Below are positions 1 to 64,000 of a stretch of DNA of 64,000 bases, piece by piece. The notes beneath the pieces were generated by a model, which was given only the letters and a program-made list of their open reading frames with translations, made no database searches and was not told the origin of the DNA. This DNA comes from Polaribacter marinaquae (lineage in GTDB: Bacteria; Bacteroidota; Bacteroidia; Flavobacteriales; Flavobacteriaceae): NCBI RefSeq assembly GCF_038019025.1, contig NZ_CP150496.1, forward strand, positions 461,501-525,500. The letters are read 5' to 3'. How positions within the stretch are numbered: the stretch's first letter is position 1; each line of letters starts with the position of its first letter. Made by a program: the position numbers and the translations under genes.

Positions 1-1
1 A

Positions 2-817
2 ACGGCTTTAAATAAAAGAATCTTAACTTCTGCAACACAAGGTGTTGAAATCCCTGATTTTGTAAGAATGGATAAACCAAATACGGTAAATTATCTTAAA
101 GCTACAACTTCTAAACTTCAAATAAAAACAGTTGTATCGCCTGCTAAAAATAAGCAAAACACACTTTTACATTTATTGAATCATTTAGGCAATCAACAAG
201 GAATCATTTTTTGCAATCTAAAAGATAGTATCAATACTGTAAGTAATTTTTTAGAAAGTAAAAATATTAAGCATGGTTGCTTTAGTGGCGGAATGGAGCA
301 AAAAGATAGAGAAAGATCTTTAATTAAATTTAGAAATGGTACCAATCAATTATTAATTGCCACAGATTTGGCTGCAAGAGGAATTGACGTGCCAGAAATG
401 AAATTTATCATTCATTATGAATTACCAAGTGCCGTAGAAGAATTTACACACAGAAATGGTAGAACAGCTAGAGTTTCTGCTAAAGGAACTGCTTATGTTT
501 TAAAATGGAAAGATGAAAGAGTACCCGATTTTATTAAAAATGTTGAAGTAGCAAACATATCTAAACAAGCGGAAAGAAAAGCTGTTTTTTGGGAAACACT
601 ATTTATTTCTGGTGGAAGAAAAGACAAAATCTCTAAAGGTGATATTGCCGGTTTATTTATAAAACAAGGTAAACTAACTAAAGACCAACTTGGTGTTATA
701 GAATTAAAACAAGATTGTGCATTTGTTGCTGTGCCTGCAAGTTTAACTGCGGATTTAGTTGATAAATTAAACAATTCTCGTTTAAAGAAGAAAAAAGTTA
801 GAATTTACGAAGTCTAA
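2..817 (+). CDS. DEAD-box RNA helicase, DbpA-like, C-terminal part (cut by window start)
   Basis: The frame is open from base 2, so this is the 3' part of a longer gene. The first residues visible include LTSAT, which is helicase motif III. The second RecA domain follows, with GIIFCN, ATDLAARGID (motif V) and HRNGRTAR (motif VI). The last ~70 residues, from GGRKDKISKGDIAGLF to KKKKVRIYEV, resemble the DbpA-type RNA-binding (RRM-like) domain, which in E. coli DbpA targets 23S rRNA helix 92. A role in 50S ribosome assembly is inferred from that domain. ATP-binding motifs I and II must lie upstream of the window. The first in-window ATG (base 68) is internal, not the real start. A second DEAD-box gene follows, with its own promoter-like box. 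Confidence 0.9.
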   Translation, partial: TALNKRILTSATQGVEIPDFVRMDKPNTVNYLKATTSKLQIKTVVSPAKNKQNTLLHLLNHLGNQQGIIFCNLKDSINTVSNFLESKNIKHGCFSGGMEQKDRERSLIKFRNGTNQLLIATDLAARGIDVPEMKFIIHYELPSAVEEFTHRNGRTARVSAKGTAYVLKWKDERVPDFIKNVEVANISKQAERKAVFWETLFISGGRKDKISKGDIAGLFIKQGKLTKDQLGVIELKQDCAFVAVPASLTADLVDKLNNSRLKKKKVRIYEV

Positions 818-905
818 TTTTTTTTTAATTTTAAGTTTCATTTTTCCATCAGAATTAAAAATAAAGAAACCTAACTACGGCAATTATATAAACTAAAAAC
901 AGTAG

Positions 906-913
906 TACATTTG
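906..913 (+). promoter_or_regulatory. Bacteroidota -7 box for the helicase at 930
   Basis: TACATTTG matches the Bacteroidota TAnnTTTG -7 consensus and lies 16 bases before the ATG at 930. No clear TTTG is seen at the expected -33 distance, so it rests on one box. The leader would be about ten bases. Confidence 0.5.
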
Positions 914-929
914 CATAAAATATTTTTTT

Positions 930-2261
930 ATGTTAAAACAGTTTTCCGAATTAGGAATTAATAATGAATTACAAAAGGGTTTAATAGATTTAGAAATTTC
1001 TAAGCCTACAGAAATTCAAGAAAAAGTGATTCCTATTGCTTTAAATAATAGTGAAGACATAGTTGCTTTGGCTAAAACAGGTACTGGTAAAACAGCTGCT
1101 TTTGGCTTGCCATTATTACAATTAATAGATACAGATAATTCGAATATACAAGCTGTAATTTTAGCACCTACAAGAGAGTTAGGCCAACAAATTGCTTCTA
1201 ATTTAGAAGCTTATGCTAAATTTTGCCCTTCAATTTCTATTGCTACTATTTGTGGCGGAATACCAATAAAACCACAGATAGAACGTTTAAAAAAACCAAC
1301 TCAAATTGTAGTTGCAACTCCTGGTAGACTTGCAGATCTAGTAAAAAGAGAAGCTATAAACATAAAAAATATCTCTTACTTTATTCTAGATGAAGCAGAT
1401 GAAATGGTTAGCGCTTTAAAAGAAGGTTTAGATAGTATTATTAAGGAAATTCCTAAAAAAAGAAGAACACTACTTTTTACAGCTACAATGCCAGGTTCTA
1501 TTAGACAAATGGTAAATAACTACATGTCTAAAAATGTTGTTCAAATTGAAGCTGATATGGCAACAATGGGTCATCAAGGAATTAATCATAAATATGTAGT
1601 TGTAGAACCGATAGAAAAATTAGAGGTTTTACTTCATTTTTTAAATTCTAAATCGGGCAAAAGAGGTATAATTTTTTGTAAAACTAAAGCTGCAGTAAAT
1701 AAATTAGCCAAAAAATTAGCGATAAATAAATTTTCTTCTGGTGCACTACACGGTAGTTTAACTCAAGGAATTAGAGATCGAATAATGGATCAATTTAGAG
1801 AAGGACATATTGATACATTAGTTGCTACAGATTTAGCTGCCAGAGGTATCGATGTTAAAGATTTAGCATATGTTGTAAATTATCATTTACCAGATACGTA
1901 TGACGCTTATGTTCACAGAAGTGGAAGAACGGCTAGGGCAGGAGCAAGCGGATTATCGTTATCCATCATTCAAAAGGAAGAAGAACAAGATATTACAGAT
2001 TTTGAAAGAGAATTAGACATTAGGTTTGAAACTTTTAAAAAAGCAGATGCTAAAAGTATTGAAGAAAATAATGCTTTAGTTTGGGCAAATAAAATTTTTA
2101 AAACAAAACCTAACCGTTCTGTAGATGAAGATTTTAAAGCTCAAATTAAAACCATCTTTCACCATTTAACAAAAGATGAATTGGTAGATAAAATTTTAGC
2201 AAACTATTTAGCGAATACAAAAAATACATCATCAGAAACCACAAAAAATAAAAGGAAATAA
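930..2261 (+). CDS. ATP-dependent DEAD-box RNA helicase
   Basis: A complete 443-residue DEAD-box helicase core that unwinds short RNA duplexes with ATP in the cytoplasm. All motifs are visible: Q motif near residues 25-32 (KPTEIQEK), motif I AKTGTGKT at 48-55, Ia PTRELGQQ at 80-87, Ib TPGR at 130-133, DEAD at 154-157, motif III as TAT at 184-186 (the usual form is SAT), DLAARGID at 301-308 and HRSGRTAR at 329-336. The tail after residue 370 is short and lysine-rich with no recognisable RNA-binding domain, so the target RNA cannot be named. The SDR-like gene starts 15 bases downstream and is probably cotranscribed. RhlE/CsdA-like roles in cold RNA metabolism are possible but not shown by the sequence. 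Confidence 0.93.
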   Translation: MLKQFSELGINNELQKGLIDLEISKPTEIQEKVIPIALNNSEDIVALAKTGTGKTAAFGLPLLQLIDTDNSNIQAVILAPTRELGQQIASNLEAYAKFCPSISIATICGGIPIKPQIERLKKPTQIVVATPGRLADLVKREAINIKNISYFILDEADEMVSALKEGLDSIIKEIPKKRRTLLFTATMPGSIRQMVNNYMSKNVVQIEADMATMGHQGINHKYVVVEPIEKLEVLLHFLNSKSGKRGIIFCKTKAAVNKLAKKLAINKFSSGALHGSLTQGIRDRIMDQFREGHIDTLVATDLAARGIDVKDLAYVVNYHLPDTYDAYVHRSGRTARAGASGLSLSIIQKEEEQDITDFERELDIRFETFKKADAKSIEENNALVWANKIFKTKPNRSVDEDFKAQIKTIFHHLTKDELVDKILANYLANTKNTSSETTKNKRK

Positions 2262-2276
2262 TAGTTTTAGTATTTT

Positions 2277-3815
2277 ATGAGCAAAGAAATTAAAGAGAAT
2301 AAAGAAGTTGCTGTTTGTATAGAAACTATTCAGAATTTATTAAAAGATACAAATCAACTTTTCGAATTACCAGAAGCACAAAGAATTGCTCTTTTTAAGG
2401 TTGCTGGTGAATTGTCTAGACCGAATAGAGACGAGTTTCAGCGAAGACGAAAAGATGCAAAAAAAGCTGCAAAACGTAAAAAAATTGAAAGTGATAAACA
2501 TGCTAGAAAATCTACCGGAATAAGGTCTGCTAGAGAAGCTGCATTATTTGTTGCTCCTAAATTATTAGGCGCAGCTCAAATAGAAAAAGACACACCAGAA
2601 TTAGAGTCACCAAGAAACTGTTACGTATGTAAAACAGTGTATACTAAATTGCATCACTTTTACGACACAATGTGTACAGAATGTGGCGATTTAAACTATG
2701 CTAAACGTTTTCAAACTACAGATTTAAAAGATCAAGTTGCTGTAATTACAGGTTCTCGTTTAAAAATTGGATATCATATAACCTTAATGTTATTAAGATC
2801 TGGTGCAACAGTTGTTGCCACTACTAGATTTCCTGCAGATTCTGCAATCCGTTTTTCTAAAGAAGAAGATTATAAAGACTGGAGCCATCGTTTACATATT
2901 CATGGCTTAGATTTAAGACACATACCGAGTGTAGAAATCTTTTGTAACTATATAGAACAGAAATACGATCGTTTAGATATATTAATTAACAATGCGGCTC
3001 AAACCGTAAGAAGACCTTCTGGTTTTTATTACCATTTAATGGAAAATGAAAAAAAGCCGGTAGATCAATTACCTAAATTAGCACAAACGCTGCTAAAAGA
3101 TCATGAAGCTTGTCTAGAGGAATTGTCTAGCTTAAGTGTTTCTACAAACAAAACGAGTAAAAATAACGTTTTACCTGTAACATGGCATGGTCCAGAACCA
3201 GGAATTGGTTTGCGTAATTCTGCAGAATTATCTCAAATACCGTATAGTTTCGATAATTCTTTACAAGCAGCAGAAGTTTTTCCTGAAGGAAAATTAGATG
3301 CAGATTTACAACAAGTAGATTTAAGAAAAACCAATAGTTGGCGTTTAAGATTGGGGGAAATTGAAACAACTGAAATGGTAGAAGTTCAGTTGGTAAATGC
3401 TGTAGCTCCTTTTGTTTTATGCAACCGATTATCATCTTTAATGATGAAAGAAAATACGGGTAAAAAACATATAATTAATGTAACGGCAATGGAAGGGAAG
3501 TTTCATCGATTTAAAAAGGAAGATAGACATCCGCATACAAACATGGCAAAAGCTGCATTAAATATGTTAACGCACACTTCTGCATCTACATTTGCTAAAT
3601 CTGGTATTTATATGAACGCTGTAGATACAGGTTGGGTTACAGATGAAGATCCGGCAGAATTATCAAAAAAGAAAACAGAAATTCACGATTTTCAACCACC
3701 ACTAGACATTGTTGATGGTGCTGCTAGAGTTATGGATCCGTTAATTGACGGAATAAATACAGGAAAGCATTGGTGCGGTAAGTTCTTAAAAGATTATTTT
3801 CCTATCGATTGGTAA
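2277..3815 (+). CDS. Large SDR-fold protein with N-terminal basic region and zinc ribbon
   Basis: 512 residues, about twice a normal short-chain dehydrogenase. Residues 50-80 are very basic ([14 protein letters not shown]). Four cysteines, C115/C118 and C133/C136, form a likely zinc ribbon. A Rossmann domain starts near 152, with TGSRLKIG (158-165) in place of the usual TGxxxGIG and NNAAQ at 238-242. Where an SDR has catalytic Ser and YxxxK, this protein has NVTAMEG (401-407) and HTNMAK, with Thr at 421 in place of Tyr and Lys425 kept. Nucleotide binding is plausible but classic dehydrogenase chemistry is not. It follows a DEAD-box gene by 15 bases, and the basic/zinc-ribbon head suggests nucleic-acid contact (inference). 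Proteins of this build exist in Bacteroidota and some eukaryotes as far as I recall; the substrate is unknown. Confidence 0.8.
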
Positions 3816-3840
3816 AACATTTTTTTAGACATTAAACATA

Positions 3841-3870
3841 AAAAAGCCCATCTTAAAAGATGGGCTTTTT
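3841..3870. terminator. Bidirectional terminator hairpin
   Basis: AAAAAGCCCATCTT and AAGATGGGCTTTTT form a near-perfect stem around a short A loop, with T/A runs on both sides. It lies between the convergent SDR-like gene and the M14 peptidase, so it can stop transcription from both. Confidence 0.9.
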
Positions 3871-3889
3871 AAGTTTAAAAAAATAAACT

Positions 3890-5632
3890 TTACTTATTTG
3901 ATTTACTTAGTAAACCTCCTTTTGCACTGTCTACCGTGATTGTAAATTTAGAATTTCCTTTTACAATCCATCGTACTTTAACAACGCCGTTACCAGGTAT
4001 ATTTCTTACTCTTAATTTAGCCGGATTTACCTTTTGTTCTTTGTTAACGTTAAAATCTTCGTTAGAAACCAACATACCTGCAATTACTTTTACACCAGAA
4101 ATTGATATATAATCTGGTCTTGTAATATTGTATTTTAAATCTTGACTAGCATGCGTTGGCATTAATCTATCATTTTTAATTGTAGCTGTAATTTCTTTTA
4201 AACCACCACTAATTTTCTTTTCAGATATATTAGAAATTGATAAATTAGGCATATGTTGTGCATGGTAAAATGTAAATGCCATGTTTCTATGTGCTTCTTC
4301 TTCTAACATAAAACCAGGTGTTGCTCTACCAAAATTCTTTTTAAAGCCACCAACTTCTATTTTGCCATAAGTAGGATGATCGTATTCCTTCCATGGTGTA
4401 AAAGCATCTCCCATTAACAACTCTTTATCAAAATCATAAGTTTGATTTCTATCTCTACCTCGTTTTTTATAATACGCAAAAGAAGTAAAAATCTCATTTG
4501 TAAAAGTGTAAATTCCTCTACTACCATAAAACCAATCTAATTCGCCACCAAATACCGAGTATAAGTCTTTATATACAGTTAAGTAACGATAACCAGGTAA
4601 CATTTTTTCTCCTTTTTTACCAATAGCATCATAAATTCTTATGTCTTGTCTGTTGTATGTTGCTAAATCCTCTTGTGCACCAGGACCTCTTAAAATCATT
4701 CCGCCAGAGTTATGAAAACTTTGTGCACCTGCAATATTAGGATGCGCTAAAACAAAATCTGCAACGGCTCTTGTTTCTGGTAACGAAAAAGGATGCTTGT
4801 AAGCACCACGCTGAATATAATCTGGTTGCCATTTCCAACCCCAATCTCTATTTGGATCGTAATAACCATGTGTATCTTCATTTATTCTTCCGTCACCATC
4901 ATTATCAATTCCTTCATTACCAAGATATTCATATCGCTGTGTTGTAACTACATCATCTGGCCCAATTGCAATCATTTTTCTAGGATCTAAAGGATCTACA
5001 ATATAATTACCATCATCACTTTTTCTTCTCATTCTAGTAATAGAACCATCACCATCAATATCATCATAACCATCTTCATCAAACTTACCATCTCTATCAT
5101 CATCCAAAGGAATCATACCAGATCTTGGGCTACTTCCGGTATTTGCTTCTTTCATAAAGTCGTTTCTAGCATCTGGATTTATAGTTGGTACAATGTAAAA
5201 TATACGATCATTTAACATATTTGTTATGTACTCGTTATCATTAAAATTTTCTGTTAAATACCAAGCAGTGTAAATACTTATTTCTCCTCCTTGAATTTCA
5301 TTTGAATGAATGTTTCCGTCTAAATAAAAACCAGGTTTTCTATCTGCTTTTCCTTCTTTATAATTTGTAATTGCTAACATCCAAATATCTTTACCTAAAG
5401 CAGATTTACCAATTGATTGCCTTTTTACTAAATTAGGATGCGCATCAGCAATTTTTTTACTTAAAGCAGCTAAACCTTCTGATGTATAATATCTATTAAA
5501 AGAAATTTGAACTTTTGGATTATGAGGTGAACCCGCAGCTCTAAAAACTTCTGAACTATTTTGTGCACCAATTGCTAATGGAAATAAAAATAATAGCAAC
5601 AATGATTTTAATATATTTCTATTGAATTTCAT
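3890..5632 (-). CDS. Secreted M14-family zinc carboxypeptidase
   Basis: 580 residues with an N-terminal signal peptide (KSLLLLFLFPLAIGAQ). The M14 active site is complete by inspection: H109 and E112 in NIHSNE, N261-R262 in DPNRDW, third zinc ligand H307 in QSFHNSGG, and general base E380 in YTFTNEIF. Two aspartate-rich inserts (DDDRDGKFDEDG near 177-188 and GIDNDGDGRINED near 241-253) look like calcium-binding DxDxDG loops. It should cleave C-terminal residues from peptides outside the cytoplasm, probably as a nutrient-acquisition or envelope enzyme. The paralogue immediately upstream (16-base gap) shares the layout but lacks the catalytic residues, and the two are probably one operon. The C-terminal 120 residues form a beta-rich accessory domain. 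Confidence 0.9.
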   Translation of the reverse strand: MKFNRNILKSLLLLFLFPLAIGAQNSSEVFRAAGSPHNPKVQISFNRYYTSEGLAALSKKIADAHPNLVKRQSIGKSALGKDIWMLAITNYKEGKADRKPGFYLDGNIHSNEIQGGEISIYTAWYLTENFNDNEYITNMLNDRIFYIVPTINPDARNDFMKEANTGSSPRSGMIPLDDDRDGKFDEDGYDDIDGDGSITRMRRKSDDGNYIVDPLDPRKMIAIGPDDVVTTQRYEYLGNEGIDNDGDGRINEDTHGYYDPNRDWGWKWQPDYIQRGAYKHPFSLPETRAVADFVLAHPNIAGAQSFHNSGGMILRGPGAQEDLATYNRQDIRIYDAIGKKGEKMLPGYRYLTVYKDLYSVFGGELDWFYGSRGIYTFTNEIFTSFAYYKKRGRDRNQTYDFDKELLMGDAFTPWKEYDHPTYGKIEVGGFKKNFGRATPGFMLEEEAHRNMAFTFYHAQHMPNLSISNISEKKISGGLKEITATIKNDRLMPTHASQDLKYNITRPDYISISGVKVIAGMLVSNEDFNVNKEQKVNPAKLRVRNIPGNGVVKVRWIVKGNSKFTITVDSAKGGLLSKSNK

Positions 5633-5648
5633 CTTTTCTAATTTTTAT

Positions 5649-7274
5649 TTATTTCAATTTTATTGTTGCAGAATCTAAGCCTGTATGCGATGTTCCTGCT
5701 TCTAATGTTACACTACCATTCCCTTTTATTAACCAAGAAAATTGTACAGAACTGTCACCATCTATACTATTTAATAATGTAATTTCTTTACCGCTAATAA
5801 TTTCTTGATTCTTTTTTAAACCTATGGCGACTTTAATTTTTCTTAGCCATCTAGATCTTTTACCCATTTCTGTATGTGTTGGTAATAAACCGCTATTGTG
5901 CACGTCTACAGAAATTCTTGTAATTCCGTTTCCTACAGCTTCTGATGTTAAATTTTGAAGTGTAATATTAGGTTGCATTTTTGCCAATTCTATAATAAAA
6001 TCTGTATGCTTTTTACTAATATCTGCCACTAATTTATAGGGCGGATTTATCATTTTATAAGGAGCAATACCACCAACTTCTACTTTTTTATTAGGAAAAT
6101 CTGGATGAGAAACCGTTGTCCAATCTACAAATGCATTTTTAACATTTTCTTTTTCTGCCCATCTTAAGTAATTTACTACTTTATTTTTTGATGCTTTTTT
6201 AGCAGAATCTTTTACTTGAGGCACCCACCAACCCGGAGTTGACAATGCTAGTTTACCAAAATGAAAGTAAGACCATTGGAAAAAATCACCACCTTTGCCT
6301 TTAGAACTAGGAGCATTTTTAGCTTTAATAATTTTATTATACTTATCTGATAAAAACTTATTTAAAGCTGCATCTTGTTTTAAAACACTAGTTACAACTC
6401 GTTTTTTGGCACCAGAGGCACTATATTTTAAAGGTGTAGATAAATTGTTTTCTGGCCCTAATGTTACAATGGCAAAAATATTCCATCGATCGTATAAAAA
6501 AGAAAGTAAATCTCTATTTTCTTTTTCAGAAACAGGATGTTCTCCGGCACCAGGTGTAAAATATTGATAATTATAGCTAAAATTTTTATTGAATAAAATT
6601 CCGCCTTTACCGTCTTCATTAAAAGCGCCATCTTTATCATTATCAATTCCTTCACTTAACAATTTATAAGTTCCTTTTTCGCCTTTATTAATATCGGCTT
6701 TTACAAGAACTCTGTCATCTTCTTTTAATGTTGTGTAATCGCCTGTAATATCTTCTACACGCATCATGGTTATCAAACCATCATTATTTAAATCGTCAAA
6801 AGAATCTTCATTTACAGCACCGTCTCTATCATCATCTGTCTTTTTAGCATTACCATTTTTATAATGTTTTAAAGACGAAAAATAGTTTTCTGTAGCATTC
6901 GGACTCATGTTCGGAAAAATGTAAAAAGTAGTTTTTTCTAAAACATTTGCATGATTTTTTAAAATGTTATCTGCAATATTAACAGCCATTTCTGGTCCTA
7001 AAATATGAGAACCATCTACACCACTTACAATTGCAATTGCTGGTTTATTTTCTGCATTGCCTTTAGATAATGTTAATGCCCAAATCTTATGCCCACCAAT
7101 TGTAGTGGTTAATGCTTCTAATTTAGTATTAGCAGCATTCGATTTTTGAAGTGTTTTGATTTTTTGAGTAAGTTTACTGTAATTACTATAATCGGATTGT
7201 GCCGAAATTTGTAACGTAGTAAAACAAATTGTCATCCCTATCAAAAAGAGAGATGCTCGTTTTTTATTAAACAT
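5649..7274 (-). CDS. M14-like secreted protein, predicted catalytically inactive paralogue
   Basis: 541 residues with a signal peptide (LFLIGMTICFTTLQISAQ). It aligns by eye with the neighbouring M14 carboxypeptidase over its full length, including both calcium-type loops (DDDRDGAVNEDS near 147-158 and GIDNDKDGAFNED near 209-221). The catalytic positions are replaced: HSNE is DGSH (87-90), NRD is NKN (229-231), the third zinc ligand in FHNSGG is lost (IVTLGPENN, 269-277), and the general-base segment TFTNEIF is LALSTPG (342-348). It probably keeps the fold and binds peptide or the active partner without cleaving. The tandem arrangement suggests duplication followed by loss of catalysis, or a subunit role. 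It is probably the first gene of a two-gene operon. Confidence 0.82.
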   Translation of the reverse strand: MFNKKRASLFLIGMTICFTTLQISAQSDYSNYSKLTQKIKTLQKSNAANTKLEALTTTIGGHKIWALTLSKGNAENKPAIAIVSGVDGSHILGPEMAVNIADNILKNHANVLEKTTFYIFPNMSPNATENYFSSLKHYKNGNAKKTDDDRDGAVNEDSFDDLNNDGLITMMRVEDITGDYTTLKEDDRVLVKADINKGEKGTYKLLSEGIDNDKDGAFNEDGKGGILFNKNFSYNYQYFTPGAGEHPVSEKENRDLLSFLYDRWNIFAIVTLGPENNLSTPLKYSASGAKKRVVTSVLKQDAALNKFLSDKYNKIIKAKNAPSSKGKGGDFFQWSYFHFGKLALSTPGWWVPQVKDSAKKASKNKVVNYLRWAEKENVKNAFVDWTTVSHPDFPNKKVEVGGIAPYKMINPPYKLVADISKKHTDFIIELAKMQPNITLQNLTSEAVGNGITRISVDVHNSGLLPTHTEMGKRSRWLRKIKVAIGLKKNQEIISGKEITLLNSIDGDSSVQFSWLIKGNGSVTLEAGTSHTGLDSATIKLK

Positions 7275-7403
7275 AATAGTTAAGTTTGGTTAATTTAAAT
7301 AATTATGTTTAAATATATAGTTTTCTATATATAATGCATTCTTTAGTGTCTTTTACACCTAAATATTAAGGATTGTTTAACAGATTTTAACATTTTTAAA
7401 CTA

Positions 7404-7437
7404 AAAAGTTGTAATTCTTTAAAGAATTACAACTTTT
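7404..7437. terminator. Perfect 34-bp palindromic terminator
   Basis: A perfect palindrome, arm AAAAGTTGTAATTCTTT, ends in T/A runs on both strands. It lies just downstream of the desaturase gene (minus strand) and isolates it from the M14 genes. Confidence 0.85.
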
Positions 7438-7457
7438 ATTGATATTATAAAGAAGTG

Positions 7458-8198
7458 TTATTTTTGGATTGAAATAGGTTTTAATTTTATAAAGCCTAAA
7501 AAATCTAATACTTTAATAATTTGATATGTTACATCAATTTCGTGCCACTTTACGCCAAAATTTGCACTACTAGCATGTTTGTGATGATTGTTATGATATC
7601 CTTCTCCCATCATTAAAAAATCAAAAGGAAATAGATTTTTACTCGTATTTGTCATTTTATAATTTACGTAACCATAAATATGACCAAACCAATTGATAAT
7701 AACTCCGTGAATTGGTGCCATTAAAAGTGCAATTGGTAATAAAAACCATTGCCATAATGCAGTTGTAAAATAAGCAAAAAATAAGATGTAAAAAGCAATC
7801 CAGAGTAATCTAGAAAAACGAGAACTTGCATAGCTATCAAAGCTTTTCCATTGTGGTACGTTCTTGGTAAACTTACTATCTACTGGTATTTTTTGTTGAT
7901 TAATTTGCTGATAAATTGTTTTAGTTTTCCACATCATTGCAAATAAATTAGAATCGTAAGAAGGTGAGTGCGGATCTTTTTCTGTGTCTGTATATGCATG
8001 ATGCATTCGATGCATTATACCATAACCATAAGCGCTTAAATAACTAGAACCTTGAAAAAACCAAGTTAAAACAAACGTAACACGCTCCATGGTTTTAGAC
8101 ATTGTAAAAACCTGATGTGCAGCGTACCGATGTAAAAAGAAAGACTGAAAAAATAAGCCTCCGTACCAAAGAATTACTACAAATAAAACTATAATCAT
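7458..8198 (-). CDS. Membrane fatty-acid (acyl-CoA/acyl-lipid) desaturase
   Basis: 246 residues from the chosen start. The three histidine boxes of membrane di-iron desaturases are present in order: HRYAAH in the first quarter, HRMHH followed by AYTDTEKDPHSP, and HNNHHKH near the C-terminus. Hydrophobic segments flank them. It introduces a double bond, probably delta-9, into fatty acyl chains at the inner membrane, which helps membrane fluidity in cold water. A longer reading from 8237 is possible, but the -7 box TATCTTTG at 8212-8219 would lie inside it, so the ATG at 8198 (MIIVLFVVILWYGG) is preferred, with a leader of roughly ten bases. The Crp-like regulator upstream has its own promoter box and may regulate it (inference from position only). 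Confidence 0.9.
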   Translation of the reverse strand: MIIVLFVVILWYGGLFFQSFFLHRYAAHQVFTMSKTMERVTFVLTWFFQGSSYLSAYGYGIMHRMHHAYTDTEKDPHSPSYDSNLFAMMWKTKTIYQQINQQKIPVDSKFTKNVPQWKSFDSYASSRFSRLLWIAFYILFFAYFTTALWQWFLLPIALLMAPIHGVIINWFGHIYGYVNYKMTNTSKNLFPFDFLMMGEGYHNNHHKHASSANFGVKWHEIDVTYQIIKVLDFLGFIKLKPISIQK

Positions 8199-8211
8199 TA
8201 ATGTTTTTTTG

Positions 8212-8219
8212 CAAAGATA
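8212..8219 (-). promoter_or_regulatory. -7 box of the desaturase gene
   Basis: Minus strand TATCTTTG is an exact TAnnTTTG match, 13 bases before the ATG at 8198. It decides the start, because the longer reading frame would translate through it. A TTG-like -33 lies about 20 bases further upstream. Confidence 0.65.
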
Positions 8220-8263
8220 AATTGATATCAAAAGCAAAACAATGAACCCAAATCAATAAAAAA

Positions 8264-8833
8264 TTATACTCTTTTTCTTATTCTACTTAGGGCTTGCGCT
8301 GTTACACCAATGTAAGAACTAATATATTTTAACGGTATTACTTTTAACAACTCTGGTCTTTCTTTAAAAAGCTGCAAATAACGTTCTTCTGCTGTTAAGT
8401 TTAGCAAATTTTGTTCTCTTTTAGATTTTATTAAAAAAAGTCTTTCTGCTGTTAACCTACCAATTAAATTACCAATTTGTGTCGTTTTATAAACTTCTTG
8501 TAAATCTTTATATGTAATGCTTAAAATTGTAGTTTTTGTAAGCGTTTGTAATTGATATAACGAAGGTCTTTGTGTTAAAAAAGAATCATAAGCACTTACA
8601 AACTGATTTTTAAAACTAAAACCAAATGTAATTTCTTTTTCTGGATTTTCTTTAGGTATAAATAACCTAACAACACCAGATTCTATAAAAGAAATATGAT
8701 TTTCTATTTCGTTGATTTTTAAAAAAGTGGTTTTCTTCGGAATTACTCTTCGTTGTAATTTAGAGGTAAAAAAGTTCCAATCTTTATCAGAAATGTCTGC
8801 AATTTGATTGATATATTCTTTTATTTGATCCAC
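8264..8833 (-). CDS. Crp/Fnr-family transcription regulator
   Basis: 189 residues. The first ~120 read as a cyclic-nucleotide-binding-type beta roll (HISFIESGVVRLFIPKENPEKEITFGF), and the end carries a short helix-turn-helix (LKYISSYIGVTAQALSRIRKRV). The arginine/serine pair of a true cAMP phosphate cassette is not evident, so the ligand is unknown. This is common in the Bacteroidota members of the family. The start codon is GTG (complement of 8831-8833), and the -7 box at 8859-8866 places the mRNA start about 20 bases upstream. It sits between a desaturase and a permease on the same strand and could control either. Confidence 0.88.
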   Translation of the reverse strand: MDQIKEYINQIADISDKDWNFFTSKLQRRVIPKKTTFLKINEIENHISFIESGVVRLFIPKENPEKEITFGFSFKNQFVSAYDSFLTQRPSLYQLQTLTKTTILSITYKDLQEVYKTTQIGNLIGRLTAERLFLIKSKREQNLLNLTAEERYLQLFKERPELLKVIPLKYISSYIGVTAQALSRIRKRV

Positions 8834-8858
8834 TTTTTTAAATACTTAAAATTAGATG

Positions 8859-8866
8859 CAAAGATA
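8859..8866 (-). promoter_or_regulatory. -7 box of the Crp/Fnr gene
   Basis: Minus strand TATCTTTG is an exact match to TAnnTTTG, 25 bases upstream of the GTG start. It is identical to the desaturase box. Confidence 0.6.
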
Positions 8867-8909
8867 AGCTTCTTAGTATTAATCCTAATGGAGTAGGAGC
8901 TTTAAATTT

Positions 8910-9818
8910 TTAAAATCCTGCGGCATATAATATCAAGAAAACACCAATCATAATTCCCGCTAAAGGCACTAGTTTTTTACGTTTATTTTTTTCTTTGAAT
9001 AAAATACCTCCAATAACAACCGCAATAATTAACTGACTTCTTTTAATTGCTGATAAAAGCATTATCAAAGCTTCTGGATCTTGTAAAGCTTTAAAATAAA
9101 AATAATCTGCAGCTTGTAATAAAATACCAACACCAATAATTGTATATCTAAATTTAAACGCTTTTCTTTTTTCGGAATACGGAAACCAAGTTACCGCTAA
9201 AATTATCAACAAAATGAACACCGTGTAAAAACAAAACCAGAATTGCAATGTCTGCGGATTTAATAACAAACTCTGAATTAAAAACTTGTCATACAAACCA
9301 CTAGAAGCACCTAAAAAAGTAGCACCAATAATAGCAAATATCCATTTGTTTTTTTTAAAAATAATTCCTTCTTTTTTACCAACTCTAGAATAAAGAATTA
9401 CAGAAAATATAATTAAAAAAAAGCCAATCCATTGTAAAAAAGTAGGTTGTTCATTATAAATTATAATAGCACCAATAAAAGTAAAAAAAGGTCCTGCAGA
9501 TCTAATAGGTGCAACAATTGTTATTGGTAAAAATTTTAATGCTTGATATGCCAATACCCATGAGGCAGCCATAATCATCGATTTTATAAAAATAAATCCA
9601 TGAGTTTTTAACGGAATTGAAATGATGTAAAAACCAATTTCTTTTGTGTAATCTGGGTAAAAGATTGACATAAAATAAAAAGGCAAAAGCACTAAAAAAC
9701 CAGAAGCTATTGTACCAAATAATACCGGAAAAACCTCATTACCTTGTACTGCATGTTTTTTGCATAAATTATGTAATCCTAAGAAAAGTGCAGCCAATAA
9801 ACCTAAATACATCCACAT
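8910..9818 (-). CDS. EamA/DMT-superfamily permease
   Basis: 302 residues with ten predicted membrane helices in two homologous halves, which is the EamA layout of the drug/metabolite transporter superfamily. The first half ends near residue 150 (IGFFLIIFSVILYSRVG) and the second ends at PLAGIMIGVFLILYAAGF. Proteins of this type export amino acids, nucleotides or other metabolites. The substrate cannot be read from sequence. The ATG at 9816-9818 has a TATCTTCG box just five bases upstream (9823-9830), so the message would have almost no leader. A terminator separates it from the detoxification operon upstream. Confidence 0.85.
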   Translation of the reverse strand: MWMYLGLLAALFLGLHNLCKKHAVQGNEVFPVLFGTIASGFLVLLPFYFMSIFYPDYTKEIGFYIISIPLKTHGFIFIKSMIMAASWVLAYQALKFLPITIVAPIRSAGPFFTFIGAIIIYNEQPTFLQWIGFFLIIFSVILYSRVGKKEGIIFKKNKWIFAIIGATFLGASSGLYDKFLIQSLLLNPQTLQFWFCFYTVFILLIILAVTWFPYSEKRKAFKFRYTIIGVGILLQAADYFYFKALQDPEALIMLLSAIKRSQLIIAVVIGGILFKEKNKRKKLVPLAGIMIGVFLILYAAGF

Positions 9819-9868
9819 GGCGCGAAGATAGTTTTTTGAACTATTTTATTGAAAATAATTACATAAAA

Positions 9869-9895
9869 AAAGGTTGCCGTTAAACGGCAACCTTT
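9869..9895 (-). terminator. Rho-independent terminator of the detoxification operon
   Basis: AAAGGTTGCCGT and ACGGCAACCTTT form a 12-bp stem with a 3-base loop, followed on the minus strand by a run of T. It ends the operon whose last gene is the DJ-1-like protein. Confidence 0.9.
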
Positions 9896-9915
9896 ATAAT
9901 TTATTTTAGTTTAAA

Positions 9916-10722
9916 TTATTTTAAACTTTCTAATAATTTTTCTGCTACTAACTCAGAAGAAGCTGGATTTTGACCTGTAATTAAATTACCGTCTTGAATT
10001 GCATAAGCAGCCCAATCTTCTTTTTTAGAATAGATTCCGCCATTTGCACTTAGCATATCTTCAACTAAAAATGGTACCACAGAAGTTAATCCTACAGCAT
10101 CTTCTTCAGTATTTGTAAAACCAGTTACTTTTTTTCCTTTAACAAGTGGTTCTCCGTCTGTTCCTTTTACGCTTTTTAAAGCAGCAGGAGCGTGGCATAC
10201 AAATGCTACAGGCTTTTCTTGAGAATTAAACTTCTCTATCAAAGCAATTGAAGTTGCATCATTTGCTAAATCCCATAATGGTCCGTGACCACCAGGATAA
10301 AATACTGCATCAAAATCATCTGCATTCATATCAGACAACTTTTTAGTATTCGCTATTTTAGTTTTTGCTTCTTCATCTTTATTAAATCTATCTGTGTCTT
10401 CTGTAGCAGCATCTGGTGCATCACTACTTGGATCTATTGGTGCAGCTCCTCCGTTTGGTGTTGCAATTGTAATGTTAGCACCTTTATCTAATAATGTATA
10501 ATATGGGTTTGCAAATTCTTCTACCCAAAATCCTGTTTTTTTTCCTGTATCTCCTAATTTGTCGTGAGATGTAAGTACAAATAATACGTTCATATTTTTA
10601 TTTATTTTAGTTTTTATTGATGTTTCAGAATCATTTTCTGAAGTTTTTTTTGATATTTTATCTTTACAACTTGATGCCGTAACAATAGTTAACGCGATGG
10701 CAATAGTTTTTAGTAATTTCAT
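9916..10722 (-). CDS. DJ-1/PfpI (Hsp31-like) protein with lipoprotein signal
   Basis: 268 residues. Residues 1-19 form a lipoprotein signal with lipobox TASSC (Cys19). From residue 44 (MNVLFVLTSHDKLGDTG) the protein is a type-1 glutamine-amidotransferase fold of the Hsp31 group. The nucleophile is Cys176 in AFVCHAPAAL, with a conserved Glu in FWVEEFANPYY and GGHGPLWDL nearby. Family members act as glutathione-independent glyoxalase or deglycase on methylglyoxal. Most are cytoplasmic; here the signal suggests export to the periplasm or envelope. Met44 offers an internal start that would give the usual cytoplasmic form. It is the last gene of the tetR-nitroreductase-ADH operon (1-base gap to the ADH), which supports carbonyl detoxification. 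Confidence 0.85.
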   Translation of the reverse strand: MKLLKTIAIALTIVTASSCKDKISKKTSENDSETSIKTKINKNMNVLFVLTSHDKLGDTGKKTGFWVEEFANPYYTLLDKGANITIATPNGGAAPIDPSSDAPDAATEDTDRFNKDEEAKTKIANTKKLSDMNADDFDAVFYPGGHGPLWDLANDATSIALIEKFNSQEKPVAFVCHAPAALKSVKGTDGEPLVKGKKVTGFTNTEEDAVGLTSVVPFLVEDMLSANGGIYSKKEDWAAYAIQDGNLITGQNPASSELVAEKLLESLK

Positions 10723-10723
10723 A

Positions 10724-11884
10724 TTAATAAGCCATTTTTACAATTTTTTCAACTCTTTCTGGAGACAATGTTTGATGTTCTCCTAAACCTGTCCAACCAC
10801 GATCTGTAAAACGTTGCGCAATTTTTTCTGCAGTACCTTCATACTCTTTTGTATAATCAGATAGTTTTGTATCGATACCTAAATTATTAAAAAATGCTTC
10901 TGTTTTAGTAATTGCTTCATATGCTTTATCATCTGTACTACCTTCGGTAATTCCCCAAATTCTTTCTGCATATTGTGCTAACTTTTCTTTTTTATCTTCA
11001 AAGTTAAACTTGTAATGGCTAGGTGCAATAACTGCTAACGTACGTGCATGATCTATACCAAATAAAGCTGTAAGCTCATGACCAATCGCATGAACTGCCC
11101 AATCTGTTGGCACACCTTTCTGAATTAAACCATTTAAGGCCATTGTACAACTCCACATAAAATTAGAAGCTGCTTTGTAATCTGTAGGATCTTCTAATAC
11201 CTTAGGAGCAATTTCTATCAGTGTCTGTAAAATACTTTCTGCAAATCTATCTTGCAATAATGCACCAACAGGGTACGTCATGTATTGTTCTAAAACATGT
11301 GTAAACGCATCTGTTAAACCATTAACTAATTGACGTTTAGGAATAGACGTTATTACTTGAGGATCTAATATCGAAAAAACAGGAAATAAACCAGGACCAC
11401 CCATGGCTAATTTTTCTTTAGTTTCTTCTCTAGTAATTACGGCTCCAGAATTCATTTCAGAACCCGTTGCTGGTAAAGTTAAAACAGTACCAAAAGGCAT
11501 TCCTTTTTCTGTTCTAATATTTTTAGTTAAAATATCCCAAGGTGTTTCGCCATCATAAACTGCTGCAGCAGATAAAAATTTTGTTCCATCTATTACAGAA
11601 CCACCACCAACAGCTAATAAATATGTAATATTTTCATCTTTAATAACTGTTAAGGCATCCATTAGCTTTGCATATTCCGGATTTGCAGGAATACCTCCAA
11701 ACTCAGTAACATCAACATCAGCTAAAGCAGTTTTTACTTGCTCATAGATTCCGTTTTTCTTAATACTTCCACCTCCGTAAAGCAATAATACTTTTGCATC
11801 CGCAGGAATTTCTTCTTTGATATTTTTTATTGTGTCTTTACCAAAAATAATTTTGGTAGGATTTTTAAAATCGAAATTATTCAT
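10724..11884 (-). CDS. Iron-containing alcohol dehydrogenase, YqhD-like aldehyde reductase
   Basis: 386 residues of the group III (metal-dependent) alcohol dehydrogenase family. Cofactor motif GGGSVIDGTKFL lies near residue 97. The metal ligands are in NGLTDAFTHVLEQY (Asp, His) and HAIGHELTALFGIDHAR (two His). In E. coli, YqhD reduces short-chain and lipid-derived aldehydes with NADPH, and this protein has the same length and motifs. Next to a DJ-1-type glyoxalase and a nitroreductase, the likely job is clearing reactive aldehydes in the cytoplasm. Butanol-dehydrogenase annotation would be an alternative name for the same family. Confidence 0.9.
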   Translation of the reverse strand: MNNFDFKNPTKIIFGKDTIKNIKEEIPADAKVLLLYGGGSIKKNGIYEQVKTALADVDVTEFGGIPANPEYAKLMDALTVIKDENITYLLAVGGGSVIDGTKFLSAAAVYDGETPWDILTKNIRTEKGMPFGTVLTLPATGSEMNSGAVITREETKEKLAMGGPGLFPVFSILDPQVITSIPKRQLVNGLTDAFTHVLEQYMTYPVGALLQDRFAESILQTLIEIAPKVLEDPTDYKAASNFMWSCTMALNGLIQKGVPTDWAVHAIGHELTALFGIDHARTLAVIAPSHYKFNFEDKKEKLAQYAERIWGITEGSTDDKAYEAITKTEAFFNNLGIDTKLSDYTKEYEGTAEKIAQRFTDRGWTGLGEHQTLSPERVEKIVKMAY

Positions 11885-11924
11885 TTTTCTTTTTTTTGGG
11901 TTGATACTTCGTAATATTAAATTA

Positions 11925-12557
11925 CTACTCTATAACAGTTACTAAATCTTTCATTGGCTTTCTAACTTTAACTAAGTTCACCAACCAATCTTCATCTTCT
12001 TTTCTATAACCTAAAGGCAATAAAACTGCACTTTTTAAACCTTTTTCATTTAAGTTTAAAATTTCATCTACTGCAGCAGGGTCAAAATCTTCTAAAGGTG
12101 TTGCGTCTACGCCTTCATAAGCAGCAGCAATAATTGCGTGTGCAAAAGCAATGTATGCTTGTTTTGCAGCATGATTAAAGTTTTCGTCTGCATCTTTTTG
12201 CGGATAAGAACTTAACAACATTTGTCTGTAATTTTCCCATCCTTCGTTTTTAAAACCACGAATTTCATTGGTTAAATCGAACATATAGTTAATTCTTTCT
12301 TCTGTATACGTGTCCCAAGCAGCAAAAACTAAAAGGTGAGAACAGTCTGTAATTACAGATTGATTCCAAGCAATTGGTCTAATTTTTTCTTTAATTTCTT
12401 GATTTTTTACAACAATAATTTCAAAAGGCTGCAAACCACTTGATGTTGCTGCTAATCTAGAAGCTTCTAAAATTCGCTCTATTTTATCTTCAGATACTTT
12501 TTCACCGTTCATTGCTTTTGCGGCGTATCTCCAATTTAATTTATCTAATAATTCCAT
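11925..12557 (-). CDS. NAD(P)H-dependent nitroreductase-family oxidoreductase
   Basis: 210 residues with the FMN-binding nitroreductase fold. RYAAKAMNGEKVSEDKIERILEASRLAATSSGLQPF carries the N-terminal FMN phosphate-contacting segment, and the C-terminal part LLPLGYRKEDEDWL is typical of NfsB/YdgI-like enzymes. It should reduce quinones, nitroaromatics or other electrophiles with NAD(P)H in the cytoplasm. The gene lies between the TetR regulator (25-base gap) and the YqhD-like ADH (40-base gap), all on the minus strand, consistent with one electrophile-responsive operon. Confidence 0.9.
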   Translation of the reverse strand: MELLDKLNWRYAAKAMNGEKVSEDKIERILEASRLAATSSGLQPFEIIVVKNQEIKEKIRPIAWNQSVITDCSHLLVFAAWDTYTEERINYMFDLTNEIRGFKNEGWENYRQMLLSSYPQKDADENFNHAAKQAYIAFAHAIIAAAYEGVDATPLEDFDPAAVDEILNLNEKGLKSAVLLPLGYRKEDEDWLVNLVKVRKPMKDLVTVIE

Positions 12558-12582
12558 GTTATTCTAATTTATATCTATTTGT

Positions 12583-13167
12583 TTATTTGATCACTTTTAT
12601 ACTGTTCCATGCCGATTCGTAGGCGTCATCTAAATGCGTTTCATTTAAAGTGAACGAACCTCTTTTTTGAGAAATCATTAAAAATGATAACGGATTTATT
12701 GCATACGCATACAATAAATAATCTGACATGGGTTTGATTAAATTTTGTTCTTTTCCTTTAGTCCATAAGTCGAGTAGGGGCTGTAAATGTTTAATACCTT
12801 CAATTCTACTTGGCTCATCAATCATTGGTGTGTTGTCGCATTGTGCTAAAAACATTGCATTTTCACATTCTTTCAATTTAAACTCTGCAATTCTGTGCCA
12901 TATCAATTTAAATCCTTCTTCTACAGGCATATCTGCACTATAATTTTCGAAAGCGTAATCTGTATATTTTGCTTTCACTTCTATGTACGTTTTATTTACC
13001 AAGTCTTGTTTATTCTCGAAATATAAGTAGATCGTTGCAGGAGAAACCTTAGCCATTTTAGCTATTTTACTCATAGGTGTTGCATGAAAACCGTTGTTGT
13101 TAACCAACTCTATAGTGGCTTTTATTAACGCGTTTCTTTTGTCTATGCTTTTCTGAAGTTTTACCAT
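12583..13167 (-). CDS. TetR-family regulator of the carbonyl/redox detoxification operon
   Basis: 194 residues. The N-terminal helix-turn-helix spans about residues 25-50 (TPMSKIAKMAKVSPATIYLYFENKQDL), followed by an all-helical ligand-binding domain with no recognisable close subfamily. It is the first gene of the minus-strand operon tetR, nitroreductase, ADH, DJ-1. A palindrome 11 bases upstream of its -7 box, at 13204-13215, is the expected place for its own operator, so autorepression relieved by an aldehyde or quinone is likely (inference). Confidence 0.9.
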   Translation of the reverse strand: MVKLQKSIDKRNALIKATIELVNNNGFHATPMSKIAKMAKVSPATIYLYFENKQDLVNKTYIEVKAKYTDYAFENYSADMPVEEGFKLIWHRIAEFKLKECENAMFLAQCDNTPMIDEPSRIEGIKHLQPLLDLWTKGKEQNLIKPMSDYLLYAYAINPLSFLMISQKRGSFTLNETHLDDAYESAWNSIKVIK

Positions 13168-13185
13168 TGTTTTCTAATTACGATG

Positions 13186-13193
13186 CAAATATA
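13186..13193 (-). promoter_or_regulatory. -7 box of the tetR operon
   Basis: Minus strand TATATTTG matches TAnnTTTG exactly, 19 bases before the ATG at 13167. The TetR-type palindrome lies just upstream, in the -7 to -33 spacer. Confidence 0.7.
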
Positions 13194-13203
13194 GTAAAAA
13201 AAT

Positions 13204-13215
13204 GAATGTTCATTC
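13204..13215. promoter_or_regulatory. Probable TetR operator palindrome
   Basis: GAATGTTCATTC has perfect 5-bp arms (GAATG/CATTC) around a 2-base centre, extended on both sides by A and T runs. It covers the spacer of the tetR promoter, where bound TetR would block RNA polymerase. It lies between tetR and the divergent amine-oxidase gene, so that gene could also be affected. Confidence 0.65.
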
Positions 13216-13323
13216 TTTTTTTTAACAAAACTTAACATAATACTTAATAAACTGATAACTAAACCCTAATAACCGATTTTATAAACGGGTATTTATACGT
13301 TAAAGCAAAAATTGGATAATAAA

Positions 13324-13331
13324 TAAGTTTG
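13324..13331 (+). promoter_or_regulatory. -7 box of the amine-oxidase gene
   Basis: TAAGTTTG matches TAnnTTTG, 26 bases before the ATG at 13358. No convincing -33 box is seen. Confidence 0.5.
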
Positions 13332-13357
13332 TATCACTTAAACTTTAATTAATAATT

Positions 13358-15445
13358 ATGAGCTATTTACCTTTTAGACCCAATGCAAAATCTATCGATA
13401 TTGATAACAAAAGAGAAAATTCTGTTAGAAATGCTTTTTCAGAATTTTTGATAGAAAACTATGGTAAAGATTATCAAAGTACAGTCGAAGAACATAGAAG
13501 TAGACCCAAAGCAAATCATTTTAACGAACACATAAATTCTGAAAAAGCAGACAAACCAATAGTCGGAATTATTGGTGGCGGTTTTGCAGGTTTATATTCC
13601 GGATTGATACTACAGTCTTTAAATATAGAGTTTGAAATATTTGAAAGCTCAGAAAGGGTAGGTGGTAGAATAGATACTTGGTATTCTACAAAGTATGATG
13701 CAAAAGATACAAACAAAGCAGGTTTGTACGGTGAAGTAGGTGGTATGAGAATTCCACAGTTTTCTAATGATATGCTACCGGTACAACAACTTGCATTGTC
13801 TGTAAATGCAGTTCTAAAAAGAAACGATTTAGAAGATACCATGTTAATTTGGAGAAAATTCTATTACAATTCTCCGGTACAAAGATTGCGCTATAACAAC
13901 ATGAAAAATCCAATTTTAGCAGAAGATTCTAATCTAAATGCTTTAAATTTTGGTGTAGATAAAGGCGGAGATATCCCAATGGTTTGGGTTACTAAAACAA
14001 CGCTAGGTTCAGAATCTTTTTTACCAATTAATAAAATTTTAAATAAAGTGAATGAACCTTTTATCACGGCAATTAATCATTCTTTTTCAAAAGGATTTAA
14101 GAAATTAATGAAGTTTGACAATTTTTCTATGTGGGCGTATCTTACCAATGTTTTTACACTTGGCGATTTAGGTGAATACTACAATCCTGCAATGGGAGAA
14201 AAAACAGCTCATTTACCTTACAATATTGCCAGTTATCTAGAAACCTTAAATGTTGGTACGGGCATGTATTCTGTATCTTTTGTAGAAATTATATTGGCAA
14301 GTTATGATTGGGATGGTAGCAAAAACTCGTACGATGCCACAGATCAAAATATTTATATGATTACGATGGATAAAGGAATGCAACATTTTCCTGATGCTTG
14401 TAAAACTGTTTTAAATTTAGAGAAAGGTATTTTACCAGAAGACGGACAAAGAGCACAAGAATTAATTGGTATGAAACCGGGTTTAAATGGTAAAGTTGGG
14501 TACTCTCCAGATAATTTAACAATAGCCGCAGAACCACCAAAAACAGTTCCGGCTGCAGATGCTTCTGCACCAGTACAAGGTTCAAAATCTAAAAAGAAAG
14601 AACGTGTACATTTAGAACACAGAGTTACTCATATTAATTATGATGAACACTTATACGAAGGTCATGGTGGAGTTAAAATGACCATTAGAAATCATGGTGA
14701 AACTAAAGAAAAACAGTATCCGTATGTAATTACAACATTGCCAAACGGAGCGTATTTAAACGGAGATTTAAAAGAAAATTTCTTTGATAATTTATCTTTT
14801 TCAAAAGCAAGAGCTATTAGAGAATGTAATTATATGCCGTCTTTTAAAGCTTTTATTACATTTAAAAAACAATTTTGGGCAACTTTAGGCGAAAGACAAG
14901 GTAAAGGTTTGGGCGTTGCAGTGTCAGACAAATCGAACAGACAAATTGTATATCCTTCTTATGGCTATGATGCAGAAGGTGGTGTTTTACAAATTTACTG
15001 TTGGGCACAAGATGCCGAAAGAATAGGTGCGCTTTCTGATGAGGAAAGAGTAAACGAATGTTTAAAAGGAATTCAATATTTATATCCAGAAGTAGATATT
15101 TACGAACATTTTGCCGGCTATAAACCAGAAGAAACTACCAAAACTTGGTTTTGGGATAATCATGCCAATGGTGGTGCCTTTGCTCTTTTTAAACCAGGCC
15201 AGTTTAAAAGTTTATATCCAACCTTGTTAACGCCAGAATTTAATGGTTCTTTACATTTTGCGGGAGAATGTTGTTCTGTTCACCATGGATGGATTGTTGG
15301 TGCTCTAGATTCTGCATACAACGCCGTGTTAAGCATTTTAAAACAAGCTGGCGCGCACGATAAAATTAAGCAAATGGAAACTACTTGGGCAACCTTATCA
15401 TCACCCGATGTGGCCTTAACCAAAATGAGCAAACAATTGGTTTAA
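13358..15445 (+). CDS. FAD-dependent flavin monoamine oxidase / L-amino-acid oxidase family protein
   Basis: 695 residues with no signal peptide. The dinucleotide fold GIIGGGFAGLYSGLILQ begins near residue 70 and continues into EIFESSERVGGRIDTW, the GG-doublet motif of the amine-oxidase family. The C-terminal FAD site reads SLHFAGECCSVHHGWIVGALDSAYNA. The size and the two-part substrate domain fit bacterial L-amino-acid oxidases or tryptophan-2-monooxygenase-like enzymes, which release ammonia and hydrogen peroxide. The substrate is not readable. The gene is divergent from the tetR operon, and its last four bases overlap the last four bases of the convergent half-helicase gene. Confidence 0.85.
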   Translation: MSYLPFRPNAKSIDIDNKRENSVRNAFSEFLIENYGKDYQSTVEEHRSRPKANHFNEHINSEKADKPIVGIIGGGFAGLYSGLILQSLNIEFEIFESSERVGGRIDTWYSTKYDAKDTNKAGLYGEVGGMRIPQFSNDMLPVQQLALSVNAVLKRNDLEDTMLIWRKFYYNSPVQRLRYNNMKNPILAEDSNLNALNFGVDKGGDIPMVWVTKTTLGSESFLPINKILNKVNEPFITAINHSFSKGFKKLMKFDNFSMWAYLTNVFTLGDLGEYYNPAMGEKTAHLPYNIASYLETLNVGTGMYSVSFVEIILASYDWDGSKNSYDATDQNIYMITMDKGMQHFPDACKTVLNLEKGILPEDGQRAQELIGMKPGLNGKVGYSPDNLTIAAEPPKTVPAADASAPVQGSKSKKKERVHLEHRVTHINYDEHLYEGHGGVKMTIRNHGETKEKQYPYVITTLPNGAYLNGDLKENFFDNLSFSKARAIRECNYMPSFKAFITFKKQFWATLGERQGKGLGVAVSDKSNRQIVYPSYGYDAEGGVLQIYCWAQDAERIGALSDEERVNECLKGIQYLYPEVDIYEHFAGYKPEETTKTWFWDNHANGGAFALFKPGQFKSLYPTLLTPEFNGSLHFAGECCSVHHGWIVGALDSAYNAVLSILKQAGAHDKIKQMETTWATLSSPDVALTKMSKQLV

Positions 15446-16059
15446 ACAGATATTTTTTTAGAATACTCCATAAAATTAGCTTCAAAACGTTTTAATGTAG
15501 CATCTAATTTTTCAGCATAAATTACAAACTGACATTTATGAATGCTTTGTGTAATAGAAATTATATCTGTGTATGGAGATTTTTGAGATAAAAAAGAAGC
15601 ATCATCAACACTTAAAATTTTTACTTGTGTTGTGTTTAATCCTTCTAGTAGTAATAATTTATTTACAATTTTAGGTGTTGAAATAAGAATGTCTATTCCT
15701 TCAAAAATTTCAGATTTTAAAAGGTCTATATGTTCTTTTTCATTACCAAAATAAACTCTTAAGCTTGTATGTCTTGTATATAATAAAAAAGCATTGTACA
15801 GTTCTTGTGCTTTTTCGTTGTCTTCTACTAAAACAATAGCTCTTGGTGCATCACCTTCTTCTTCACACTTTAATTTATGTAATGTTGTAAGTATTAATGT
15901 TGTTGATTTACCACTGTTTTCTGAAGCTGTACAATATAAATTTGCGCCACTTTTAATAGCAGGAATTGCTACTTTTTGAAATTCTGTTGGTACAGAAATT
16001 TCGAAAGAAGTTAATTTTTCTTTTAAGTGATTGTGTAATTTTTTAAAAGGCTTTTCCAT
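15442..16059 (-). CDS. DEAD-box-like protein with a single RecA domain
   Basis: 205 residues that match only the first half of a DEAD-box helicase. Visible parts are a Q-motif-like PTEFQKVAIPAI, a Walker A TASENSGKST (Gly-Lys-Ser kept), STPKIVNKLL in place of TPGR, and VDDASFL in place of DEAD. The SAT position reads IYAEKL. The second RecA domain (motifs V and VI) is absent and the frame ends normally, so this is not an obvious fresh truncation. It could bind RNA or ATP, but processive or full ATPase-driven unwinding is unlikely. It has its own -7 box at 16099-16106 and overlaps the convergent oxidase gene by four bases. Confidence 0.75.
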   Translation of the reverse strand: MEKPFKKLHNHLKEKLTSFEISVPTEFQKVAIPAIKSGANLYCTASENSGKSTTLILTTLHKLKCEEEGDAPRAIVLVEDNEKAQELYNAFLLYTRHTSLRVYFGNEKEHIDLLKSEIFEGIDILISTPKIVNKLLLLEGLNTTQVKILSVDDASFLSQKSPYTDIISITQSIHKCQFVIYAEKLDATLKRFEANFMEYSKKISV

Positions 16060-16098
16060 TTAAAATACTATTTAGAATACAGTTATATAAAGTAAGGG

Positions 16099-16106
16099 CA
16101 AATATA
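16099..16106 (-). promoter_or_regulatory. -7 box of the half-helicase gene
   Basis: Minus strand TATATTTG is an exact TAnnTTTG match 40 bases before the ATG at 16059. Confidence 0.55.
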
Positions 16107-16164
16107 CAATTTAATTCATGTTTGCTATCTATTAAATACCTTAGTTATCGATGGTTTTTGTATT

Positions 16165-18183
16165 TTATATTTTCCAAGTAAAACTGATGGTTAGCCCTTT
16201 CCCTTTATCAGAATCTATGGTAATTTCTCCTTTATTCTGAGTAATAATCTTTTTAACAATAGCCAAACCAATTCCTGTACTTTCTACATCTTCATTAATT
16301 TTTAATTGACTAAATATTTTAAAGATTTTATCGTGGTATTTTTCTTCAATTCCGGGTCCATTATCAGTTACACTAAACAAATACCCTTCTGCTATTTCTT
16401 TAACATCAATCTTTATAATTGCCTTTTCTTTGTCGTTGTGCTTAATTGCGTTGCTAATTAAATTTTGAAAAACATGACTTAGTTCTGTTTCATTTGCATA
16501 AATATCTACATCTTTTTCAGGTAAAAGGATGCTACTTTTATGCTGATTATCTACAACACTAGATACCTTGTTTAATAGTTGATGTATGCTAAAAAAGGCT
16601 TTTACTTTATTGCCTTTTGCGGCTTTAGAATATGCTAATAAACCATTGATTAAAGATTCCATTTTAGAAACAACATCTTTTAAAAGTTTTAAATGATACT
16701 TTGTATTATCATCTAAATTGTCTTTTAAATCTTCTTCTATAAAAGAAGCCAAAGAGTACACCGAAACTAACGGAGATTTTAAATCGTGAGAAACAATATG
16801 ATTAAAATCGTCTAACTCTGTATTGTAATTTTCTAGAAGCAATAAATTTTCTTCTAACTTTAAGTTGGCTTGCGATAATTTTTTTGATTGCAACGAAATT
16901 TCCTTTTTTTGTTTAAGAGCCAATTCTTTAGAAATTTCTAACTGTTTAAAAGAAATCGAAAAACGATTCATTAAAAGCATAGACAATAATAAAAAAGCAA
17001 CAACATAACCAAAGTTTACAAAAATTATGGCAAAATCATTTTCATCAATAAAGAAAAATATATGAATGATAAAAATTGCAGATCCTAATAACATGCTTAT
17101 CAAAAGTAATATCGATTCAGATTTTTTTATAAAAATAACTTTAATAATTATAAACGCTACATACGTTAGATTTAAAAGCATTAAAACTAAAAATGGCATT
17201 AAGAGATATGTAAAGTAGGGTGCTGGTAAAATGATTGCCAAACTTGTAAGCGTCCAAAAGCTAATTTTTATAATTTTAGCGTACATAGCATGCCTAAATT
17301 TTTTATAAATATCATTAAAAAATAAGCTTGCTGCAGAACCGCCTAAAAATAAAGCAACATATTCTATTCTAGTTAATAATAACCAGTTAGCATTTTCAAA
17401 AAGGTGTGTAAATGGCGCATAACGATCACTTAAAGCCATGTAAGACAAAGCAATACACATTATTGCAAAATGTAACACCGCTTGGTCTTTGCTCCAATAC
17501 CAAAGGTAAAAAAACAAGAAAAAGACTCCTATAAAACCAAGGCAACCAATAAAAATCATATCGGCAACAATACGTTTCGTTTTCTTATCAAATAATTGTT
17601 TTGTGGGTGCAATAACTAAAGGTTCTGTAATACCACCTTTAGAGTGATAAAAGTTAGCAACTTGCAAAACGATTTCGAAAGTAGACTCGTTTGTATTTAA
17701 AGGAATAATCTGCGAAAACCTTCGATGTAAGGTTTCTTTTCTATTGGTACCCACAACACCTATCTCTGAAATAAACTCTCCGTTAATCCAAAGTTTTGAA
17801 GCAGCGTAAATTTTAGGAATGTATAATGACGATGCAACTCGATCACTAGGTATGGTCACCGTTTTTGTATAGGTTGCAAAACCCAAAGAAGGTAAACTTT
17901 TTTGGTTGTTTAAAGTAAAATTTGTCCAATTTTGTAGAGAAACCTGCTTGTAAATTGTAGCAGATTTAACACTTTCTGGTGTTAAAAGTTGATTCCAATA
18001 AAAGTTCCAATCGGTATCTAAAACAATCTTATCATTTGATCTTAAACTACTAGAATCCTTAGCAACATCAATGTTCTTATTTACTTTTTGAAAACCATAA
18101 AGATTTATAAACGTACTTAAAAATATAAAAAGAAAGCTTACTAACTTCAATTGTAAAATGTTTGTTAAGATTGCAAAATACAA
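16165..18183 (-). CDS. 7TM-DISM sensor histidine kinase
   Basis: 672 residues. An N-terminal hydrophobic segment is followed by an extracytoplasmic beta-sandwich (about 60-195, 7TMR-DISMED2-like, with KLWINGEFISEIG). About seven membrane helices follow (about 205-410), then a coiled-coil linker. The kinase core has phosphoacceptor His466 in IVSHDLKSP, N box NLISNAIKHN, G1 DNGPGIEEKYHDKIF and G2 STGIGLAIVKKII. It should sense a carbohydrate or small ligand outside the membrane and phosphorylate a response regulator. None is adjacent, so the partner is unknown. The longest frame starts with TTG at 18183; TTG at 18150 gives a cleaner signal-like start (MKLVSFLFIFLSTF) and may be the true one. 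Confidence 0.9.
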   Translation of the reverse strand: MYFAILTNILQLKLVSFLFIFLSTFINLYGFQKVNKNIDVAKDSSSLRSNDKIVLDTDWNFYWNQLLTPESVKSATIYKQVSLQNWTNFTLNNQKSLPSLGFATYTKTVTIPSDRVASSLYIPKIYAASKLWINGEFISEIGVVGTNRKETLHRRFSQIIPLNTNESTFEIVLQVANFYHSKGGITEPLVIAPTKQLFDKKTKRIVADMIFIGCLGFIGVFFLFFYLWYWSKDQAVLHFAIMCIALSYMALSDRYAPFTHLFENANWLLLTRIEYVALFLGGSAASLFFNDIYKKFRHAMYAKIIKISFWTLTSLAIILPAPYFTYLLMPFLVLMLLNLTYVAFIIIKVIFIKKSESILLLISMLLGSAIFIIHIFFFIDENDFAIIFVNFGYVVAFLLLSMLLMNRFSISFKQLEISKELALKQKKEISLQSKKLSQANLKLEENLLLLENYNTELDDFNHIVSHDLKSPLVSVYSLASFIEEDLKDNLDDNTKYHLKLLKDVVSKMESLINGLLAYSKAAKGNKVKAFFSIHQLLNKVSSVVDNQHKSSILLPEKDVDIYANETELSHVFQNLISNAIKHNDKEKAIIKIDVKEIAEGYLFSVTDNGPGIEEKYHDKIFKIFSQLKINEDVESTGIGLAIVKKIITQNKGEITIDSDKGKGLTISFTWKI

Positions 18184-18404
18184 TAAAGATTTTGTTTACT
18201 TTTTAAATAATTTAACTTTCTAAAGCCTAAGCGCATCAAACTTCACATTTACATACTATTAGCAATTTAAAGTGTTCAATTTGTATTATCTATGTTTTAA
18301 AAGAAAGCATTCTTATTTTTTAACATAAACATTTTGACAATTGTATTCTACATATTGATTAAAAAGTATAATTTTAGATTTTTAAAATAACCAACACTAC
18401 TTAC

Positions 18405-19148
18405 ATGAAATTTATCCATTTTATATGTCTATTTCTGTTATTTACAGCTTGTAAAAAGACAGAAGTACACCTTACTAAAATTACTGCAAAAAATATTGCG
18501 ATTGATAGTACCCTAGAATCATCAGCAAAAATTGATAGTATCATTGCACCTTATACTAGAAATATGATTGGTGAAATGGAAAAAGTATTAAGTTATGCGC
18601 CTTATAATTTTACCAAAAAAAGCGAAAACAGACAAAGCGCTTTAGGGAATTTAATGGCAGATATGTGTTTTGAAATGGCAAATGCGATGTTTAAAGATAA
18701 AACAAACGCAGCAATCGATTTTTCTATGTTTAACAGTGGTGGTTTGCGTGCAAATATTTCTATGGGAGACGTAACACAAGAAGACGCTTTTAATTTAATG
18801 CCTTTCGAAAATGAGTTGGTTGTTGTGCAACTATCTGGTGCTAAAATAGAAGCGTTGGTAAGCTATTTTATAGCTTCTAAAAGTGCACATCCTTTGTCTA
18901 AAGAAGTTGCATTAAACATCCGTAAAGATGGTTATCAATTAAAAATTAAAGGACAAAATTTTGATAAAAACAAAACCTATCATGTCTTAACATCAGACTA
19001 TTTACAAGGTGGTGGCGATAGCATGAACTTCTTTAAAAATCCTATAAAACTAACAAAGTTAGATTATAAGGTTAGAGATGCCATCATCCATTACTTTCAA
19101 CAAACAGATACCATAAAAGCCGCAATAGATAACCGTGTAACTTTATAA
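18405..19148 (+). CDS. Lipoprotein with 5'-nucleotidase C-terminal (UshA substrate-binding) domain
   Basis: 247 residues. A lipoprotein signal with lipobox FTAC (Cys16) is followed by the C-terminal domain of UshA-type nucleotidases: SALGNLMADMCFEMA, FNSGGLRANISMGDVT, NLMPFENELVVVQLSG and LTSDYLQGGGDSM. This domain binds the nucleotide base. The catalytic metallophosphatase half is encoded separately, 2 bases downstream, so the pair is a split nucleotidase with the halves in reverse order. The lipid anchor would place it on the envelope. The two should act together on nucleotides or nucleotide sugars (inference from homology and adjacency). Confidence 0.88.
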   Translation: MKFIHFICLFLLFTACKKTEVHLTKITAKNIAIDSTLESSAKIDSIIAPYTRNMIGEMEKVLSYAPYNFTKKSENRQSALGNLMADMCFEMANAMFKDKTNAAIDFSMFNSGGLRANISMGDVTQEDAFNLMPFENELVVVQLSGAKIEALVSYFIASKSAHPLSKEVALNIRKDGYQLKIKGQNFDKNKTYHVLTSDYLQGGGDSMNFFKNPIKLTKLDYKVRDAIIHYFQQTDTIKAAIDNRVTL

Positions 19149-19150
19149 TT

Positions 19151-20065
19151 ATGAAAAGAAGAAAATTTATAAAACAATTAGGTGGCGCTGCAGCTTTATC
19201 TATGGTAGATGGTTTGGTTTTACCAACACTTGCTACGAACCATAAGCGTCATATTACTATTTTACATACCAACGATACACATAGTCATATAGAACCTTTT
19301 GATGCAGATCATAGCAGAAACCCAAATAGAGGTGGAGTGGCAAGAAGAGCTACATTGGTAGAACAAATTAGAAAGGAAAACAAAAACACGTTATTGTTAG
19401 ATGCTGGTGATATTTTTCAAGGAACACCGTATTTTAATTATTTTGGTGGCGAGCTTGAGTTTAAGCTAATGAGCATGTTAAAATATGATGTTGCAACCAT
19501 TGGTAATCATGATTTTGACAATTCTATAGAGGGTTTATACAAACAATTGCCCAATGCTAAATTCGATTTTGTTTCTGCGAATTACGATTTTAAAAATACC
19601 GTTTTAGATACGCATGTAAAACCTTATAAAATTATTGTAAAAGATGGTATTAAAATAGGAATCTTTGGTTTAGGTATTGAGCTTGAAGGATTGGTAGGCA
19701 AAAAAATGTATAAAGAAACAGGATATTTAGATCCGGTAGAAATTTCTCAGGATATTACTAAAAAGCTTAAAAATGAAGAAAACTGCGATTTAATTATCTG
19801 TTTATCTCATTTAGGGTATTATTATAAAAATAATCCGAATAAAATTTCTGATCTAAACCTTGCGGAAGCAACCAAAGACATCGATTTAATTATTGGCGGA
19901 CATACACATACCTTTTTACCGAAACCAACACTGGTAAAAAACCTAGACGATAAAAATATATTGGTAAATCAGGTTGGTGCTTATGGTATCAATTTGGGTC
20001 GTATTGATTTTTATTTTGACGAAAACAAAAATAAATCTGCGAATGGTACCACAATTTTAGTTTAA
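19151..20065 (+). CDS. Metallophosphatase domain of split 5'-nucleotidase, Tat-type signal
   Basis: 304 residues. The start KRRKFIKQLGGAAALSM is a twin-arginine signal, so it should be exported folded. The metallophosphatase signature is complete: HTNDTHSHIEPF, LLDAGDIFQGTP, TIGNHDFDNS, CLSHLGYY and IIGGHTHTFL supply the two-metal ligands. It is the N-terminal half of UshA-like 5'-nucleotidases and hydrolyses nucleotide 5'-phosphates or UDP-sugars. The substrate-binding half is the lipoprotein immediately upstream, and the two genes clearly form an operon. Tat export fits metal loading in the cytoplasm before translocation. Confidence 0.9.
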   Translation: MKRRKFIKQLGGAAALSMVDGLVLPTLATNHKRHITILHTNDTHSHIEPFDADHSRNPNRGGVARRATLVEQIRKENKNTLLLDAGDIFQGTPYFNYFGGELEFKLMSMLKYDVATIGNHDFDNSIEGLYKQLPNAKFDFVSANYDFKNTVLDTHVKPYKIIVKDGIKIGIFGLGIELEGLVGKKMYKETGYLDPVEISQDITKKLKNEENCDLIICLSHLGYYYKNNPNKISDLNLAEATKDIDLIIGGHTHTFLPKPTLVKNLDDKNILVNQVGAYGINLGRIDFYFDENKNKSANGTTILV

Positions 20066-20152
20066 AAAATTCTTAAACTGCTTTACCTATATATAAATGA
20101 AAAATTAAGTTGAAAAAATTATAAAAATTTTAGGTCGTTTATAAAAACTTTG

Positions 20153-20160
20153 TATATTCG
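20153..20160 (+). promoter_or_regulatory. Probable promoter -7 box for tRNA-Tyr
   Basis: TATATTCG is one base off TAnnTTTG and is a form often seen before stable-RNA genes in Bacteroidota. It lies 85 bases before the mature tRNA. A small hairpin follows (AAAACAA/TTGTTTT near 20171-20190). Confidence 0.4.
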
Positions 20161-20244
20161 CACACCTTAAGAAAACAAGGTTGTTTTTTTACAATAAAGG
20201 CTACTTTAAAACTAGCTGTATATCGTATTAAAATAGCACAAAAA

Positions 20245-20326
20245 GGGGAGATACTCAAGCGGCCAACGAGGACGGACTGTAACTCCGTTGACTATGTCTT
20301 CGCAGGTTCGAATCCTGCTCTCCCCA
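20245..20326 (+). tRNA. tRNA-Tyr (anticodon GTA)
   Basis: The 7-bp acceptor stem GGGGAGA pairs with TCTCCCC at 20319-20325, with discriminator A at 20326 and no encoded CCA. The anticodon arm reads CGGACTGTAACTCCG with GTA in the loop. The T arm GCAGGTTCGAATCCTGC is canonical. A long variable arm makes it class II, as expected for bacterial tRNA-Tyr. It marks the left edge of the accessory region, but I found no repeated copy of its 3' end that would show tRNA-targeted integration. Confidence 0.95.
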
Positions 20327-20385
20327 CAACTTGTTTTTCACTTCAAAACACCCCAAAAATCAATATAATTTATCATAATAGTTTG

Positions 20386-20414
20386 CTATCACTAAACAAT
20401 CTATGTTTTGATAG
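20386..20414. promoter_or_regulatory. Inverted repeat upstream of the HTH gene
   Basis: CTATCA (20386-20391) and TGATAG (20409-20414) flank an inner AAAC/GTTT pair. With the next palindrome it makes a nest of dyads about 55-120 bases upstream of the predicted HTH mRNA start, as expected for operators or an upstream regulatory site. Confidence 0.45.
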
Positions 20415-20416
20415 TA

Positions 20417-20453
20417 CGCTAAGATTTTAGCAAATTGTATACAATTTTTAGCG
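20417..20453. promoter_or_regulatory. Nested palindrome upstream of the HTH gene
   Basis: CGCTAA (20417-20422) and TTAGCG (20448-20453) enclose a perfect 16-bp palindrome, AAATTGTATACAATTT at 20432-20447. This is a strong candidate protein-binding site for the adjacent HTH protein or another regulator. Confidence 0.5.
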
Positions 20454-20471
20454 GATATGCTATCTCTAGTA

Positions 20472-20502
20472 TTTGCATAATTGTAGGTAGCTTTTAACTT
20501 TG
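20472..20502 (+). promoter_or_regulatory. Consensus Bacteroidota promoter of the HTH gene
   Basis: TTTG at 20472-20475, exactly 19 bases, then TAACTTTG at 20495-20502: a full match to TTTG-N19-TAnnTTTG. The message would start near 20507 and carry an untranslated leader of about 100 bases before the ATG at 20610, long enough for leader regulation. Confidence 0.8.
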
Positions 20503-20609
20503 TACGCAACCCCGTATTTATACCTATAAAACAAGACTTAAAAAAAATTAAGTATATTTAGGCTAACGTACTCTATGTCAAAAGAGTAGGTTACTAAGAA
20601 AAAGTACTT

Positions 20610-20864
20610 ATGAAAAAAGAAAAAAAACAACAACCCGCGGTACAAAACAAGCATTTAGCGTATGATGCACATTTGTTAGAAAATGAAGTATGGCTAACTA
20701 CAGAACAAGCCATGGCGCATTTAAATGTTAGCCGCAGCACCATGTATCGTTTACGCAAACAGCACAACATACCTAGTTTTAAATTAGGTCATAGCCCTAT
20801 GTATCCAAAACATTTGTTAAATAAATTGTTTATTAACAAGGCATTGGGCAATGTAAAAATCTAA
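20610..20864 (+). CDS. Small helix-turn-helix (excisionase/MerR-type) DNA-binding protein
   Basis: 84 residues. The core WLTTEQAMAHLNVSRSTMYRLRKQHNIPSFKLGHSPMYPKHLL is a winged helix-turn-helix of the HTH_17/excisionase kind. The first 15 residues are a basic, glutamine-rich tail. Such proteins act as excisionases or small regulators in mobile elements. No integrase is nearby. It has a strong promoter with palindromes upstream and lies convergent to the DUF6266 gene, so it is the natural candidate to bind the palindromes here or the 10-bp array at 21711-21830 (inference). Confidence 0.8.
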   Translation: MKKEKKQQPAVQNKHLAYDAHLLENEVWLTTEQAMAHLNVSRSTMYRLRKQHNIPSFKLGHSPMYPKHLLNKLFINKALGNVKI

Positions 20865-20929
20865 ATAGATTTTATACATAATTTGTAGGTTGTTTATAAA
20901 AAACACCTGATTTTAAAGTATACAAAAAA

Positions 20930-20968
20930 GTGTTTGTACACAACTAACTACTCGTTGTGTGCAAACAC
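20930..20968 (-). terminator. Long hairpin terminator between HTH and DUF6266 genes
   Basis: Arms 20930-20944 (GTGTTTGTACACAAC) and 20954-20968 pair at 14 of 15 positions around a 9-base loop. On the minus strand a T run follows, so it should end the DUF6266 transcript. A weaker outer inverted repeat (TGTAGGTT near 20884-20891, AACCTACA at 20992-20999) encloses it. Confidence 0.7.
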
Positions 20969-21004
20969 CTTATACACATGTTTTAAATTTTAACCTACAG
21001 GATG

Positions 21005-21646
21005 TTACAGCACCGTAACTGCCCCCATATACGTGCTTATCGCAGCAAAGTTGGTTGATGGTTTGCTAAAAGAGGCCCAAATTTCTACATTAAAAGTTGC
21101 CATAAAATTGGGTAATGTTACACTGGCTGTGGTAGCGCTTCTATCTGCTACAGTGGTGTTGGTATAAAACAAATTTAGATCGGGTGCATACACCACTACC
21201 ATTAAAGTATCGGTAGCGGTTGCTTTGCCTTGGCCGCTATTGTCTTGCCAACTAAAGTTTAGGGTTTGGTTTGCTGCAGCTACCACGGCACCGCCATCAA
21301 TTCCTCTTAAATCGCCTTTACTTATCAACACTTTTGGGTAATCCATTACGGCACCTTGTGGTGTATTTATTACTGCGTTTTTAAGATGGTAAGAGGTTGC
21401 CAAATTGGCTCGCGATTTATCGCCTTGCGCACTGCCAAAATAACTATTTAAAATTTCTACAATCGGACTTAAAAACCCAATTACAGTTTTAAATTTTTGG
21501 CGTTGTTCTGTTTGTTTTTCTGTTGCTGTATAATTACCACGTTGTGGTAAACTACGCATTACATTTTTACCCCTCCATCTAGAGCCTACTACGTTACCTA
21601 CTTTTCCAGAAAATCCGCCTAAGATGCCTTTTTCAAATGTTGCCAT
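21005..21646 (-). CDS. DUF6266-like protein
   Basis: 213 residues. The N-terminus GILGGFSGKVGNVVGSRWRGKNVMRS is the hallmark I associate with DUF6266, a Bacteroidota family of unknown function. The rest is beta-rich, threonine/asparagine-rich and ends in ISTYMGAVTVL. No signal peptide is seen. The glycine- and threonine-rich make-up suggests a self-assembling or phage-structural-like protein, but this is only an impression. Base composition looks GC-richer than the flanking core genes, consistent with transfer. Its promoter (TATGTTTG at 21676-21683) is immediately preceded by twelve phased 10-bp repeats, which suggests unusual control. Confidence 0.75.
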   Translation of the reverse strand: MATFEKGILGGFSGKVGNVVGSRWRGKNVMRSLPQRGNYTATEKQTEQRQKFKTVIGFLSPIVEILNSYFGSAQGDKSRANLATSYHLKNAVINTPQGAVMDYPKVLISKGDLRGIDGGAVVAAANQTLNFSWQDNSGQGKATATDTLMVVVYAPDLNLFYTNTTVADRSATTASVTLPNFMATFNVEIWASFSKPSTNFAAISTYMGAVTVL

Positions 21647-21675
21647 ACTTCTTTTTTTTTATGATTAATAGAAAC

Positions 21676-21683
21676 CAAACATA
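21676..21683 (-). promoter_or_regulatory. -7 box of the DUF6266 gene
   Basis: Minus strand TATGTTTG matches TAnnTTTG, 30 bases before the ATG at 21646. A CTTG at 21704-21707 sits 20 bases upstream as a possible -33. The 10-bp array begins within four bases of it. Confidence 0.6.
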
Positions 21684-21710
21684 CAGACTAAAGCACACGA
21701 AAACAAGTAC

Positions 21711-21830
21711 TTGACACCTGCTGACACGTATTGACACAAACTGACGTTTTGTAAACGCTTTTGAAACTTTATGACCAAAATTGACCTATTAAGACACGTT
21801 ATGACACATCTTGATACGTACTGACACAGC
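21711..21830. repeat. Twelve tandem 10-bp units, consensus nTGACACnnn
   Basis: Every 10 bases from 21711 a TGA core recurs: TTGACACCTG, CTGACACGTA, TTGACACAAA, CTGACGTTTT, GTAAACGCTT, TTGAAACTTT, ATGACCAAAA, TTGACCTATT, AAGACACGTT, ATGACACATC, TTGATACGTA, CTGACACAGC. Position 2 is T in 11 of 12, position 3 G in 11 of 12, position 4 A in all, position 5 C in 9. The middle units are the most diverged. The period is one DNA helical turn and not a multiple of three, so this is a protein-binding-type array, not a coding repeat. It spans about -41 to -160 relative to the predicted DUF6266 mRNA start. Confidence 0.85.
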
Positions 21831-21906
21831 TACGCAAATTTTATAGTGATTTATTCGAGTTTGCTTCGGGGTTTGTTCGGGTGCGGGTAGGGGTTATTTT
21901 TAAAAA

Positions 21907-22077
21907 ATGGACTTTTTACGGAGAATTCTACTAGCAAACTGGTATCAGGCTGCTAACAATTGGTTTAAAAATGCAGGGTGTCGTTTGTATTTTAAGATAC
22001 CAAACTCTTGGTTAGAAGATTTTATAAAAACAAATTTAAAGTTATGTAAAAACGTTTTTATTACGCAAGCCCTGTAA
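21907..22077 (+). CDS. Possible small ORF (56 residues), unknown
   Basis: An open frame from ATG at 21907 to TAA at 22075-22077 reads MDFLRRILLANWYQAANNWF and ends in FITQAL, with many aromatic residues. No homologue is recognised and no promoter or ribosome site is evident. It lies in the otherwise gene-free 0.9 kb between the DUF6266 promoter array and the restriction operon. It may be a chance frame. Confidence 0.22.
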   Translation: MDFLRRILLANWYQAANNWFKNAGCRLYFKIPNSWLEDFIKTNLKLCKNVFITQAL

Positions 22078-22116
22078 TCATTTGATACTATTGGGATGCG
22101 ATAATTTAGGTGTTTT

Positions 22117-22327
22117 TTAATTTTCTGTAATTTCTTTATTGATTTTAGAAATTAACAAAGCCCAAATCGGAATATTTAAAAGAAAGAAATACTATTAAAA
22201 CTTGAATTTGATTTTATACTTGAAAAAATAAAATGCCTAAAAGAACTCCGGTTAAAAAGAAACCTAAAGCTATTATTAAAATTGCTTTTCTTGTAAGTGC
22301 TAATTTTCCAATGAAAATCTATTTCAT
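22117..22327 (-). pseudogene. Broken gene for a small two-helix membrane protein
   Basis: Reading the minus strand from ATG at 22327, codon 3 is TAG, after which the frame continues as GKLALTRKAILIIALGFF and LTGVLLGILFFQV before a stop near 22214. In another frame the sequence resumes as YFFLLNIPIWALLISKIN and ends KEITEN at 22117. Two good membrane segments split by a nonsense codon and a frameshift suggest a decayed gene. The hand translation is clear, but without a homologue the call stays tentative. Confidence 0.35.
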
Positions 22328-22467
22328 ATTTTTTTTAGTTTTATCGGAATTAACGGTAACGGTTAGTTTAATGGAAAATTAGCAAAAAAAACTATAACTT
22401 TAAGTTAAACTCTTAATTGCTATTTTATATATACATTATTGTAAACTGACTTTATATCGCAAACTTG

Positions 22468-22542
22468 CTAGCGTTGGCGTGAAAGCTCTTTTAAATTTGT
22501 GAGGCACGAGCAAACTTTAAATGTGCTTGCACTAGCGTTGGC
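22468..22542. repeat. Hairpin repeat at the 3' edge of the type III R-M operon
   Basis: Two direct copies of CTAGCGTTGGC (22468-22478 and 22532-22542) enclose a ~45-bp imperfect hairpin at 22483-22527, whose centre reads TTTGTGAGGCACGAGCAAA. A ~90% identical copy of that 45-bp piece lies upstream of the operon at 27179-27222 in the same orientation, so the R-M genes lie between direct repeats. Confidence 0.6.
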
Positions 22543-22545
22543 TTT

Positions 22546-25185
22546 TTACATTCCGGTTATCAATTCCTTTGCTTTGTCCAACGTAAATGCTCCATCAACT
22601 TCCTTCTTGTCAAAAATCATAAAATAAGAAAAGTCGTGTCCAGCTTGCCTTTCCCATTCGTTTCCGAGTCTGCATTTTCCTTCGCTGTCTGAACCATCCA
22701 AATGGTCTCCTTTTGTCTCGATTAAAATGGTTTTCCCAGATTTAGTTCTCAAAATAAAGTCAGGATAATGATTGGCTTTAAATCCGTTGATGTAAAATCC
22801 TTTCCCTCTTTCTAAATTTCTATGCCAAAACTCAATATTAGAAGAAGTTCCGATTTCCATTATTACTCTTTCCTCAAAGTTGTTCATTGTTCCTTCTTTT
22901 TCATACAATGAATTTCCGATTGAAGAACCAACATTTCCAGGAACAATTTCCTTTGCTAATTTCCAGTTTTCTTTTGCAGTTATTCGCTTTGATTTAATTA
23001 AATCCATAAATCTAGTTTCTGCGTAAGCATCTGATAATTTTCTAATATGTGCCTTAATTTTATCTGTATAACTCCATTTTCTAACTAAAATGTCACGCAT
23101 TTGTTCTGCGTTCATTCCGTTTAGTATTCTACCAACATAAACTTTTATTTCTTGGTCTGGAATAGGATACATATTTCCAATAATCTGCATTATTTGATGT
23201 GTAATATCGCTTATTTGAGCATCTTTTGGTTTTGCCAAAATATATTCTGCAATTGGGTCTTTTACTTGACTTTCTTCAATTTTCACCCAATCTGGTGTGT
23301 AATTATCTTTTACAGTTTCTGTTAAATCTACTTTGTATAAATCAGATGATATTTTGTCAAAGTCGATTTTTGTATCTTCATCTGAAAGTTTGAAATCTTT
23401 CAATAAAGATTCTCTGTTTAATAATTCTTGGTCAGTTCCAAAAATATCGCTTGCTGTTACCTTTAGAAAAAATTGAGGAAAATCTATTTTATTAATGATT
23501 CCTTTGTTTGCTTCTTTTACTCGATAGCGTTTAACTTTATCTCCCATTTCTTGAAAAATATTTTCGTCAACAGGTTGTTTTTCCTGTTCCTTTATTTGCT
23601 GTTCTAATTCATTATTTTCTTCTTTAGAAATTGATTCCATTTCTTGATTGAAAGGATTATTTTCAATTTCCTCTTCACTTGCATTTGGGTCGAATGAAAT
23701 ACGCTTTTTATCAATTGTTTCTTCTTCGGTTTCTTTTTGTTGCTCCGGAAATAGAAAAGACTCAACAGGATTTACAACTTCTGTTTGCTTTTCTTCTTCT
23801 GTCATTTTATCTGAAACTCTGTGTTCATTTCCACTAAATCCAGATGCTTTTAGACCTTCAACAATACTTTGTAATGTGTCATTAAATTTTGCCGAAGCTG
23901 TAAGAACATAAGAAAGGTTTAATTGAAACGCTTTATGTTTTTGAACGTAAGGTTGACGAAGTACACGACCTAAAATTTGCTCAACATCTACTGCACTCGA
24001 TTTATCTGCCAATGACGCTAATATGTATGCAAATGGACAATCCCAACCTTCTTTTAAAGCGTTTATTGTTATGATATAACGAACTTCACAATCTTTACTT
24101 TGTAAATTTGGAATGCTTTTAAGTTCGTCAATATTAGCAGTCTTGATTTTTATTTGATTTTCTGGAATGCCTAAACCTAATAATTGTTCTTTTAATTTCT
24201 CAAAAGTTGTGTTGTCATTTTTTGTTTTTGGCTGTGCCTGAAACAAAACGATTGGTCTAATGTATTTTCCACCATCAGCTTCTTCTTTTTTTGCAAGTAT
24301 TTCTAATTTGCGTTGTAAATGTAAAGCGTTGTTAATGACTTCTGTTTTATCGTGATTGTTGTAAACGATAACAGGAAGTTTAACCATATGTTCTTTTTTT
24401 AGTTCAATTGCAGGAACTAAACTCACAATATTACTATTGTCTTTTGGCGTTGCAGTTAAATCTAAAATAAAAGATGGATTTAAGTTTTTAAGCATATCTA
24501 CGCTCAAATCACTTTCTGCATTATGGCTTTCGTCAACCACCAAAACAGGATGTAAACTTCTAATAACATTAATTAAAGCAGTATCGTCAACATCTTCCAA
24601 AATATGTTTTCTATTTGCGTATTGAGGAACAAAAGAAGCCAATTCACCATTTTCTTGATATACTTTTCTATCTTCTTTTTTCCTAGCTCGTAAACTGGCG
24701 AAACTTAAAACAAATATGCTTAACTGTTCTTTTACTATTGTAGGATTGAAATTTGAACCTTGTAGTAAATCCTCTTTTTGATAAATTTCAACTTTGTGAT
24801 TAAAAAGTGCATTTAGTTTTTGGCGATATGGATGGTCTGAACTTGACAAAGCATTTACCGTTTGTTGTAATAAATTGCTCCAAGGTACTAACCAAATAAC
24901 TGCCTTTGTTTTACTTGTATCATAAGCCGAAAAAATTGAATTCAATGCATTTACAGCAATAAAAGTTTTTCCACCAGCAGTTGGCACTTTTATACAAACG
25001 TGTGCTGAATTTGGAATGTTATTTTTGTAAGGTTGCATTCCTGTATTATCCAAAGGATTATATGGCCCAATTTTATCTTCCCAGTATTGGTTAAATGCAG
25101 TTGCTACATTCTTATGTTCTTGAACATATTCCAAATATTCTTCAAGATTTTCTATTACTTTCTGTTGATAGCTTTTTAATTCCAT
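22546..25185 (-). CDS. res: Type III restriction enzyme, Res subunit
   Basis: 879 residues. Superfamily 2 helicase motifs: Walker A PTAGGKT at 68-74, DESH at 218-221, LTATP following, INALKEGWDCP, and VEQILGRVLRQP (motif VI). The C-terminus carries a PD-(D/E)xK nuclease: D809 (YPDFIL), then E823 and K825 (LIETKGD). With the Mod protein encoded immediately upstream (3-base gap) it should cleave unmodified DNA between two head-to-head sites, using ATP to communicate between them. It appears intact. Its stop codon abuts the hairpin repeat at 22468-22542. Confidence 0.93.
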   Translation of the reverse strand: MELKSYQQKVIENLEEYLEYVQEHKNVATAFNQYWEDKIGPYNPLDNTGMQPYKNNIPNSAHVCIKVPTAGGKTFIAVNALNSIFSAYDTSKTKAVIWLVPWSNLLQQTVNALSSSDHPYRQKLNALFNHKVEIYQKEDLLQGSNFNPTIVKEQLSIFVLSFASLRARKKEDRKVYQENGELASFVPQYANRKHILEDVDDTALINVIRSLHPVLVVDESHNAESDLSVDMLKNLNPSFILDLTATPKDNSNIVSLVPAIELKKEHMVKLPVIVYNNHDKTEVINNALHLQRKLEILAKKEEADGGKYIRPIVLFQAQPKTKNDNTTFEKLKEQLLGLGIPENQIKIKTANIDELKSIPNLQSKDCEVRYIITINALKEGWDCPFAYILASLADKSSAVDVEQILGRVLRQPYVQKHKAFQLNLSYVLTASAKFNDTLQSIVEGLKASGFSGNEHRVSDKMTEEEKQTEVVNPVESFLFPEQQKETEEETIDKKRISFDPNASEEEIENNPFNQEMESISKEENNELEQQIKEQEKQPVDENIFQEMGDKVKRYRVKEANKGIINKIDFPQFFLKVTASDIFGTDQELLNRESLLKDFKLSDEDTKIDFDKISSDLYKVDLTETVKDNYTPDWVKIEESQVKDPIAEYILAKPKDAQISDITHQIMQIIGNMYPIPDQEIKVYVGRILNGMNAEQMRDILVRKWSYTDKIKAHIRKLSDAYAETRFMDLIKSKRITAKENWKLAKEIVPGNVGSSIGNSLYEKEGTMNNFEERVIMEIGTSSNIEFWHRNLERGKGFYINGFKANHYPDFILRTKSGKTILIETKGDHLDGSDSEGKCRLGNEWERQAGHDFSYFMIFDKKEVDGAFTLDKAKELITGM

Positions 25186-25188
25186 AAT

Positions 25189-26883
25189 TTAAAATCTTGT
25201 AATATCTCTTGGTATTTTTTTAAAAATGATGTTGTTTTTTGCCATAAAATCTCTTGGTAACAAACAGTTATCTGCATATATAACATATTGTTCACCTTTT
25301 GTCTTTATAATTTCTAAAGCATCAAAATCTAAAGTAGTTAGCATACTTTTTTCGTAGATGAAGTAATAAACTGAATTGTCTTTTTTACCTAAAAAGTAAT
25401 TTGCTCCTTGTGATTCTTTAAAATGTGTTCTGGTTTCTGAAAACCAAATATATTCTCGGATTTTACCTATTCCAACCTGTTCATTTAAGTTGTGATTTTC
25501 ATCAAAAAGAGGTAAGCCCAATTCGTAAAAATCAAAATCTCCACCAGTTCCTTCAATTTTTTTGTCTCCTTTGCCATAACCTTTTGAAGCTCGTTTATTC
25601 CTTTCTGCTGTTATATCATTGGCATAATCTTCCATTTCTACTAAAATGAACTTTCTATTACCATTGTCTTTTTTATTTAAATTTAGAACAGCATTACCTG
25701 TGGTACCTGAACCAGCAAATGAATCTAGAATTATTGCATTTTTATCCTTGATTGCTATGTTGATTAGATATTCTACAAGTTTTGATGGTTTAGCAAAATC
25801 GAATTTGATACCAAGTTTTAATAATTCTTTCGAACCGTGTCTGTTCTCATATTCAGAAATCAAATTTGTTGGCGTTTGACCTTCTTCCTGTCTTTTTTTG
25901 AGCCAAATTTTAGTATATATATTCCATTTTGCTGGGTTACCATTAGAGTCAATTAATACTTCATTTTTTGTTTTCTTAAAAACGATATTTCCTTCTTTCT
26001 TTTCTTTTAAGTATCTTTCTGCTGTCCATCTCCAAACTTTGTCATTTTTAGTTTGAGGTGGTATTGAAGCACCATCTGTAACTTTATCGGGAAAAATGTT
26101 TCCATTTGGTATAACAAATGTTCCATCAGGACATTCTATATAATATCTTTGGTTTACGCATCCTCTCAATGGGTCTAGAGTTGATTGATAAAGACCAAAA
26201 GCTCGATAATTTTCACCTTTTCTTTTTCCTTCTTTCTCTACTTGATTGTATAATTTTTTTACCAACTTTTCATCTAATTCAGCTTTGAAATCAGAAACGT
26301 TTGATTTATTTCTAGCATACACTAAAACATAATCTATATTTGGCGAAAAATAGTTTCCTTTATTTCCTCCTGATTTCATTACTCTGGAAACTATACCGCA
26401 TTTATTTAGACCTCCAAATATTTCATCACATAAAGTTTTCAGATTACTAATTTCATCTTCTCCTATACTAATAAATATAATGCCATCTTGAGATAATAAT
26501 TTATGAAGTAATTGTAAACGAGGATACATCATACACAACCATTTATCGTGTCTGGTTAAATCGTCACCATCTTTTCCCACGACTTCTCCCAGCCACTTTT
26601 TAATTTTTGGATGGTTGACATTGTCATTATAAACCCAACTTTCGTTCCCTGTATTGTAAGGTGGGTCAATGTAGATACATTTTACTTTTCCAGCATATTC
26701 AGGTAATAAACTTTTGAGAGCTTCTAAATTGTCTCCGTGTATTATTTTATTTCCGCTTTCTGTTGGTTCGGTTTGTTCTCCTTTTTTAGCAGTAAAGCCG
26801 TATTTGTGTTCCAAAACTCTGTAAGGTACATCTTGATGATGGCTTATAACTTTGTCTTTTCCTATCCAATTGAGTGTTGGCAT
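25189..26883 (-). CDS. mod: Type III DNA adenine-N6 methyltransferase, Mod subunit
   Basis: 564 residues of the beta-class amino-methyltransferase type: the catalytic motif DPPYNTG (73-79) precedes the SAM-binding motif DSFAGSGTTGNAV (near 390). The region between holds the target-recognition domain, which determines the recognition sequence and cannot be predicted by eye. It methylates adenine in an asymmetric site and gives the Res subunit its specificity. No simple-sequence tract that would cause phase variation is evident in the coding region. Gene order hth-mod-res with 1- and 3-base gaps shows one operon. Confidence 0.93.
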   Translation of the reverse strand: MPTLNWIGKDKVISHHQDVPYRVLEHKYGFTAKKGEQTEPTESGNKIIHGDNLEALKSLLPEYAGKVKCIYIDPPYNTGNESWVYNDNVNHPKIKKWLGEVVGKDGDDLTRHDKWLCMMYPRLQLLHKLLSQDGIIFISIGEDEISNLKTLCDEIFGGLNKCGIVSRVMKSGGNKGNYFSPNIDYVLVYARNKSNVSDFKAELDEKLVKKLYNQVEKEGKRKGENYRAFGLYQSTLDPLRGCVNQRYYIECPDGTFVIPNGNIFPDKVTDGASIPPQTKNDKVWRWTAERYLKEKKEGNIVFKKTKNEVLIDSNGNPAKWNIYTKIWLKKRQEEGQTPTNLISEYENRHGSKELLKLGIKFDFAKPSKLVEYLINIAIKDKNAIILDSFAGSGTTGNAVLNLNKKDNGNRKFILVEMEDYANDITAERNKRASKGYGKGDKKIEGTGGDFDFYELGLPLFDENHNLNEQVGIGKIREYIWFSETRTHFKESQGANYFLGKKDNSVYYFIYEKSMLTTLDFDALEIIKTKGEQYVIYADNCLLPRDFMAKNNIIFKKIPRDITRF

Positions 26884-26884
26884 A

Positions 26885-27085
26885 TTATTGTTGGTCTTTA
26901 TTAGATATTATTAATTCTTTCACGTCCACATCTAAAATATTGGCAATCTCCATTAAGGTTTCCAATCTTGGTTGTTGTCTGTTTTGAGCATAAGCATTTA
27001 CCATATTGTAGCTTTTGCCTAGTTTTTCAGCCAACCAAGTTTGCTTTATTCCTTTCTGTTCCAACACTTCCTTAATTCGGTTCAT
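26885..27085 (-). CDS. Small XRE-type regulator heading the R-M operon
   Basis: 66 residues, nearly all one Cro/CI-type helix-turn-helix: IKQTWLAEKLGKSYNMVNAYAQNRQQPRLETLMEIANIL. The gene ends one base before mod. By analogy with controller (C) proteins of type II systems, it probably times or limits expression of mod and res when the system enters a new cell (inference). No Bacteroidota -7 box was found in the 90 bases upstream, so its promoter is unplaced. Confidence 0.85.
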   Translation of the reverse strand: MNRIKEVLEQKGIKQTWLAEKLGKSYNMVNAYAQNRQQPRLETLMEIANILDVDVKELIISNKDQQ

Positions 27086-27178
27086 TTCAGATGTTATTTT
27101 TCAGCCACTAATTTACATTTATATCTCAAAAAACTGTGTATTAAATCAAAATATTTTCAGGTGGAGGTGTGTAAGGGT

Positions 27179-27222
27179 AAGCTCTTTTTATTTTGTGAGG
27201 CACGAGCAAAATGAAATGTGCT
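27179..27222. repeat. Upstream copy of the 45-bp R-M flanking hairpin
   Basis: Direct, ~90% identical copy of 22483-22527, with the same centre TTTGTGAGGCACGAGCAAA. Some differences between copies change both arms together, which suggests the stem is under selection. It is followed by the beta and gamma repeat modules. Confidence 0.6.
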
Positions 27223-27257
27223 AGACCGTGCGGTTACTTTTCAGAGCTTGTAGTGAC

Positions 27258-27350
27258 GTTAGGTTCTTCTTTTAAATTTGTGGTAATAGTGTTTATATAT
27301 ATATAAGTTACCTGTTTGTATGAGAAGATAATTTTAAGTAGGGGAGAACG
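27258..27350. repeat. Beta module, copy 1
   Basis: About 93 bases beginning GTTAGGTTCTTCTTTTAAAT and ending GTAGGGGAGAACG, nearly repeated at 28593-28683 and 30849-30941 (by eye over 80% identical). It always precedes a gamma hairpin. It contains no open frame; function unknown. Confidence 0.7.
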
Positions 27351-27475
27351 TATTTGTGTATGGCTCGTTGAGGAAAATCAGCTATGATTTTCCGCCGTAA
27401 CCGAAAGATAGCAAATTGCAATGAATTCCGATTAGGAATTCAGTCGCAATGAGCTATACACGTTGTTGTAGCTAG
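27348..27475. repeat. Gamma hairpin module, copy 1
   Basis: About 130 bases bounded by AACG...GTGTATGGCTC on the left and GAGCTATACACGTTGTTG on the right, which are inverted. Inside are two smaller hairpins (GGAAAATC/GATTTTCC and GAATTCC/GGAATTC). It ends a few bases before the stop codon of the minus-strand gene at 27483, as an attC-like cassette end would. No GTTRRRY/RYYYAAC pair fits exactly, so true integron membership is not claimed. Confidence 0.6.
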
Positions 27476-27482
27476 TTATTTT

Positions 27483-28376
27483 TTAATATTCGTTAATTAT
27501 CACTTTATCTCCATTAGCATCTGAATCAATTTCATAGGCGTAAGATTCAGTTGTCCATCCTAAATCAGTCGTGTACATTACAAAAAGTCTATTCTCATCG
27601 ATTTTGAATTCTTTCCACTCAAGTATGGACTTTTCATCAAAATTACAAGGCCAAGATAAAGCTGGGAAAAAGTATGAATCTTCGTTTAGCCAATATTTTA
27701 AATGAATGAATTTAATTTTCTCAAAAGCTTGGTCTGAACTAATTCTTTCATCATTATACTGTTTGTTTATTTCAAGTTTTTCTTTGTGAAATTTTTTTAT
27801 CAGTTCAATATTTTGTTCATCTTGAATTGGGATTGTATGATTTTTAGGTTCAATTATCGAAATTTCATTTCCGTCTTTGAATATTTTGATATCTAAAAGA
27901 GAATAATATATAATTGCATTGTCTTGACGTTTCGAGTCGAAACCATTTGAATTGAAGTTATAGCTAAAAAGGGATAACAAGTTTGAATTGAATTCAGTAG
28001 TAGATTTAAATTTATCTTTTTGATATTTTTTTGGTAGCGTCTTTCTAAATGAATTTACTTTACTATTAAGTTTTTCATTAATTGAAGGGTTTTTGTCCGA
28101 CCATAAAAAGGTTTTATCGTCTAGATTAAATGTTCCTAATATCTCTGGTTTTACAATAACTTCGAATCCATTTTCCTCAACAATATATTTTACTTCTCCT
28201 TTAGTTTGGTCAAATAAATATTCATTTGTTGGTTGCATCTGCCAAACTATTCTTTGATACATATTTCTTAAATTCATATCAGAGTTAGATTCTAAAAACT
28301 TGGCTTCCAAGTTCGATTGACCTTTAGAAAAGAATGAAAACATAATTAATATGATTGTCAAGTTTGATTTATGCAT
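27483..28376 (-). CDS. Secreted or lipid-associated protein of unknown function
   Basis: 297 residues with an N-terminal signal (MHKSNLTIILIMFSFFSKGQ) and probable GQ-S cleavage. I recognise no domain. It is rich in Lys, Asn, Glu and aromatics, with WQMQPTNEYLFDQTKGEVKY early and ALSWPCNFDEKSILEWKEF near the end. It is bounded on both sides by repeat modules (gamma downstream, alpha-beta-gamma upstream), as are the next genes, which makes it one unit of the cassette-like array. No promoter box was identified in front of it; the alpha module upstream may supply one. Confidence 0.75.
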   Translation of the reverse strand: MHKSNLTIILIMFSFFSKGQSNLEAKFLESNSDMNLRNMYQRIVWQMQPTNEYLFDQTKGEVKYIVEENGFEVIVKPEILGTFNLDDKTFLWSDKNPSINEKLNSKVNSFRKTLPKKYQKDKFKSTTEFNSNLLSLFSYNFNSNGFDSKRQDNAIIYYSLLDIKIFKDGNEISIIEPKNHTIPIQDEQNIELIKKFHKEKLEINKQYNDERISSDQAFEKIKFIHLKYWLNEDSYFFPALSWPCNFDEKSILEWKEFKIDENRLFVMYTTDLGWTTESYAYEIDSDANGDKVIINEY

Positions 28377-28396
28377 TTCGTTTAATTAGCTACGAC

Positions 28397-28592
28397 TCGT
28401 TATATAAAATCAAATATATTGCATTTAGATTTTATTTATTTGTATGGCAGTACTTTTTTATTTGTAAAAATAAAATATCTTTTAGTTATCAAATACAAAC
28501 AACATTTGTTTTTTGGCAATATCATCAACTAAATAATGCTGAAGTCTTAAGAAAGTTATTTCTACTTAATAATTTATTAAAGTTCTGTTGAT
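28397..28592. repeat. Alpha module, copy 1
   Basis: About 195 bases starting TCGTTATATAAAATCAAATA and ending AGTTCTGTTGATG, closely repeated at 30656-30848. In both places it lies just upstream (5') of a minus-strand gene and is followed by a beta and then a gamma module. Very AT-rich; no open frame. Confidence 0.7.
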
Positions 28593-28683
28593 GTTAGGTT
28601 TTTTTTTAAAATTTGTGGTATTAACTTTTATATATATAAGTTACCTGTTTGTATGTGTGGATACTTATAAGTAGGGGAGAACG
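28593..28683. repeat. Beta module, copy 2
   Basis: Begins GTTAGGTTTTTT and ends GTAGGGGAGAACG. Shares AAATTTGTGGTA and AAGTTACCTGTTTGTATG with copies at 27258 and 30849. Confidence 0.7.
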
Positions 28684-28810
28684 TGTTTATATATGCTTTG
28701 TTACGTGTTTCAAGCACCTAATTTAGTACATACAAACCAAATAGAAAGTCTGCGAGGACTTTCGTAAATTGGCTTATACTAGCAATTTTGGTTATATGGT
28801 GTTGGCATGG
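28680..28810. repeat. Gamma hairpin module, copy 2
   Basis: Begins AACGTGTTTATATATGCTTT and ends GGTTATATGGTGTTGGCATG, six bases from the stop codon of the next minus-strand gene. Shares the middle part (TCGTAAATTGGCTTATACTA versus TCGTAAGTTGGCTAAAACCA) with the copy at 30938. Confidence 0.6.
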
Positions 28811-28815
28811 TGTTT

Positions 28816-29280
28816 TTATTCAGTCAACTTATAATTTCGTCCAGTTTTAAATCCGCTGTATACTATCAATCCAACTATTATTATTTGTAATGAATATAGA
28901 ACTGTTGAAACATTGTCAAATATTTTGTTAGTTACAAGAAGATTATATTCTGTAGTCTCTGTTACTCCGATATAAGAATTGACAAATGAAATCATTCCAG
29001 TAAGAATCCAAATACTCAATACTCCACTAATAACAAAAATCATATTAGCAGTTAAGTTTTTAAAATTCTGTTTTAACATTCGTATAAGATAAACGCTAAA
29101 AAAAATCAGAATGGATAATGGCAGAATAAAATGAATATTCGCAATTACAAAATAAGTGTCGTGAACATTTATGTCAGTTACAGATTCAGATTTGAATCCG
29201 TCAACACCAAATAGAGAAAAATTTATAATCAGCACAAAAATTGCTGTTCCAATAAGCCAAAATATTTCTTTGCGTTTCAA
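28816..29280 (-). CDS. Small membrane protein with a cytochrome-oxidase-subunit-I-like motif
   Basis: 154 residues with four predicted membrane helices. Residues about 38-60, VHDTYFVIANIHFILPLSIL, closely resemble the heme-ligand helix of haem-copper oxidase subunit I (HDTYxVVAHFHYVL). Of the two adjacent histidines there, only the second is kept (ANIH for AHFH). The rest of subunit I is absent. It could be a derived single-motif membrane protein or a chance resemblance, and function is unknown. It is a cassette-like unit with gamma modules on both sides. Confidence 0.7.
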   Translation of the reverse strand: MKRKEIFWLIGTAIFVLIINFSLFGVDGFKSESVTDINVHDTYFVIANIHFILPLSILIFFSVYLIRMLKQNFKNLTANMIFVISGVLSIWILTGMISFVNSYIGVTETTEYNLLVTNKIFDNVSTVLYSLQIIIVGLIVYSGFKTGRNYKLTE

Positions 29281-29321
29281 TTCAGTCGTTAGTTTTTAAG
29301 TTAGTTCTCAATATTATGCAC

Positions 29322-29456
29322 AACGTGTTTGTGTTAAGGAAAGTTGCGTTTAAAGTGAACGGCTATTTTCCGCAGGAAAATATGAGTTTACATAAATGCG
29401 ACTAACTTTGATTAAGTTAAAATTAAGCAATTTTTTTTACACGGTGTTAGGGCAAG
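29322..29456. repeat. Gamma hairpin module, copy 3 (without alpha and beta)
   Basis: Starts AACGTGTTTGTG and ends TTACACGGTGTTAGGGCAAG, at the stop codon of the gene at 29461. Internal pairs include GGAAAAT/ATTTTCC and AAAGTTGCGTTTA with a matching arm near 29392. Here a gamma module alone separates two genes. Confidence 0.55.
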
Positions 29457-29460
29457 TTTT

Positions 29461-30618
29461 TTATTTTCTATGGAACAAATAATCTAACTCAATTTCAATT
29501 CGTGGTTTTTCAAATTTTTCATCAGTTAATGGTGAAAACAGAATTTTATAAGGTAATCTTAAATCTTCAAAAGTCTTGAAATATGCAACATAATTTTCTC
29601 TTTCAACATAATCGCCTCTGTCTATTGATGAACCGTGAATTAAAAGAGTTGCTGTAATATTCTCAATTTCTCCGTTTGAACCTTTTACAACGAAAATATT
29701 TTCTAAATACTTTTCTATTGGTTCATTATTTGTAATTTCAACTTTATATTTTGAGCCTAAACTATCTTTTTCGATTATAATAGCCTTGTCTGTAGATTTG
29801 AAAAATGGCAAAGAAACAACATCTCCAATTCTGTTCATTTTTCCAATATAAGATTTTATATTCTTATCAGTATTTAACCTTGGATATTCATTTTGAATTT
29901 CTCCATTCAGGTCATAAGTTCTTACGTATGTCTTTTTAATTCTTTCAATTTTGAAATATTGGTCAATTTTTTCTTGATAATCGAAAAATGAATTTTTAAA
30001 CCCCTCTGTGTTGTTTAAAATCCATTCAGTTTCTATTTCTCCATATAGGTCAAAACTTATTAAAGTCATTATATTTTTCTGGATAGTTGAATAAGGAATT
30101 TTAAGTCTAAATCTACCAAAGATATTTTTACCTAATTTTCCTTCGTTATCTTTTAATAATTCCATATCATCAAATAATGTTCCATAAAAATTGAATTTAT
30201 CGATTGTTTTTGAAATTAGTTTTGAATATTCTGAAATTTTAAAAAAATCAGTTTTATTTTTATGATTTACTATATCTAACAAATAGATATTATTTCTTGT
30301 TAAATTTTTAGAATAAATACTTTTTGATGGATTCCCTCTTAAAATATAATGTTTAATAATTTTTTTATTTTGAATAAGTTGAAAGTCATAAATTACATTA
30401 TTAAGTATGTATTCATTCCATTTTTTTTCTTGAATTTTAGGGTAAAGACTTTTAAATTCTCGATCTTCTGACATTAAATGTTCGTATGGGTCGAAAAATT
30501 TAACTTTTAGCTCATAGTTATCAAACTTTATTTTCTCAATTGTTTTGGATTTCTGTGCAATTGAAATATTCAATCCAAATATGAAAAGTGTAATTAATAG
30601 GACAAATTTTTCTTTCAT
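29461..30618 (-). CDS. Secreted protein of unknown function
   Basis: 385 residues with a signal peptide (FVLLITLFIFGLNISIAQ). The body is basic, Lys/Ile/Asn-rich and probably beta-rich, and I recognise no domain. One segment, RTYDLNGEIQNEYPRLNT, hints at repeats of the YD/WG kind, but too weakly to name. It stands alone between a gamma module (3' side) and an alpha-beta-gamma block (5' side). Like the other genes of this stretch it is on the minus strand with no partner. Confidence 0.72.
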   Translation of the reverse strand: MKEKFVLLITLFIFGLNISIAQKSKTIEKIKFDNYELKVKFFDPYEHLMSEDREFKSLYPKIQEKKWNEYILNNVIYDFQLIQNKKIIKHYILRGNPSKSIYSKNLTRNNIYLLDIVNHKNKTDFFKISEYSKLISKTIDKFNFYGTLFDDMELLKDNEGKLGKNIFGRFRLKIPYSTIQKNIMTLISFDLYGEIETEWILNNTEGFKNSFFDYQEKIDQYFKIERIKKTYVRTYDLNGEIQNEYPRLNTDKNIKSYIGKMNRIGDVVSLPFFKSTDKAIIIEKDSLGSKYKVEITNNEPIEKYLENIFVVKGSNGEIENITATLLIHGSSIDRGDYVERENYVAYFKTFEDLRLPYKILFSPLTDEKFEKPRIEIELDYLFHRK

Positions 30619-30655
30619 AGTTTAACTCTGCGTTTTGAAGGGGATTTGCCCTAAC

Positions 30656-30848
30656 TCGTTATATAAAATCAAATATATTGCATTTAGATTTTATTTACTT
30701 GTATAACAGCACTTTTTTATTACTTAAACTAAATATCATGTAGTTATCAAGTAGAAACAGTAATCTATTTTGGCTATATCATTAACTAAATAATGCTGAA
30801 ATCTTAAGAAGTTATTTCTACTTAATAGTCTATTAAAGTTCTGTTGAC
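30656..30848. repeat. Alpha module, copy 2
   Basis: Second copy of the ~195-base module of 28397-28592, starting TCGTTATATAAAATC and ending GTTCTGTTGAC. About 80-85% identical by eye. Confidence 0.7.
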
Positions 30849-30941
30849 GTTAGGTTCTTCTTTTAAATTTGTGGTAATAAGGTTTATGTATATAAAAGTT
30901 ACTTGTTTGTATGTAGAGATAATTATAAGTAGGGGAGAACG
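30849..30941. repeat. Beta module, copy 3
   Basis: GTTAGGTTCTTC start is identical to copy 1. Ends GTAGGGGAGAACG. Confidence 0.7.
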
Positions 30942-31071
30942 GAATTGTGTATGCTTTGTTGCATGGTTTAAGCAGTGAATTAAATAAATAAAACACGAAC
31001 AAAGAAAATCCAAGAGGATTGTCGTAAGTTGGCTAAAACCAGCAATTAATTTTATACTGTGTTGTATGTAG
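30938..31071. repeat. Gamma hairpin module, copy 4
   Basis: Begins AACGGAATTGTGTATGCTTT and ends TTATACTGTGTTGTATGTAG, directly at the stop codon of the membrane-protein gene at 31072. The outer arms GTGTATG/ATACTGTGTT are partly inverted. Confidence 0.6.
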
Positions 31072-31587
31072 TTATTTTTTAATTTCATTTTGAATATCCA
31101 CTAATTTCAATTCTTTATGGTAGTTTTCTATTCTTGAGTGCGCAGTTCCGTCAACTAATAAAATGACTATTAGCATTGCAATAGCTGTAATACAAATTGC
31201 TCTCGAGGTAGGTGTATTTACAAACAGCATTATTAATGCGGCTATGATAATTAATATTGGAATTACTTTAAATACAACTGTATATTCTTTTAAAGTACTT
31301 TCTGAACGTTCAATTTCAGATTGATAAAAAGCAGAAGCGTCTTCATTATAATGTTTTTCAAATTGTTTAACTCTTTGAATGTTTGTGTAATTAAGACCGC
31401 TACCAATTATTAAAAGTAATATACCTGCCACTAATGTTGGAATGATATAGGCTTTTGCCAAATCTGTTTTTCCTAATTGCCAAAATCCAACACTTGCAAA
31501 TAAAAACCCTATAGAAAATAAGATAAAAAAACGTGTTGAAAATACTTCGGATTTTGCCCATTCTGTTGCTAATTTTAATAGTTCCAT
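31072..31587 (-). CDS. Four-helix membrane protein of unknown function
   Basis: 171 residues. Two membrane helices lie near the N-terminus (about 20-36 and 47-65), then a soluble loop containing EKHYNEDASAFYQSEIERSEST, then two more helices (about 106-122 and 129-145). No known domain. The gene starts 1 base after the AraC-type gene, in one operon with AraC and SDR, so it may work with the SDR or respond to the same signal. I have an impression of the same trio in other Bacteroidota, which was not checked. Confidence 0.75.
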   Translation of the reverse strand: MELLKLATEWAKSEVFSTRFFILFSIGFLFASVGFWQLGKTDLAKAYIIPTLVAGILLLIIGSGLNYTNIQRVKQFEKHYNEDASAFYQSEIERSESTLKEYTVVFKVIPILIIIAALIMLFVNTPTSRAICITAIAMLIVILLVDGTAHSRIENYHKELKLVDIQNEIKK

Positions 31588-31588
31588 T

Positions 31589-32500
31589 TTAATTTAGTTT
31601 GTATTTTTCTCTGTATTCTGTAGGACTTATGCCTTCTTTCTTTTTAAATAGTCTCGAAAAATAAGGCGGATATTCAAATCCTAATTCGTAAGCCACCTCT
31701 GAGATACTTTTATTGGGTTGTAAAAGTATATTTTTAGCCTTGTCTATTAAGTGTAAGTGTAAATGTTCGGTTGTAGTTTTACCTGTTTCTTTTTTTAAAG
31801 TGTCACTTAAATAACGTTGTGAAAAGGACATTTTATCTGCAATTTGCTCAATACTTGGAATTCCTTTTTCTTGTAATTGTCCAGACTCTAAATATTCCGT
31901 TAAATGCCTATTGAATTGCTCTAACAAATTATTGGATATTTCTTTTCTATTTAAAAATTGCCTTTCATAGAAACGATTGGCATATTTTAATAACGTGTCT
32001 AATTGCGAAATGATTATTTCTTTGCTAAAAGCATCTTGGTTATTTTGATACTCAATTTCAATATTTTTAACAATAGATGCTATCTGTTTTTCTTCTTTAG
32101 GCGAAAGGTGTAAAGCTTCATTTACAGAATACGAGAAGAAACCATATTTTTTAATTTGTTCTGCCAATTCTGTGCCTTTCAAAAAATCTTCGTGAAAGTT
32201 TATCGAAAACCCTTTTTGTTCAAAAACTACGCTGCTATCCCATTGCAAGACTTGTCTTGGTGCAATGAAAATCAAAGCACCATTTGTGAAATCATATTTA
32301 GTTCTGCCGTAGTTTAAATTCCCTTCTACATATTTTTTAAAACTTATGGAATAACAATCGTTTGTAATTGGTGGCGAACTTTGTCTTGGACAAGGCAGAT
32401 GCCCATCTTCTTTAGAGTTAAAAACGCTCAACATGGGATGTTCTGAGCGAGGAAGATCTAAATACTCTAAATAAGATGATAATGTTTTAAAATGTTGCAT
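31589..32500 (-). CDS. AraC-family transcription regulator
   Basis: 303 residues. An N-terminal cupin-like sensing domain (NGALIFIAPRQVLQWDSSVVFEQKGFSINFHEDFL) is followed by the double helix-turn-helix of AraC/XylS in the last 100 residues: IEQIADKMSFSQRYLSDTLKKETGKTTTEHL and ISEVAYELGFEYPPYFSRLFKKKEGISPTEYR. It lies between the SDR gene (9-base gap) and the membrane-protein gene (1-base gap). It probably activates this operon. The ligand is unknown. Confidence 0.9.
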   Translation of the reverse strand: MQHFKTLSSYLEYLDLPRSEHPMLSVFNSKEDGHLPCPRQSSPPITNDCYSISFKKYVEGNLNYGRTKYDFTNGALIFIAPRQVLQWDSSVVFEQKGFSINFHEDFLKGTELAEQIKKYGFFSYSVNEALHLSPKEEKQIASIVKNIEIEYQNNQDAFSKEIIISQLDTLLKYANRFYERQFLNRKEISNNLLEQFNRHLTEYLESGQLQEKGIPSIEQIADKMSFSQRYLSDTLKKETGKTTTEHLHLHLIDKAKNILLQPNKSISEVAYELGFEYPPYFSRLFKKKEGISPTEYREKYKLN

Positions 32501-32509
32501 ACTACAAAT

Positions 32510-33460
32510 TTAAATATTCCATTTTACACCTGTCTCTTTTTCAGAAATTTTCCATAGACGCTTTGCCACTGCTTTATCTTTAGCGTGCGGTTCTATTTTG
32601 TGAGCGCCAACTGGTCCTACCCAATTGCTTCTTCCTGTTGGTCCATAAAAACCGCTTTGGTCTAAATTTGGTTCTGTTGCACACATTAATTGCGGATAAG
32701 CCCCTTTTTCTGCTGACTGTGTTAATGGAGATAATTTCATCAAATTAAAGATGAATTTCATCATAAAACTACCACTTGTGTTTATCAAGTTGGTTCTCGA
32801 AGAACCAGGATGACACGCATAGGCTTTAACTTCTGTTTTTTCTGCTGCTTTTAATCTATCTTGTAATTCGTACATTGACATTATTTGAGCCAATTTACTT
32901 TGACTATAAGCATTGTTAGGCGTATAGTCTTTATCCCAATTTAAGTCCTCAAATTTTATGGTTTTAATGCCCATATCGTACCCCATACTTCCAACGGTTA
33001 CAATACGTCCTTTAGATTTTTCAATAAGAGGAAACAATAAAGCTTGCAATGTCCAATTTCCGAAATAATTCGTTCCCATCTGGCTTTCCCAACCGTCTAT
33101 TGTAAGGGTTTGTTTAGGTACTTGGGCAATTGCTGCATTACAAATAAGCGCATCTATTTGAGAAACTGTTTTTAACACTTCTGCTGCTGCTTTTTTTACA
33201 GAAACTTGCATAGACAAATCCATTTGAAGGTTTATTACATCAATATCATTTCCCATTTCTTGTTTCAACATTGCAATAGTGTTTTCTGCTTTTTTAGGAT
33301 TTCTATTAAGCATAACCACTCTTGCACCTTTTGATAGTAATATTTTCGCTGCTTCAAATCCTGTTCCGCTTGTAGTTCCTGTTATAACGTATGTTTTACC
33401 ATATAATTTTTCAATCCTGTCTGGTGTCCAACCTTTTTTACCAAATTGATTTGTATTCAT
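32510..33460 (-). CDS. Short-chain dehydrogenase/reductase (protochlorophyllide-reductase-like)
   Basis: 316 residues. Classical SDR with all key elements: TGTTSGTG cofactor loop, NAA (CNAAIAQ), catalytic Ser in VGSMGYD and YSQSK (YxxxK), then HPGSSRTNL. The long N- and C-termini and sequence style resemble the retinol-dehydrogenase/protochlorophyllide-reductase-like group that uses NADP(H). The substrate is unknown. It is first in an operon with an AraC regulator and a membrane protein. Confidence 0.88.
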   Translation of the reverse strand: MNTNQFGKKGWTPDRIEKLYGKTYVITGTTSGTGFEAAKILLSKGARVVMLNRNPKKAENTIAMLKQEMGNDIDVINLQMDLSMQVSVKKAAAEVLKTVSQIDALICNAAIAQVPKQTLTIDGWESQMGTNYFGNWTLQALLFPLIEKSKGRIVTVGSMGYDMGIKTIKFEDLNWDKDYTPNNAYSQSKLAQIMSMYELQDRLKAAEKTEVKAYACHPGSSRTNLINTSGSFMMKFIFNLMKLSPLTQSAEKGAYPQLMCATEPNLDQSGFYGPTGRSNWVGPVGAHKIEPHAKDKAVAKRLWKISEKETGVKWNI

Positions 33461-33561
33461 TTTATCTATTTTTTAAGGTTAAAATTTTAATACAAAGGTC
33501 GGGTAGTAGTGGTCTTAATTGCTTATACATATTTTCAGATGTTGGATACTTTTTGGTTAAA

Positions 33562-33705
33562 GTACTTATTATAAGTAATATAGTTGTATATGTTTTGTAT
33601 TTCAAGTAATTAACTTAGTAAATAATTACTGACGAATAAAGTCCGAGAGAATTTATGCAAATTGAGTAAAAACAAGCAATAAATTATAGATGATATCGGC
33701 AGTAA
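33562..33705. repeat. Degenerate gamma-type module
   Basis: TATGTTTTGTATTTCAAG, AGTCCGAGAGAATTT and ATTGAGTAAAAACAAGCAAT follow in the same order as the matching parts of the gamma copy at 28680, with many changes. It marks the far edge of the repeat array. The rest of the 668-base stretch 33461-34128 holds no gene I can support. Confidence 0.45.
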
Positions 33706-33943
33706 TAAATCTTTTAGATAAATACTAATCAAGTTAATTTGAATGTCATCTTTTTGATTTTTTACAAGTTTTAGTGCTTTAAAAATTGTTATCAAATAAA
33801 AACAGAAACTATATAATCATAATTACTCTTAAAACAATTATATAGGAAACCTAAAGCACTATATCTATAATTATTCGTAAATAGCCATAAAATGGTTATA
33901 AGTAAATTATTATGTATTTGTTCTATAATATTCTGCGTTATGT

Positions 33944-34089
33944 AACTTTGCTTTGGTGAAAAGCGAAGTTCTTTAACCCAATTTTCTTGGATTTTTTTCT
34001 TTCTAAAAGTTTCTTTAAAAATGAAATGGAATACGCTTTGCTCGAAGCGACGATAGGAGTGAAATGGTAATGTGTATGGAATGGGTTAA
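33944..34089. repeat. Inverted-repeat-bounded intergenic element
   Basis: A hairpin AACTTTGCTT / AAGCGAAGTT (33944-33970, one mismatch) is followed by TTAACCCA at 33973-33980 and its inverse TGGGTTAA at 34082-34089. Between them lies a smaller hairpin CGCTTTGCTCGAAGCG. No coding potential is seen. It sits downstream of the AraC gene at 34129 and may act as terminator or be another repeat family. Confidence 0.4.
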
Positions 34090-34128
34090 GATTGTATACT
34101 TAAAGATTTATTTCACAAACTAAACTTA

Positions 34129-34974
34129 TTATAGGTTAGTTTTCCTAAATACATTTGGAGATATACCTTTTTTCATTTTAAATTGTCTGTTAAAATTAGA
34201 GATATTGTTAAATCCCGATTTAAAAGCAATTTCATTAATAGATAGATCCGTGTTAGTATTTAATAATTTACAAGCATTTTCAATTCGTAATTCAGTCAAA
34301 AAGCTAATGTACGTCTTGTTCGTTCGTTTTTTAAAATATTTACAAAACGCATTTTTTGTCATATTTGCAACTTTAGAAATGTCATCTAAAGATATTTTCT
34401 GACGCGCATTTTCTATTGTATAATCAAATACATTTCGCATTCTTTTTCCTTCTAAATCAGAGTATTTTTTATTGTAAACAAAAGTTGATAATGGTTCTGA
34501 ATTTGAAATAGTAACCGTTTTTAAAATTTCTAAAAACAAAATAAATCGATTTAATTTTGATGCTTCTTTTAACTGTTTAAAAGCCTTAATAATTACTTTT
34601 TTATTAGTTTCGACCTTTAAACCTTGTAGCGATTTAGAAAAAAAATGACTGACTTCAGAAAGCTCTTTCAACTTAAAAAAAGAATCGCCAAAAGAAGATT
34701 CAGTAAAAAACAAACTCATCATTTTAGAGGTTTCATCTGTGTTTTTATCACTTTTAAAAGCGTGAGGTAAATTGCTTCCAATTACAATAATATCATTATC
34801 ACTATAGCTATAAATGCTATCACCAATTAATAGAGTTCCTTTGCCTTTTTCAATAAGGCTAATCTGTATTTCGTCATGTTGATGTAACTTATCATAAAAA
34901 ACTACCTCAATATCTTCTTGATAAATCAAGGAGTTGTTCTCTGGTTTTGGTATTTTAAAGGGTAGAACTTTCAT
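34129..34974 (-). CDS. AraC-family regulator, probable controller of hydroxyproline catabolism
   Basis: 281 residues. The N-terminal cupin domain (YDKLHQHDEIQISLIEKGKGTLLIGD) is followed by the AraC/XylS DNA-binding domain (ISLDDISKVANMTKNAFCKYFKKRTNKTYISFL and INEIAFKSGFNNISNFNRQFKMKKGISPNVF). It is divergent from the hydroxyproline operon across a 154-base gap, the usual position of a local activator. The ligand is inferred to be a pathway compound such as hydroxyproline. Confidence 0.88.
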   Translation of the reverse strand: MKVLPFKIPKPENNSLIYQEDIEVVFYDKLHQHDEIQISLIEKGKGTLLIGDSIYSYSDNDIIVIGSNLPHAFKSDKNTDETSKMMSLFFTESSFGDSFFKLKELSEVSHFFSKSLQGLKVETNKKVIIKAFKQLKEASKLNRFILFLEILKTVTISNSEPLSTFVYNKKYSDLEGKRMRNVFDYTIENARQKISLDDISKVANMTKNAFCKYFKKRTNKTYISFLTELRIENACKLLNTNTDLSINEIAFKSGFNNISNFNRQFKMKKGISPNVFRKTNL

Positions 34975-35100
34975 TTAAAAATTTCATTTATTAACAATAT
35001 TATGTAAATAATATGCTTTTTTGCGAATTATTGTGTAAAAAAGAATAATATAGTATCAAAAGTGATTAATTTATCATTATTTAAGTATCTGTTAACTCTT

Positions 35101-35108
35101 TAATTTTG
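35101..35108 (+). promoter_or_regulatory. -7 box of the hydroxyproline operon
   Basis: TAATTTTG matches TAnnTTTG, 20 bases before the ATG at 35129. The -33 region is weak (TTTA), as expected if an AraC-type activator is needed. Confidence 0.55.
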
Positions 35109-35128
35109 ATAACATTAAAAACAGAATT

Positions 35129-36085
35129 ATGAATGTACATTGGAATGGGGTAATGCCAGCAGTTTTTACATGGTTGAAAGAGTCAAAATCTGGCTCACTT
35201 GAAATTGACTTTGATGCAACACAAAAACAGGCCGCAGGTATTTTAAAAGTTCCAGGAAAAGGAGGAAGCAGAATGAGCGGACTTGTAGGTTCTGGAACTC
35301 TGGGTGAGAATAGCTATCTGAGCAACAAGCAGCGTCTTTCTTTACTTAAATCACTTTCTGAGGTTGCTGAAGAATACAATGTTCCGTTGATTAGCGGAGC
35401 AACAGCAGAAACTAAGGAAGAACTTGCCAAAATCATTGAAGGACTTGCAACTGTTGGCGTTGATACAGTCATGGTGATGCCACCAAAAACTAAGGAGATT
35501 CCTTCTGAAAAAGAAATGTATGAGTACTATGCACTTTCTGAAGCAACTGCAAAAGATGTAGGTGTAACAATTATGCCTTATAACAATCCTGATGCAGCCG
35601 GTTATCATTCGCTCTCTACAGACCTTCTTAAAAGACTTTCGGTTCTTTCTATGGTAACTGCTCTTAAAATATCGACTATAGATGTTTCAATTATTGAAAC
35701 CTTGTTGTTAGAGAACAAAGATTTAAAAATTTTGGCAGGAGTAGACACCGTTACTGTATATGCAGGACTCGCTGGTGCAAGTGGAGGGATTACAGGTGTA
35801 GGTACAATTTTTCCAAAAGCAAGTGTTACTATGCAAGAGTGTGTTTTAAATGGAGAATGGGCTGAGGCAAACAAAATTTCCCAGGCTTTAAATTCATTAT
35901 CATATCTGGATGCTCAGCCGCTGCTTATGGAATATCTTAAGCTTGCTATGGGAATTCATCATAATGATGTTGCTGGAGGGCTTCGTACTTTTGGTAAGAA
36001 ATTAACTCAACAGCAAATTTATGATGTCCGTGCAAGATATATTCTGGCAAAAGAAAGACTTGAAATTCTGGACTTAATAGGTTAA
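35129..36085 (+). CDS. Dihydrodipicolinate-synthase-family lyase, probable pyrroline-4-hydroxy-2-carboxylate deaminase
   Basis: 318 residues of the DapA/NanA aldolase family: Schiff-base Lys180 in TALKIS, Tyr151 in MPYNNP, and a GSGTLGE phosphate-loop-like turn. In hydroxyproline catabolism a DapA-family enzyme converts 1-pyrroline-4-hydroxy-2-carboxylate to 2-oxoglutarate semialdehyde, and the other three pathway genes follow directly, so this is its likely role. Codon use is unlike its neighbours: by hand count about 26 of 40 leucine codons are CTN (18 CTT) against 9 TTA, whereas the next gene uses mostly TTA. That points to separate acquisition from another donor. Confidence 0.85.
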   Translation: MNVHWNGVMPAVFTWLKESKSGSLEIDFDATQKQAAGILKVPGKGGSRMSGLVGSGTLGENSYLSNKQRLSLLKSLSEVAEEYNVPLISGATAETKEELAKIIEGLATVGVDTVMVMPPKTKEIPSEKEMYEYYALSEATAKDVGVTIMPYNNPDAAGYHSLSTDLLKRLSVLSMVTALKISTIDVSIIETLLLENKDLKILAGVDTVTVYAGLAGASGGITGVGTIFPKASVTMQECVLNGEWAEANKISQALNSLSYLDAQPLLMEYLKLAMGIHHNDVAGGLRTFGKKLTQQQIYDVRARYILAKERLEILDLIG

Positions 36086-36149
36086 GACTTTTTAAACATT
36101 CAAAAAAAGTAGCTTACTATCCAATAAAATTGAAAAAAAATACATAAAA

Positions 36150-37724
36150 ATGATTACAGGAAAAAACTACATAGGTAACCAATTATCTGCCATCGGAAAT
36201 AAAACATATACTACTTTCAATCCAGAATTGAATGAAGAAAATACAACTGTTTTTACAAAAGCAACTTCAGACGAAATAAATGAAGCTGTAGCATTATCTT
36301 CAGAAGCATTTAAGGAATTTAGAAAAGTTTCTGGAGAAAGAAAAGCAGCATTTCTAAACGCAATTGCAGACGAAATTTTAACCTTGGATGATTTATTAAT
36401 TCAAACATATTGTTTAGAAACAGGTTTGCCAGAAGGAAGAGCAAAAGGAGAAAGAGCTAGAACTATTGGGCAGTTAAGAAGTTTTGCAAATCTAGTAGCA
36501 GAAGGTTCTTGGGTAGAAGCAACTATAGATACAGCTCAACCAAATAGAGAACCAATGCCAAAATCTGATATCAGAAAAATGTTAATTCCTTTAGGTCCAG
36601 TTGTGGTTTTTGGAGCAAGTAATTTTCCTTTGGCGTATTCTACTGCTGGGGGAGATACAGCTGCAGCTTTAGCATCAGGTTGTCCTGTAATTGTAAAATC
36701 GCATCCAATGCATGCAGGAACTGGAGAATTAGTAGCTTCAGCAATTATAAAAGCTGCTGAAAAAACAGGAATGCCAAATGGTGTTTTTTCTAATTTAAAT
36801 TCTAGCGGAATTGACGTTGGGCAACAATTAGTTTCGCATCCAAATGTAAAAGCAGTTGGATTTACAGGAAGTATAAAAGGAGGAAGATCATTGTTAGATT
36901 TAGCAGCAAAAAGAGAAGAACCAATTCCGGTTTTTGCAGAAATGGGAAGTATAAATCCTGTGGTTATTTTACCAAAGGCATTAGAAAATAGACAAAAAGA
37001 AATTGCTAAAACCTATGCAAGTTCTATAGCTTTAGGAACTGGTCAGTTTTGTACAAACCCAGGCTTGTTGTTAGGTGTAAAAAGTGATTCTTTGTCAAGT
37101 TTCATTAAAAGTCTATCACATGAAATTATGAAAATCAATCCTTCTTGTATGTTGCATCCAAATATCAAAAAAGGATATATCAATAATAAAGAAAAGGTAA
37201 TTTCTCAAGCAAATATTTCTGTTACAGCTAATTATACATCAGAAATAAAAAACAATTATGCAGAACAGGCAATTGTTAGTGTTACAGGAAAAGATTTTTT
37301 AGAAAACCCAACATTACATTTAGAGGTTTTTGGCCCATTTTCTATGGTTGTTCAATGTGAAAATGAAGTTGAATTAGAATCAATAATATCAAAAATAGAA
37401 GGACAATTAACAGGAACTGTAATTTCTGATGATAATGAAGTTTCTGAATATTCAGAAATAATTGCTGCATTACAAAATAGAGTAGGACGTATTATTTTTA
37501 ATGGAGTTCCAACAGGTGTAGAGGTTTGCGAATCTATGGTTCATGGAGGTCCTTATCCTGCATCTACAGATAGTAGGTTTTCTGCTGTAGGAATTACTTC
37601 AATAAAACGTTGGGTAAGACCATTCAGTTATCAAGATTGGCCTAATAATTTGTTGCCAAAAGAATTACAAGATGACAATCCGTTATCAATTTTTAGAATC
37701 AAAGACGGAATTAGATCAAAGTAA
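36150..37724 (+). CDS. Aldehyde dehydrogenase, probable 2,5-dioxovalerate (2-oxoglutarate semialdehyde) dehydrogenase
   Basis: 524 residues of the NAD(P)-dependent ALDH superfamily: GASNFPLAYS cofactor region, FTGSIKGGRSL, catalytic Glu in VFAEMGSINPV and catalytic Cys in GTGQFCTNPG. Length and the AEMGSINP form match the 2-oxoglutarate-semialdehyde dehydrogenase group. It would oxidise the semialdehyde to 2-oxoglutarate, the last step of hydroxyproline catabolism, feeding the TCA cycle. Typical AT-rich codon use. The epimerase ATG lies two bases after its stop. Confidence 0.9.
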   Translation: MITGKNYIGNQLSAIGNKTYTTFNPELNEENTTVFTKATSDEINEAVALSSEAFKEFRKVSGERKAAFLNAIADEILTLDDLLIQTYCLETGLPEGRAKGERARTIGQLRSFANLVAEGSWVEATIDTAQPNREPMPKSDIRKMLIPLGPVVVFGASNFPLAYSTAGGDTAAALASGCPVIVKSHPMHAGTGELVASAIIKAAEKTGMPNGVFSNLNSSGIDVGQQLVSHPNVKAVGFTGSIKGGRSLLDLAAKREEPIPVFAEMGSINPVVILPKALENRQKEIAKTYASSIALGTGQFCTNPGLLLGVKSDSLSSFIKSLSHEIMKINPSCMLHPNIKKGYINNKEKVISQANISVTANYTSEIKNNYAEQAIVSVTGKDFLENPTLHLEVFGPFSMVVQCENEVELESIISKIEGQLTGTVISDDNEVSEYSEIIAALQNRVGRIIFNGVPTGVEVCESMVHGGPYPASTDSRFSAVGITSIKRWVRPFSYQDWPNNLLPKELQDDNPLSIFRIKDGIRSK

Positions 37725-37725
37725 A

Positions 37726-38736
37726 ATGGGTAAGCATATTTTTGTTTGTATTGATGCTCATACTTGTGGAAACCCAGTAAGAGTTGTAAAAAGTGGAGGT
37801 CCAATTTTAGTTGGAAATTCCATGAGTGAAAAACGACTTCATTTTTTAAAAGAATTCGATTGGATAAGAAAAGGTTTAATGTTTGAACCTCGTGGGCATG
37901 ATATGATGAGTGGTAGCATCTTGTATCCACCACATAATCCAGAAAATGACTTTGCTATTTTATTTATTGAAACTTCTGGTTGTTTGCCTATGTGTGGTCA
38001 TGGAACCATTGGTACTATTACAATTGCAATTGAAGAAGGTCTAATACAACCCAAAATTCCAGGAAAAATAAAAATGGAAGCGCCTGCAGGTTTAGTAGAA
38101 ATTGAATATCAACAGACAAATAAAAAAGTAGATTGGGTAAAATTAACCAATGTTAAAAGTTATTTAGCGGAAGAAAATTTAACGGTACATTGCCCAGAAT
38201 TAGGTGAAATTACTTTTGATGTTTCTTATGGTGGGAATTATTATGCCATAGTAGATCCACAGAAAAATTTTAGCGGGATTCAAGATTTTACAGCTTCAAA
38301 AATTATTCAATATTCGCAAGTTGTTAGAGATAGAATTAATGTAAAATTTCCTAATTTGTTTGTGCATCCAGAGAATGAATCTATAAAAGATGTAACGCAT
38401 ATGTTGTGGACAGGAAAACCAATTGATGAAAAATCTGATGGTAGAAATGCAGTTTTTTATGGTGATAAAGCTATAGATAGAAGCCCTTGTGGAACAGGAA
38501 CTTCAGCAAGATTAGCGCAATTATTTGCCAAAGGAAAATTAAAAGTTGGTGATGAATTTATTCATGAAAGTTTTATAGGAAGTAAATTTGTTGGTTGTGT
38601 AGAAAAAGAAACTACTTTAGATGGCAAAAGAGCAATAATACCTAGTGTAAAAGGTTGGTCAAAAGTTTTTGGACACAATATAATTACTATAGATACTGAA
38701 GATGACCCTTATGCTTTAGGCTTTCAAGTGATTTAA
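37726..38736 (+). CDS. 4-hydroxyproline epimerase (proline-racemase family)
   Basis: 336 residues from the chosen start. The two catalytic cysteines of the family are present: Cys90 in LPMCGHGTIG and Cys255 in SPCGTGTSA, so it is the two-base epimerase type and not the dehydratase form with Thr. It converts trans-4-hydroxy-L-proline to cis-4-hydroxy-D-proline. A longer frame from 37672 exists but would overlap the ALDH coding end by 53 bases; the ATG at 37726 (MGKHIFVCIDAHTCGNP) sits one base after the ALDH stop and begins at the conserved N-terminus. Confidence 0.92.
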   Translation: MGKHIFVCIDAHTCGNPVRVVKSGGPILVGNSMSEKRLHFLKEFDWIRKGLMFEPRGHDMMSGSILYPPHNPENDFAILFIETSGCLPMCGHGTIGTITIAIEEGLIQPKIPGKIKMEAPAGLVEIEYQQTNKKVDWVKLTNVKSYLAEENLTVHCPELGEITFDVSYGGNYYAIVDPQKNFSGIQDFTASKIIQYSQVVRDRINVKFPNLFVHPENESIKDVTHMLWTGKPIDEKSDGRNAVFYGDKAIDRSPCGTGTSARLAQLFAKGKLKVGDEFIHESFIGSKFVGCVEKETTLDGKRAIIPSVKGWSKVFGHNIITIDTEDDPYALGFQVI

Positions 38737-38737
38737 T

Positions 38738-39985
38738 ATGAATAAAAACGTCATCATCATTGGAGGAGGAATAATAGGTTTATGTACAGCTTATTATCTT
38801 TTAGAAGAAGGTAATCAAGTATCAATAATTGATAAATCTAATTTGTCACATGGTGCATCTTATGTTAATGCAGGTTATATAACACCTAGTCATTTTATTC
38901 CGTTAGCTGCTCCAGGGATGATTAATAAAGGGATTAAATGGATGTTTAATTCCAGTAGTCCTTTTTACATAAAACCGCGTTTAAATTCAGATTTTTTAAA
39001 ATGGGCTTGGGCGTTTAAAAAATCGGCTACTACGTCAAAAGTAGAAAAAGCAATTCCAGTTATTAAAGCTATTAATATTTTAAGTAGAGATTTATATGAA
39101 GATATTAAAGCTTCTAACGCGTTTAGTTTTCATTATGAACGCAAAGGTTTGTTAATGTGCTATAAATCGGATAAAGTTGGTGAAGAAGAGTGGAAAATTG
39201 GTCAACGTGGAATTGAAGAAGGTTTAGGTGTAAAAAAATTAACTAAAGAAGAAGTTAATGTTCTGGAGCCAAATGCAAACCTGAATATTAAAGGTGCCAT
39301 TTATTTTGATTCGGATGCTCATATGACTCCAACAGATTTTATGCCAGAAATGGTAAAGTATTTAAAGACAAAAGGAGCTGTTTTTTTTACCAATGAAGAT
39401 GTAAAAGATATTGAATTAATAAACGGAACAATTTCAAAAATAATAACAAATAAACAAGAATTAAAAGCTGATGAAGTTGTTTTATCTGCAGGAAGTTGGA
39501 GCCCTTTATTGACTAAAAAACTAGGATTACAAATTCCTATACAAGCAGGAAAAGGATACAGAATTAATGTAAACAGAGAAACAGGAATTACAATTCCTGC
39601 AATATTATGCGAAGCAAAAGTAGCAGTTACACCAATGGACGGATTTACACGTTTTGCAGGCACGATGGAAATCGCAGGAATCAATCATAACATTAATCCA
39701 ATTAGAATACAAACTATTGCCAATGCTGCAAAGAATTATTATACTGATCTGAATATTTCTAAAGAAGAAAAAGAAGCCGCAGATTGCGGTTTAAGACCTT
39801 GTTCTCCAGATGGTTTACCATATATAGGCAAATCTTCTAAGTGCACTAATTTAACAATTGCAGCAGGACATGCAATGATGGGTTGGAGTTTAGGACCAGC
39901 AACAGGTAAACTAGTTTCTGAAATAATTTCAGAAAAAAAACCTAGTTTAGATTTAAATTCTTTTAATCCAGATAGAAAATTTTAA
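38738..39985 (+). CDS. FAD-dependent D-amino-acid dehydrogenase, probable D-hydroxyproline dehydrogenase
   Basis: 415 residues of the DAO/DadA family. The FAD-binding motif VIIIGGGIIGLCTAYYL is at the N-terminus and the second FAD contact CSPDGLPYIGKSSKCTNLTIAAGHAMMGW at the C-terminus. In this operon it should oxidise cis-4-hydroxy-D-proline to 1-pyrroline-4-hydroxy-2-carboxylate, passing electrons to the quinone pool. It starts one base after the epimerase stop. With the epimerase, deaminase and ALDH the pathway from hydroxyproline to 2-oxoglutarate is complete. The 218 bases after it show no gene. Confidence 0.9.
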   Translation: MNKNVIIIGGGIIGLCTAYYLLEEGNQVSIIDKSNLSHGASYVNAGYITPSHFIPLAAPGMINKGIKWMFNSSSPFYIKPRLNSDFLKWAWAFKKSATTSKVEKAIPVIKAINILSRDLYEDIKASNAFSFHYERKGLLMCYKSDKVGEEEWKIGQRGIEEGLGVKKLTKEEVNVLEPNANLNIKGAIYFDSDAHMTPTDFMPEMVKYLKTKGAVFFTNEDVKDIELINGTISKIITNKQELKADEVVLSAGSWSPLLTKKLGLQIPIQAGKGYRINVNRETGITIPAILCEAKVAVTPMDGFTRFAGTMEIAGINHNINPIRIQTIANAAKNYYTDLNISKEEKEAADCGLRPCSPDGLPYIGKSSKCTNLTIAAGHAMMGWSLGPATGKLVSEIISEKKPSLDLNSFNPDRKF

Positions 39986-40203
39986 GAACCAATGTTTTTT
40001 TTCAGATGAAGCGTTGGCAAAATGGCCTCAGAAAACTTTGGTTAAAACACAAGACTTTCTGGGATATTTTACATAATATTACATTATAGCTATCAAATGG
40101 CATAACAACTGGATATTATCTAAATATGATATTTGTACTATAATTTATATTATGTTAAATAGAATATTTCAAACCATACTTCTATTTTTATAAAATATAA
40201 TAA

Positions 40204-41016
40204 TTACATGTTCTGAGTGTAAAAATTATAATCTTTTAAAACAACAGATATAAACTCTCTATCACTTTTATGAATAGATTTAATCTGCGTAACTTCTATA
40301 ATTTTATTACGTAATTTTATTAAAGTTTTATAATCATTAAATTTAATAGCAGTCTTAAATGTATTTTTAATTATTCGTGCATCATTATCAGACAATTTAA
40401 TCACGTTCGGATATGTTGGTACGTATTTATCAGCTAATTCTTCTAAAATGGTTTCAGAAAACTTTACTTCATCTTTTAAATAAATAACAACGGTGTTTGC
40501 AATGATATCGCCAAATCGTTGATTATTGGGTGTAAATAATATCAACAATAATCCTACTAACTTCCCTACAACAAATGTCAATCCTAAAAGAAAATCAGAA
40601 TCATTAATGGTAATAGATTGAATGTATACTGCTAAGAGTATAAATAAATTAAAATCTACTATTCGTAAAAACCAACGCATTGTATAATCAGAAACCGAAG
40701 GTTTAAATCCATCTACATTTATTACTTTAACATGTAAAAGTTTCTTCCCTAATGTTTGTCCGTCCATTAAAATTTCTGAATATAATGTGTAAAAAGTAAC
40801 CGGAATTAACACTAAAATTCCGACCGCTTGTACCGTCCAAGTATCGCCAGAAAATGTTTCTTCCACCGCTTGAAAATCAAACACATAATACACAAAATAG
40901 ATATAAGCAAACTTAAGAATATTGTCAAATAAAAACGCTAATAACCTTTGACCAACGTTGGCTACCGTAAAATTTATATTTATATTTTGTGCGGTTTTTA
41001 TTTGGAGTGTTTTCAT
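40204..41016 (-). CDS. RDD-family membrane protein
   Basis: 270 residues from the chosen start. N-terminal TAQNININFTVANVGQRLLAFLFDNILKFAYIYF carries the RDD-type arginine/aspartate motif, followed by membrane helices, MDGQTLGKKLLHVKVINVDG and a cytoplasmic C-terminal tail. RDD proteins are poorly understood membrane proteins, and some behave as ion exchangers. The frame is open to 41157, but residues before MKTLQIKTAQN are the shadow of the divergent gene. The chosen ATG leaves only 22 bases to the divergent SpoIIM start. Confidence 0.85.
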   Translation of the reverse strand: MKTLQIKTAQNININFTVANVGQRLLAFLFDNILKFAYIYFVYYVFDFQAVEETFSGDTWTVQAVGILVLIPVTFYTLYSEILMDGQTLGKKLLHVKVINVDGFKPSVSDYTMRWFLRIVDFNLFILLAVYIQSITINDSDFLLGLTFVVGKLVGLLLILFTPNNQRFGDIIANTVVIYLKDEVKFSETILEELADKYVPTYPNVIKLSDNDARIIKNTFKTAIKFNDYKTLIKLRNKIIEVTQIKSIHKSDREFISVVLKDYNFYTQNM

Positions 41017-41038
41017 GCAATGGTTAAATTCGCTCTTA

Positions 41039-42004
41039 ATGAGAGAGGTCGCTTTTATAAAGCAAAATAAAGAAAAATGGCTCGAATTTGAACAAGTTAT
41101 TTCAAATAAAACGAAAAAAAGTCCAGATGACATTGCCAACTTGCATATAAAAATCATGAATGATTTGGTATATGCCCAAACCTATTACCCAAAAAGTAAG
41201 GTTACTTCGTACCTAAATAAATTAGCTAAAAGCAGTTTCGACAAAGTTTATCATTCTAAAAGAAGAGATCAAAATATATTTTTATATTTCTTTTTTGATA
41301 AAGTACCACTTCTCTCCTATCAATACAGAAAATTCTTTTATTTATCATTTACTTTTTTCTTTGTGTGCTTTTTTATCGGTTTACTTTCTACTTTTAATGA
41401 TGATAGTTTTGCTAGACAAATTTTAAGTGACGAATATATAGATCAAACACTAGAAAATATAGAAAGTGGTGATGCTATGGCGATTTACAAAGGCGGTAGC
41501 AATTGGGGTACTTTTATTGGTATTTATAATAATAACCAAAGAGTTGGCCTAAATATGTTTCTTTCTGGATTGTTTCTAGGAATTGGAACAGGTTATTATG
41601 TTGTGATGAACGGAATAATGGTTGCTGTATTTCAGGCATTCTTTTACCAACAAAATAGTTTTTTTGATAGTATTAAAGGAATCTGGATTCATGGTACTTA
41701 TGAAATCTTCGGAATGATTATCGAAGCTGCAACAGGTTATATTATTGGTGCAAGCATTTTGTTTCCTGGAACATTAAAAAGATTCGAATCTTTTAAAAAA
41801 GGAGTACGAAATGCTTTTTACATCTTTTTAAGTACCATACCATTTACAATTATGGCTGCTTTTTTAGAAGGTTACGTTACAAGATATTCTAATATTATGC
41901 CAACCTTTTTCTGCTTTGCAATCATTCTATTTTGCTTAGCAACCATTAGTTATTACTATTTAATTTTGCCTTTTAAAGTGGCTAGAAAACATCAATTAAG
42001 ATAA
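41039..42004 (+). CDS. SpoIIM-like (stage II sporulation protein M family) membrane protein
   Basis: 321 residues from MREVAFIKQNKEKWLEFE, the usual N-terminus of this Bacteroidota family. Earlier starts at 41015 and 40958 would run into the RDD gene on the other strand. A soluble helical head of ~100 residues is followed by five or six membrane helices (FFYLSFTFFFVCFFIGLL onward, and LFLGIGTGYYVVMNGIMV). The organism is not a spore former. Here the family accompanies MoxR-DUF58 genes and its role is unknown. Its stop codon overlaps the next ATG by one base (TAATG). Confidence 0.87.
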   Translation: MREVAFIKQNKEKWLEFEQVISNKTKKSPDDIANLHIKIMNDLVYAQTYYPKSKVTSYLNKLAKSSFDKVYHSKRRDQNIFLYFFFDKVPLLSYQYRKFFYLSFTFFFVCFFIGLLSTFNDDSFARQILSDEYIDQTLENIESGDAMAIYKGGSNWGTFIGIYNNNQRVGLNMFLSGLFLGIGTGYYVVMNGIMVAVFQAFFYQQNSFFDSIKGIWIHGTYEIFGMIIEAATGYIIGASILFPGTLKRFESFKKGVRNAFYIFLSTIPFTIMAAFLEGYVTRYSNIMPTFFCFAIILFCLATISYYYLILPFKVARKHQLR

Positions 42005-42705
42005 TGAAAAAAGTTATTTTATTATTGATGATTTTTACAAGCTTAATTGCCAAAGCGCAAGAAAAAAAGCTTGATAGTATTGTAAAGTACAAAGACACAA
42101 CCAAATACATTAAAAGTATTGAATACAGTACCTTAAGAACTTTTTCTGATAGTTTACATACAAAATACACAGGTAAAGATTTTATTTATAAAGAAGAAAA
42201 AGAAAAGAAAAGATCTAATACCGATTTAAGTTTTTTAACAAGTATTGCCTCTTTTTTAAAAGTAATTTTTCCTTTTCTATTAGGCGGAATTGTAATTTTT
42301 ATCATCTTAAAAGTGGCTCTTGGTTCTAGAATTGGTTTTTTCAATTTTAAGAAAAATCCTAAAAAAACGTTAGAAAAACTAATTTATGAAGAAGATGATA
42401 TTAATGAATTAGATCTAAATGCACTTTTAGAAAAAGCAATACAAACAGAAAATTATAAATTAGCTATTCGTTATTATTTTTTAAAAACATTAAAAGCACT
42501 TGCTACCAAAAAACTAATTAATTATCATAAAGACAAAACGAATTCAGAGTACAAATTTGAACTTAAAAAAGGTACAATTAGAAATCAATTTTCTTATTTA
42601 ACCTATGTATATAGCTACGTTTGGTATGGCGATTTTGCCGTGTCTAAAAGTGAGTTTTCTATATTACAAACTAAATATGAATCATTTATAAAAAACATTT
42701 CTTAA
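42004..42705 (+). CDS. DUF4129-domain membrane protein
   Basis: 233 residues. Signal peptide (VILLLMIFTSLIAKAQ), a mid-protein membrane helix (VIFPFLLGGIVIFIILKVAL, about 84-104) and a cytoplasmic DUF4129 domain (LEKAIQTENYKLAIRYYFLKTLKALA ... YVWYGDFAVSKSEF). DUF4129 domains are usually found at the end of transglutaminase-like proteins or, as here, in MoxR/DUF58 clusters. The role is unknown, possibly envelope assembly or stress. Translation is coupled to the SpoIIM-like gene upstream and the next gene follows immediately. Confidence 0.85.
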   Translation: MKKVILLLMIFTSLIAKAQEKKLDSIVKYKDTTKYIKSIEYSTLRTFSDSLHTKYTGKDFIYKEEKEKKRSNTDLSFLTSIASFLKVIFPFLLGGIVIFIILKVALGSRIGFFNFKKNPKKTLEKLIYEEDDINELDLNALLEKAIQTENYKLAIRYYFLKTLKALATKKLINYHKDKTNSEYKFELKKGTIRNQFSYLTYVYSYVWYGDFAVSKSEFSILQTKYESFIKNIS

Positions 42706-43917
42706 ATGATGTACTTTAAAAACATATTTAGAATTTTCTTAATTATTACCTTGGTTTTTATAACAGGTTGTACAAAAACCAATTGGAATGAAAATTACAG
42801 AGAAAAAGAAAAAAGTCCGTTTGGAAATTATATAATCTCAAAAGAAGCTTCTAACTTATTTCCAGATACAGATGTTACAATTCTTAAAGAAAATTTTTAC
42901 GACACAACTATTTTTTCTTTTGATGGCGATACGATCGGTAAAAAAAATTATGTTTTAATAAAAAATAGTGCTTTTAAACAAACTAAAGAAGGTACTAAAT
43001 CTTTGTTAGATTTTGTGTCTAAAGGAAATGCTGCATTTATATCTTTACATTATTTTAATGCCGATTTTAAAGAAGCTTTAGAGTTTAGCATCAATAATTT
43101 AGATAAAAACACTTTTGGCAATCAAAACTTAAAAAAATTAAACGGAGAATTTTACCTAAAACATCCAGATTTTGGTAAAAAACCATATTTGTATTCTAGA
43201 AATATTAAAAGAAATTATTTTTTACAATACAACGAAGGTAAAACAATGGTTTTAGGTACAACAAAGATAGATGGCGAAGAAGTACCTAATTTTGTAAAAA
43301 TCTATCATGGTAAAGGTGCTTTTTATTTACACACAAACCCTATTGTATTTACAAATTACTACTTATTAGAAGGTAAAACAGATTACGTGGCCAACCTACT
43401 CTCCTATTTACCAAACAATAAAGTTTTATGGGACGAGCATATTAAATCGAGTGAATTTTCACAGAATCCAGATGATAAACCATCCGTATTTAATTATTTC
43501 TTAAAACACCCAACGCTTACTTGGTTTTTATATGTATCAATAATTGGCTTACTATTTTTTATGCTCTTTAATGCACGCAGAAAACAAAGAGCAATACCAG
43601 TTCTAAAACCTTTAGAAAATACCACTGTTGCTTTTACCCAAACAATTTCTAACTTGTATTTAAGCGAAGAAGATCATCAAAATTTAGTTGACAAAAAAAT
43701 TACATTTTTCTTAGAAAAAATTCGTTCGAAATACTTAATTGATACAACAATTTTAAATGCTGATTTTATTAAAAAACTAGCAGCAAAATCTGGTAACGAA
43801 CTGCAGAAAACAAAATACTTAATACATACAATTATTACTTTAAATAAAAAGACAGAATATTCTAAAGAACAATTAATTGTATTGCATAAAATGATAGAAA
43901 ATTTCTTTAAAAAATAA
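42706..43917 (+). CDS. DUF4350-domain lipoprotein/membrane protein
   Basis: 403 residues. A lipoprotein signal with lipobox FITGC, an extracytoplasmic DUF4350 domain (KKNYVLIKNSAFKQTKEGTKSLLDFVSKGNAAFIS, about 85-125), a membrane helix near 267-285 (TWFLYVSIIGLLFFMLF) and a cytoplasmic helical tail (NLYLSEEDHQNLVDKKITFFLEKI). In Bacteroidota this protein sits between DUF4129 and MoxR genes, as here. A scaffold or ligand-sensing role is an inference; no enzyme motif is visible. Confidence 0.85.
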   Translation: MMYFKNIFRIFLIITLVFITGCTKTNWNENYREKEKSPFGNYIISKEASNLFPDTDVTILKENFYDTTIFSFDGDTIGKKNYVLIKNSAFKQTKEGTKSLLDFVSKGNAAFISLHYFNADFKEALEFSINNLDKNTFGNQNLKKLNGEFYLKHPDFGKKPYLYSRNIKRNYFLQYNEGKTMVLGTTKIDGEEVPNFVKIYHGKGAFYLHTNPIVFTNYYLLEGKTDYVANLLSYLPNNKVLWDEHIKSSEFSQNPDDKPSVFNYFLKHPTLTWFLYVSIIGLLFFMLFNARRKQRAIPVLKPLENTTVAFTQTISNLYLSEEDHQNLVDKKITFFLEKIRSKYLIDTTILNADFIKKLAAKSGNELQKTKYLIHTIITLNKKTEYSKEQLIVLHKMIENFFKK

Positions 43918-43919
43918 CT

Positions 43920-44939
43920 ATGGAATCTTTAAATACAGCACAACCAAATTCATCAGAAGAAACGAATAATATCGAGTTTAAAAATCGATTAGATGTAAGT
44001 GAATTACAAGAAAATGTTTTTAAAATTAAAGAACAATTGCAAAAGGTAATTGTTGGGCAAAAGGACATGTTAGAACTGTTAATTGTTGCCTTATTATCTG
44101 ATGGCCACGTTTTAATTGAAGGTGTACCTGGTGTTGCCAAAACAATTACTGCAAAACTCTTATCTAAAACTATTGCTGCAGATTTTAGTAGAATTCAATT
44201 TACGCCAGATTTAATGCCTTCGGATATTTTAGGAACTTCGGTTTACAATCTACAAACCTCTGAATTTGAGTTTAAAAAAGGGCCTATTTTTTCGAAAATG
44301 ATTCTTATTGATGAAATTAATCGTGCACCTGCAAAAACCCAAGCTGCTTTATTTGAAGTGATGGAAGAAAAACAGGTAACTATTGATGGTAAAACCTATA
44401 AAATGGAAGAACCTTTTATGGTTTTAGCTACGCAAAACCCTATAGAACAAGAAGGTACTTATAGATTGCCCGAAGCGCAATTAGATCGTTTTTTATTCAA
44501 AATAAATGTAGCATATCCAAATGCAGAAGAAGAATTTGAAATCATATTAAAAGAACAAGCCTTAAATAATACCACAAAATCTAGTAAAATAGAAACTGTA
44601 ATTTCTGCCTCTAAAATTAAAGAATTTAGAAATTTGGTAAATCAAATAGCAATAGAAGAAAATTTATTAAAATACATTGCTAATATTGTTGTAAACACAA
44701 GATCTAATTCTTTTTTATACTTGGGCGCTTCACCAAGAGCAAGTATTGCTATCTTAAATGCATCTAAAGCATTTGCAGCCATAAATGGTAGAGATTTTGT
44801 AACACCAGAAGATGTTAAAAAAGCGACAATACCTGTTTTACAACACAGAGTTATTGTAACACCAGAAAGAGAAATGGAAGGTTTGGGAAGCAAGCAAATT
44901 ATAGAGCAAATTATAGAAGCAGTAGAAATACCAAGATAA
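43920..44939 (+). CDS. MoxR-family AAA+ ATPase
   Basis: 339 residues. Walker A GVPGVAKT (68-75), Walker B ILIDEINRAPAKTQAALFEVMEE, sensor 1 LATQNPIEQEGTYRLPEAQLDRF, and the lid domain with ASPRASIAILNASKAFAA. MoxR ATPases act as chaperones that mature or insert metal in partner proteins, often with VWA or DUF58 proteins. The DUF58 gene follows, so that is the likely client system. It is a cytoplasmic protein in the middle of the operon (2 bases after the DUF4350 gene). Confidence 0.93.
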   Translation: MESLNTAQPNSSEETNNIEFKNRLDVSELQENVFKIKEQLQKVIVGQKDMLELLIVALLSDGHVLIEGVPGVAKTITAKLLSKTIAADFSRIQFTPDLMPSDILGTSVYNLQTSEFEFKKGPIFSKMILIDEINRAPAKTQAALFEVMEEKQVTIDGKTYKMEEPFMVLATQNPIEQEGTYRLPEAQLDRFLFKINVAYPNAEEEFEIILKEQALNNTTKSSKIETVISASKIKEFRNLVNQIAIEENLLKYIANIVVNTRSNSFLYLGASPRASIAILNASKAFAAINGRDFVTPEDVKKATIPVLQHRVIVTPEREMEGLGSKQIIEQIIEAVEIPR

Positions 44940-44959
44940 TTTAAAGAGAAAATCAAACC

Positions 44960-46294
44960 TTGAAAAACTTTTACAATTCACTCTTTTTAAACAATAGATT
45001 TTTCTATTTATTAGGCTCAATTGCAGCACTTTTTGTTGTTGGCTTTTTTGCACCCGTATTTTTCGAAATTTCTAAAGTGCTACTTTTTATACTTTTAACA
45101 ATTTCGTTAATTGATGTAATTCTTTTGTATAAATTAAGAAATGGTATCGAATTTTCAAGAAATTTACCCGAAAGATTATCTAACGGAGATGTGAATACTA
45201 TTCGTTTAAACTTTACAAATACTTATGGTTTTAAAGCACATTTAAATATTATTGAAGAGTTACCCTATCAGTTTCAAAAAAGAGATGCCAATTTCAATTT
45301 AAAAATTGCTACTGGTGATAATAAATCCCTTTTTTATGATTTAAAACCTAATCAAAGAGGAGTTTATAACTTCGGAAAAACAAACATTTATACGAATACT
45401 CCGCTACAATTAGTAACTAGAAAATATGTTTTAGGAGAGGAGAAAATCTTAAAATGTTACCCTTCATTTTTAAAACTAAAAGAATTCGATTTTAAAGCTT
45501 TTACCAACAGCACAGTATCTTACGGCACAAAAAAAGTGAGAAGAATTGGGCATTCTTTAGAGTTTGAGCAAATTAAAGAATATGTTTCTGGAGACGACAT
45601 TAGAACTTTAAACTGGAAAGCAACAGCAAAAAGTAATCAACTGATGGTCAATCAGTATGTAGAAGAAAAGTCGCAACCTGTTTATGCTATAATCGATAAA
45701 GGTCGTGCAATGCAAATGCAATTCAATCAGCTTTCTTTATTAGATTACGCTATAAATGCTACACTTGCAATTAGCAATATCGTTTTAAGAAAACAAGACA
45801 AAGCCGGAATGTTATCTTTTTCTAAAAAATTAGAAGATTGGATTGTTGCTGAAAAAAGAAATTCTCAAATGAATTTGATTTCTGAATCACTATATAACCT
45901 TAAAACTGATTTTTCTGAATCTGATTTTAGTACGCTATACGCAGTTATAAAAAGAAAAATTACGCACAGAAGTTTGTTAATTATCTATACAAACTTCGAA
46001 ACTATGGATGGTTTAAACAGGCAACTACCCTATTTACGTGCTTTAGCAAAAAATCATTTGGTATTAATTATATTTTTTAAAAACACCGAATTGCAAGCTC
46101 TAATTAATACGGATGCAGACAATATACAAGATGTTTACGACAGTATTATTGCAGAAAAGTTTATGTATGAAAAGGTTAGAATTGTTAATGAGTTGAAAAA
46201 ATACGGAATTCAATCTGTTTTAACTGCACCAGAAAATTTAACAGGAGATGTTATTAATAAATATCTTGAATTAAAATCTAGAGGATTGTTTTAA
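44960..46294 (+). CDS. DUF58-domain protein (MoxR partner)
   Basis: 444 residues. Two N-terminal membrane helices (FFYLLGSIAALFVVGFFAP and VLLFILLTISLIDVILLY) are followed by an extracytoplasmic beta domain and the DUF58 core GHSLEFEQIKEYVSGDDIRTLNWKATAK, then a VWA-like fold. Start codon TTG at 44960, 20 bases after the MoxR stop. DUF58 proteins pair with MoxR ATPases in clusters thought to support envelope protein maturation or stress tolerance; the exact function is unknown. Confidence 0.88.
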   Translation: MKNFYNSLFLNNRFFYLLGSIAALFVVGFFAPVFFEISKVLLFILLTISLIDVILLYKLRNGIEFSRNLPERLSNGDVNTIRLNFTNTYGFKAHLNIIEELPYQFQKRDANFNLKIATGDNKSLFYDLKPNQRGVYNFGKTNIYTNTPLQLVTRKYVLGEEKILKCYPSFLKLKEFDFKAFTNSTVSYGTKKVRRIGHSLEFEQIKEYVSGDDIRTLNWKATAKSNQLMVNQYVEEKSQPVYAIIDKGRAMQMQFNQLSLLDYAINATLAISNIVLRKQDKAGMLSFSKKLEDWIVAEKRNSQMNLISESLYNLKTDFSESDFSTLYAVIKRKITHRSLLIIYTNFETMDGLNRQLPYLRALAKNHLVLIIFFKNTELQALINTDADNIQDVYDSIIAEKFMYEKVRIVNELKKYGIQSVLTAPENLTGDVINKYLELKSRGLF

Positions 46295-46321
46295 AAAAAC
46301 TATTTTCGTCAAAAAAAAGCA

Positions 46322-46720
46322 ATGAATTATTATAAGTACTGCATAAAAAACTATGCAAATTTTTCTGGTCGTGCTAGAAGAAAAGAATATTGGATTTTTC
46401 TTCTTTGCAATCTAATTATATTTACAATACTTGGGTTTCTTGCAGAGTTTATAAATACATTTACTTCAACTAACGAAGGTTTTTTATTAATAGGAATTTA
46501 TGGACTATTTATAATTACACCACATTTAGCTTGTGCAGTTAGAAGATTACATGATGTTAACAAATCTGGTACTTATTGGTTTGTTCGCTTTATTCCGTTA
46601 ATTGGGCCTATTTGGCTCTTAATTTTATTTTTAGAAAACAGCTGGGAAGGACAAAATAAATACGGAATGAATCCGAAGAAAATGGATACATCAGAATTAG
46701 AAAATATAGGAAAAGAATAA
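46322..46720 (+). CDS. DUF805 membrane protein, paralogue 1 of 3
   Basis: 132 residues with four hydrophobic segments. Family hallmarks are SGRARRKEYWIF near the N-terminus, AVRRLHDVNKSG in the middle and NKYGMNPKK at the end. DUF805 proteins are small inner-membrane proteins (E. coli YhaH/YhaI type) of unknown function. This is the first of three consecutive paralogues, which diverge most in the second helix. Confidence 0.9.
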   Translation: MNYYKYCIKNYANFSGRARRKEYWIFLLCNLIIFTILGFLAEFINTFTSTNEGFLLIGIYGLFIITPHLACAVRRLHDVNKSGTYWFVRFIPLIGPIWLLILFLENSWEGQNKYGMNPKKMDTSELENIGKE

Positions 46721-46732
46721 AAGCAAAAAACT

Positions 46733-47167
46733 ATGGATTGGTATTTAAAAGTATTAAAAGACTATTTTAAATTTTCTGGCAGAGCTAGAAGAAAAGAATA
46801 TTGGATGTTCTTTTTATTTCATTATTTGTTTACAGGACTTTTATTGTTTCTTTTTATATATTCTAACGAAAATCTTTTTGATTATAACCAAGAGTTTGAA
46901 ACTGAAAACACTTCATATCTATTTTTAATACTTCTATTAATTTATACATTAGCTACCATTATACCATCTTTAGCTGTAAGCTCAAGAAGAATGCACGATT
47001 TAGGTAAAAGTGGCGCATGGTTTTTTATCAACCTTATACCATACATTGGTGGTTTTTGGTTTTTGATATTAACTTGTATGGAAGGCGAAAATAAAGTGAA
47101 TCAATACGGAGAAAATCCAAAAGGAATAAACAATAACAGAGAAATAGATTTTATAGGAAAAGAATAA
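46733..47167 (+). CDS. DUF805 membrane protein, paralogue 2 of 3
   Basis: 144 residues. Same framework as its neighbours: MDWYLKVLKDYFKFSGRARRKEYW, SSRRMHDLGKSGAW, and QYGENPKGINNNREIDFIGKE. It has a longer acidic loop between helices 1 and 2 (SNENLFDYNQEFETENTS). The N-terminus is closest to paralogue 3 (M[DN]WYLKVLK), so these two are probably the more recent duplication. Confidence 0.9.
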   Translation: MDWYLKVLKDYFKFSGRARRKEYWMFFLFHYLFTGLLLFLFIYSNENLFDYNQEFETENTSYLFLILLLIYTLATIIPSLAVSSRRMHDLGKSGAWFFINLIPYIGGFWFLILTCMEGENKVNQYGENPKGINNNREIDFIGKE

Positions 47168-47188
47168 GTTCACTTAAAAATAAGAAAA

Positions 47189-47560
47189 ATGAATTGGTAT
47201 TTAAAAGTTTTAAAGCAGTATACAGATTTTAAAGGAAGAGCAAGAAGAAAAGAGTATTGGATGTTTGTATTGATAAATTCAATAATATCATTTTCGCTTA
47301 AGTTTATAATGCATGGTTCATTAGTTTCTCCTGAAACATCGCTTATTGAAACCATATATTCTATTGCAGTATTTTTACCATATTTAGCAGTAGGAGTTAG
47401 AAGAATGCACGATGCTGGTAAAAGTGGTTGGTTTTTATTGATTCCTTTTTACAACTTGTATTTAGCTTGTACTGATAGTGAAAATGGTGAAAATAAATGG
47501 GGATCAAACCCAAAAGGTTTAGGAAACAGCAATGAAATAGATTTTATTGGAAATGAATAA
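47189..47560 (+). CDS. DUF805 membrane protein, paralogue 3 of 3
   Basis: 123 residues, the shortest copy. MNWYLKVLKQYTDFKGRARRKEYWMF, GVRRMHDAGKSGWF and NKWGSNPKGLGNSNEIDFIGNE are conserved. The last two copies share the C-terminal signature IDFIGxE. A strong terminator follows at 47582, which marks the end of the run. Confidence 0.9.
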   Translation: MNWYLKVLKQYTDFKGRARRKEYWMFVLINSIISFSLKFIMHGSLVSPETSLIETIYSIAVFLPYLAVGVRRMHDAGKSGWFLLIPFYNLYLACTDSENGENKWGSNPKGLGNSNEIDFIGNE

Positions 47561-47581
47561 TTTCTTTAATTTATACACAAT

Positions 47582-47611
47582 AAAAAGGACTGCAATTTTG
47601 TAGTCTTTTTT
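47582..47611 (+). terminator. Rho-independent terminator after the DUF805 genes
   Basis: GACTGCAA and TTGTAGTC pair (one G-T wobble) around TT, flanked by an A run and followed by about ten T. It ends transcription of the DUF805 group before the MFS gene. Confidence 0.88.
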
Positions 47612-47657
47612 TTTATGTAAAAAACGAATATTTACAGAATTATAAAAGTGAATAAAC

Positions 47658-47665
47658 TACTTTTG
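47658..47665 (+). promoter_or_regulatory. -7 box of the MFS gene
   Basis: TACTTTTG matches TAnnTTTG but ends only four bases before the ATG at 47670, so transcription should begin at or next to the start codon (near-leaderless message). Confidence 0.55.
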
Positions 47666-47669
47666 CCGA

Positions 47670-48872
47670 ATGAAAATTAGACAAAAATCTGAAATAGAAT
47701 TTATTATTGTAATGGCTTCTTTAATGTCTTTAGTGGCATTAGCTATAGACGCTTTATTACCTGCAATAACAGATATTGGTATGTCTATTAATGTTATAGA
47801 TTCTCAGAATAATCAGTTATTAATTACCATGATTTTTCTAGGTTTAGGTTTTGGACAGTTAATTTCGGGTCCGTTATCAGATAGTTTTGGTAGAAAACCT
47901 GTAATTTATGTAGGTTTTATTGTCTTTGCTTTTGCAAGTTTGGTGTGTATCTTTTCTAAAAATTTAGAAATGATGATATTTGGTAGAATTCTACAAGGTA
48001 TTGGTCTTTCTGCACCTAGAACTATAAGTATTGCAATGGTTAGAGATCGTTTTAGCGGTAATTATATGGCCAAAGTAATGTCTTTTGTTGTGGTTATTTT
48101 TATTCTAGTTCCTGTTGTTGCACCTGCTATTGGTAAAATAATGCTAGATTCTTATGGCTGGAAATCTATTTTCTATAGCCAATTAGTGTTTGGTTTGTTT
48201 GTAATGCTTTGGCTTTGGAAAAGACAACCAGAAACACTGAAAGTAGCAAATAGAAAAAAATTTAAATTATCTTTATTTGTTTCGGGAACAAAAGAATTTA
48301 TAAAACATAAAAACGCTGTAATTTTTACTTTATTCTCTGGTTTTATTACTGGCTCTTTTATGGTTTATTTAAGTGCAAGTCAGCAAATATTCGAAAAACA
48401 ATATCATTTAAAAGAAGAATTTCCGTTTATTTTTGCAGGTTTGGCAATTAGCATTGGTATTGCAACATTCTTAAACGGAACTTTAGTTGTGAGATTAGGA
48501 ATGTTTAAATTGGTTAAAATTTTTACAGTATTATTTACACTTATTCCAATTATCTACATATCGCTATTTTATGGTGAAAGCAACCCAAGTATTTATGTGT
48601 TGATAACATTTTTTGCTGTACAATTTTTTGCAATTGGCTTTTTATTCGGAAATACGCGTGCTTTGGCCATGGAACCTATTGGTCATATTGCTGGTATTGG
48701 TGCAGCAATTAATGGTTTTTTCTCTACCATAATGGCAGTTCCTATTGCTACATATATTGGTGGATTTTTAGATAAAACTGCATTACCATTATTTATAGGT
48801 TTCTTTATCTGCGGATTAATTGCTCTTTGCTTAATTCAGTATTTGAATATTGCTAATAAGAAAGCAAGTTAA
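47670..48872 (+). CDS. MFS drug-resistance transporter, Bcr/CflA family
   Basis: 400 residues with twelve membrane helices. The loop 2-3 signature SGPLSDSFGRKPVIYVG and motif C-like LVPVVAPAIGKIM place it with Bcr/CflA proton antiporters that export drugs or small metabolites (bicyclomycin, sulfonamides, cysteine in E. coli). The true substrate is unknown. It is a single gene with its own promoter, convergent with the DUF4251 lipoprotein gene (3-base gap). Confidence 0.9.
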   Translation: MKIRQKSEIEFIIVMASLMSLVALAIDALLPAITDIGMSINVIDSQNNQLLITMIFLGLGFGQLISGPLSDSFGRKPVIYVGFIVFAFASLVCIFSKNLEMMIFGRILQGIGLSAPRTISIAMVRDRFSGNYMAKVMSFVVVIFILVPVVAPAIGKIMLDSYGWKSIFYSQLVFGLFVMLWLWKRQPETLKVANRKKFKLSLFVSGTKEFIKHKNAVIFTLFSGFITGSFMVYLSASQQIFEKQYHLKEEFPFIFAGLAISIGIATFLNGTLVVRLGMFKLVKIFTVLFTLIPIIYISLFYGESNPSIYVLITFFAVQFFAIGFLFGNTRALAMEPIGHIAGIGAAINGFFSTIMAVPIATYIGGFLDKTALPLFIGFFICGLIALCLIQYLNIANKKAS

Positions 48873-48875
48873 AAC

Positions 48876-49421
48876 TTAGTTATTACTGTTTTCGGTTAAT
48901 ACTTTCCAATTTCCGTTATAATAAATTGTTGATCTATGACTGCTATTTACATTCAAACTACAATTGCTGTTTGGGTATAAAGTTAACGTAGCATTGTAAC
49001 CTTCGTCTTTTGCATTTAAAGTATACTTTAAAATATAAGCTCCTTTTTTAGCATCAAAAGTTTTTTTAACAACCTTTGGCTTGCCTTCAAATTTAATTCC
49101 TGCATCTGCATTGTAACCCCTAGACAATTGCTGCTGACCGTAAAAAGGCAAATCTACATGAACACTATCATTTTTAATTCTAAAAAAATTAGCATTTCCA
49201 GATAAATTAATATTATTTGTAGAGCTACCTGGCGGTAATAAATTTTCTAATCCTCCTACATTATTATTTAACCCCATTGGCTGCGCCCAATCAAAAATTG
49301 CTTCTATATTTTTACTAGCTACGGTTTCTTTTAAATTATCAATTTCTGCTTGTGTAGCGGTACTTTTTAAACTAGAACAACCAAAGCAAAAAACTAATAA
49401 ACTTACCAATACTATTCTCAT
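48876..49421 (-). CDS. DUF4251-domain lipoprotein
   Basis: 181 residues. Lipobox VFCFGC gives a lipidated cysteine near residue 15. The body LPFYGQQQLSRGYNADAGIKFEGKPKVVKKTFDAKKGAYILKYTLN matches the DUF4251 family of Bacteroidota envelope proteins of unknown function, except that the N-terminal part carries an insertion (PMGLNNNVGGLENLLPPGSSTNN). No operon partner. Confidence 0.82.
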   Translation of the reverse strand: MRIVLVSLLVFCFGCSSLKSTATQAEIDNLKETVASKNIEAIFDWAQPMGLNNNVGGLENLLPPGSSTNNINLSGNANFFRIKNDSVHVDLPFYGQQQLSRGYNADAGIKFEGKPKVVKKTFDAKKGAYILKYTLNAKDEGYNATLTLYPNSNCSLNVNSSHRSTIYYNGNWKVLTENSNN

Positions 49422-49505
49422 AATTAAATATTTTATTGATTATTAGGTATCTAAATTTACAAAAAAGGAATTTAAATTCATTTAAAGATATCACAAATTA
49501 AATGG

Positions 49506-49513
49506 TATTTTTG
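49506..49513 (+). promoter_or_regulatory. -7 box of the pseudouridine synthase gene
   Basis: TATTTTTG matches TAnnTTTG, 17 bases before the ATG at 49531. TTTA about 21 bases upstream may serve as -33. Confidence 0.5.
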
Positions 49514-49530
49514 AAATCTAAATAATAGAA

Positions 49531-50238
49531 ATGAGTGTACACATTATTTTTGAAGATGATTATATCTTATGCGTTAGTAAACCTAACAATGTTGTGGTTC
49601 ATCATGCGCATCACTCTAGAAACGTTGCTGATGAAGCCTCTCTTTTACAATTAGTTGAAGCGTTGAAAGGAATAAAAACGTACCCGATACATCGTTTAGA
49701 CAGAAAAACATCTGGTATTATTTTATTAGCAAAAGAAAAACAATACGTTTCTAAGTTTCAAGAATTGTTTACTAATAATCAAATTGAAAAAACATATTAC
49801 GGTTTGGTTAGAGGTTTTGCTCCAGAAGAAAAAATAATAGATTCGCCAGTAAAAGGACGTGATGCCAATGTACACAAAGATGCATTAACAGTTTTAAAAA
49901 CTTTAGAAAAGGTAACACTAGAAATTCCTGTAAAACCCTACGATTCTTCTCGTTATAGTCTTATTGAAATGAAACCTAAAACAGGTAGAATGCATCAATT
50001 AAGAATTCATACCAATAAAATCAGCAATCCGTTGATTGGCGACCCTAAATATGGCGATAAAAACCACAATGTAATGTTTGAAAACAACTTTGGTTGGTGC
50101 AAAATGTTTTTACACGCTGGTAAATTAGAATTTAAGCATCCTTTTTCTGAGGAATCCTTAAGTTTAAAAGCAAAGTTTCCGGAAGATTGGCAGCATGCTT
50201 TTAAAGAATTCTCTTGGAAAAATCCATTAGCAAATTAA
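49531..50238 (+). CDS. truC: RluA-family pseudouridine synthase, TruC-like
   Basis: 235 residues. Catalytic Asp57 in IHRLDRKTSGI, KTYYGLVRG and KTGRMHQLRIHTNKISNPLIGDPKYGD are the RluA-family signature. The short length without an S4 domain and the start IIFEDDYILCVSKPNNVVVH fit TruC, which makes pseudouridine 65 in tRNA anticodon-stem regions. Another small RluA member is possible. A repeat hairpin element follows the stop and separates it from the convergent CPXCG gene. Confidence 0.85.
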   Translation: MSVHIIFEDDYILCVSKPNNVVVHHAHHSRNVADEASLLQLVEALKGIKTYPIHRLDRKTSGIILLAKEKQYVSKFQELFTNNQIEKTYYGLVRGFAPEEKIIDSPVKGRDANVHKDALTVLKTLEKVTLEIPVKPYDSSRYSLIEMKPKTGRMHQLRIHTNKISNPLIGDPKYGDKNHNVMFENNFGWCKMFLHAGKLEFKHPFSEESLSLKAKFPEDWQHAFKEFSWKNPLAN

Positions 50239-50278
50239 GCACTTAAAATCGGTATAGAGCTATTGTTTCCAAAATTTC

Positions 50279-50404
50279 TTAGCCCTGATAGAGCGGTTTG
50301 TTTGAGCTCTTTTTAGATTTTTTTTATAAAAAGATATTTTTATAAAAACAATCTAGCGAAGCGAAAAAAAGCGAGTAGCGAAAGCAGGAAATAGCTTCTA
50401 AAAA
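50279..50404. repeat. Flavobacterial hairpin repeat, copy 1
   Basis: Outer parts TTAGCCCTGAT, TTTGTTTGAGCTCTTTTTAG and, after a variable centre, AAAAAAAGCGAG and GCAGGAAATAGCTTCTAAAA are shared with 57513-57643. The centre here is an A/T hairpin (TTTTTATAAAAA twice). It fills the gap between two convergent genes. I recall similar elements in other flavobacterial genomes but cannot verify it. Confidence 0.75.
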
Positions 50405-50590
50405 TTATTGTTCGATACTTTGTGTATTAAAGGCTATTAATTCTCCTGCCTCAAAAGTTGGTGTAACTTCTATAGGATTACAGCAAACCTCACAATCTTC
50501 TATATAGGTTTGCTGATGTACGCTTGCATCTAAAATCATCGATACTTCTTCCCAACAATATGGGCATTGAAAAAAATGCTCTTGCTCCAC
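50405..50590 (-). CDS. CPXCG-motif cysteine-rich small protein
   Basis: 61 residues. CPYCWEEV (Cys9, Cys12) and CEVCCNPI form a zinc-ribbon pair, followed by an acidic C-terminus, which is the CPXCG-motif family of unknown function. The start is GTG, and its G is shared with the TAG stop of the upstream reductase gene (TAGTG), so translation is coupled. It may bind zinc or RNA (inference). Confidence 0.87.
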   Translation of the reverse strand: MEQEHFFQCPYCWEEVSMILDASVHQQTYIEDCEVCCNPIEVTPTFEAGELIAFNTQSIEQ

Positions 50591-51594
50591 TACTCTTTTA
50601 CTTTTAAAACTAATTTTCCGTTTTTATTACCCGTAAAAAGTCTATTATAGGTTTCTTGAAAGTTTTCGATTCCGTTGTAAATATCTTCTTTCGATTTTAG
50701 TTTCCCTTCTTGTAACCAGCCACTCATTTCTTTTACAGCTTTACCAAAATCTTTGGTATAATCCATTACCATAAGACCTTGCATTGTAGAACGTGTTACT
50801 AACAATGATAGATAATTACTAGGACCTTGTACTTTACTTTTGTTGTTGTATTGAGAAATTGCTCCACATATAATTACTTTTGCATGCATTCTTAATTTGC
50901 TTAATGCTGCATCTAGTATTACACCACCTACGTTATCAAAAAAGACATCGATACCTTTAGGACATTTCTTTTTTAAGGCAGAATAAATATTCTCGTTTTT
51001 ATAGTCTATAGCACCATCAAAACCTAACTCATTTACAATGTAGTCACATTTTTCTTTTCCGCCAGCAATACCAATTACTGTACAGCCTTTTATTTTAGCT
51101 ATTTGCCCAACAATAGCACCAACAGCCCCTGCAGCACCAGATACCAAAACGATATCTCCTTGTTTAACTTTTCCTACTTCTAAAATACCAAAGTACGCCG
51201 TCATTCCTGGCATACCTAAAGTACCCAAATACATTGGCATCGAGGCCAAACTTTCATCTACTTTAAACCAGCCATCTCCGTTTGTAATAGAATATTGTTG
51301 TACGCCACCCCAACTTGTTACACAATCTCCCACTTCAAATTTTGGATTGTTATTTGTTTTGATAACTTTACCAATAGCACCTGCTCGCATAACGTGATCT
51401 AATGCTACTGGCGGAATGTATGATTTTGAATCATTCATCCAACCGCGCATTGCTGGGTCTAATGATATATAATGATGTTCTATTAAAATTTCTCCGTCTT
51501 GTAACTCAGTAATTTCATTACTTTCTAATTGCCAAGTATTTTCATCTGGATAACCTTTTGGTCTATTTTTAAGTATAACTTGTTTGTTAATCAT
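50590..51594 (-). CDS. NADP-dependent medium-chain reductase (MDR family, CurA/prostaglandin-reductase-like)
   Basis: 334 residues. Zinc-free MDR fold: LDPAMRGWMNDSKSYIPPV near the N-terminus, cofactor loop VSGAAGAVGAIVGQIAK, and FFDNVGG. This group reduces alpha,beta-unsaturated carbonyls with NADPH. It lies 34 bases downstream of the E1 gene and is translationally coupled to the CPXCG gene, so the three may form one operon. A defence against reactive enones is plausible. Confidence 0.9.
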   Translation of the reverse strand: MINKQVILKNRPKGYPDENTWQLESNEITELQDGEILIEHHYISLDPAMRGWMNDSKSYIPPVALDHVMRAGAIGKVIKTNNNPKFEVGDCVTSWGGVQQYSITNGDGWFKVDESLASMPMYLGTLGMPGMTAYFGILEVGKVKQGDIVLVSGAAGAVGAIVGQIAKIKGCTVIGIAGGKEKCDYIVNELGFDGAIDYKNENIYSALKKKCPKGIDVFFDNVGGVILDAALSKLRMHAKVIICGAISQYNNKSKVQGPSNYLSLLVTRSTMQGLMVMDYTKDFGKAVKEMSGWLQEGKLKSKEDIYNGIENFQETYNRLFTGNKNGKLVLKVKE

Positions 51595-51628
51595 GAATAC
51601 TAATTTTTAACTCTAAAAATACTAATTT

Positions 51629-53617
51629 TTAATAATTTAAAAGCACTTCTATAGCTTTATCTAATCGACTTTTTCCTAAATACTGATTTTCTAATTCCGC
51701 TTGAAAAGGTATAGGAGTTTCTAAGCTTGCAATTCTAGCAACCGGTGCGTCTAAATATTCGAAACAGTTTTCGCTTATTAATGCAGAAATATCACTAGCC
51801 AAACCACCAAACATAGAATCTTCTTGTACAATAATTGCTTTACCTGTCTTTTTTACAGAACTATATATTGTTGCAACATCTAAAGGTTGTAACGTTCTTA
51901 AATCGATTACATCTATATTTTCTATTTGTTGCTTTTCTAAAGACTCTAAAACCCAATGTATTGCAGCACCATAACTAATAATTGTTAATGCATCACCTTG
52001 TTTTACAACAGCTGCTTTACCAATTTCTGTTGTATAACTATTTGTTGATACCTCTTGATAAACAGAACGGTACAAAGCTTTATGCTCGAAAAACATTACA
52101 GGGTTTGGATTCTCTATTGCCGAAGCTAGCAACCCTTTTGCATCTGATGGAAAAGCCGGATAAACAACAATTAAACCAGGAGTTTTGGTAAACCAAGCTT
52201 CGTTTGTTTGACTATGAAAAGGCCCTGCATTAACACCTGCACCGCAAGGCATTCTTACTACAATGTCTGCTTTTTGTTGCCAACGATAATGTGATTTTGC
52301 TAGTAAATTTACAATAGGATTAAATCCTGATGATACAAAATCTGCAAATTGCATTTCCATAACAGCTTTAAATCCGTTAACAGACAAACCATAAGCAGCA
52401 GAAACAATTGCAGACTCACAAATTGGAGTATTTCTTACACGTTCTTTGCCAAATTTCTCTAAAAATCCATCAGTAATTTTAAAAACACCGCCATAAGCTG
52501 CAACATCTTGCCCCATGATAATCAAATTACCATTTTTTTCCATTGCTTGCTCCAATCCTTCCGAGATGGCATCAACAAATCTTATTTTTTTCTTATCAAG
52601 AGACGGAACTATTTCTTTATAACTATAATCTTTATAAACGTCTTTTAACTCCTCTTCTAAATTTGGTGTAATTTCTTCCTCATTATACGCTATATCTAAA
52701 TTTGTATTTATTTCTGATGTAATTTCAGTACGAAAAGACGCATCTAATGTTTCTGAAAGAACACCTTCTTCTAATAAAAATTCTTTAAAATTTTCTAACG
52801 GATCTTTATCTGCCCAACTATCTAATAAATCTTGTGGTACGTACTTTGTTCCACTCGCTTCTTCGTGGCCACGCATTCTAAAGGTTTTAAACTCTAACAA
52901 TACTGGTCTTGGTTTTTTTCGAATACTTTCGGCTATTTCAGATACTTTTGCATACACCTCTAAAATATTATTCCCATCAATTACATAACTCTCCATGCCA
53001 TAACCAATGCCTTTATCGGCAATATGATTGCATTTAAATTGTTCTGATGTAGGCGTAGACAAACCATATCCATTATTTTCTACACAAAATAATACCGGTA
53101 AATCCCATACAGAAGCAACATTTAAGGCCTCATGAAAATCTCCTTCACTTGTACCACCTTCTCCTGTAAAAACTGCACAAACTTTGCCATTTTGCTTTAT
53201 TTTATTTGCTAATGCAATACCATCTGCAACCCCTAATTGTGGCCCAAGATGTGATATCATACCAACAATATGAAATTCTTGTGTGCCAAAATGAAAACTT
53301 CTATCTCTACCTTTAGTAAAACCATTTAATTTACCTTGCCATTGCGAAAAAAGTCTGTATAAAGGAATTTTACGTGTTGTAAACACTCCCAAATTTCTGT
53401 GCATTGGTAAAATGTACTCGTCATCGTACAAAGCAGCCGTTACACCAACTGCAATAGCCTCTTGCCCAATGCCAGAAAACCATTTAGATATTTTACCTTG
53501 ACGCAAAAGAATTAACATTTTTTCTTCTATCAATCTAGGTAACAACATTTCTTTATATAAATGTAAAAGTTGTTCTTTTGCTATAGAATTTGCGATAAAT
53601 TTAATTTTACTTGCCAT
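51629..53617 (-). CDS. Fused alpha/beta E1 component of a 2-oxoacid dehydrogenase complex
   Basis: 662 residues combining E1-alpha (about 1-310) and E1-beta (about 335-662) in one chain. Alpha: TPP-binding FTGEGGTSEGDFHEALNVASVWDLPVLFCVENN. Beta: MGQDVAAYGGVFKITDGFLEKFG, PICESAIVSAAYGLSVNG and DLRTLQPLD. The style suits branched-chain 2-oxoacid dehydrogenase, which in Bacteroidota feeds iso-branched fatty acids, but pyruvate-type substrates cannot be excluded. E2 and E3 are not in the window. An Lrp-type regulator lies just upstream on the same strand, behind a terminator. Confidence 0.92.
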   Translation of the reverse strand: MASKIKFIANSIAKEQLLHLYKEMLLPRLIEEKMLILLRQGKISKWFSGIGQEAIAVGVTAALYDDEYILPMHRNLGVFTTRKIPLYRLFSQWQGKLNGFTKGRDRSFHFGTQEFHIVGMISHLGPQLGVADGIALANKIKQNGKVCAVFTGEGGTSEGDFHEALNVASVWDLPVLFCVENNGYGLSTPTSEQFKCNHIADKGIGYGMESYVIDGNNILEVYAKVSEIAESIRKKPRPVLLEFKTFRMRGHEEASGTKYVPQDLLDSWADKDPLENFKEFLLEEGVLSETLDASFRTEITSEINTNLDIAYNEEEITPNLEEELKDVYKDYSYKEIVPSLDKKKIRFVDAISEGLEQAMEKNGNLIIMGQDVAAYGGVFKITDGFLEKFGKERVRNTPICESAIVSAAYGLSVNGFKAVMEMQFADFVSSGFNPIVNLLAKSHYRWQQKADIVVRMPCGAGVNAGPFHSQTNEAWFTKTPGLIVVYPAFPSDAKGLLASAIENPNPVMFFEHKALYRSVYQEVSTNSYTTEIGKAAVVKQGDALTIISYGAAIHWVLESLEKQQIENIDVIDLRTLQPLDVATIYSSVKKTGKAIIVQEDSMFGGLASDISALISENCFEYLDAPVARIASLETPIPFQAELENQYLGKSRLDKAIEVLLNY

Positions 53618-53641
53618 ACGTTGTATATTTCATAACGTTAA

Positions 53642-53649
53642 CAAACATA
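53642..53649 (-). promoter_or_regulatory. Promoter of the E1 gene
   Basis: Minus strand TATGTTTG, with TTTG (complement of 53671-53674) 21 bases upstream. A second match, TACTTTTG at 53656-53663, overlaps this promoter. Leader about 20 bases. Confidence 0.6.
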
Positions 53650-53675
53650 AACAATCAAAAGTAGAATCCACAAAA

Positions 53676-53705
53676 AAATCCTTATCATTTTAATGATAAG
53701 GATTT
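53676..53705 (-). terminator. Terminator of the Lrp gene
   Basis: Perfect 14-bp stem (AAATCCTTATCATT and its inverse) with a 2-base loop, followed on the minus strand by a T run. It separates the Lrp gene from the E1 promoter. Confidence 0.9.
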
Positions 53706-53729
53706 CTAATTATTAATAAGTAAAATACT

Positions 53730-54209
53730 CTACAATTCTTTAAAAATTGCGTGCATCATTCTCTTTTTATCGTTTATACTTTCTTCTAAAGCAATCATAG
53801 TTTCTGTTCTATTTACTCCAGGAACATCGTCTATTTGATATATAATGTCTTTTGCATCATTTGTTCCTTTTGCTCTAACTTTACAGAAAATATTATATTT
53901 ACCTGCTGTTACATATGCAACAGTAACGTTAGGTATGTTTCTTAAATTTTCTATAACACTCTGTGTCATAGACGTTTTTTCTAGATATACACCAACATGT
54001 GCTATAAAAGAATAGCCCATTTTTTCGTAGTTAAGTGTTAAAGTAGAACCTTGAATAATACCTTCATCCTCCATCTTTTTTACACGAACGTGAATGGTTC
54101 CTGCAGACACTAATAATTGTTTTGCAATATCTGTAAATGGTGTTCTAGCATTCTCTATTAAAATGTCTAAGATTTGATGGTCTATTTCGTCTAAAATGAA
54201 TTTTTTCAT
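53730..54209 (-). CDS. Lrp/AsnC-family transcription regulator
   Basis: 159 residues. The N-terminal helix-turn-helix (LDILIENARTPFTDIAKQLLVSAGTIHVRVKKMEDEGII) is followed by the RAM ligand-binding domain (VGVYLEKTSMTQSVIENLRNIPNVTVAYVTAGKYNIFCKVRAK). It is an amino-acid-responsive regulator, usually octameric. Being next to a branched-chain-type E1 gene it may tune amino-acid catabolism (inference). It is monocistronic, with its own promoter and terminator. Confidence 0.92.
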   Translation of the reverse strand: MKKFILDEIDHQILDILIENARTPFTDIAKQLLVSAGTIHVRVKKMEDEGIIQGSTLTLNYEKMGYSFIAHVGVYLEKTSMTQSVIENLRNIPNVTVAYVTAGKYNIFCKVRAKGTNDAKDIIYQIDDVPGVNRTETMIALEESINDKKRMMHAIFKEL

Positions 54210-54236
54210 AATTTATATATTATTCAATTATAATCG

Positions 54237-54244
54237 CAAATTTA
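54237..54244 (-). promoter_or_regulatory. -7 box of the Lrp gene
   Basis: Minus strand TAAATTTG matches TAnnTTTG, 28 bases before the ATG at 54209. Confidence 0.55.
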
Positions 54245-54294
54245 TAAATTTAATTTAAGAGAACAATGAAAAAAATGAGAAATATCTAATGTTT

Positions 54295-55344
54295 TTAGAT
54301 TTCGAAAACGATTTCGTGGTGACCAATTTTGCCTTTTAAGCTACTTTCTTCTACTTTAACCAATGTCGAAACTAACTCACCATCAACAATTTGATCTTTA
54401 TATTGGTAGGCAATATCTTTCTTTTCGCCTGAATATCGATGAATTATATCATAAAAATCTTTTGCGTTGTTTGGGATAGTAAAGTAGTCTTTATACTCAC
54501 TAAAATCTTCGGTAATTGCAATATGATACAATCCTTGTAAAATAGCATAAAAAGTATATTCTCTAGACACTTCTCTTACATAATCATCAGGATAGTGACC
54601 AGATTCTATTAAGATAGTATTGTAACCTAACTTTTGAAAATTATCTCCGGTAGCAGTTGGGTAAAACTCATCAGTGTATCTACCTATATAATTCGGAATC
54701 ATTTTTTGCAAAACAGCATTCATAGCTACAATTACATTCATTGTCTGTTTTCTACCTTTAGTTAACGCCCTTGTCACTTCTTCTGATGGCGCTAAGAAAG
54801 ATATTGTAGCAGGATTTTTAGTGTTTTCTACATTAAAAATAGTTCTTTGGTCGTGTAAATTAAAACAAAACTGCGGATTAAAATCTTCCAAAACACTTCT
54901 TAATAACTTGCTTTCTTTTGCAATTCGATCTACAGCATCTCTATTAAGATCTATATTATTACCATTTACTCTTGTATAAACTTCTGCTCCGTCTGGATTT
55001 AACATAGGTATAAAAACCAATGTACATGCATCTAAAATTGTTTGTAATTGCTCTTTATTTGTGTTTAAAAAGCAATTAAATAGATCGAATAATGCTTTTG
55101 TACCCGTACTTTCATTTCCGTGCATTTGCGACCACAACAATATTTTTTTCTTACCAGTACCAATTTTAAGTTTATAAATAGGTATTCCTTTTTCTGATGT
55201 ACCTATTTCTTGCACAAGAAATTTTGATTCATATTTCTGAAACAAACTTTCTATGTCTTTAAAACGAATCCATTTTCCAGAAATAGAAGTTTCTTTTTGT
55301 TCTTTAAAAATGGTCTTCAAAAAATCTACTGCTAACAAGCTCAT
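54295..55344 (-). CDS. Cytoplasmic M14-family zinc peptidase/amidohydrolase
   Basis: 349 residues without a signal peptide. Zinc ligands in SQMHGNESTG (His, Glu), then NPDGAEVYTRVNGNNIDLNRDA with the Asn-Arg pair, and third ligand in FNLHDQRTIF. The general base is probably in NTILIESGHYPDD. The form resembles murein-peptide or succinylglutamate-desuccinylase-like members more than secreted carboxypeptidases, so the substrate may be a cell-wall peptide. Several TTACAnnTGTAA palindromes lie just upstream (55382-55478), so the XRE protein encoded at 55692 may regulate it. Confidence 0.87.
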   Translation of the reverse strand: MSLLAVDFLKTIFKEQKETSISGKWIRFKDIESLFQKYESKFLVQEIGTSEKGIPIYKLKIGTGKKKILLWSQMHGNESTGTKALFDLFNCFLNTNKEQLQTILDACTLVFIPMLNPDGAEVYTRVNGNNIDLNRDAVDRIAKESKLLRSVLEDFNPQFCFNLHDQRTIFNVENTKNPATISFLAPSEEVTRALTKGRKQTMNVIVAMNAVLQKMIPNYIGRYTDEFYPTATGDNFQKLGYNTILIESGHYPDDYVREVSREYTFYAILQGLYHIAITEDFSEYKDYFTIPNNAKDFYDIIHRYSGEKKDIAYQYKDQIVDGELVSTLVKVEESSLKGKIGHHEIVFEI

Positions 55345-55381
55345 AATAATCGGTTGTAAAATCTTTGTAAAAATAAAGCAA

Positions 55382-55478
55382 TCACATTTGTAATCAAACT
55401 AAAATGTTACAAATGTAAATTACCCAATTGTTACAAATGTAAACCTGCGATTCTGTTTACAAAGTTACTTTTGTAAAC
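55382..55478. promoter_or_regulatory. Cluster of four TTACA-type operator palindromes
   Basis: TCACATTTGTAA (55382-55393, one mismatch), TTACAAATGTAA (55407-55418), TTACAAATGTAA (55431-55442) and a wider dyad with arms GTTTACAAA/TTTGTAAAC (55455-55478). The two perfect sites are 24 bases apart. They share the half-site TGTAA with the palindrome over the XRE promoter, so one protein probably binds all. They are nearest to the M14 gene start at 55344. Confidence 0.65.
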
Positions 55479-55640
55479 AGGATTTCTATTTTTTAATTCA
55501 GAAAACTATTTGATTAAACATCAATATAATAATTTCCTATGTAAAAATTTTAAATATATGTTTTTTAGTGTTTTATATCGATTAACTAAAGTTTTACTTT
55601 ACTACTTTAAACACATAATAAAACTAGATATAAATTTACC

Positions 55641-55671
55641 TTTGTGGTTACAATAATATATTTTACATTTG
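55641..55671 (+). promoter_or_regulatory. Consensus promoter of the XRE gene
   Basis: TTTG (55641-55644), exactly 19 bases, TACATTTG (55664-55671): a full Bacteroidota consensus. The message would start near 55676, which rules out the longer reading frame beginning at 55644 and sets the start at 55692. Confidence 0.85.
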
Positions 55672-55688
55672 TAAAACAACAAGTTGTT
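55661..55688. promoter_or_regulatory. Autoregulatory operators over the XRE promoter
   Basis: A perfect 16-bp palindrome TTTTACATTTGTAAAA (55661-55676) lies exactly over the -7 box. A second dyad AACAAC/GTTGTT follows at 55675-55688, ending three bases before the start codon. Binding there would block transcription, the usual layout of HipB/XRE autorepression. Confidence 0.65.
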
Positions 55689-55691
55689 ACA

Positions 55692-56054
55692 ATGATAAAC
55701 ACAGCCAATTTTACAAGTAAACTGAAAAAAGTAATGGAACATCATCAACTTTCGGCATCTACGTTTGCAGATAAAGTTGGTGTGCAACGTTCTAGCATCT
55801 CTCATATTTTATCTGGAAGAAACAAACCAAGTTTAGATTTTATATTAAAAGTAACATCAGAATTTAACGACGTAGATATTAATTGGCTTTTAAAAGACGA
55901 AGGTGTTTTTCCTAAAAATGCAGTTCAGAAAATAAAACAGCACACCCCTTCTTCACCTACTTTATTTTCTTCAGAAAAAAATAACAGCGGAAAAAATATT
56001 CAACGAATTGTAGTTTTTTATGATGATGGTACTTTTGAAGAATATCAAAAATAA
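55692..56054 (+). CDS. XRE-family regulator, probable antitoxin-like autorepressor
   Basis: 120 residues from the promoter-supported ATG at 55692. Helix-turn-helix at about 10-65: VMEHHQLSASTFADKVGVQRSSISHILSGRNKPSLDFILK, then NWLLKDEGVFP. The C-terminal half is low-complexity, ending RIVVFYDDGTFEEYQK. Its promoter carries palindromes, and the HipA-like kinase gene follows 77 bases downstream, a layout reminiscent of hipBA, although widespread Bacteroidota XRE proteins of this type also occur alone. It probably represses itself and possibly the M14 gene. Confidence 0.85.
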   Translation: MINTANFTSKLKKVMEHHQLSASTFADKVGVQRSSISHILSGRNKPSLDFILKVTSEFNDVDINWLLKDEGVFPKNAVQKIKQHTPSSPTLFSSEKNNSGKNIQRIVVFYDDGTFEEYQK

Positions 56055-56131
56055 TTTTACGTTTACTTTTCGTTTTCAACAAAAAGCTAATTTTTACAAC
56101 AAACTTGTTTAAATAGTATATTTTAGTACTT

Positions 56132-56911
56132 ATGAATAAAATTGATATAAGAACAGTAAATGTGGTTCAGTATTTACAACCTTTAAGAGAAGGTGGTTCT
56201 TTGCCTGCAATTGTAAAAGCAGATAATGGCTTTTTGTATGTCTTAAAATTTAGAGGAGCCGGACAAGGAACCAAAGCTCTAATTTCTGAATTTATTGGTG
56301 GCGAACTTGCGAGAGCTTTAAACCTGAAAGTTCCAGAACTAGTATTTATGAATTTGGATGATTCTTTTGCAAAAACAGAACCCGATGAAGAAATACAAGA
56401 TTTATTAAAATTTAGTGTGGGTTTAAATTTAGGGCTTCATTTTTTATCGAGCGCAATTACTTACGATCCTTTGGTTTCTAAAGTTGATGCTTTTACGGCA
56501 TCAAAAGTTGTATTGTTAGATAGCTTGATTAGTAATATCGATAGAACAACAAAAAATACAAACTTGCTGCATTGGAATAATGAACTTTGGGTAATTGACA
56601 ATGGCGCTAGTTTTTACTTTCACCATAATTGGAGTACTTGGGAAAATCATTTAACAAGAACGTTTCCGTTAATTAAAGACCATGTACTTTTAGAGAAAGC
56701 AACAAAACTAAAAGAAGCTGCACTAGAAATAAAAAAAGAAATAAACGAATCTATTATAAATGAAATCGTTTCTAAAATTCCGGAAGATTGGTTAGAGAAT
56801 GAAGGTGAAGTTTTAAAACCTAACGAAATGAGAAATGCATATATTACTTTTTTAAATGCAAAATTAAAGATGTTAGATTCATTAGTAAAAGAAGCAGAAG
56901 ATGCAAGATAG
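56132..56911 (+). CDS. HipA-like kinase-fold protein
   Basis: 259 residues. The N-terminal part reads as a protein-kinase-like lobe (PAIVKADNGFLYVLKFRGAGQGTKALISEFIGGELARAL). The catalytic segment ISNIDRTTKNTNLLHWNNELWVIDNGASF matches the HipA pattern of a catalytic Asp-Arg and Asn followed by Asp-Asn-Gly for magnesium. It is shorter than E. coli HipA (440 residues) and lacks the N-terminal subdomain. HipA kinases phosphorylate proteins such as glutamyl-tRNA synthetase; the target here is unknown. It overlaps the DUF3037 gene by 11 bases, a stable pair in many bacteria as I recall. Confidence 0.82.
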   Translation: MNKIDIRTVNVVQYLQPLREGGSLPAIVKADNGFLYVLKFRGAGQGTKALISEFIGGELARALNLKVPELVFMNLDDSFAKTEPDEEIQDLLKFSVGLNLGLHFLSSAITYDPLVSKVDAFTASKVVLLDSLISNIDRTTKNTNLLHWNNELWVIDNGASFYFHHNWSTWENHLTRTFPLIKDHVLLEKATKLKEAALEIKKEINESIINEIVSKIPEDWLENEGEVLKPNEMRNAYITFLNAKLKMLDSLVKEAEDAR

Positions 56912-57284
56912 ATTTACATTTGAATATGCAATTATACGTGTTGTGCCAAAAGTAGAACGCGAAGAATTTTTTAACGTGGGTGTAATTCTATTTTCTAAAA
57001 GAAAAAAGTTTTTAGGAATTAAATACCATATAAACCCAGACAAGTTAAAAGCACTTGCCCCAGAATTAGATCTTAATTTTTTAAATAATTATTTAGCAGC
57101 TTGGGTGCAAATTTGTGAGGGCAATAAAGCTGGTGGTAAAATTGGTGAATTTGAAATTGCAGACAGATTTAGATGGCTTGCTGCTTGCAGAAGTACAATT
57201 ATACAAAGCTCTAAAACACACCCTGGTTTGTGTGAACAACCAGAAGATTCTTTAAATGATATTTTTAAGAAATTTGTAATGTAA
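56901..57284 (+). CDS. DUF3037-family protein
   Basis: 127 residues. FTFEYAIIRVVPKVEREEFFNVGVILFSKRKKFLGIKY is the DUF3037 hallmark. Family function is unknown. It is encoded with an 11-base overlap behind a HipA-like kinase, so the two are translationally coupled and may be substrate/kinase or toxin/antitoxin partners (inference). The C-terminal part (RFRWLAACRSTIIQSSKTHPGL) is rich in Arg and Ser that could be phosphorylation sites. Confidence 0.85.
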   Translation: MQDRFTFEYAIIRVVPKVEREEFFNVGVILFSKRKKFLGIKYHINPDKLKALAPELDLNFLNNYLAAWVQICEGNKAGGKIGEFEIADRFRWLAACRSTIIQSSKTHPGLCEQPEDSLNDIFKKFVM

Positions 57285-57512
57285 CTTACAATAGTTCATA
57301 ATTATACTTAAATAATTATTGAATTGATGTTGCCTCTTTATCAAAGACAACTTACAACAGGTATAAAAATTATGATTAACTAATATTTCTAAAAAAAATC
57401 TACTATATTTTTATAAATATACTAGATATTTTTTTTTGCTAAATCATGTTAGCGTATTTACGTTTACAAATAAAAACTATTTTTTGATTCTTTACTTAAG
57501 TAGCAAACAAGT

Positions 57513-57643
57513 TTAGCCCTGATTGTAGCATTTGTTTGAGCTCTTTTTTAGTTTGTTCGTGAAAATTTGTGAAGTATGAACAAATTTTCACGAACAAACT
57601 AAAAAAAGCGAGTGCGAAAAGCAGGAAATAGCTTCTAAAAAAA
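57513..57643. repeat. Flavobacterial hairpin repeat, copy 2
   Basis: Outer parts match 50279-50404 (TTAGCCCTGAT, TTTGTTTGAGCTCTTTTTTAG, AAAAAAAGCGAGT, GCAGGAAATAGCTTCTAAAA). The centre is a perfect 27-bp stem (57544-57570 with 57580-57606) and a 9-base loop. It again lies between convergent genes. The remaining 57285-57512 is AT-rich and empty. Confidence 0.8.
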
Positions 57644-57644
57644 T

Positions 57645-59498
57645 CTATAAATGACTAGCGATTAAATTATTTTTAACAGTAACCTCTGGTACTTTAAAAT
57701 TGAAATAATTAAACAACGGAATTTTGAAACCTTTATGATTTAAATAATTATTTAATGCAATATTTAATCCTTCGCTATAAAGATGATGCTCTGCCCCTGT
57801 TGGATCTTCGTGAAATAAATCGTTTTCTGCAAAACCTTCAAACTTTGGTCCTGTAATTTTAATTTTAAATTCTTCTGGATTTTTACCTACCGGACTATGA
57901 CTTGTACAAGCAAATTGATGCCAAAAAGCAGATTGAATACAATTGTTATAAAACAACTGACGCACAACTTCTAAAGAATCGATAGTTTCTTGCGCTGTTT
58001 CTGTAGGAAAACCAAACATTAAATAAGCATGAACCATTATATTTTCATCGGAAAATGCTTTGGTAACTCTTGCTACTTGCCCAATGTCTACTCCTTTTTT
58101 CATTTTTGCTAACAACCTATCGGATGCAACTTCTAAACCACCAGTTACTGCAATACAACCAGATTTAGATAAAAGTGCACACAGTTCTGGCGTAAAAGTT
58201 TTTTCGAATCTAATATTTGTCCACCAAGTAATAAACACTTTACGTTCTAGTAATTTATTGGCTAATGCTCTTAACATTTTTGGTGGTGCTGCTTCGTCTA
58301 CAAAATGAAAACCAGTTATACCTGTTTCTGCAATTATCTTTTCGATTTTATTTACCAAATCGTCTGCAGTAGTGTTTTGATAATTGCCGATATAATCTAA
58401 AGTAACGTCACAAAACGAGCATTGTTTCCAATAACAACCATGAGAAATAGTTAACTTATTCCATTTACCATCAGACCACATTCTGTGCATCGGATTCATA
58501 ACATCTAAAAAAGATAAGTATTTTGCTGTTGGCAAACCAACATAACTTGGTGCTGGTAAATTTTTATGATGAAAAATTGTATTCGGAGTTTTATCTGCAT
58601 AAACAACTTTGTTTTCTCTGCAAATAAAAGTTCTTTCTAAAGACTCCTCTCCTATTTTATTTTCTAAATATTCTGTAATTCTTAACAACGGCCCTTCACC
58701 ATCATCTAAAGTTATAAAATCTACGTAATTAAAAATACGCGTGTCTGATAAACGTCTAAGTTCTGTATTGCAATAACCTCCGCCAAAAGCAACCTTAATT
58801 GTTGGATATTTTTCTTTGATAAATTGCGCACATCTTAATGCCGAAAACAAGTTACCAGGAAACGGAATTGTAAAACAAACCAAATTATAAGCATCTTGTT
58901 GTAATTGTTCTTCTAACAAATACAACATTTCGTCTTCTATTAAAGTGGTTTCATATTGCAAACATTCTTCTAAAGTATTAAAACTAGATGCTGCTCTACC
59001 AATTTGTTCTGCATAACGTGTAAAAGAAAAAAACTCGTCTACATTGGTATTAATAAAATCACCCAATTCTTCTACAAATAAAGTGGCAATGTGTTTTGCT
59101 TTGTCTAAAATACCTAGTTTACCAAACTCTTTAGATAAATCTTTGTTTAGTTTTACACGCCTGTGCCCGTGTGGTAAAAAATCTTTGTGCACAATTTGAT
59201 AAGCTGCAGTAACTTCTTGTACACGTAAATAATTCATTACAGTATCTACTTTGTCTATATATGCTTCTCTTTGTTGCCAAACCAAAGGCAACGCAGTATT
59301 ACCAAGCATTTCTGCTTGTTTAAAAATGGCATCTATAAATTCTTTAGTAAAAACACTTGTAAATAACTCGATACTTAAATCTAGCTGCTTCGTTTTAACA
59401 TCTTTAGCATCTAAAAACCCTTTAATATATGCTGTAGCAGGATAAGCAGTATTTAACTGCGTAAATGGCGGAGTAATTAAAAGTGCGTTAGTAGACAT
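57645..59498 (-). CDS. Radical SAM protein with B12-binding-type N-terminal domain
   Basis: 617 residues. An N-terminal cobalamin-type Rossmann domain (about 200-290, with VCFTIPFPGNLFSALRCAQFIKEKYP and VAFGGGYCNTELRR) precedes the radical SAM barrel. The iron-sulphur motif is GCYWKQCSFCDV, with Cys355, Cys360 and Cys363, i.e. CX4CX2C where most members have CX3CX2C. VTGGLEVASDRLLAKMKKGV and MVHAYLMFGFPTET follow in the barrel. It may be a methyltransferase or a ring-forming enzyme acting on an unknown substrate. The gene is alone, with its own promoter box. Confidence 0.88.
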   Translation of the reverse strand: MSTNALLITPPFTQLNTAYPATAYIKGFLDAKDVKTKQLDLSIELFTSVFTKEFIDAIFKQAEMLGNTALPLVWQQREAYIDKVDTVMNYLRVQEVTAAYQIVHKDFLPHGHRRVKLNKDLSKEFGKLGILDKAKHIATLFVEELGDFINTNVDEFFSFTRYAEQIGRAASSFNTLEECLQYETTLIEDEMLYLLEEQLQQDAYNLVCFTIPFPGNLFSALRCAQFIKEKYPTIKVAFGGGYCNTELRRLSDTRIFNYVDFITLDDGEGPLLRITEYLENKIGEESLERTFICRENKVVYADKTPNTIFHHKNLPAPSYVGLPTAKYLSFLDVMNPMHRMWSDGKWNKLTISHGCYWKQCSFCDVTLDYIGNYQNTTADDLVNKIEKIIAETGITGFHFVDEAAPPKMLRALANKLLERKVFITWWTNIRFEKTFTPELCALLSKSGCIAVTGGLEVASDRLLAKMKKGVDIGQVARVTKAFSDENIMVHAYLMFGFPTETAQETIDSLEVVRQLFYNNCIQSAFWHQFACTSHSPVGKNPEEFKIKITGPKFEGFAENDLFHEDPTGAEHHLYSEGLNIALNNYLNHKGFKIPLFNYFNFKVPEVTVKNNLIASHL

Positions 59499-59514
59499 CT
59501 AATTTATTAAAATG

Positions 59515-59522
59515 CAAAGATA
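59515..59522 (-). promoter_or_regulatory. -7 box of the radical SAM gene
   Basis: Minus strand TATCTTTG is an exact TAnnTTTG match, 17 bases before the ATG at 59498. Confidence 0.6.
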
Positions 59523-59661
59523 CTACCTCAATTATAATTACTCTTTAAATTTTTAATGCTTTTTATTAAGATTGATTTTCTTACAAAAACAGGTATTTAT
59601 ACGTAAAATCTTTGCCAACTAAAAACTTACATTCGTTTTATAACTTAAAAACAATTTAATT

Positions 59662-60639
59662 TTGAATAGTAACCCTAACTTTATTGAAATTAAAACAGAA
59701 ACCACAAAACTGTTAGATCCTGAAATTACTCAGGAAAATGCTAAAATTAGTTTAGATATAATTCATCTTAAATTACAAGAAACAACTGCTATTACAGGTT
59801 CTGATTTCTCAATTGAAAATTTAGCAGCAATACCCACATCAAAAGGAAAAGCGTTGGGTTTAAATTATGCTGCTTTATGTTTATTAGATTATAAAAGAAC
59901 AACTCTTTTTTTACAAGCAATATATACTGCTATTAAAGAACTGCAAGACAAAAAACCTAAAAAAAAGATAAAAATATTCTATGCCGGTTGCGGACCTTAC
60001 GCACCTTTTTTTACATTGATATGTACTCTTTTTAAACCAAGTGAAATTGAGTTTTCTTTGCTTGATATTAATATTGCATCAATAAATTCAACAAAAAAAA
60101 TAATTCATGCCTTTAACTTATTTCCATACATAAGTTCAATTTATACTGCAGACGCCACAACTATAAAAGTACCTAAAAGTGTATGTTATAACATTTTAAT
60201 AAGCGAAACTTTAGATGCTGTTTTATATAGAGAATGTTATGTACCTATTTTAATGAATTTATTACCTCAGTTTAAGAAAGACGTAATTTTGATTCCAGAA
60301 AATGTGCTACTCACCTCTTCTTTAATTAATACTGATGAACCTGATAAAGAAGAAGAACTTTTAAATGTTATTTTTGATGTTAGAAATAGCATACTAAATA
60401 ATACAATTTCAGATAATTTCAATCCTTTAAAAGTTGCTATTTCTAAGAAAACAGAACACTATAATACTTTGGTAATTGATACAAATGTTCATATTTATAA
60501 AGACTATTGGTTAAAAAGATACGATTCTACTTTAACAACACCTTACGCCTATCACCTAGAAAAACCATTTACTAAGCAAAAAGCTGTTTTTACATATCAT
60601 TTGGATCCAGAAATAGAAATGAAATTAACTTTTGAGTAA
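59662..60639 (+). CDS. SAM-dependent methyltransferase-fold protein
   Basis: 325 residues, start TTG at 59662. SAM-binding motif I is KIFYAGCGPYAPFFTLICTLF near 113-133, followed by FSLLDINIASI (motif II). The SETLDAVLYRECY segment resembles the double-E loop region of protein-arginine-methyltransferase-like enzymes, so a protein or small-molecule methyltransferase is possible. An N-terminal helical cap (1-70) precedes the fold. The substrate is unknown. The DTW-domain gene lies 190 bases downstream with its own promoter box. Confidence 0.75.
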   Translation: MNSNPNFIEIKTETTKLLDPEITQENAKISLDIIHLKLQETTAITGSDFSIENLAAIPTSKGKALGLNYAALCLLDYKRTTLFLQAIYTAIKELQDKKPKKKIKIFYAGCGPYAPFFTLICTLFKPSEIEFSLLDINIASINSTKKIIHAFNLFPYISSIYTADATTIKVPKSVCYNILISETLDAVLYRECYVPILMNLLPQFKKDVILIPENVLLTSSLINTDEPDKEEELLNVIFDVRNSILNNTISDNFNPLKVAISKKTEHYNTLVIDTNVHIYKDYWLKRYDSTLTTPYAYHLEKPFTKQKAVFTYHLDPEIEMKLTFE

Positions 60640-60768
60640 CTAAATTATTCTGTTTCATCGTAGATACTTCTTTACATATTGTAGTTTTTTTTAAATTGGA
60701 AAAGAGAAAAATTTCACAGATGATGATCATCTTTTTTTCTCTGATATATTTCTGATTTAAAAAAGTAG

Positions 60769-60776
60769 TAGTTTTG
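60769..60776 (+). promoter_or_regulatory. -7 box of the DTW gene
   Basis: TAGTTTTG matches TAnnTTTG, 53 bases before the TTG start at 60830. Confidence 0.45.
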
Positions 60777-60829
60777 CAAACTAAATTTTTAATACACACA
60801 AATTAAAAGCATCTAAACAAAAATTTATT

Positions 60830-61555
60830 TTGCAAGAAGAAAGTTATAATTACAGAATACAATGTTACAAATGTATGAGACCAAATAGTACTTGTATTTG
60901 TAAACACATCCGTTCTTTTGATACAAAAACTCGTTTTATTATTTTAATGCATCCGAAAGAATATAAAAAAGAGAAAAACGGAACAGGAGTTATGACAAAT
61001 CTTCAGTTAAAAAATGCTGAAATAGTAGTTGGTGTAGACTTTACCAACAACAAACGAATTAATAATATAATTGATAATAAAAAAAAATCTTCTTTCTTAT
61101 TATACCCAGGTAAAGAAAGTTTTAATTTATCTACTAGAAAAAAACCAGAAATAGAACGTTTTTTAGATAAAAAACCTCATATTTTTATTCTTGATGGTAC
61201 TTGGCCTTGTGCAAGAAAAATGCTGAAGCTAAGTAAAAACTTACAGGAATTAAATAGAATAAGTTTCGACAACAAAATAAAGTCTAAATTTATTATCAAA
61301 CAACAGCCAGAATCGCTTTGTCTTAGTACGATAGAGTCTGTTTACACGGTTTTAAATCTACTTAAAAAAGCAGAAATAGAAAATTGTGATACTTCTAATT
61401 TTCTAGTTCCTTTTAAAAAAATGATTGGGTATCAACTTGATTATTTATTAAACCCAAAAAGTAAAAATTATCTTCCGGAAGCTAGTAATATTATTACACC
61501 TAAAAATAGTTATAAGAAAGAAACTCAAAGAAGTATTATTTACGAACAAGAATAA
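60830..61555 (+). CDS. DTW-domain protein, probable tRNA-uridine aminocarboxypropyltransferase
   Basis: 241 residues, start TTG. CYKCMRPNSTCIC (Cys12, 15, 22, 24) is the zinc-binding head. LILMHPKEYKKEKNGTG and the DGTW motif at 122-125 (LDGTWPCARKML) are followed by KQQPESLCLSTIESVY. DTW proteins such as E. coli TapT (YfiP) transfer the aminocarboxypropyl group of SAM to uridine 47 of tRNA. Motifs and size agree. The C-terminal 30 residues are poorly conserved. Confidence 0.87.
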   Translation: MQEESYNYRIQCYKCMRPNSTCICKHIRSFDTKTRFIILMHPKEYKKEKNGTGVMTNLQLKNAEIVVGVDFTNNKRINNIIDNKKKSSFLLYPGKESFNLSTRKKPEIERFLDKKPHIFILDGTWPCARKMLKLSKNLQELNRISFDNKIKSKFIIKQQPESLCLSTIESVYTVLNLLKKAEIENCDTSNFLVPFKKMIGYQLDYLLNPKSKNYLPEASNIITPKNSYKKETQRSIIYEQE

Positions 61556-61603
61556 TTTGCGTTCTTAAATCTACTTTTTTTACTCTTTTTAAACTTCTAA
61601 AAA

Positions 61604-62380
61604 TTATTTGATAAAACAAGACGCTAACATCTTATATAAATCTGGGTGTTTTCTTTTCATTAGTTTAGGTCTTTCAAAGAAATACTCTCCAGCCACAGCT
61701 AAAAATTCAATTTCAGATGTTCCTCCGTAATTTCTAATATCAGAATCATCATTATTAATTTCTTCGATTTTTTTATGAATTAACTGTAAATAAGGAATCG
61801 TGTATTGTTTGTCTAGTAAAACTTCTGGAATACCATCAATAACACCATCCAATTTATCGAGAAGATGAATAAACTCGTGAATAGCTGTGTTTCCTTTATC
61901 TGTTTTATTCTGAAAACCATGATGCAGTGCTTTTCTTGATAAAATCATTTGATTTTCAAACCTTCCTGTACCCACTAAACCACCAATATTTCTGTGTGCT
62001 ACCTTAGAGTCAAACTGTAAATCATCATCAAAATAATCTGGATAAATTAAAACCGTTGTTAAGTTTGTATACTGCCAAGAAGGAAATCTAAATACCGGAA
62101 TTACAGCACTGGCAGCAACTAACAACGTATCTAACTCTTCCAATTCAAATTTAATAGCCCTAATATGAACGGATGCTAAAAAGCCTGCCATTTTTTCTCG
62201 AAAAAGTTGTTGCTCTTTTTCTGTAAGTTTTTGATAAAATAAAACGTTATCCTTTAAAACACTATGCCAATGGTTGGGTACAGAAATTTTTTCAATGTTT
62301 TTAATCGCTCTTTTTTTATTACTTCTAATAGTAAATATTAAAAGTATTAATAATAAAGAGATTGCAATAATATAAAGCAT
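61604..62380 (-). CDS. MtfA-like zinc-dependent peptidase
   Basis: 258 residues. An N-terminal membrane helix (LYIIAISLLLILLIFTI) is followed by the MtfA fold, with HEFIH at 168-172 (zincin HExxH) then LLDKLDGVIDG. E. coli MtfA is an aminopeptidase that also binds the glucose-PTS repressor Mlc, and a PTS link is not expected here. The added membrane anchor differs from E. coli MtfA. It is 24 bases downstream of the M1 peptidase gene and probably cotranscribed. Confidence 0.9.
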   Translation of the reverse strand: MLYIIAISLLLILLIFTIRSNKKRAIKNIEKISVPNHWHSVLKDNVLFYQKLTEKEQQLFREKMAGFLASVHIRAIKFELEELDTLLVAASAVIPVFRFPSWQYTNLTTVLIYPDYFDDDLQFDSKVAHRNIGGLVGTGRFENQMILSRKALHHGFQNKTDKGNTAIHEFIHLLDKLDGVIDGIPEVLLDKQYTIPYLQLIHKKIEEINNDDSDIRNYGGTSEIEFLAVAGEYFFERPKLMKRKHPDLYKMLASCFIK

Positions 62381-62404
62381 TCTACTATTTTTTAATAAAA
62401 AATA

Positions 62405-64000
62405 TTACAAGAGACCCGTCATTGCTTCTTTTACAATTGCAATATTTCTATCTTTATTGGTATTTGTAGATTTTTCTTGTTCTTTTATTATTGTTCTCAT
62501 TAAGTTGATTACTACCTTATCGAAGCTAAACTTTTTATATTGATTTCCTTTGGTTACCATATCTTCTACTAAATTCTGAATTGCCAACATATTATTGCTT
62601 TTAGAAATCATTTTAAAAGCTTTTTCATACATCACTTTTGTTGATCCTTGTCCAGATAAAAACATACCAGAAACAACACTTTTTGCAATAAATGGTAATT
62701 CTGTTTCGTCTTTAGACTCAATAAATATTTGTGTTAAGGGTGTTGCCAATATTTTACGAACATCGTCTGGTAATTCTTTAGATTTTTTTAAAGCCAAATC
62801 TTTATCTATATAATACATAGCAACTAAAGATTTTCCTAAAACTGCATACGATTTACTTTGCAAACCTTTTGTAAAAATAGATTTTAATTCTGGGTCTGTT
62901 AATTTCCCTAAAGTTTCTATAGCAGCAGCTTTAACTAATGTTTTAGCATCATTATTAGCCAATTGCATAATTTTTCTAATGGCATCTTTCTTAGAAAATT
63001 TATTAATTAAATCGATATTTTCTAAAGCTAGTACTCTAATTTTATATGAAGAATCATCTAAAGCTGATACAACAGCATTAAATGCAACTTTATCGTCTTG
63101 TTTTTTTACAACTTCTAAAAGAGCCTCTCTTCGATGCATAAAATGTGTTGCATTTTTTAACTGAAAAATATAATCACTTAAAACTTTATTTTCATTAAAC
63201 TCTGCCAACAATACACCATCAGAATTTATCTGAATTAAATCTGGCATTGTATTAAAAGGAAATGTGAATGAAGCATCCTTATTCTCTACAAAAACAGTTT
63301 CTCTTCTACGCTTATTACCTTCAAAAATATCTAATGTTAAAGGAAATTGAAAATTTTCTGGTTGCAGTTGTAAAATGTTTACTGTCACAGTTTTTCTTAA
63401 CTTATTATAATCATAAGAAACATCTATTTTTGGATGATTTGCACCAAAATACCATTGATTAAAGAACCAGTTTAAATCTTTACCAGTTACTTTCTCGAAA
63501 ATTAAACGCAATTGATGTGCCTCTGCTGCCTTATATTTATAGTCATTTAAATACGTTTTTAAGCTTTCGAAAAAAGCTTTGTCTCCTAAATAGTTTCTTA
63601 GCATGTGCAAAATAGCGCCACCTTTGTTATAGCTAACTATATCGAACATATCTTCTTTATCTAAATAATTAAAACGAACCAAATCTTTATCAGATTCTTG
63701 ACCTTCTAAATATAAACTAACATTAGAATGCATGTACATTTCTGCTGCCTCTTCTCCGTATTTATATTCTTGCCATAAATATTCGCTATAATTCGCAAAA
63801 GACTCGTTAAGTGTTAGATTAGCCCAACTCTCTGTTGTTACTAAATCGCCAAACCAATGATGAAAAAGTTCGTGTGCTATAGTGTTTTCATGAGTGTTTT
63901 CGTCTATTAATTGTCCGGGTGTTTGGTAGGCTTGTTCACCATGAACAACTGCTGTGGTATTTTCCATAGCACCAGAAACATAATCTCTAACAACCATTTG
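62405..64000 (-). CDS. M1-family aminopeptidase, C-terminal part (cut by window end)
   Basis: The frame is open to the window end and the first codons visible read QMVVRDYVSGAMENTT, which contains the exopeptidase motif GAMEN, so the N-terminal third is missing. Zincin core HELFHHWFGDL with the third ligand Glu in NESFA (HEXXH-X18-E) is intact. Tandem helical repeats (HEAT/ARM-like, e.g. NDAKTLVKAAAIETLGKL) form the C-terminal half. It releases N-terminal residues from peptides, probably in the periplasm if a signal exists upstream. The MtfA-like gene follows. Confidence 0.93.
   Translation of the reverse strand, partial: QMVVRDYVSGAMENTTAVVHGEQAYQTPGQLIDENTHENTIAHELFHHWFGDLVTTESWANLTLNESFANYSEYLWQEYKYGEEAAEMYMHSNVSLYLEGQESDKDLVRFNYLDKEDMFDIVSYNKGGAILHMLRNYLGDKAFFESLKTYLNDYKYKAAEAHQLRLIFEKVTGKDLNWFFNQWYFGANHPKIDVSYDYNKLRKTVTVNILQLQPENFQFPLTLDIFEGNKRRRETVFVENKDASFTFPFNTMPDLIQINSDGVLLAEFNENKVLSDYIFQLKNATHFMHRREALLEVVKKQDDKVAFNAVVSALDDSSYKIRVLALENIDLINKFSKKDAIRKIMQLANNDAKTLVKAAAIETLGKLTDPELKSIFTKGLQSKSYAVLGKSLVAMYYIDKDLALKKSKELPDDVRKILATPLTQIFIESKDETELPFIAKSVVSGMFLSGQGSTKVMYEKAFKMISKSNNMLAIQNLVEDMVTKGNQYKKFSFDKVVINLMRTIIKEQEKSTNTNKDRNIAIVKEAMTGLL

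Follow-up and report, generated by a model that had tools for sequence, protein, structure and literature searches.

What holds a ten-base word in place twelve times over, in one unbroken register, at the edge of a promoter? The question is raised by a 64,000-nucleotide stretch of Polaribacter marinaquae DNA (contig NZ_CP150496.1; hereafter the window), in which a first-pass annotation had proposed that an array of TGACAC-type units presents one face of the helix to a protein, next to the promoter of a DUF6266 gene.

Array, promoter and core in the window

The array occupies positions 21710 to 21829 of the forward strand and comprises twelve 10-bp direct-repeat units of the form nnTGACACnn (GTGTCA on the DUF6266 strand), supported by shuffles, strain comparison and homologous arrays. 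In the register of 21710, the units are CTTGACACCT, GCTGACACGT, ATTGACACAA, ACTGACGTTT, TGTAAACGCT, TTTGAAACTT, TATGACCAAA, ATTGACCTAT, TAAGACACGT, TATGACACAT, CTTGATACGT and ACTGACACAG, and a single 10-bp register runs through all twelve without a break. Identity was 0.54, 0.53 and 0.50 at lags of 10, 20 and 30, and 0.17 to 0.32 at the remaining lags from 2 to 29. The information score for twelve units of ten bases, 8.92 bits, was the highest of the whole window; the best score of the window without 21681-21850 was 4.73, and the maximum in 500 dinucleotide shuffles was 5.68. The lag identities and the information score confirm the annotated TGA(C/A)A(C) periodicity over 120 bases, A stands at position 4 in 12 of 12 units (register 21711), and the shuffles, which had been named as a test of significance, never reproduced the 10-bp period.

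Bacteroidota promoters carry TTG or TTTG near -33 and TAnnTTTG near -7, and the window's DUF6266 promoter agrees with this consensus (TTG-N20-TATGTTTG). On the minus strand, the -33 element TTG (21704 to 21706, by reading) lies 5 bp from the first array unit, and the -7 element TATGTTTG (21676 to 21683, set against that consensus) lies 37 nt from the DUF6266 ATG. Placed by eye, the arrangement is TGTCA-N5-TTG-N20-TATGTTTG; the first TGTCA ends 5 bp before the TTG (21706-21704), and the array does abut a possible -33 element, as had been annotated. The DUF6266 gene (21005 to 21646, minus strand) encodes 213 aa that match PF19781 with E 1.1e-36 and 126.7 bits (gathering score 23.4), and is followed by a terminator-like hairpin with a T run (20924 to 20968, minus strand, by reading). 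The protein model has a disordered N-terminus (residues 1-33), a helix pair and a C-terminal Fn3-like beta sandwich, the fold comparison covering residues 111-213.

Conservation continues beyond the array. In an alignment of six Polaribacter copies it extends into a second block, the core (about 21846 to 21925 in the window), separated from the array by a spacer (21830 to 21845, forward strand) across which the offset of array register to core is maintained in relatives. The core opens with three 11-bp direct repeats; a G-rich stretch follows, then an AT-rich palindrome and finally an inverted arm that is more degenerate. Its conserved arm (21846 to 21889, forward strand) holds the repeats GTGATTTATTC, GAGTTTGCTTC and GGGGTTTGTTC and a degenerate fourth; the family consensus of the repeat is GGGTTTTGTTC, and TTCGGGGTTTGTTCGGG is invariant among the six aligned copies. 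The palindrome TATTTTTAAAAAAT was read at 21895 to 21908 and a remnant of the inverted arm lies at 21909 to 21925, neither with an assigned strand; in some other copies this arm is GAACAAGACCC-GAAGCAAAC. The array is one half of an array-plus-core element, which is also found gene-free.

Set against a second strain of the species, the window shows 7 changes and no indel in the 120 positions of the array, 2 changes in the 96 of spacer plus core, 40 in the 642 of the DUF6266 coding sequence, 11 in the 63 of leader and promoter, and 81 in the 364 of the right flank. Array and core evolve as slowly as coding DNA between the strains. None of the array changes fell into TGA (0/36 versus 7/84 elsewhere; p 0.10 for this strain pair). 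The first-pass annotation had located the array correctly, whereas its boundary at 21830 fell short, conservation between the strains running on to about 21925. Its suggestion of decay in the central units was not borne out: they look decayed yet are retained in the second strain at the low divergence given above, and a related central word is present there and in other Polaribacter. This word is an imperfect inverted repeat in the window (21738-21752), its perfect form CAAAC-N5-GTTTG occurring in the second strain and in two further loci (L050, L205), and it is possibly a site for a second protein.

Register, word drift and copies in relatives

A three-unit pattern matched 5 of 59 genomes, the window's own included; the match lay beside a DUF6266 gene in four, two of which also had it at a DUF6266-free place, and in the fifth (G052) no longer array was found at that place. 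A sequence-only core model found matches in 20 of 116 Polaribacter genomes, though in six of these no better than E 0.001 to 0.01, and a degenerate pattern of the conserved core arm retrieved 92 stretches from the named genome collection. Because the search pattern fixes that arm, part of its conservation across the 92 loci is built in; the associations with array, DUF6266 and HTH protein are independent of the pattern. From their names we take 70 of the 80 name-listed stretches among the 92 to be Flavobacteriia; the remaining ten comprised Bacteroidales or other Bacteroidia, a Pedobacter, an uncultured bacterium and MAGs that carry the labels Betaproteobacteria, Beijerinckiaceae and Blautia. 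At 45 of the 92 loci the sequence preceding the core scored at least 20 as a 10-bp array; of 220 control windows taken at these loci, 2 did. The word varies by lineage (TGTCCATAAT in Salegentibacter, TTGAGACGAT in Mariniflexile, TGGCACA in Algibacter), and so does the unit number, which rises to 19 similar units in one relative; six Myroides loci had no array (scores 0.2 or less). Three Flavobacterium loci (L107, L122, L158) have a core without a 10-bp array before a different gene family starting MAKIIPTGYPIPKR (partly by reading). A phage origin was rejected: 15 viral stretches contain a 17-base core piece, 14 of them with at most one TGAC in the preceding 130 bases, and the four TGAC before the piece in L068 are by eye not in 10-bp steps.

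The geometry is kept while the word drifts. A -7 match was found in 25 of the 32 DUF6266 loci examined, seven having none under the same rule, and in an ungapped alignment of the 25 on -7, with duplicate loci removed beforehand, 148 of 186 TCA/ACA words share one phase. Towards the core, the array phase is the same in 43 of 58 arrays and at most one base off in 57 (one further array was not callable), related genomes being counted as independent here and in the spacer-offset and core-to--7 statistics. Across 30 loci (duplicates removed; looser -7 rules wherever the strict rule gave none), the core-to--7 distance favours one residue modulo 10, with 15 exact and 23 within one base; the concentration R is 0.71, and other periods were lower. 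For Polaribacter and Wenyingzhuangia, most values are 155, 165, 175, 185 or 235. The window, which lies outside the 30-locus set, has a distance of 165 (by hand) and with it the commonest residue. The register of the array to the promoter -7 is maintained across genera.

The element is associated with one DUF6266 subfamily only. In 15 other genomes, a core was found within about 500 bp of 19 of 20 low-scoring DUF6266 genes (74 to 146 bits), the exception being a Myroides gene, and of none of the five high-scoring ones (about 300 bits or more); seven short fragments are excluded from this count. G378, which is among the 15, carries a gene-free copy but lacks DUF6266. When 36 Polaribacter genomes were compared, the five with low-scoring DUF6266 were also the five with a strong core match (Fisher p 2.7e-6). 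In this comparison, four weakly matching genomes (E 0.001 to 0.01) were scored negative, and genomes absent from the core-match list were assumed part of the searched set. The array was found at DUF6266 homologues in other genera, though not at every homologue, its score being at least 13 at 21 and at least 20 at 19 of 26 distinct named DUF6266 loci; absence from all homologues would have counted against the annotation. The window's own genome, with its single core match, has a second, high-scoring DUF6266 gene (1465-2106 of L001), with no array in the 465 bp read upstream.

Copies of the element are unevenly distributed. A broader core model gave between 1 (own genome) and 36 matches in each of 16 genomes picked for holding cores, many places being matched on both strands. 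Only 1 of 37 gene-free rows overlapped an ORF of 110 aa or more, and neighbours stand in all orientations; with no orientation bias, the reading of these copies as a regulon was rejected. A DUF6266-type promoter is retained in 8 of 35 gene-free copies, far above control windows, and three more scored barely over the control 99% point; in a leave-one-out control, 24 of 25 DUF6266 promoters scored 16.6 or more and one -28.9. No DUF6266 remnant was found beside the eight in the up to 1.8 kb searched. Three gene-free rows (L118, L137, L175), counted in the orientation and promoter analyses and in the HTH co-occurrence that keeps duplicates, pass a simple 10-bp test only, their array-model scores being below 0. 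In L191 (about 2180-2400), a DUF6266-type promoter plus array stands directly before an unrelated oxidoreductase-like gene (by reading).

In genome G367, a unit from the core to the DUF6266 terminator occurs at two distant places with 93% identity over 1081 bp, the homology stopping just past the hairpin equivalent to the terminator, and two further copies end inside the DUF6266 gene at different points; these copies fit copying with variable truncation on the gene side. Downstream of trkH, a gene-free copy is present in G001 and G009 and by reading absent from 13 other fetched genomes (8 with a short gap, 5 with a longer one), a presence/absence difference at an orthologous site to which loss from the others could also have led. 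No target-site duplication or sharp outer end was seen in the copies read, and inverted arms are confined to the core. The 25 largest ORF clusters around the elements, read from one example each, included no transposase or integrase; a Y1-transposase-like ORF (by reading) lies 3 kb from the element of one relative only (L047). Another dispersed repeat, of the CGTCATTGCGA...GCAATCT type (by reading), was noticed at L105, L139 and L166, on the promoter side of gene-free Mariniflexile copies.

A candidate filament and its rivals

Because related bacteria keep the arrangement with other words, the array appears to be a track on which small DNA-binding proteins assemble in a chain. A candidate is encoded nearby by an HTH_17 gene (20610 to 20864, forward strand, 84 aa; PF12728, E 2.9e-10, 40.7 bits against a cut-off of 27) convergent with DUF6266. 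BldC is its top match in both structure and profile; the model fold, compared over residues 25-84, resembles the filament-forming BldC and Xis proteins, excisionases matching as well as BldC, and its profile matches include phage excisionase families (TIGR01764 under its cut-off). ORF clustering around the elements placed DUF6266 at 38 loci, oriented away from the array, and a small HTH_17 protein at 29, usually beyond DUF6266 and convergent with it. In all-frame profile searches with duplicates removed, the HTH protein was present in 28 of 34 rows with DUF6266 versus 0 of 71 without (32/38 and 0/73 when twice-fetched loci are kept, 111 rows), matches anywhere in the fetched stretch being counted and related genomes taken as independent. 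In the array-word covariation, the HTH protein was confounded with DUF6266 and not separable from it. Of the proposed protein track, the helical phasing is upheld by a register to -7 that persists across genera, and binding by the HTH protein stays a candidate role: its restriction to DUF6266-holding stretches and its BldC/Xis-like fold speak for it; the covariation does not separate it from DUF6266 and leans, if at all, towards DUF6266.

Our preference, a slight one, is for a cooperative HTH_17-filament operator at the DUF6266 promoter, whose array plus core is also copied as a dispersed repeat. The array would act as an extended operator: small HTH_17 proteins encoded by the adjacent gene would line up on it in head-to-tail order, each 10-bp turn taking one protomer and all protomers sitting on one face of the DNA. 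Such a nucleoprotein filament would span from the 11-bp-repeat core to the -33 box and set the activity of the DUF6266 promoter, by repression or activation; the core would mark its opposite, equally fixed end and serve perhaps for nucleation or for the binding of a different protein. In addition, array plus core has been copied around the genome as a dispersed repeat, in some cases together with the promoter or a piece of the gene. A filament between core and promoter fits best because of the phase at both ends, the drift of the word, and an HTH partner with the fold of a filament former. We more tentatively suggest an undescribed Flavobacteriia module in which a BldC-like protein coats a phased array as a ruler between core and promoter, the word drifting while the spacing is kept, and operator copies spread gene-free.

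The copies themselves would be better explained if array plus core formed in the first place the body of a MITE- or REP-like, non-autonomous mobile element, with the HTH_17 protein as an excisionase-like helper, DUF6266 as passenger or helper and the fit to the promoter secondary. We consider this rather unlikely as the primary account; it is partly compatible with the filament and may hold alongside it. The 1 to 36 core matches in the 16 core-holding genomes, the duplicated and truncated units of G367, the trkH-site copy, the eight promoters left without a gene remnant and the excisionase-like HTH fold all point towards mobility; the lack of a transposase or integrase among the ORF clusters, of a sharp outer end and of a target-site duplication, the Fn3-like fold of the C-terminal part of DUF6266, the phage and plasmid records, which held no DUF6266 match, and a promoter register constant across genera point away from it. 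Direct binding of the array by DUF6266, which would then regulate its own gene while the HTH protein acts on another target, seems improbable. The array word follows DUF6266 slightly better than the HTH protein, even when the latter is controlled for, and the DUF6266 N-terminus is K- and R-rich (by reading) and predicted disordered; against this, residues 1-60 track the array least (r 0.26), and the folded part is a beta sandwich, compared with the DNA-binding fold of the HTH protein.

With its phased repeats, its AT-rich palindrome and its multiple copies in a genome, the element recalls iterons and partition sites. A centromere-, origin- or nucleoid-type site, on which a small protein organises or segregates the chromosome, is nevertheless very improbable, with only 20 of 116 Polaribacter genomes matched (six near chance), a single match in the own genome, and no partition or replication gene noticed by reading in the 25 largest ORF clusters. 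Function as an RNA or single-stranded hairpin is more improbable again. The core is an imperfect inverted repeat, and 41 of 95 cores fold at z below -2 (mean z -2.27), whereas among the 95 right arms a core's own has a median rank of 42 as its partner, pairing within loci is only slightly above that between loci, though beyond chance (p 0.006), the consensus fold shows little covariation, one whole element was no stabler than shuffles on either strand, and Rfam returned two tRNAs only on five loci; folding, Rfam, consensus fold and arm-swap test together gave an RNA element little support, and it was set aside. We give least credence to a neutral minisatellite arisen by slippage and retained by chance, which would account for the variable unit number, up to 19, at odds with a register constant to both ends across genera and with the slow change of array and core between strains. 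A defence system was also rejected: PADLOC left DUF6266 without a match and scored the HTH protein weakly as mad1.

Relation to known systems and surroundings of the locus

REP elements and their RAYT transposases form dispersed intergenic palindromic copies, one of them gene-linked. The window-type element likewise has dispersed intergenic palindromic copies and a gene-linked one; unlike REP/RAYT, a Y1-transposase-like ORF accompanies it only at the single relative named above. Several copies outside genes, as expected of a MITE- or REP-like element, were found in relatives, the own genome having one copy. To our knowledge, few regulators that polymerise on direct repeats have been described. 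The nearest published relatives, judged from partial texts, are BldC operators, BrickBuilt MITEs and TAACTGA repeats.

BldC operators of Streptomyces contain a variable number of 9-bp direct repeats (consensus AATTnnnnC), each bound by one wHTH protomer, head to tail (PMC5859096, partial text). The window array shares asymmetric direct repeats in variable number, about one per helical turn, and differs in its step of 10 bp and TGACAC-type word; the part of that source consulted (PMC5859096) mentions neither an 11-bp core nor dispersed copies free of genes. Salegentibacter words contain AATT, by reading without C at the place of the BldC consensus. Excisionase/RDF filaments (lambda Xis, RdfS) are built from a small wHTH protein oligomerising head to tail on DNA, and the window HTH protein resembles them in fold and in its phage excisionase family matches, TIGR01764 remaining below cut-off (PMC11963761, partial text); unlike in Xis/RdfS systems, no integrase was noticed beside the module (25 largest ORF clusters, by reading). 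The BrickBuilt MITE of Porphyromonas gingivalis is likewise an intergenic dispersed Bacteroidota element with promoter elements and a tandem array, there of 23-nt units, and differs, at the level of the abstract, from the window element with its DUF6266, HTH partner and helical phasing (PMC4596501). TAACTGA repeats, found also in some Bacteroidetes, are intergenic 7-bp direct repeats mostly a few bases before a start codon; they resemble the array in being intergenic, short and variable in number, and differ as heptamers from its 10-bp units (PMC4679880, partial text).

In the searched literature, which left most subscription papers outside, DUF6266 was named in no paper, and among papers on dispersed repeats of Flavobacteria or Bacteroidetes, on Polaribacter repeats, on phased repeats at Flavobacterium promoters and on HTH or excisionase proteins with direct repeats, no title or abstract start matched the element. 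New here would be the joining of a polymerising-wHTH operator to a dispersed repeat, both kinds being known. If the filament reading is true, dozens of natural arrays with different words and unit numbers share one geometry, many beside the candidate protein, and sequence readout, spacing and oligomerisation would become separable through this natural series; it would also offer a first handle on DUF6266 and explain a family of dispersed repeats.

Beyond the element, the window encodes a type III restriction-modification pair (22546-25185 and 25189-26883) and then a small HTH_3 gene (26885-27085); in relatives, type I RM genes were noted close to the element at L047 (Pfam), L049 and L050 (both by reading). 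A tRNA-Tyr gene (20245-20327) sits just before the HTH_17 gene, and in L049 and L050, too, tRNA genes occur no more than about 2 kb from the module; because of these neighbours the site of the module may be a common insertion spot. At 18405-20065, a UshA-like enzyme is split into two adjacent genes, its 5'-nucleotidase C-terminal and metallophosphatase halves.
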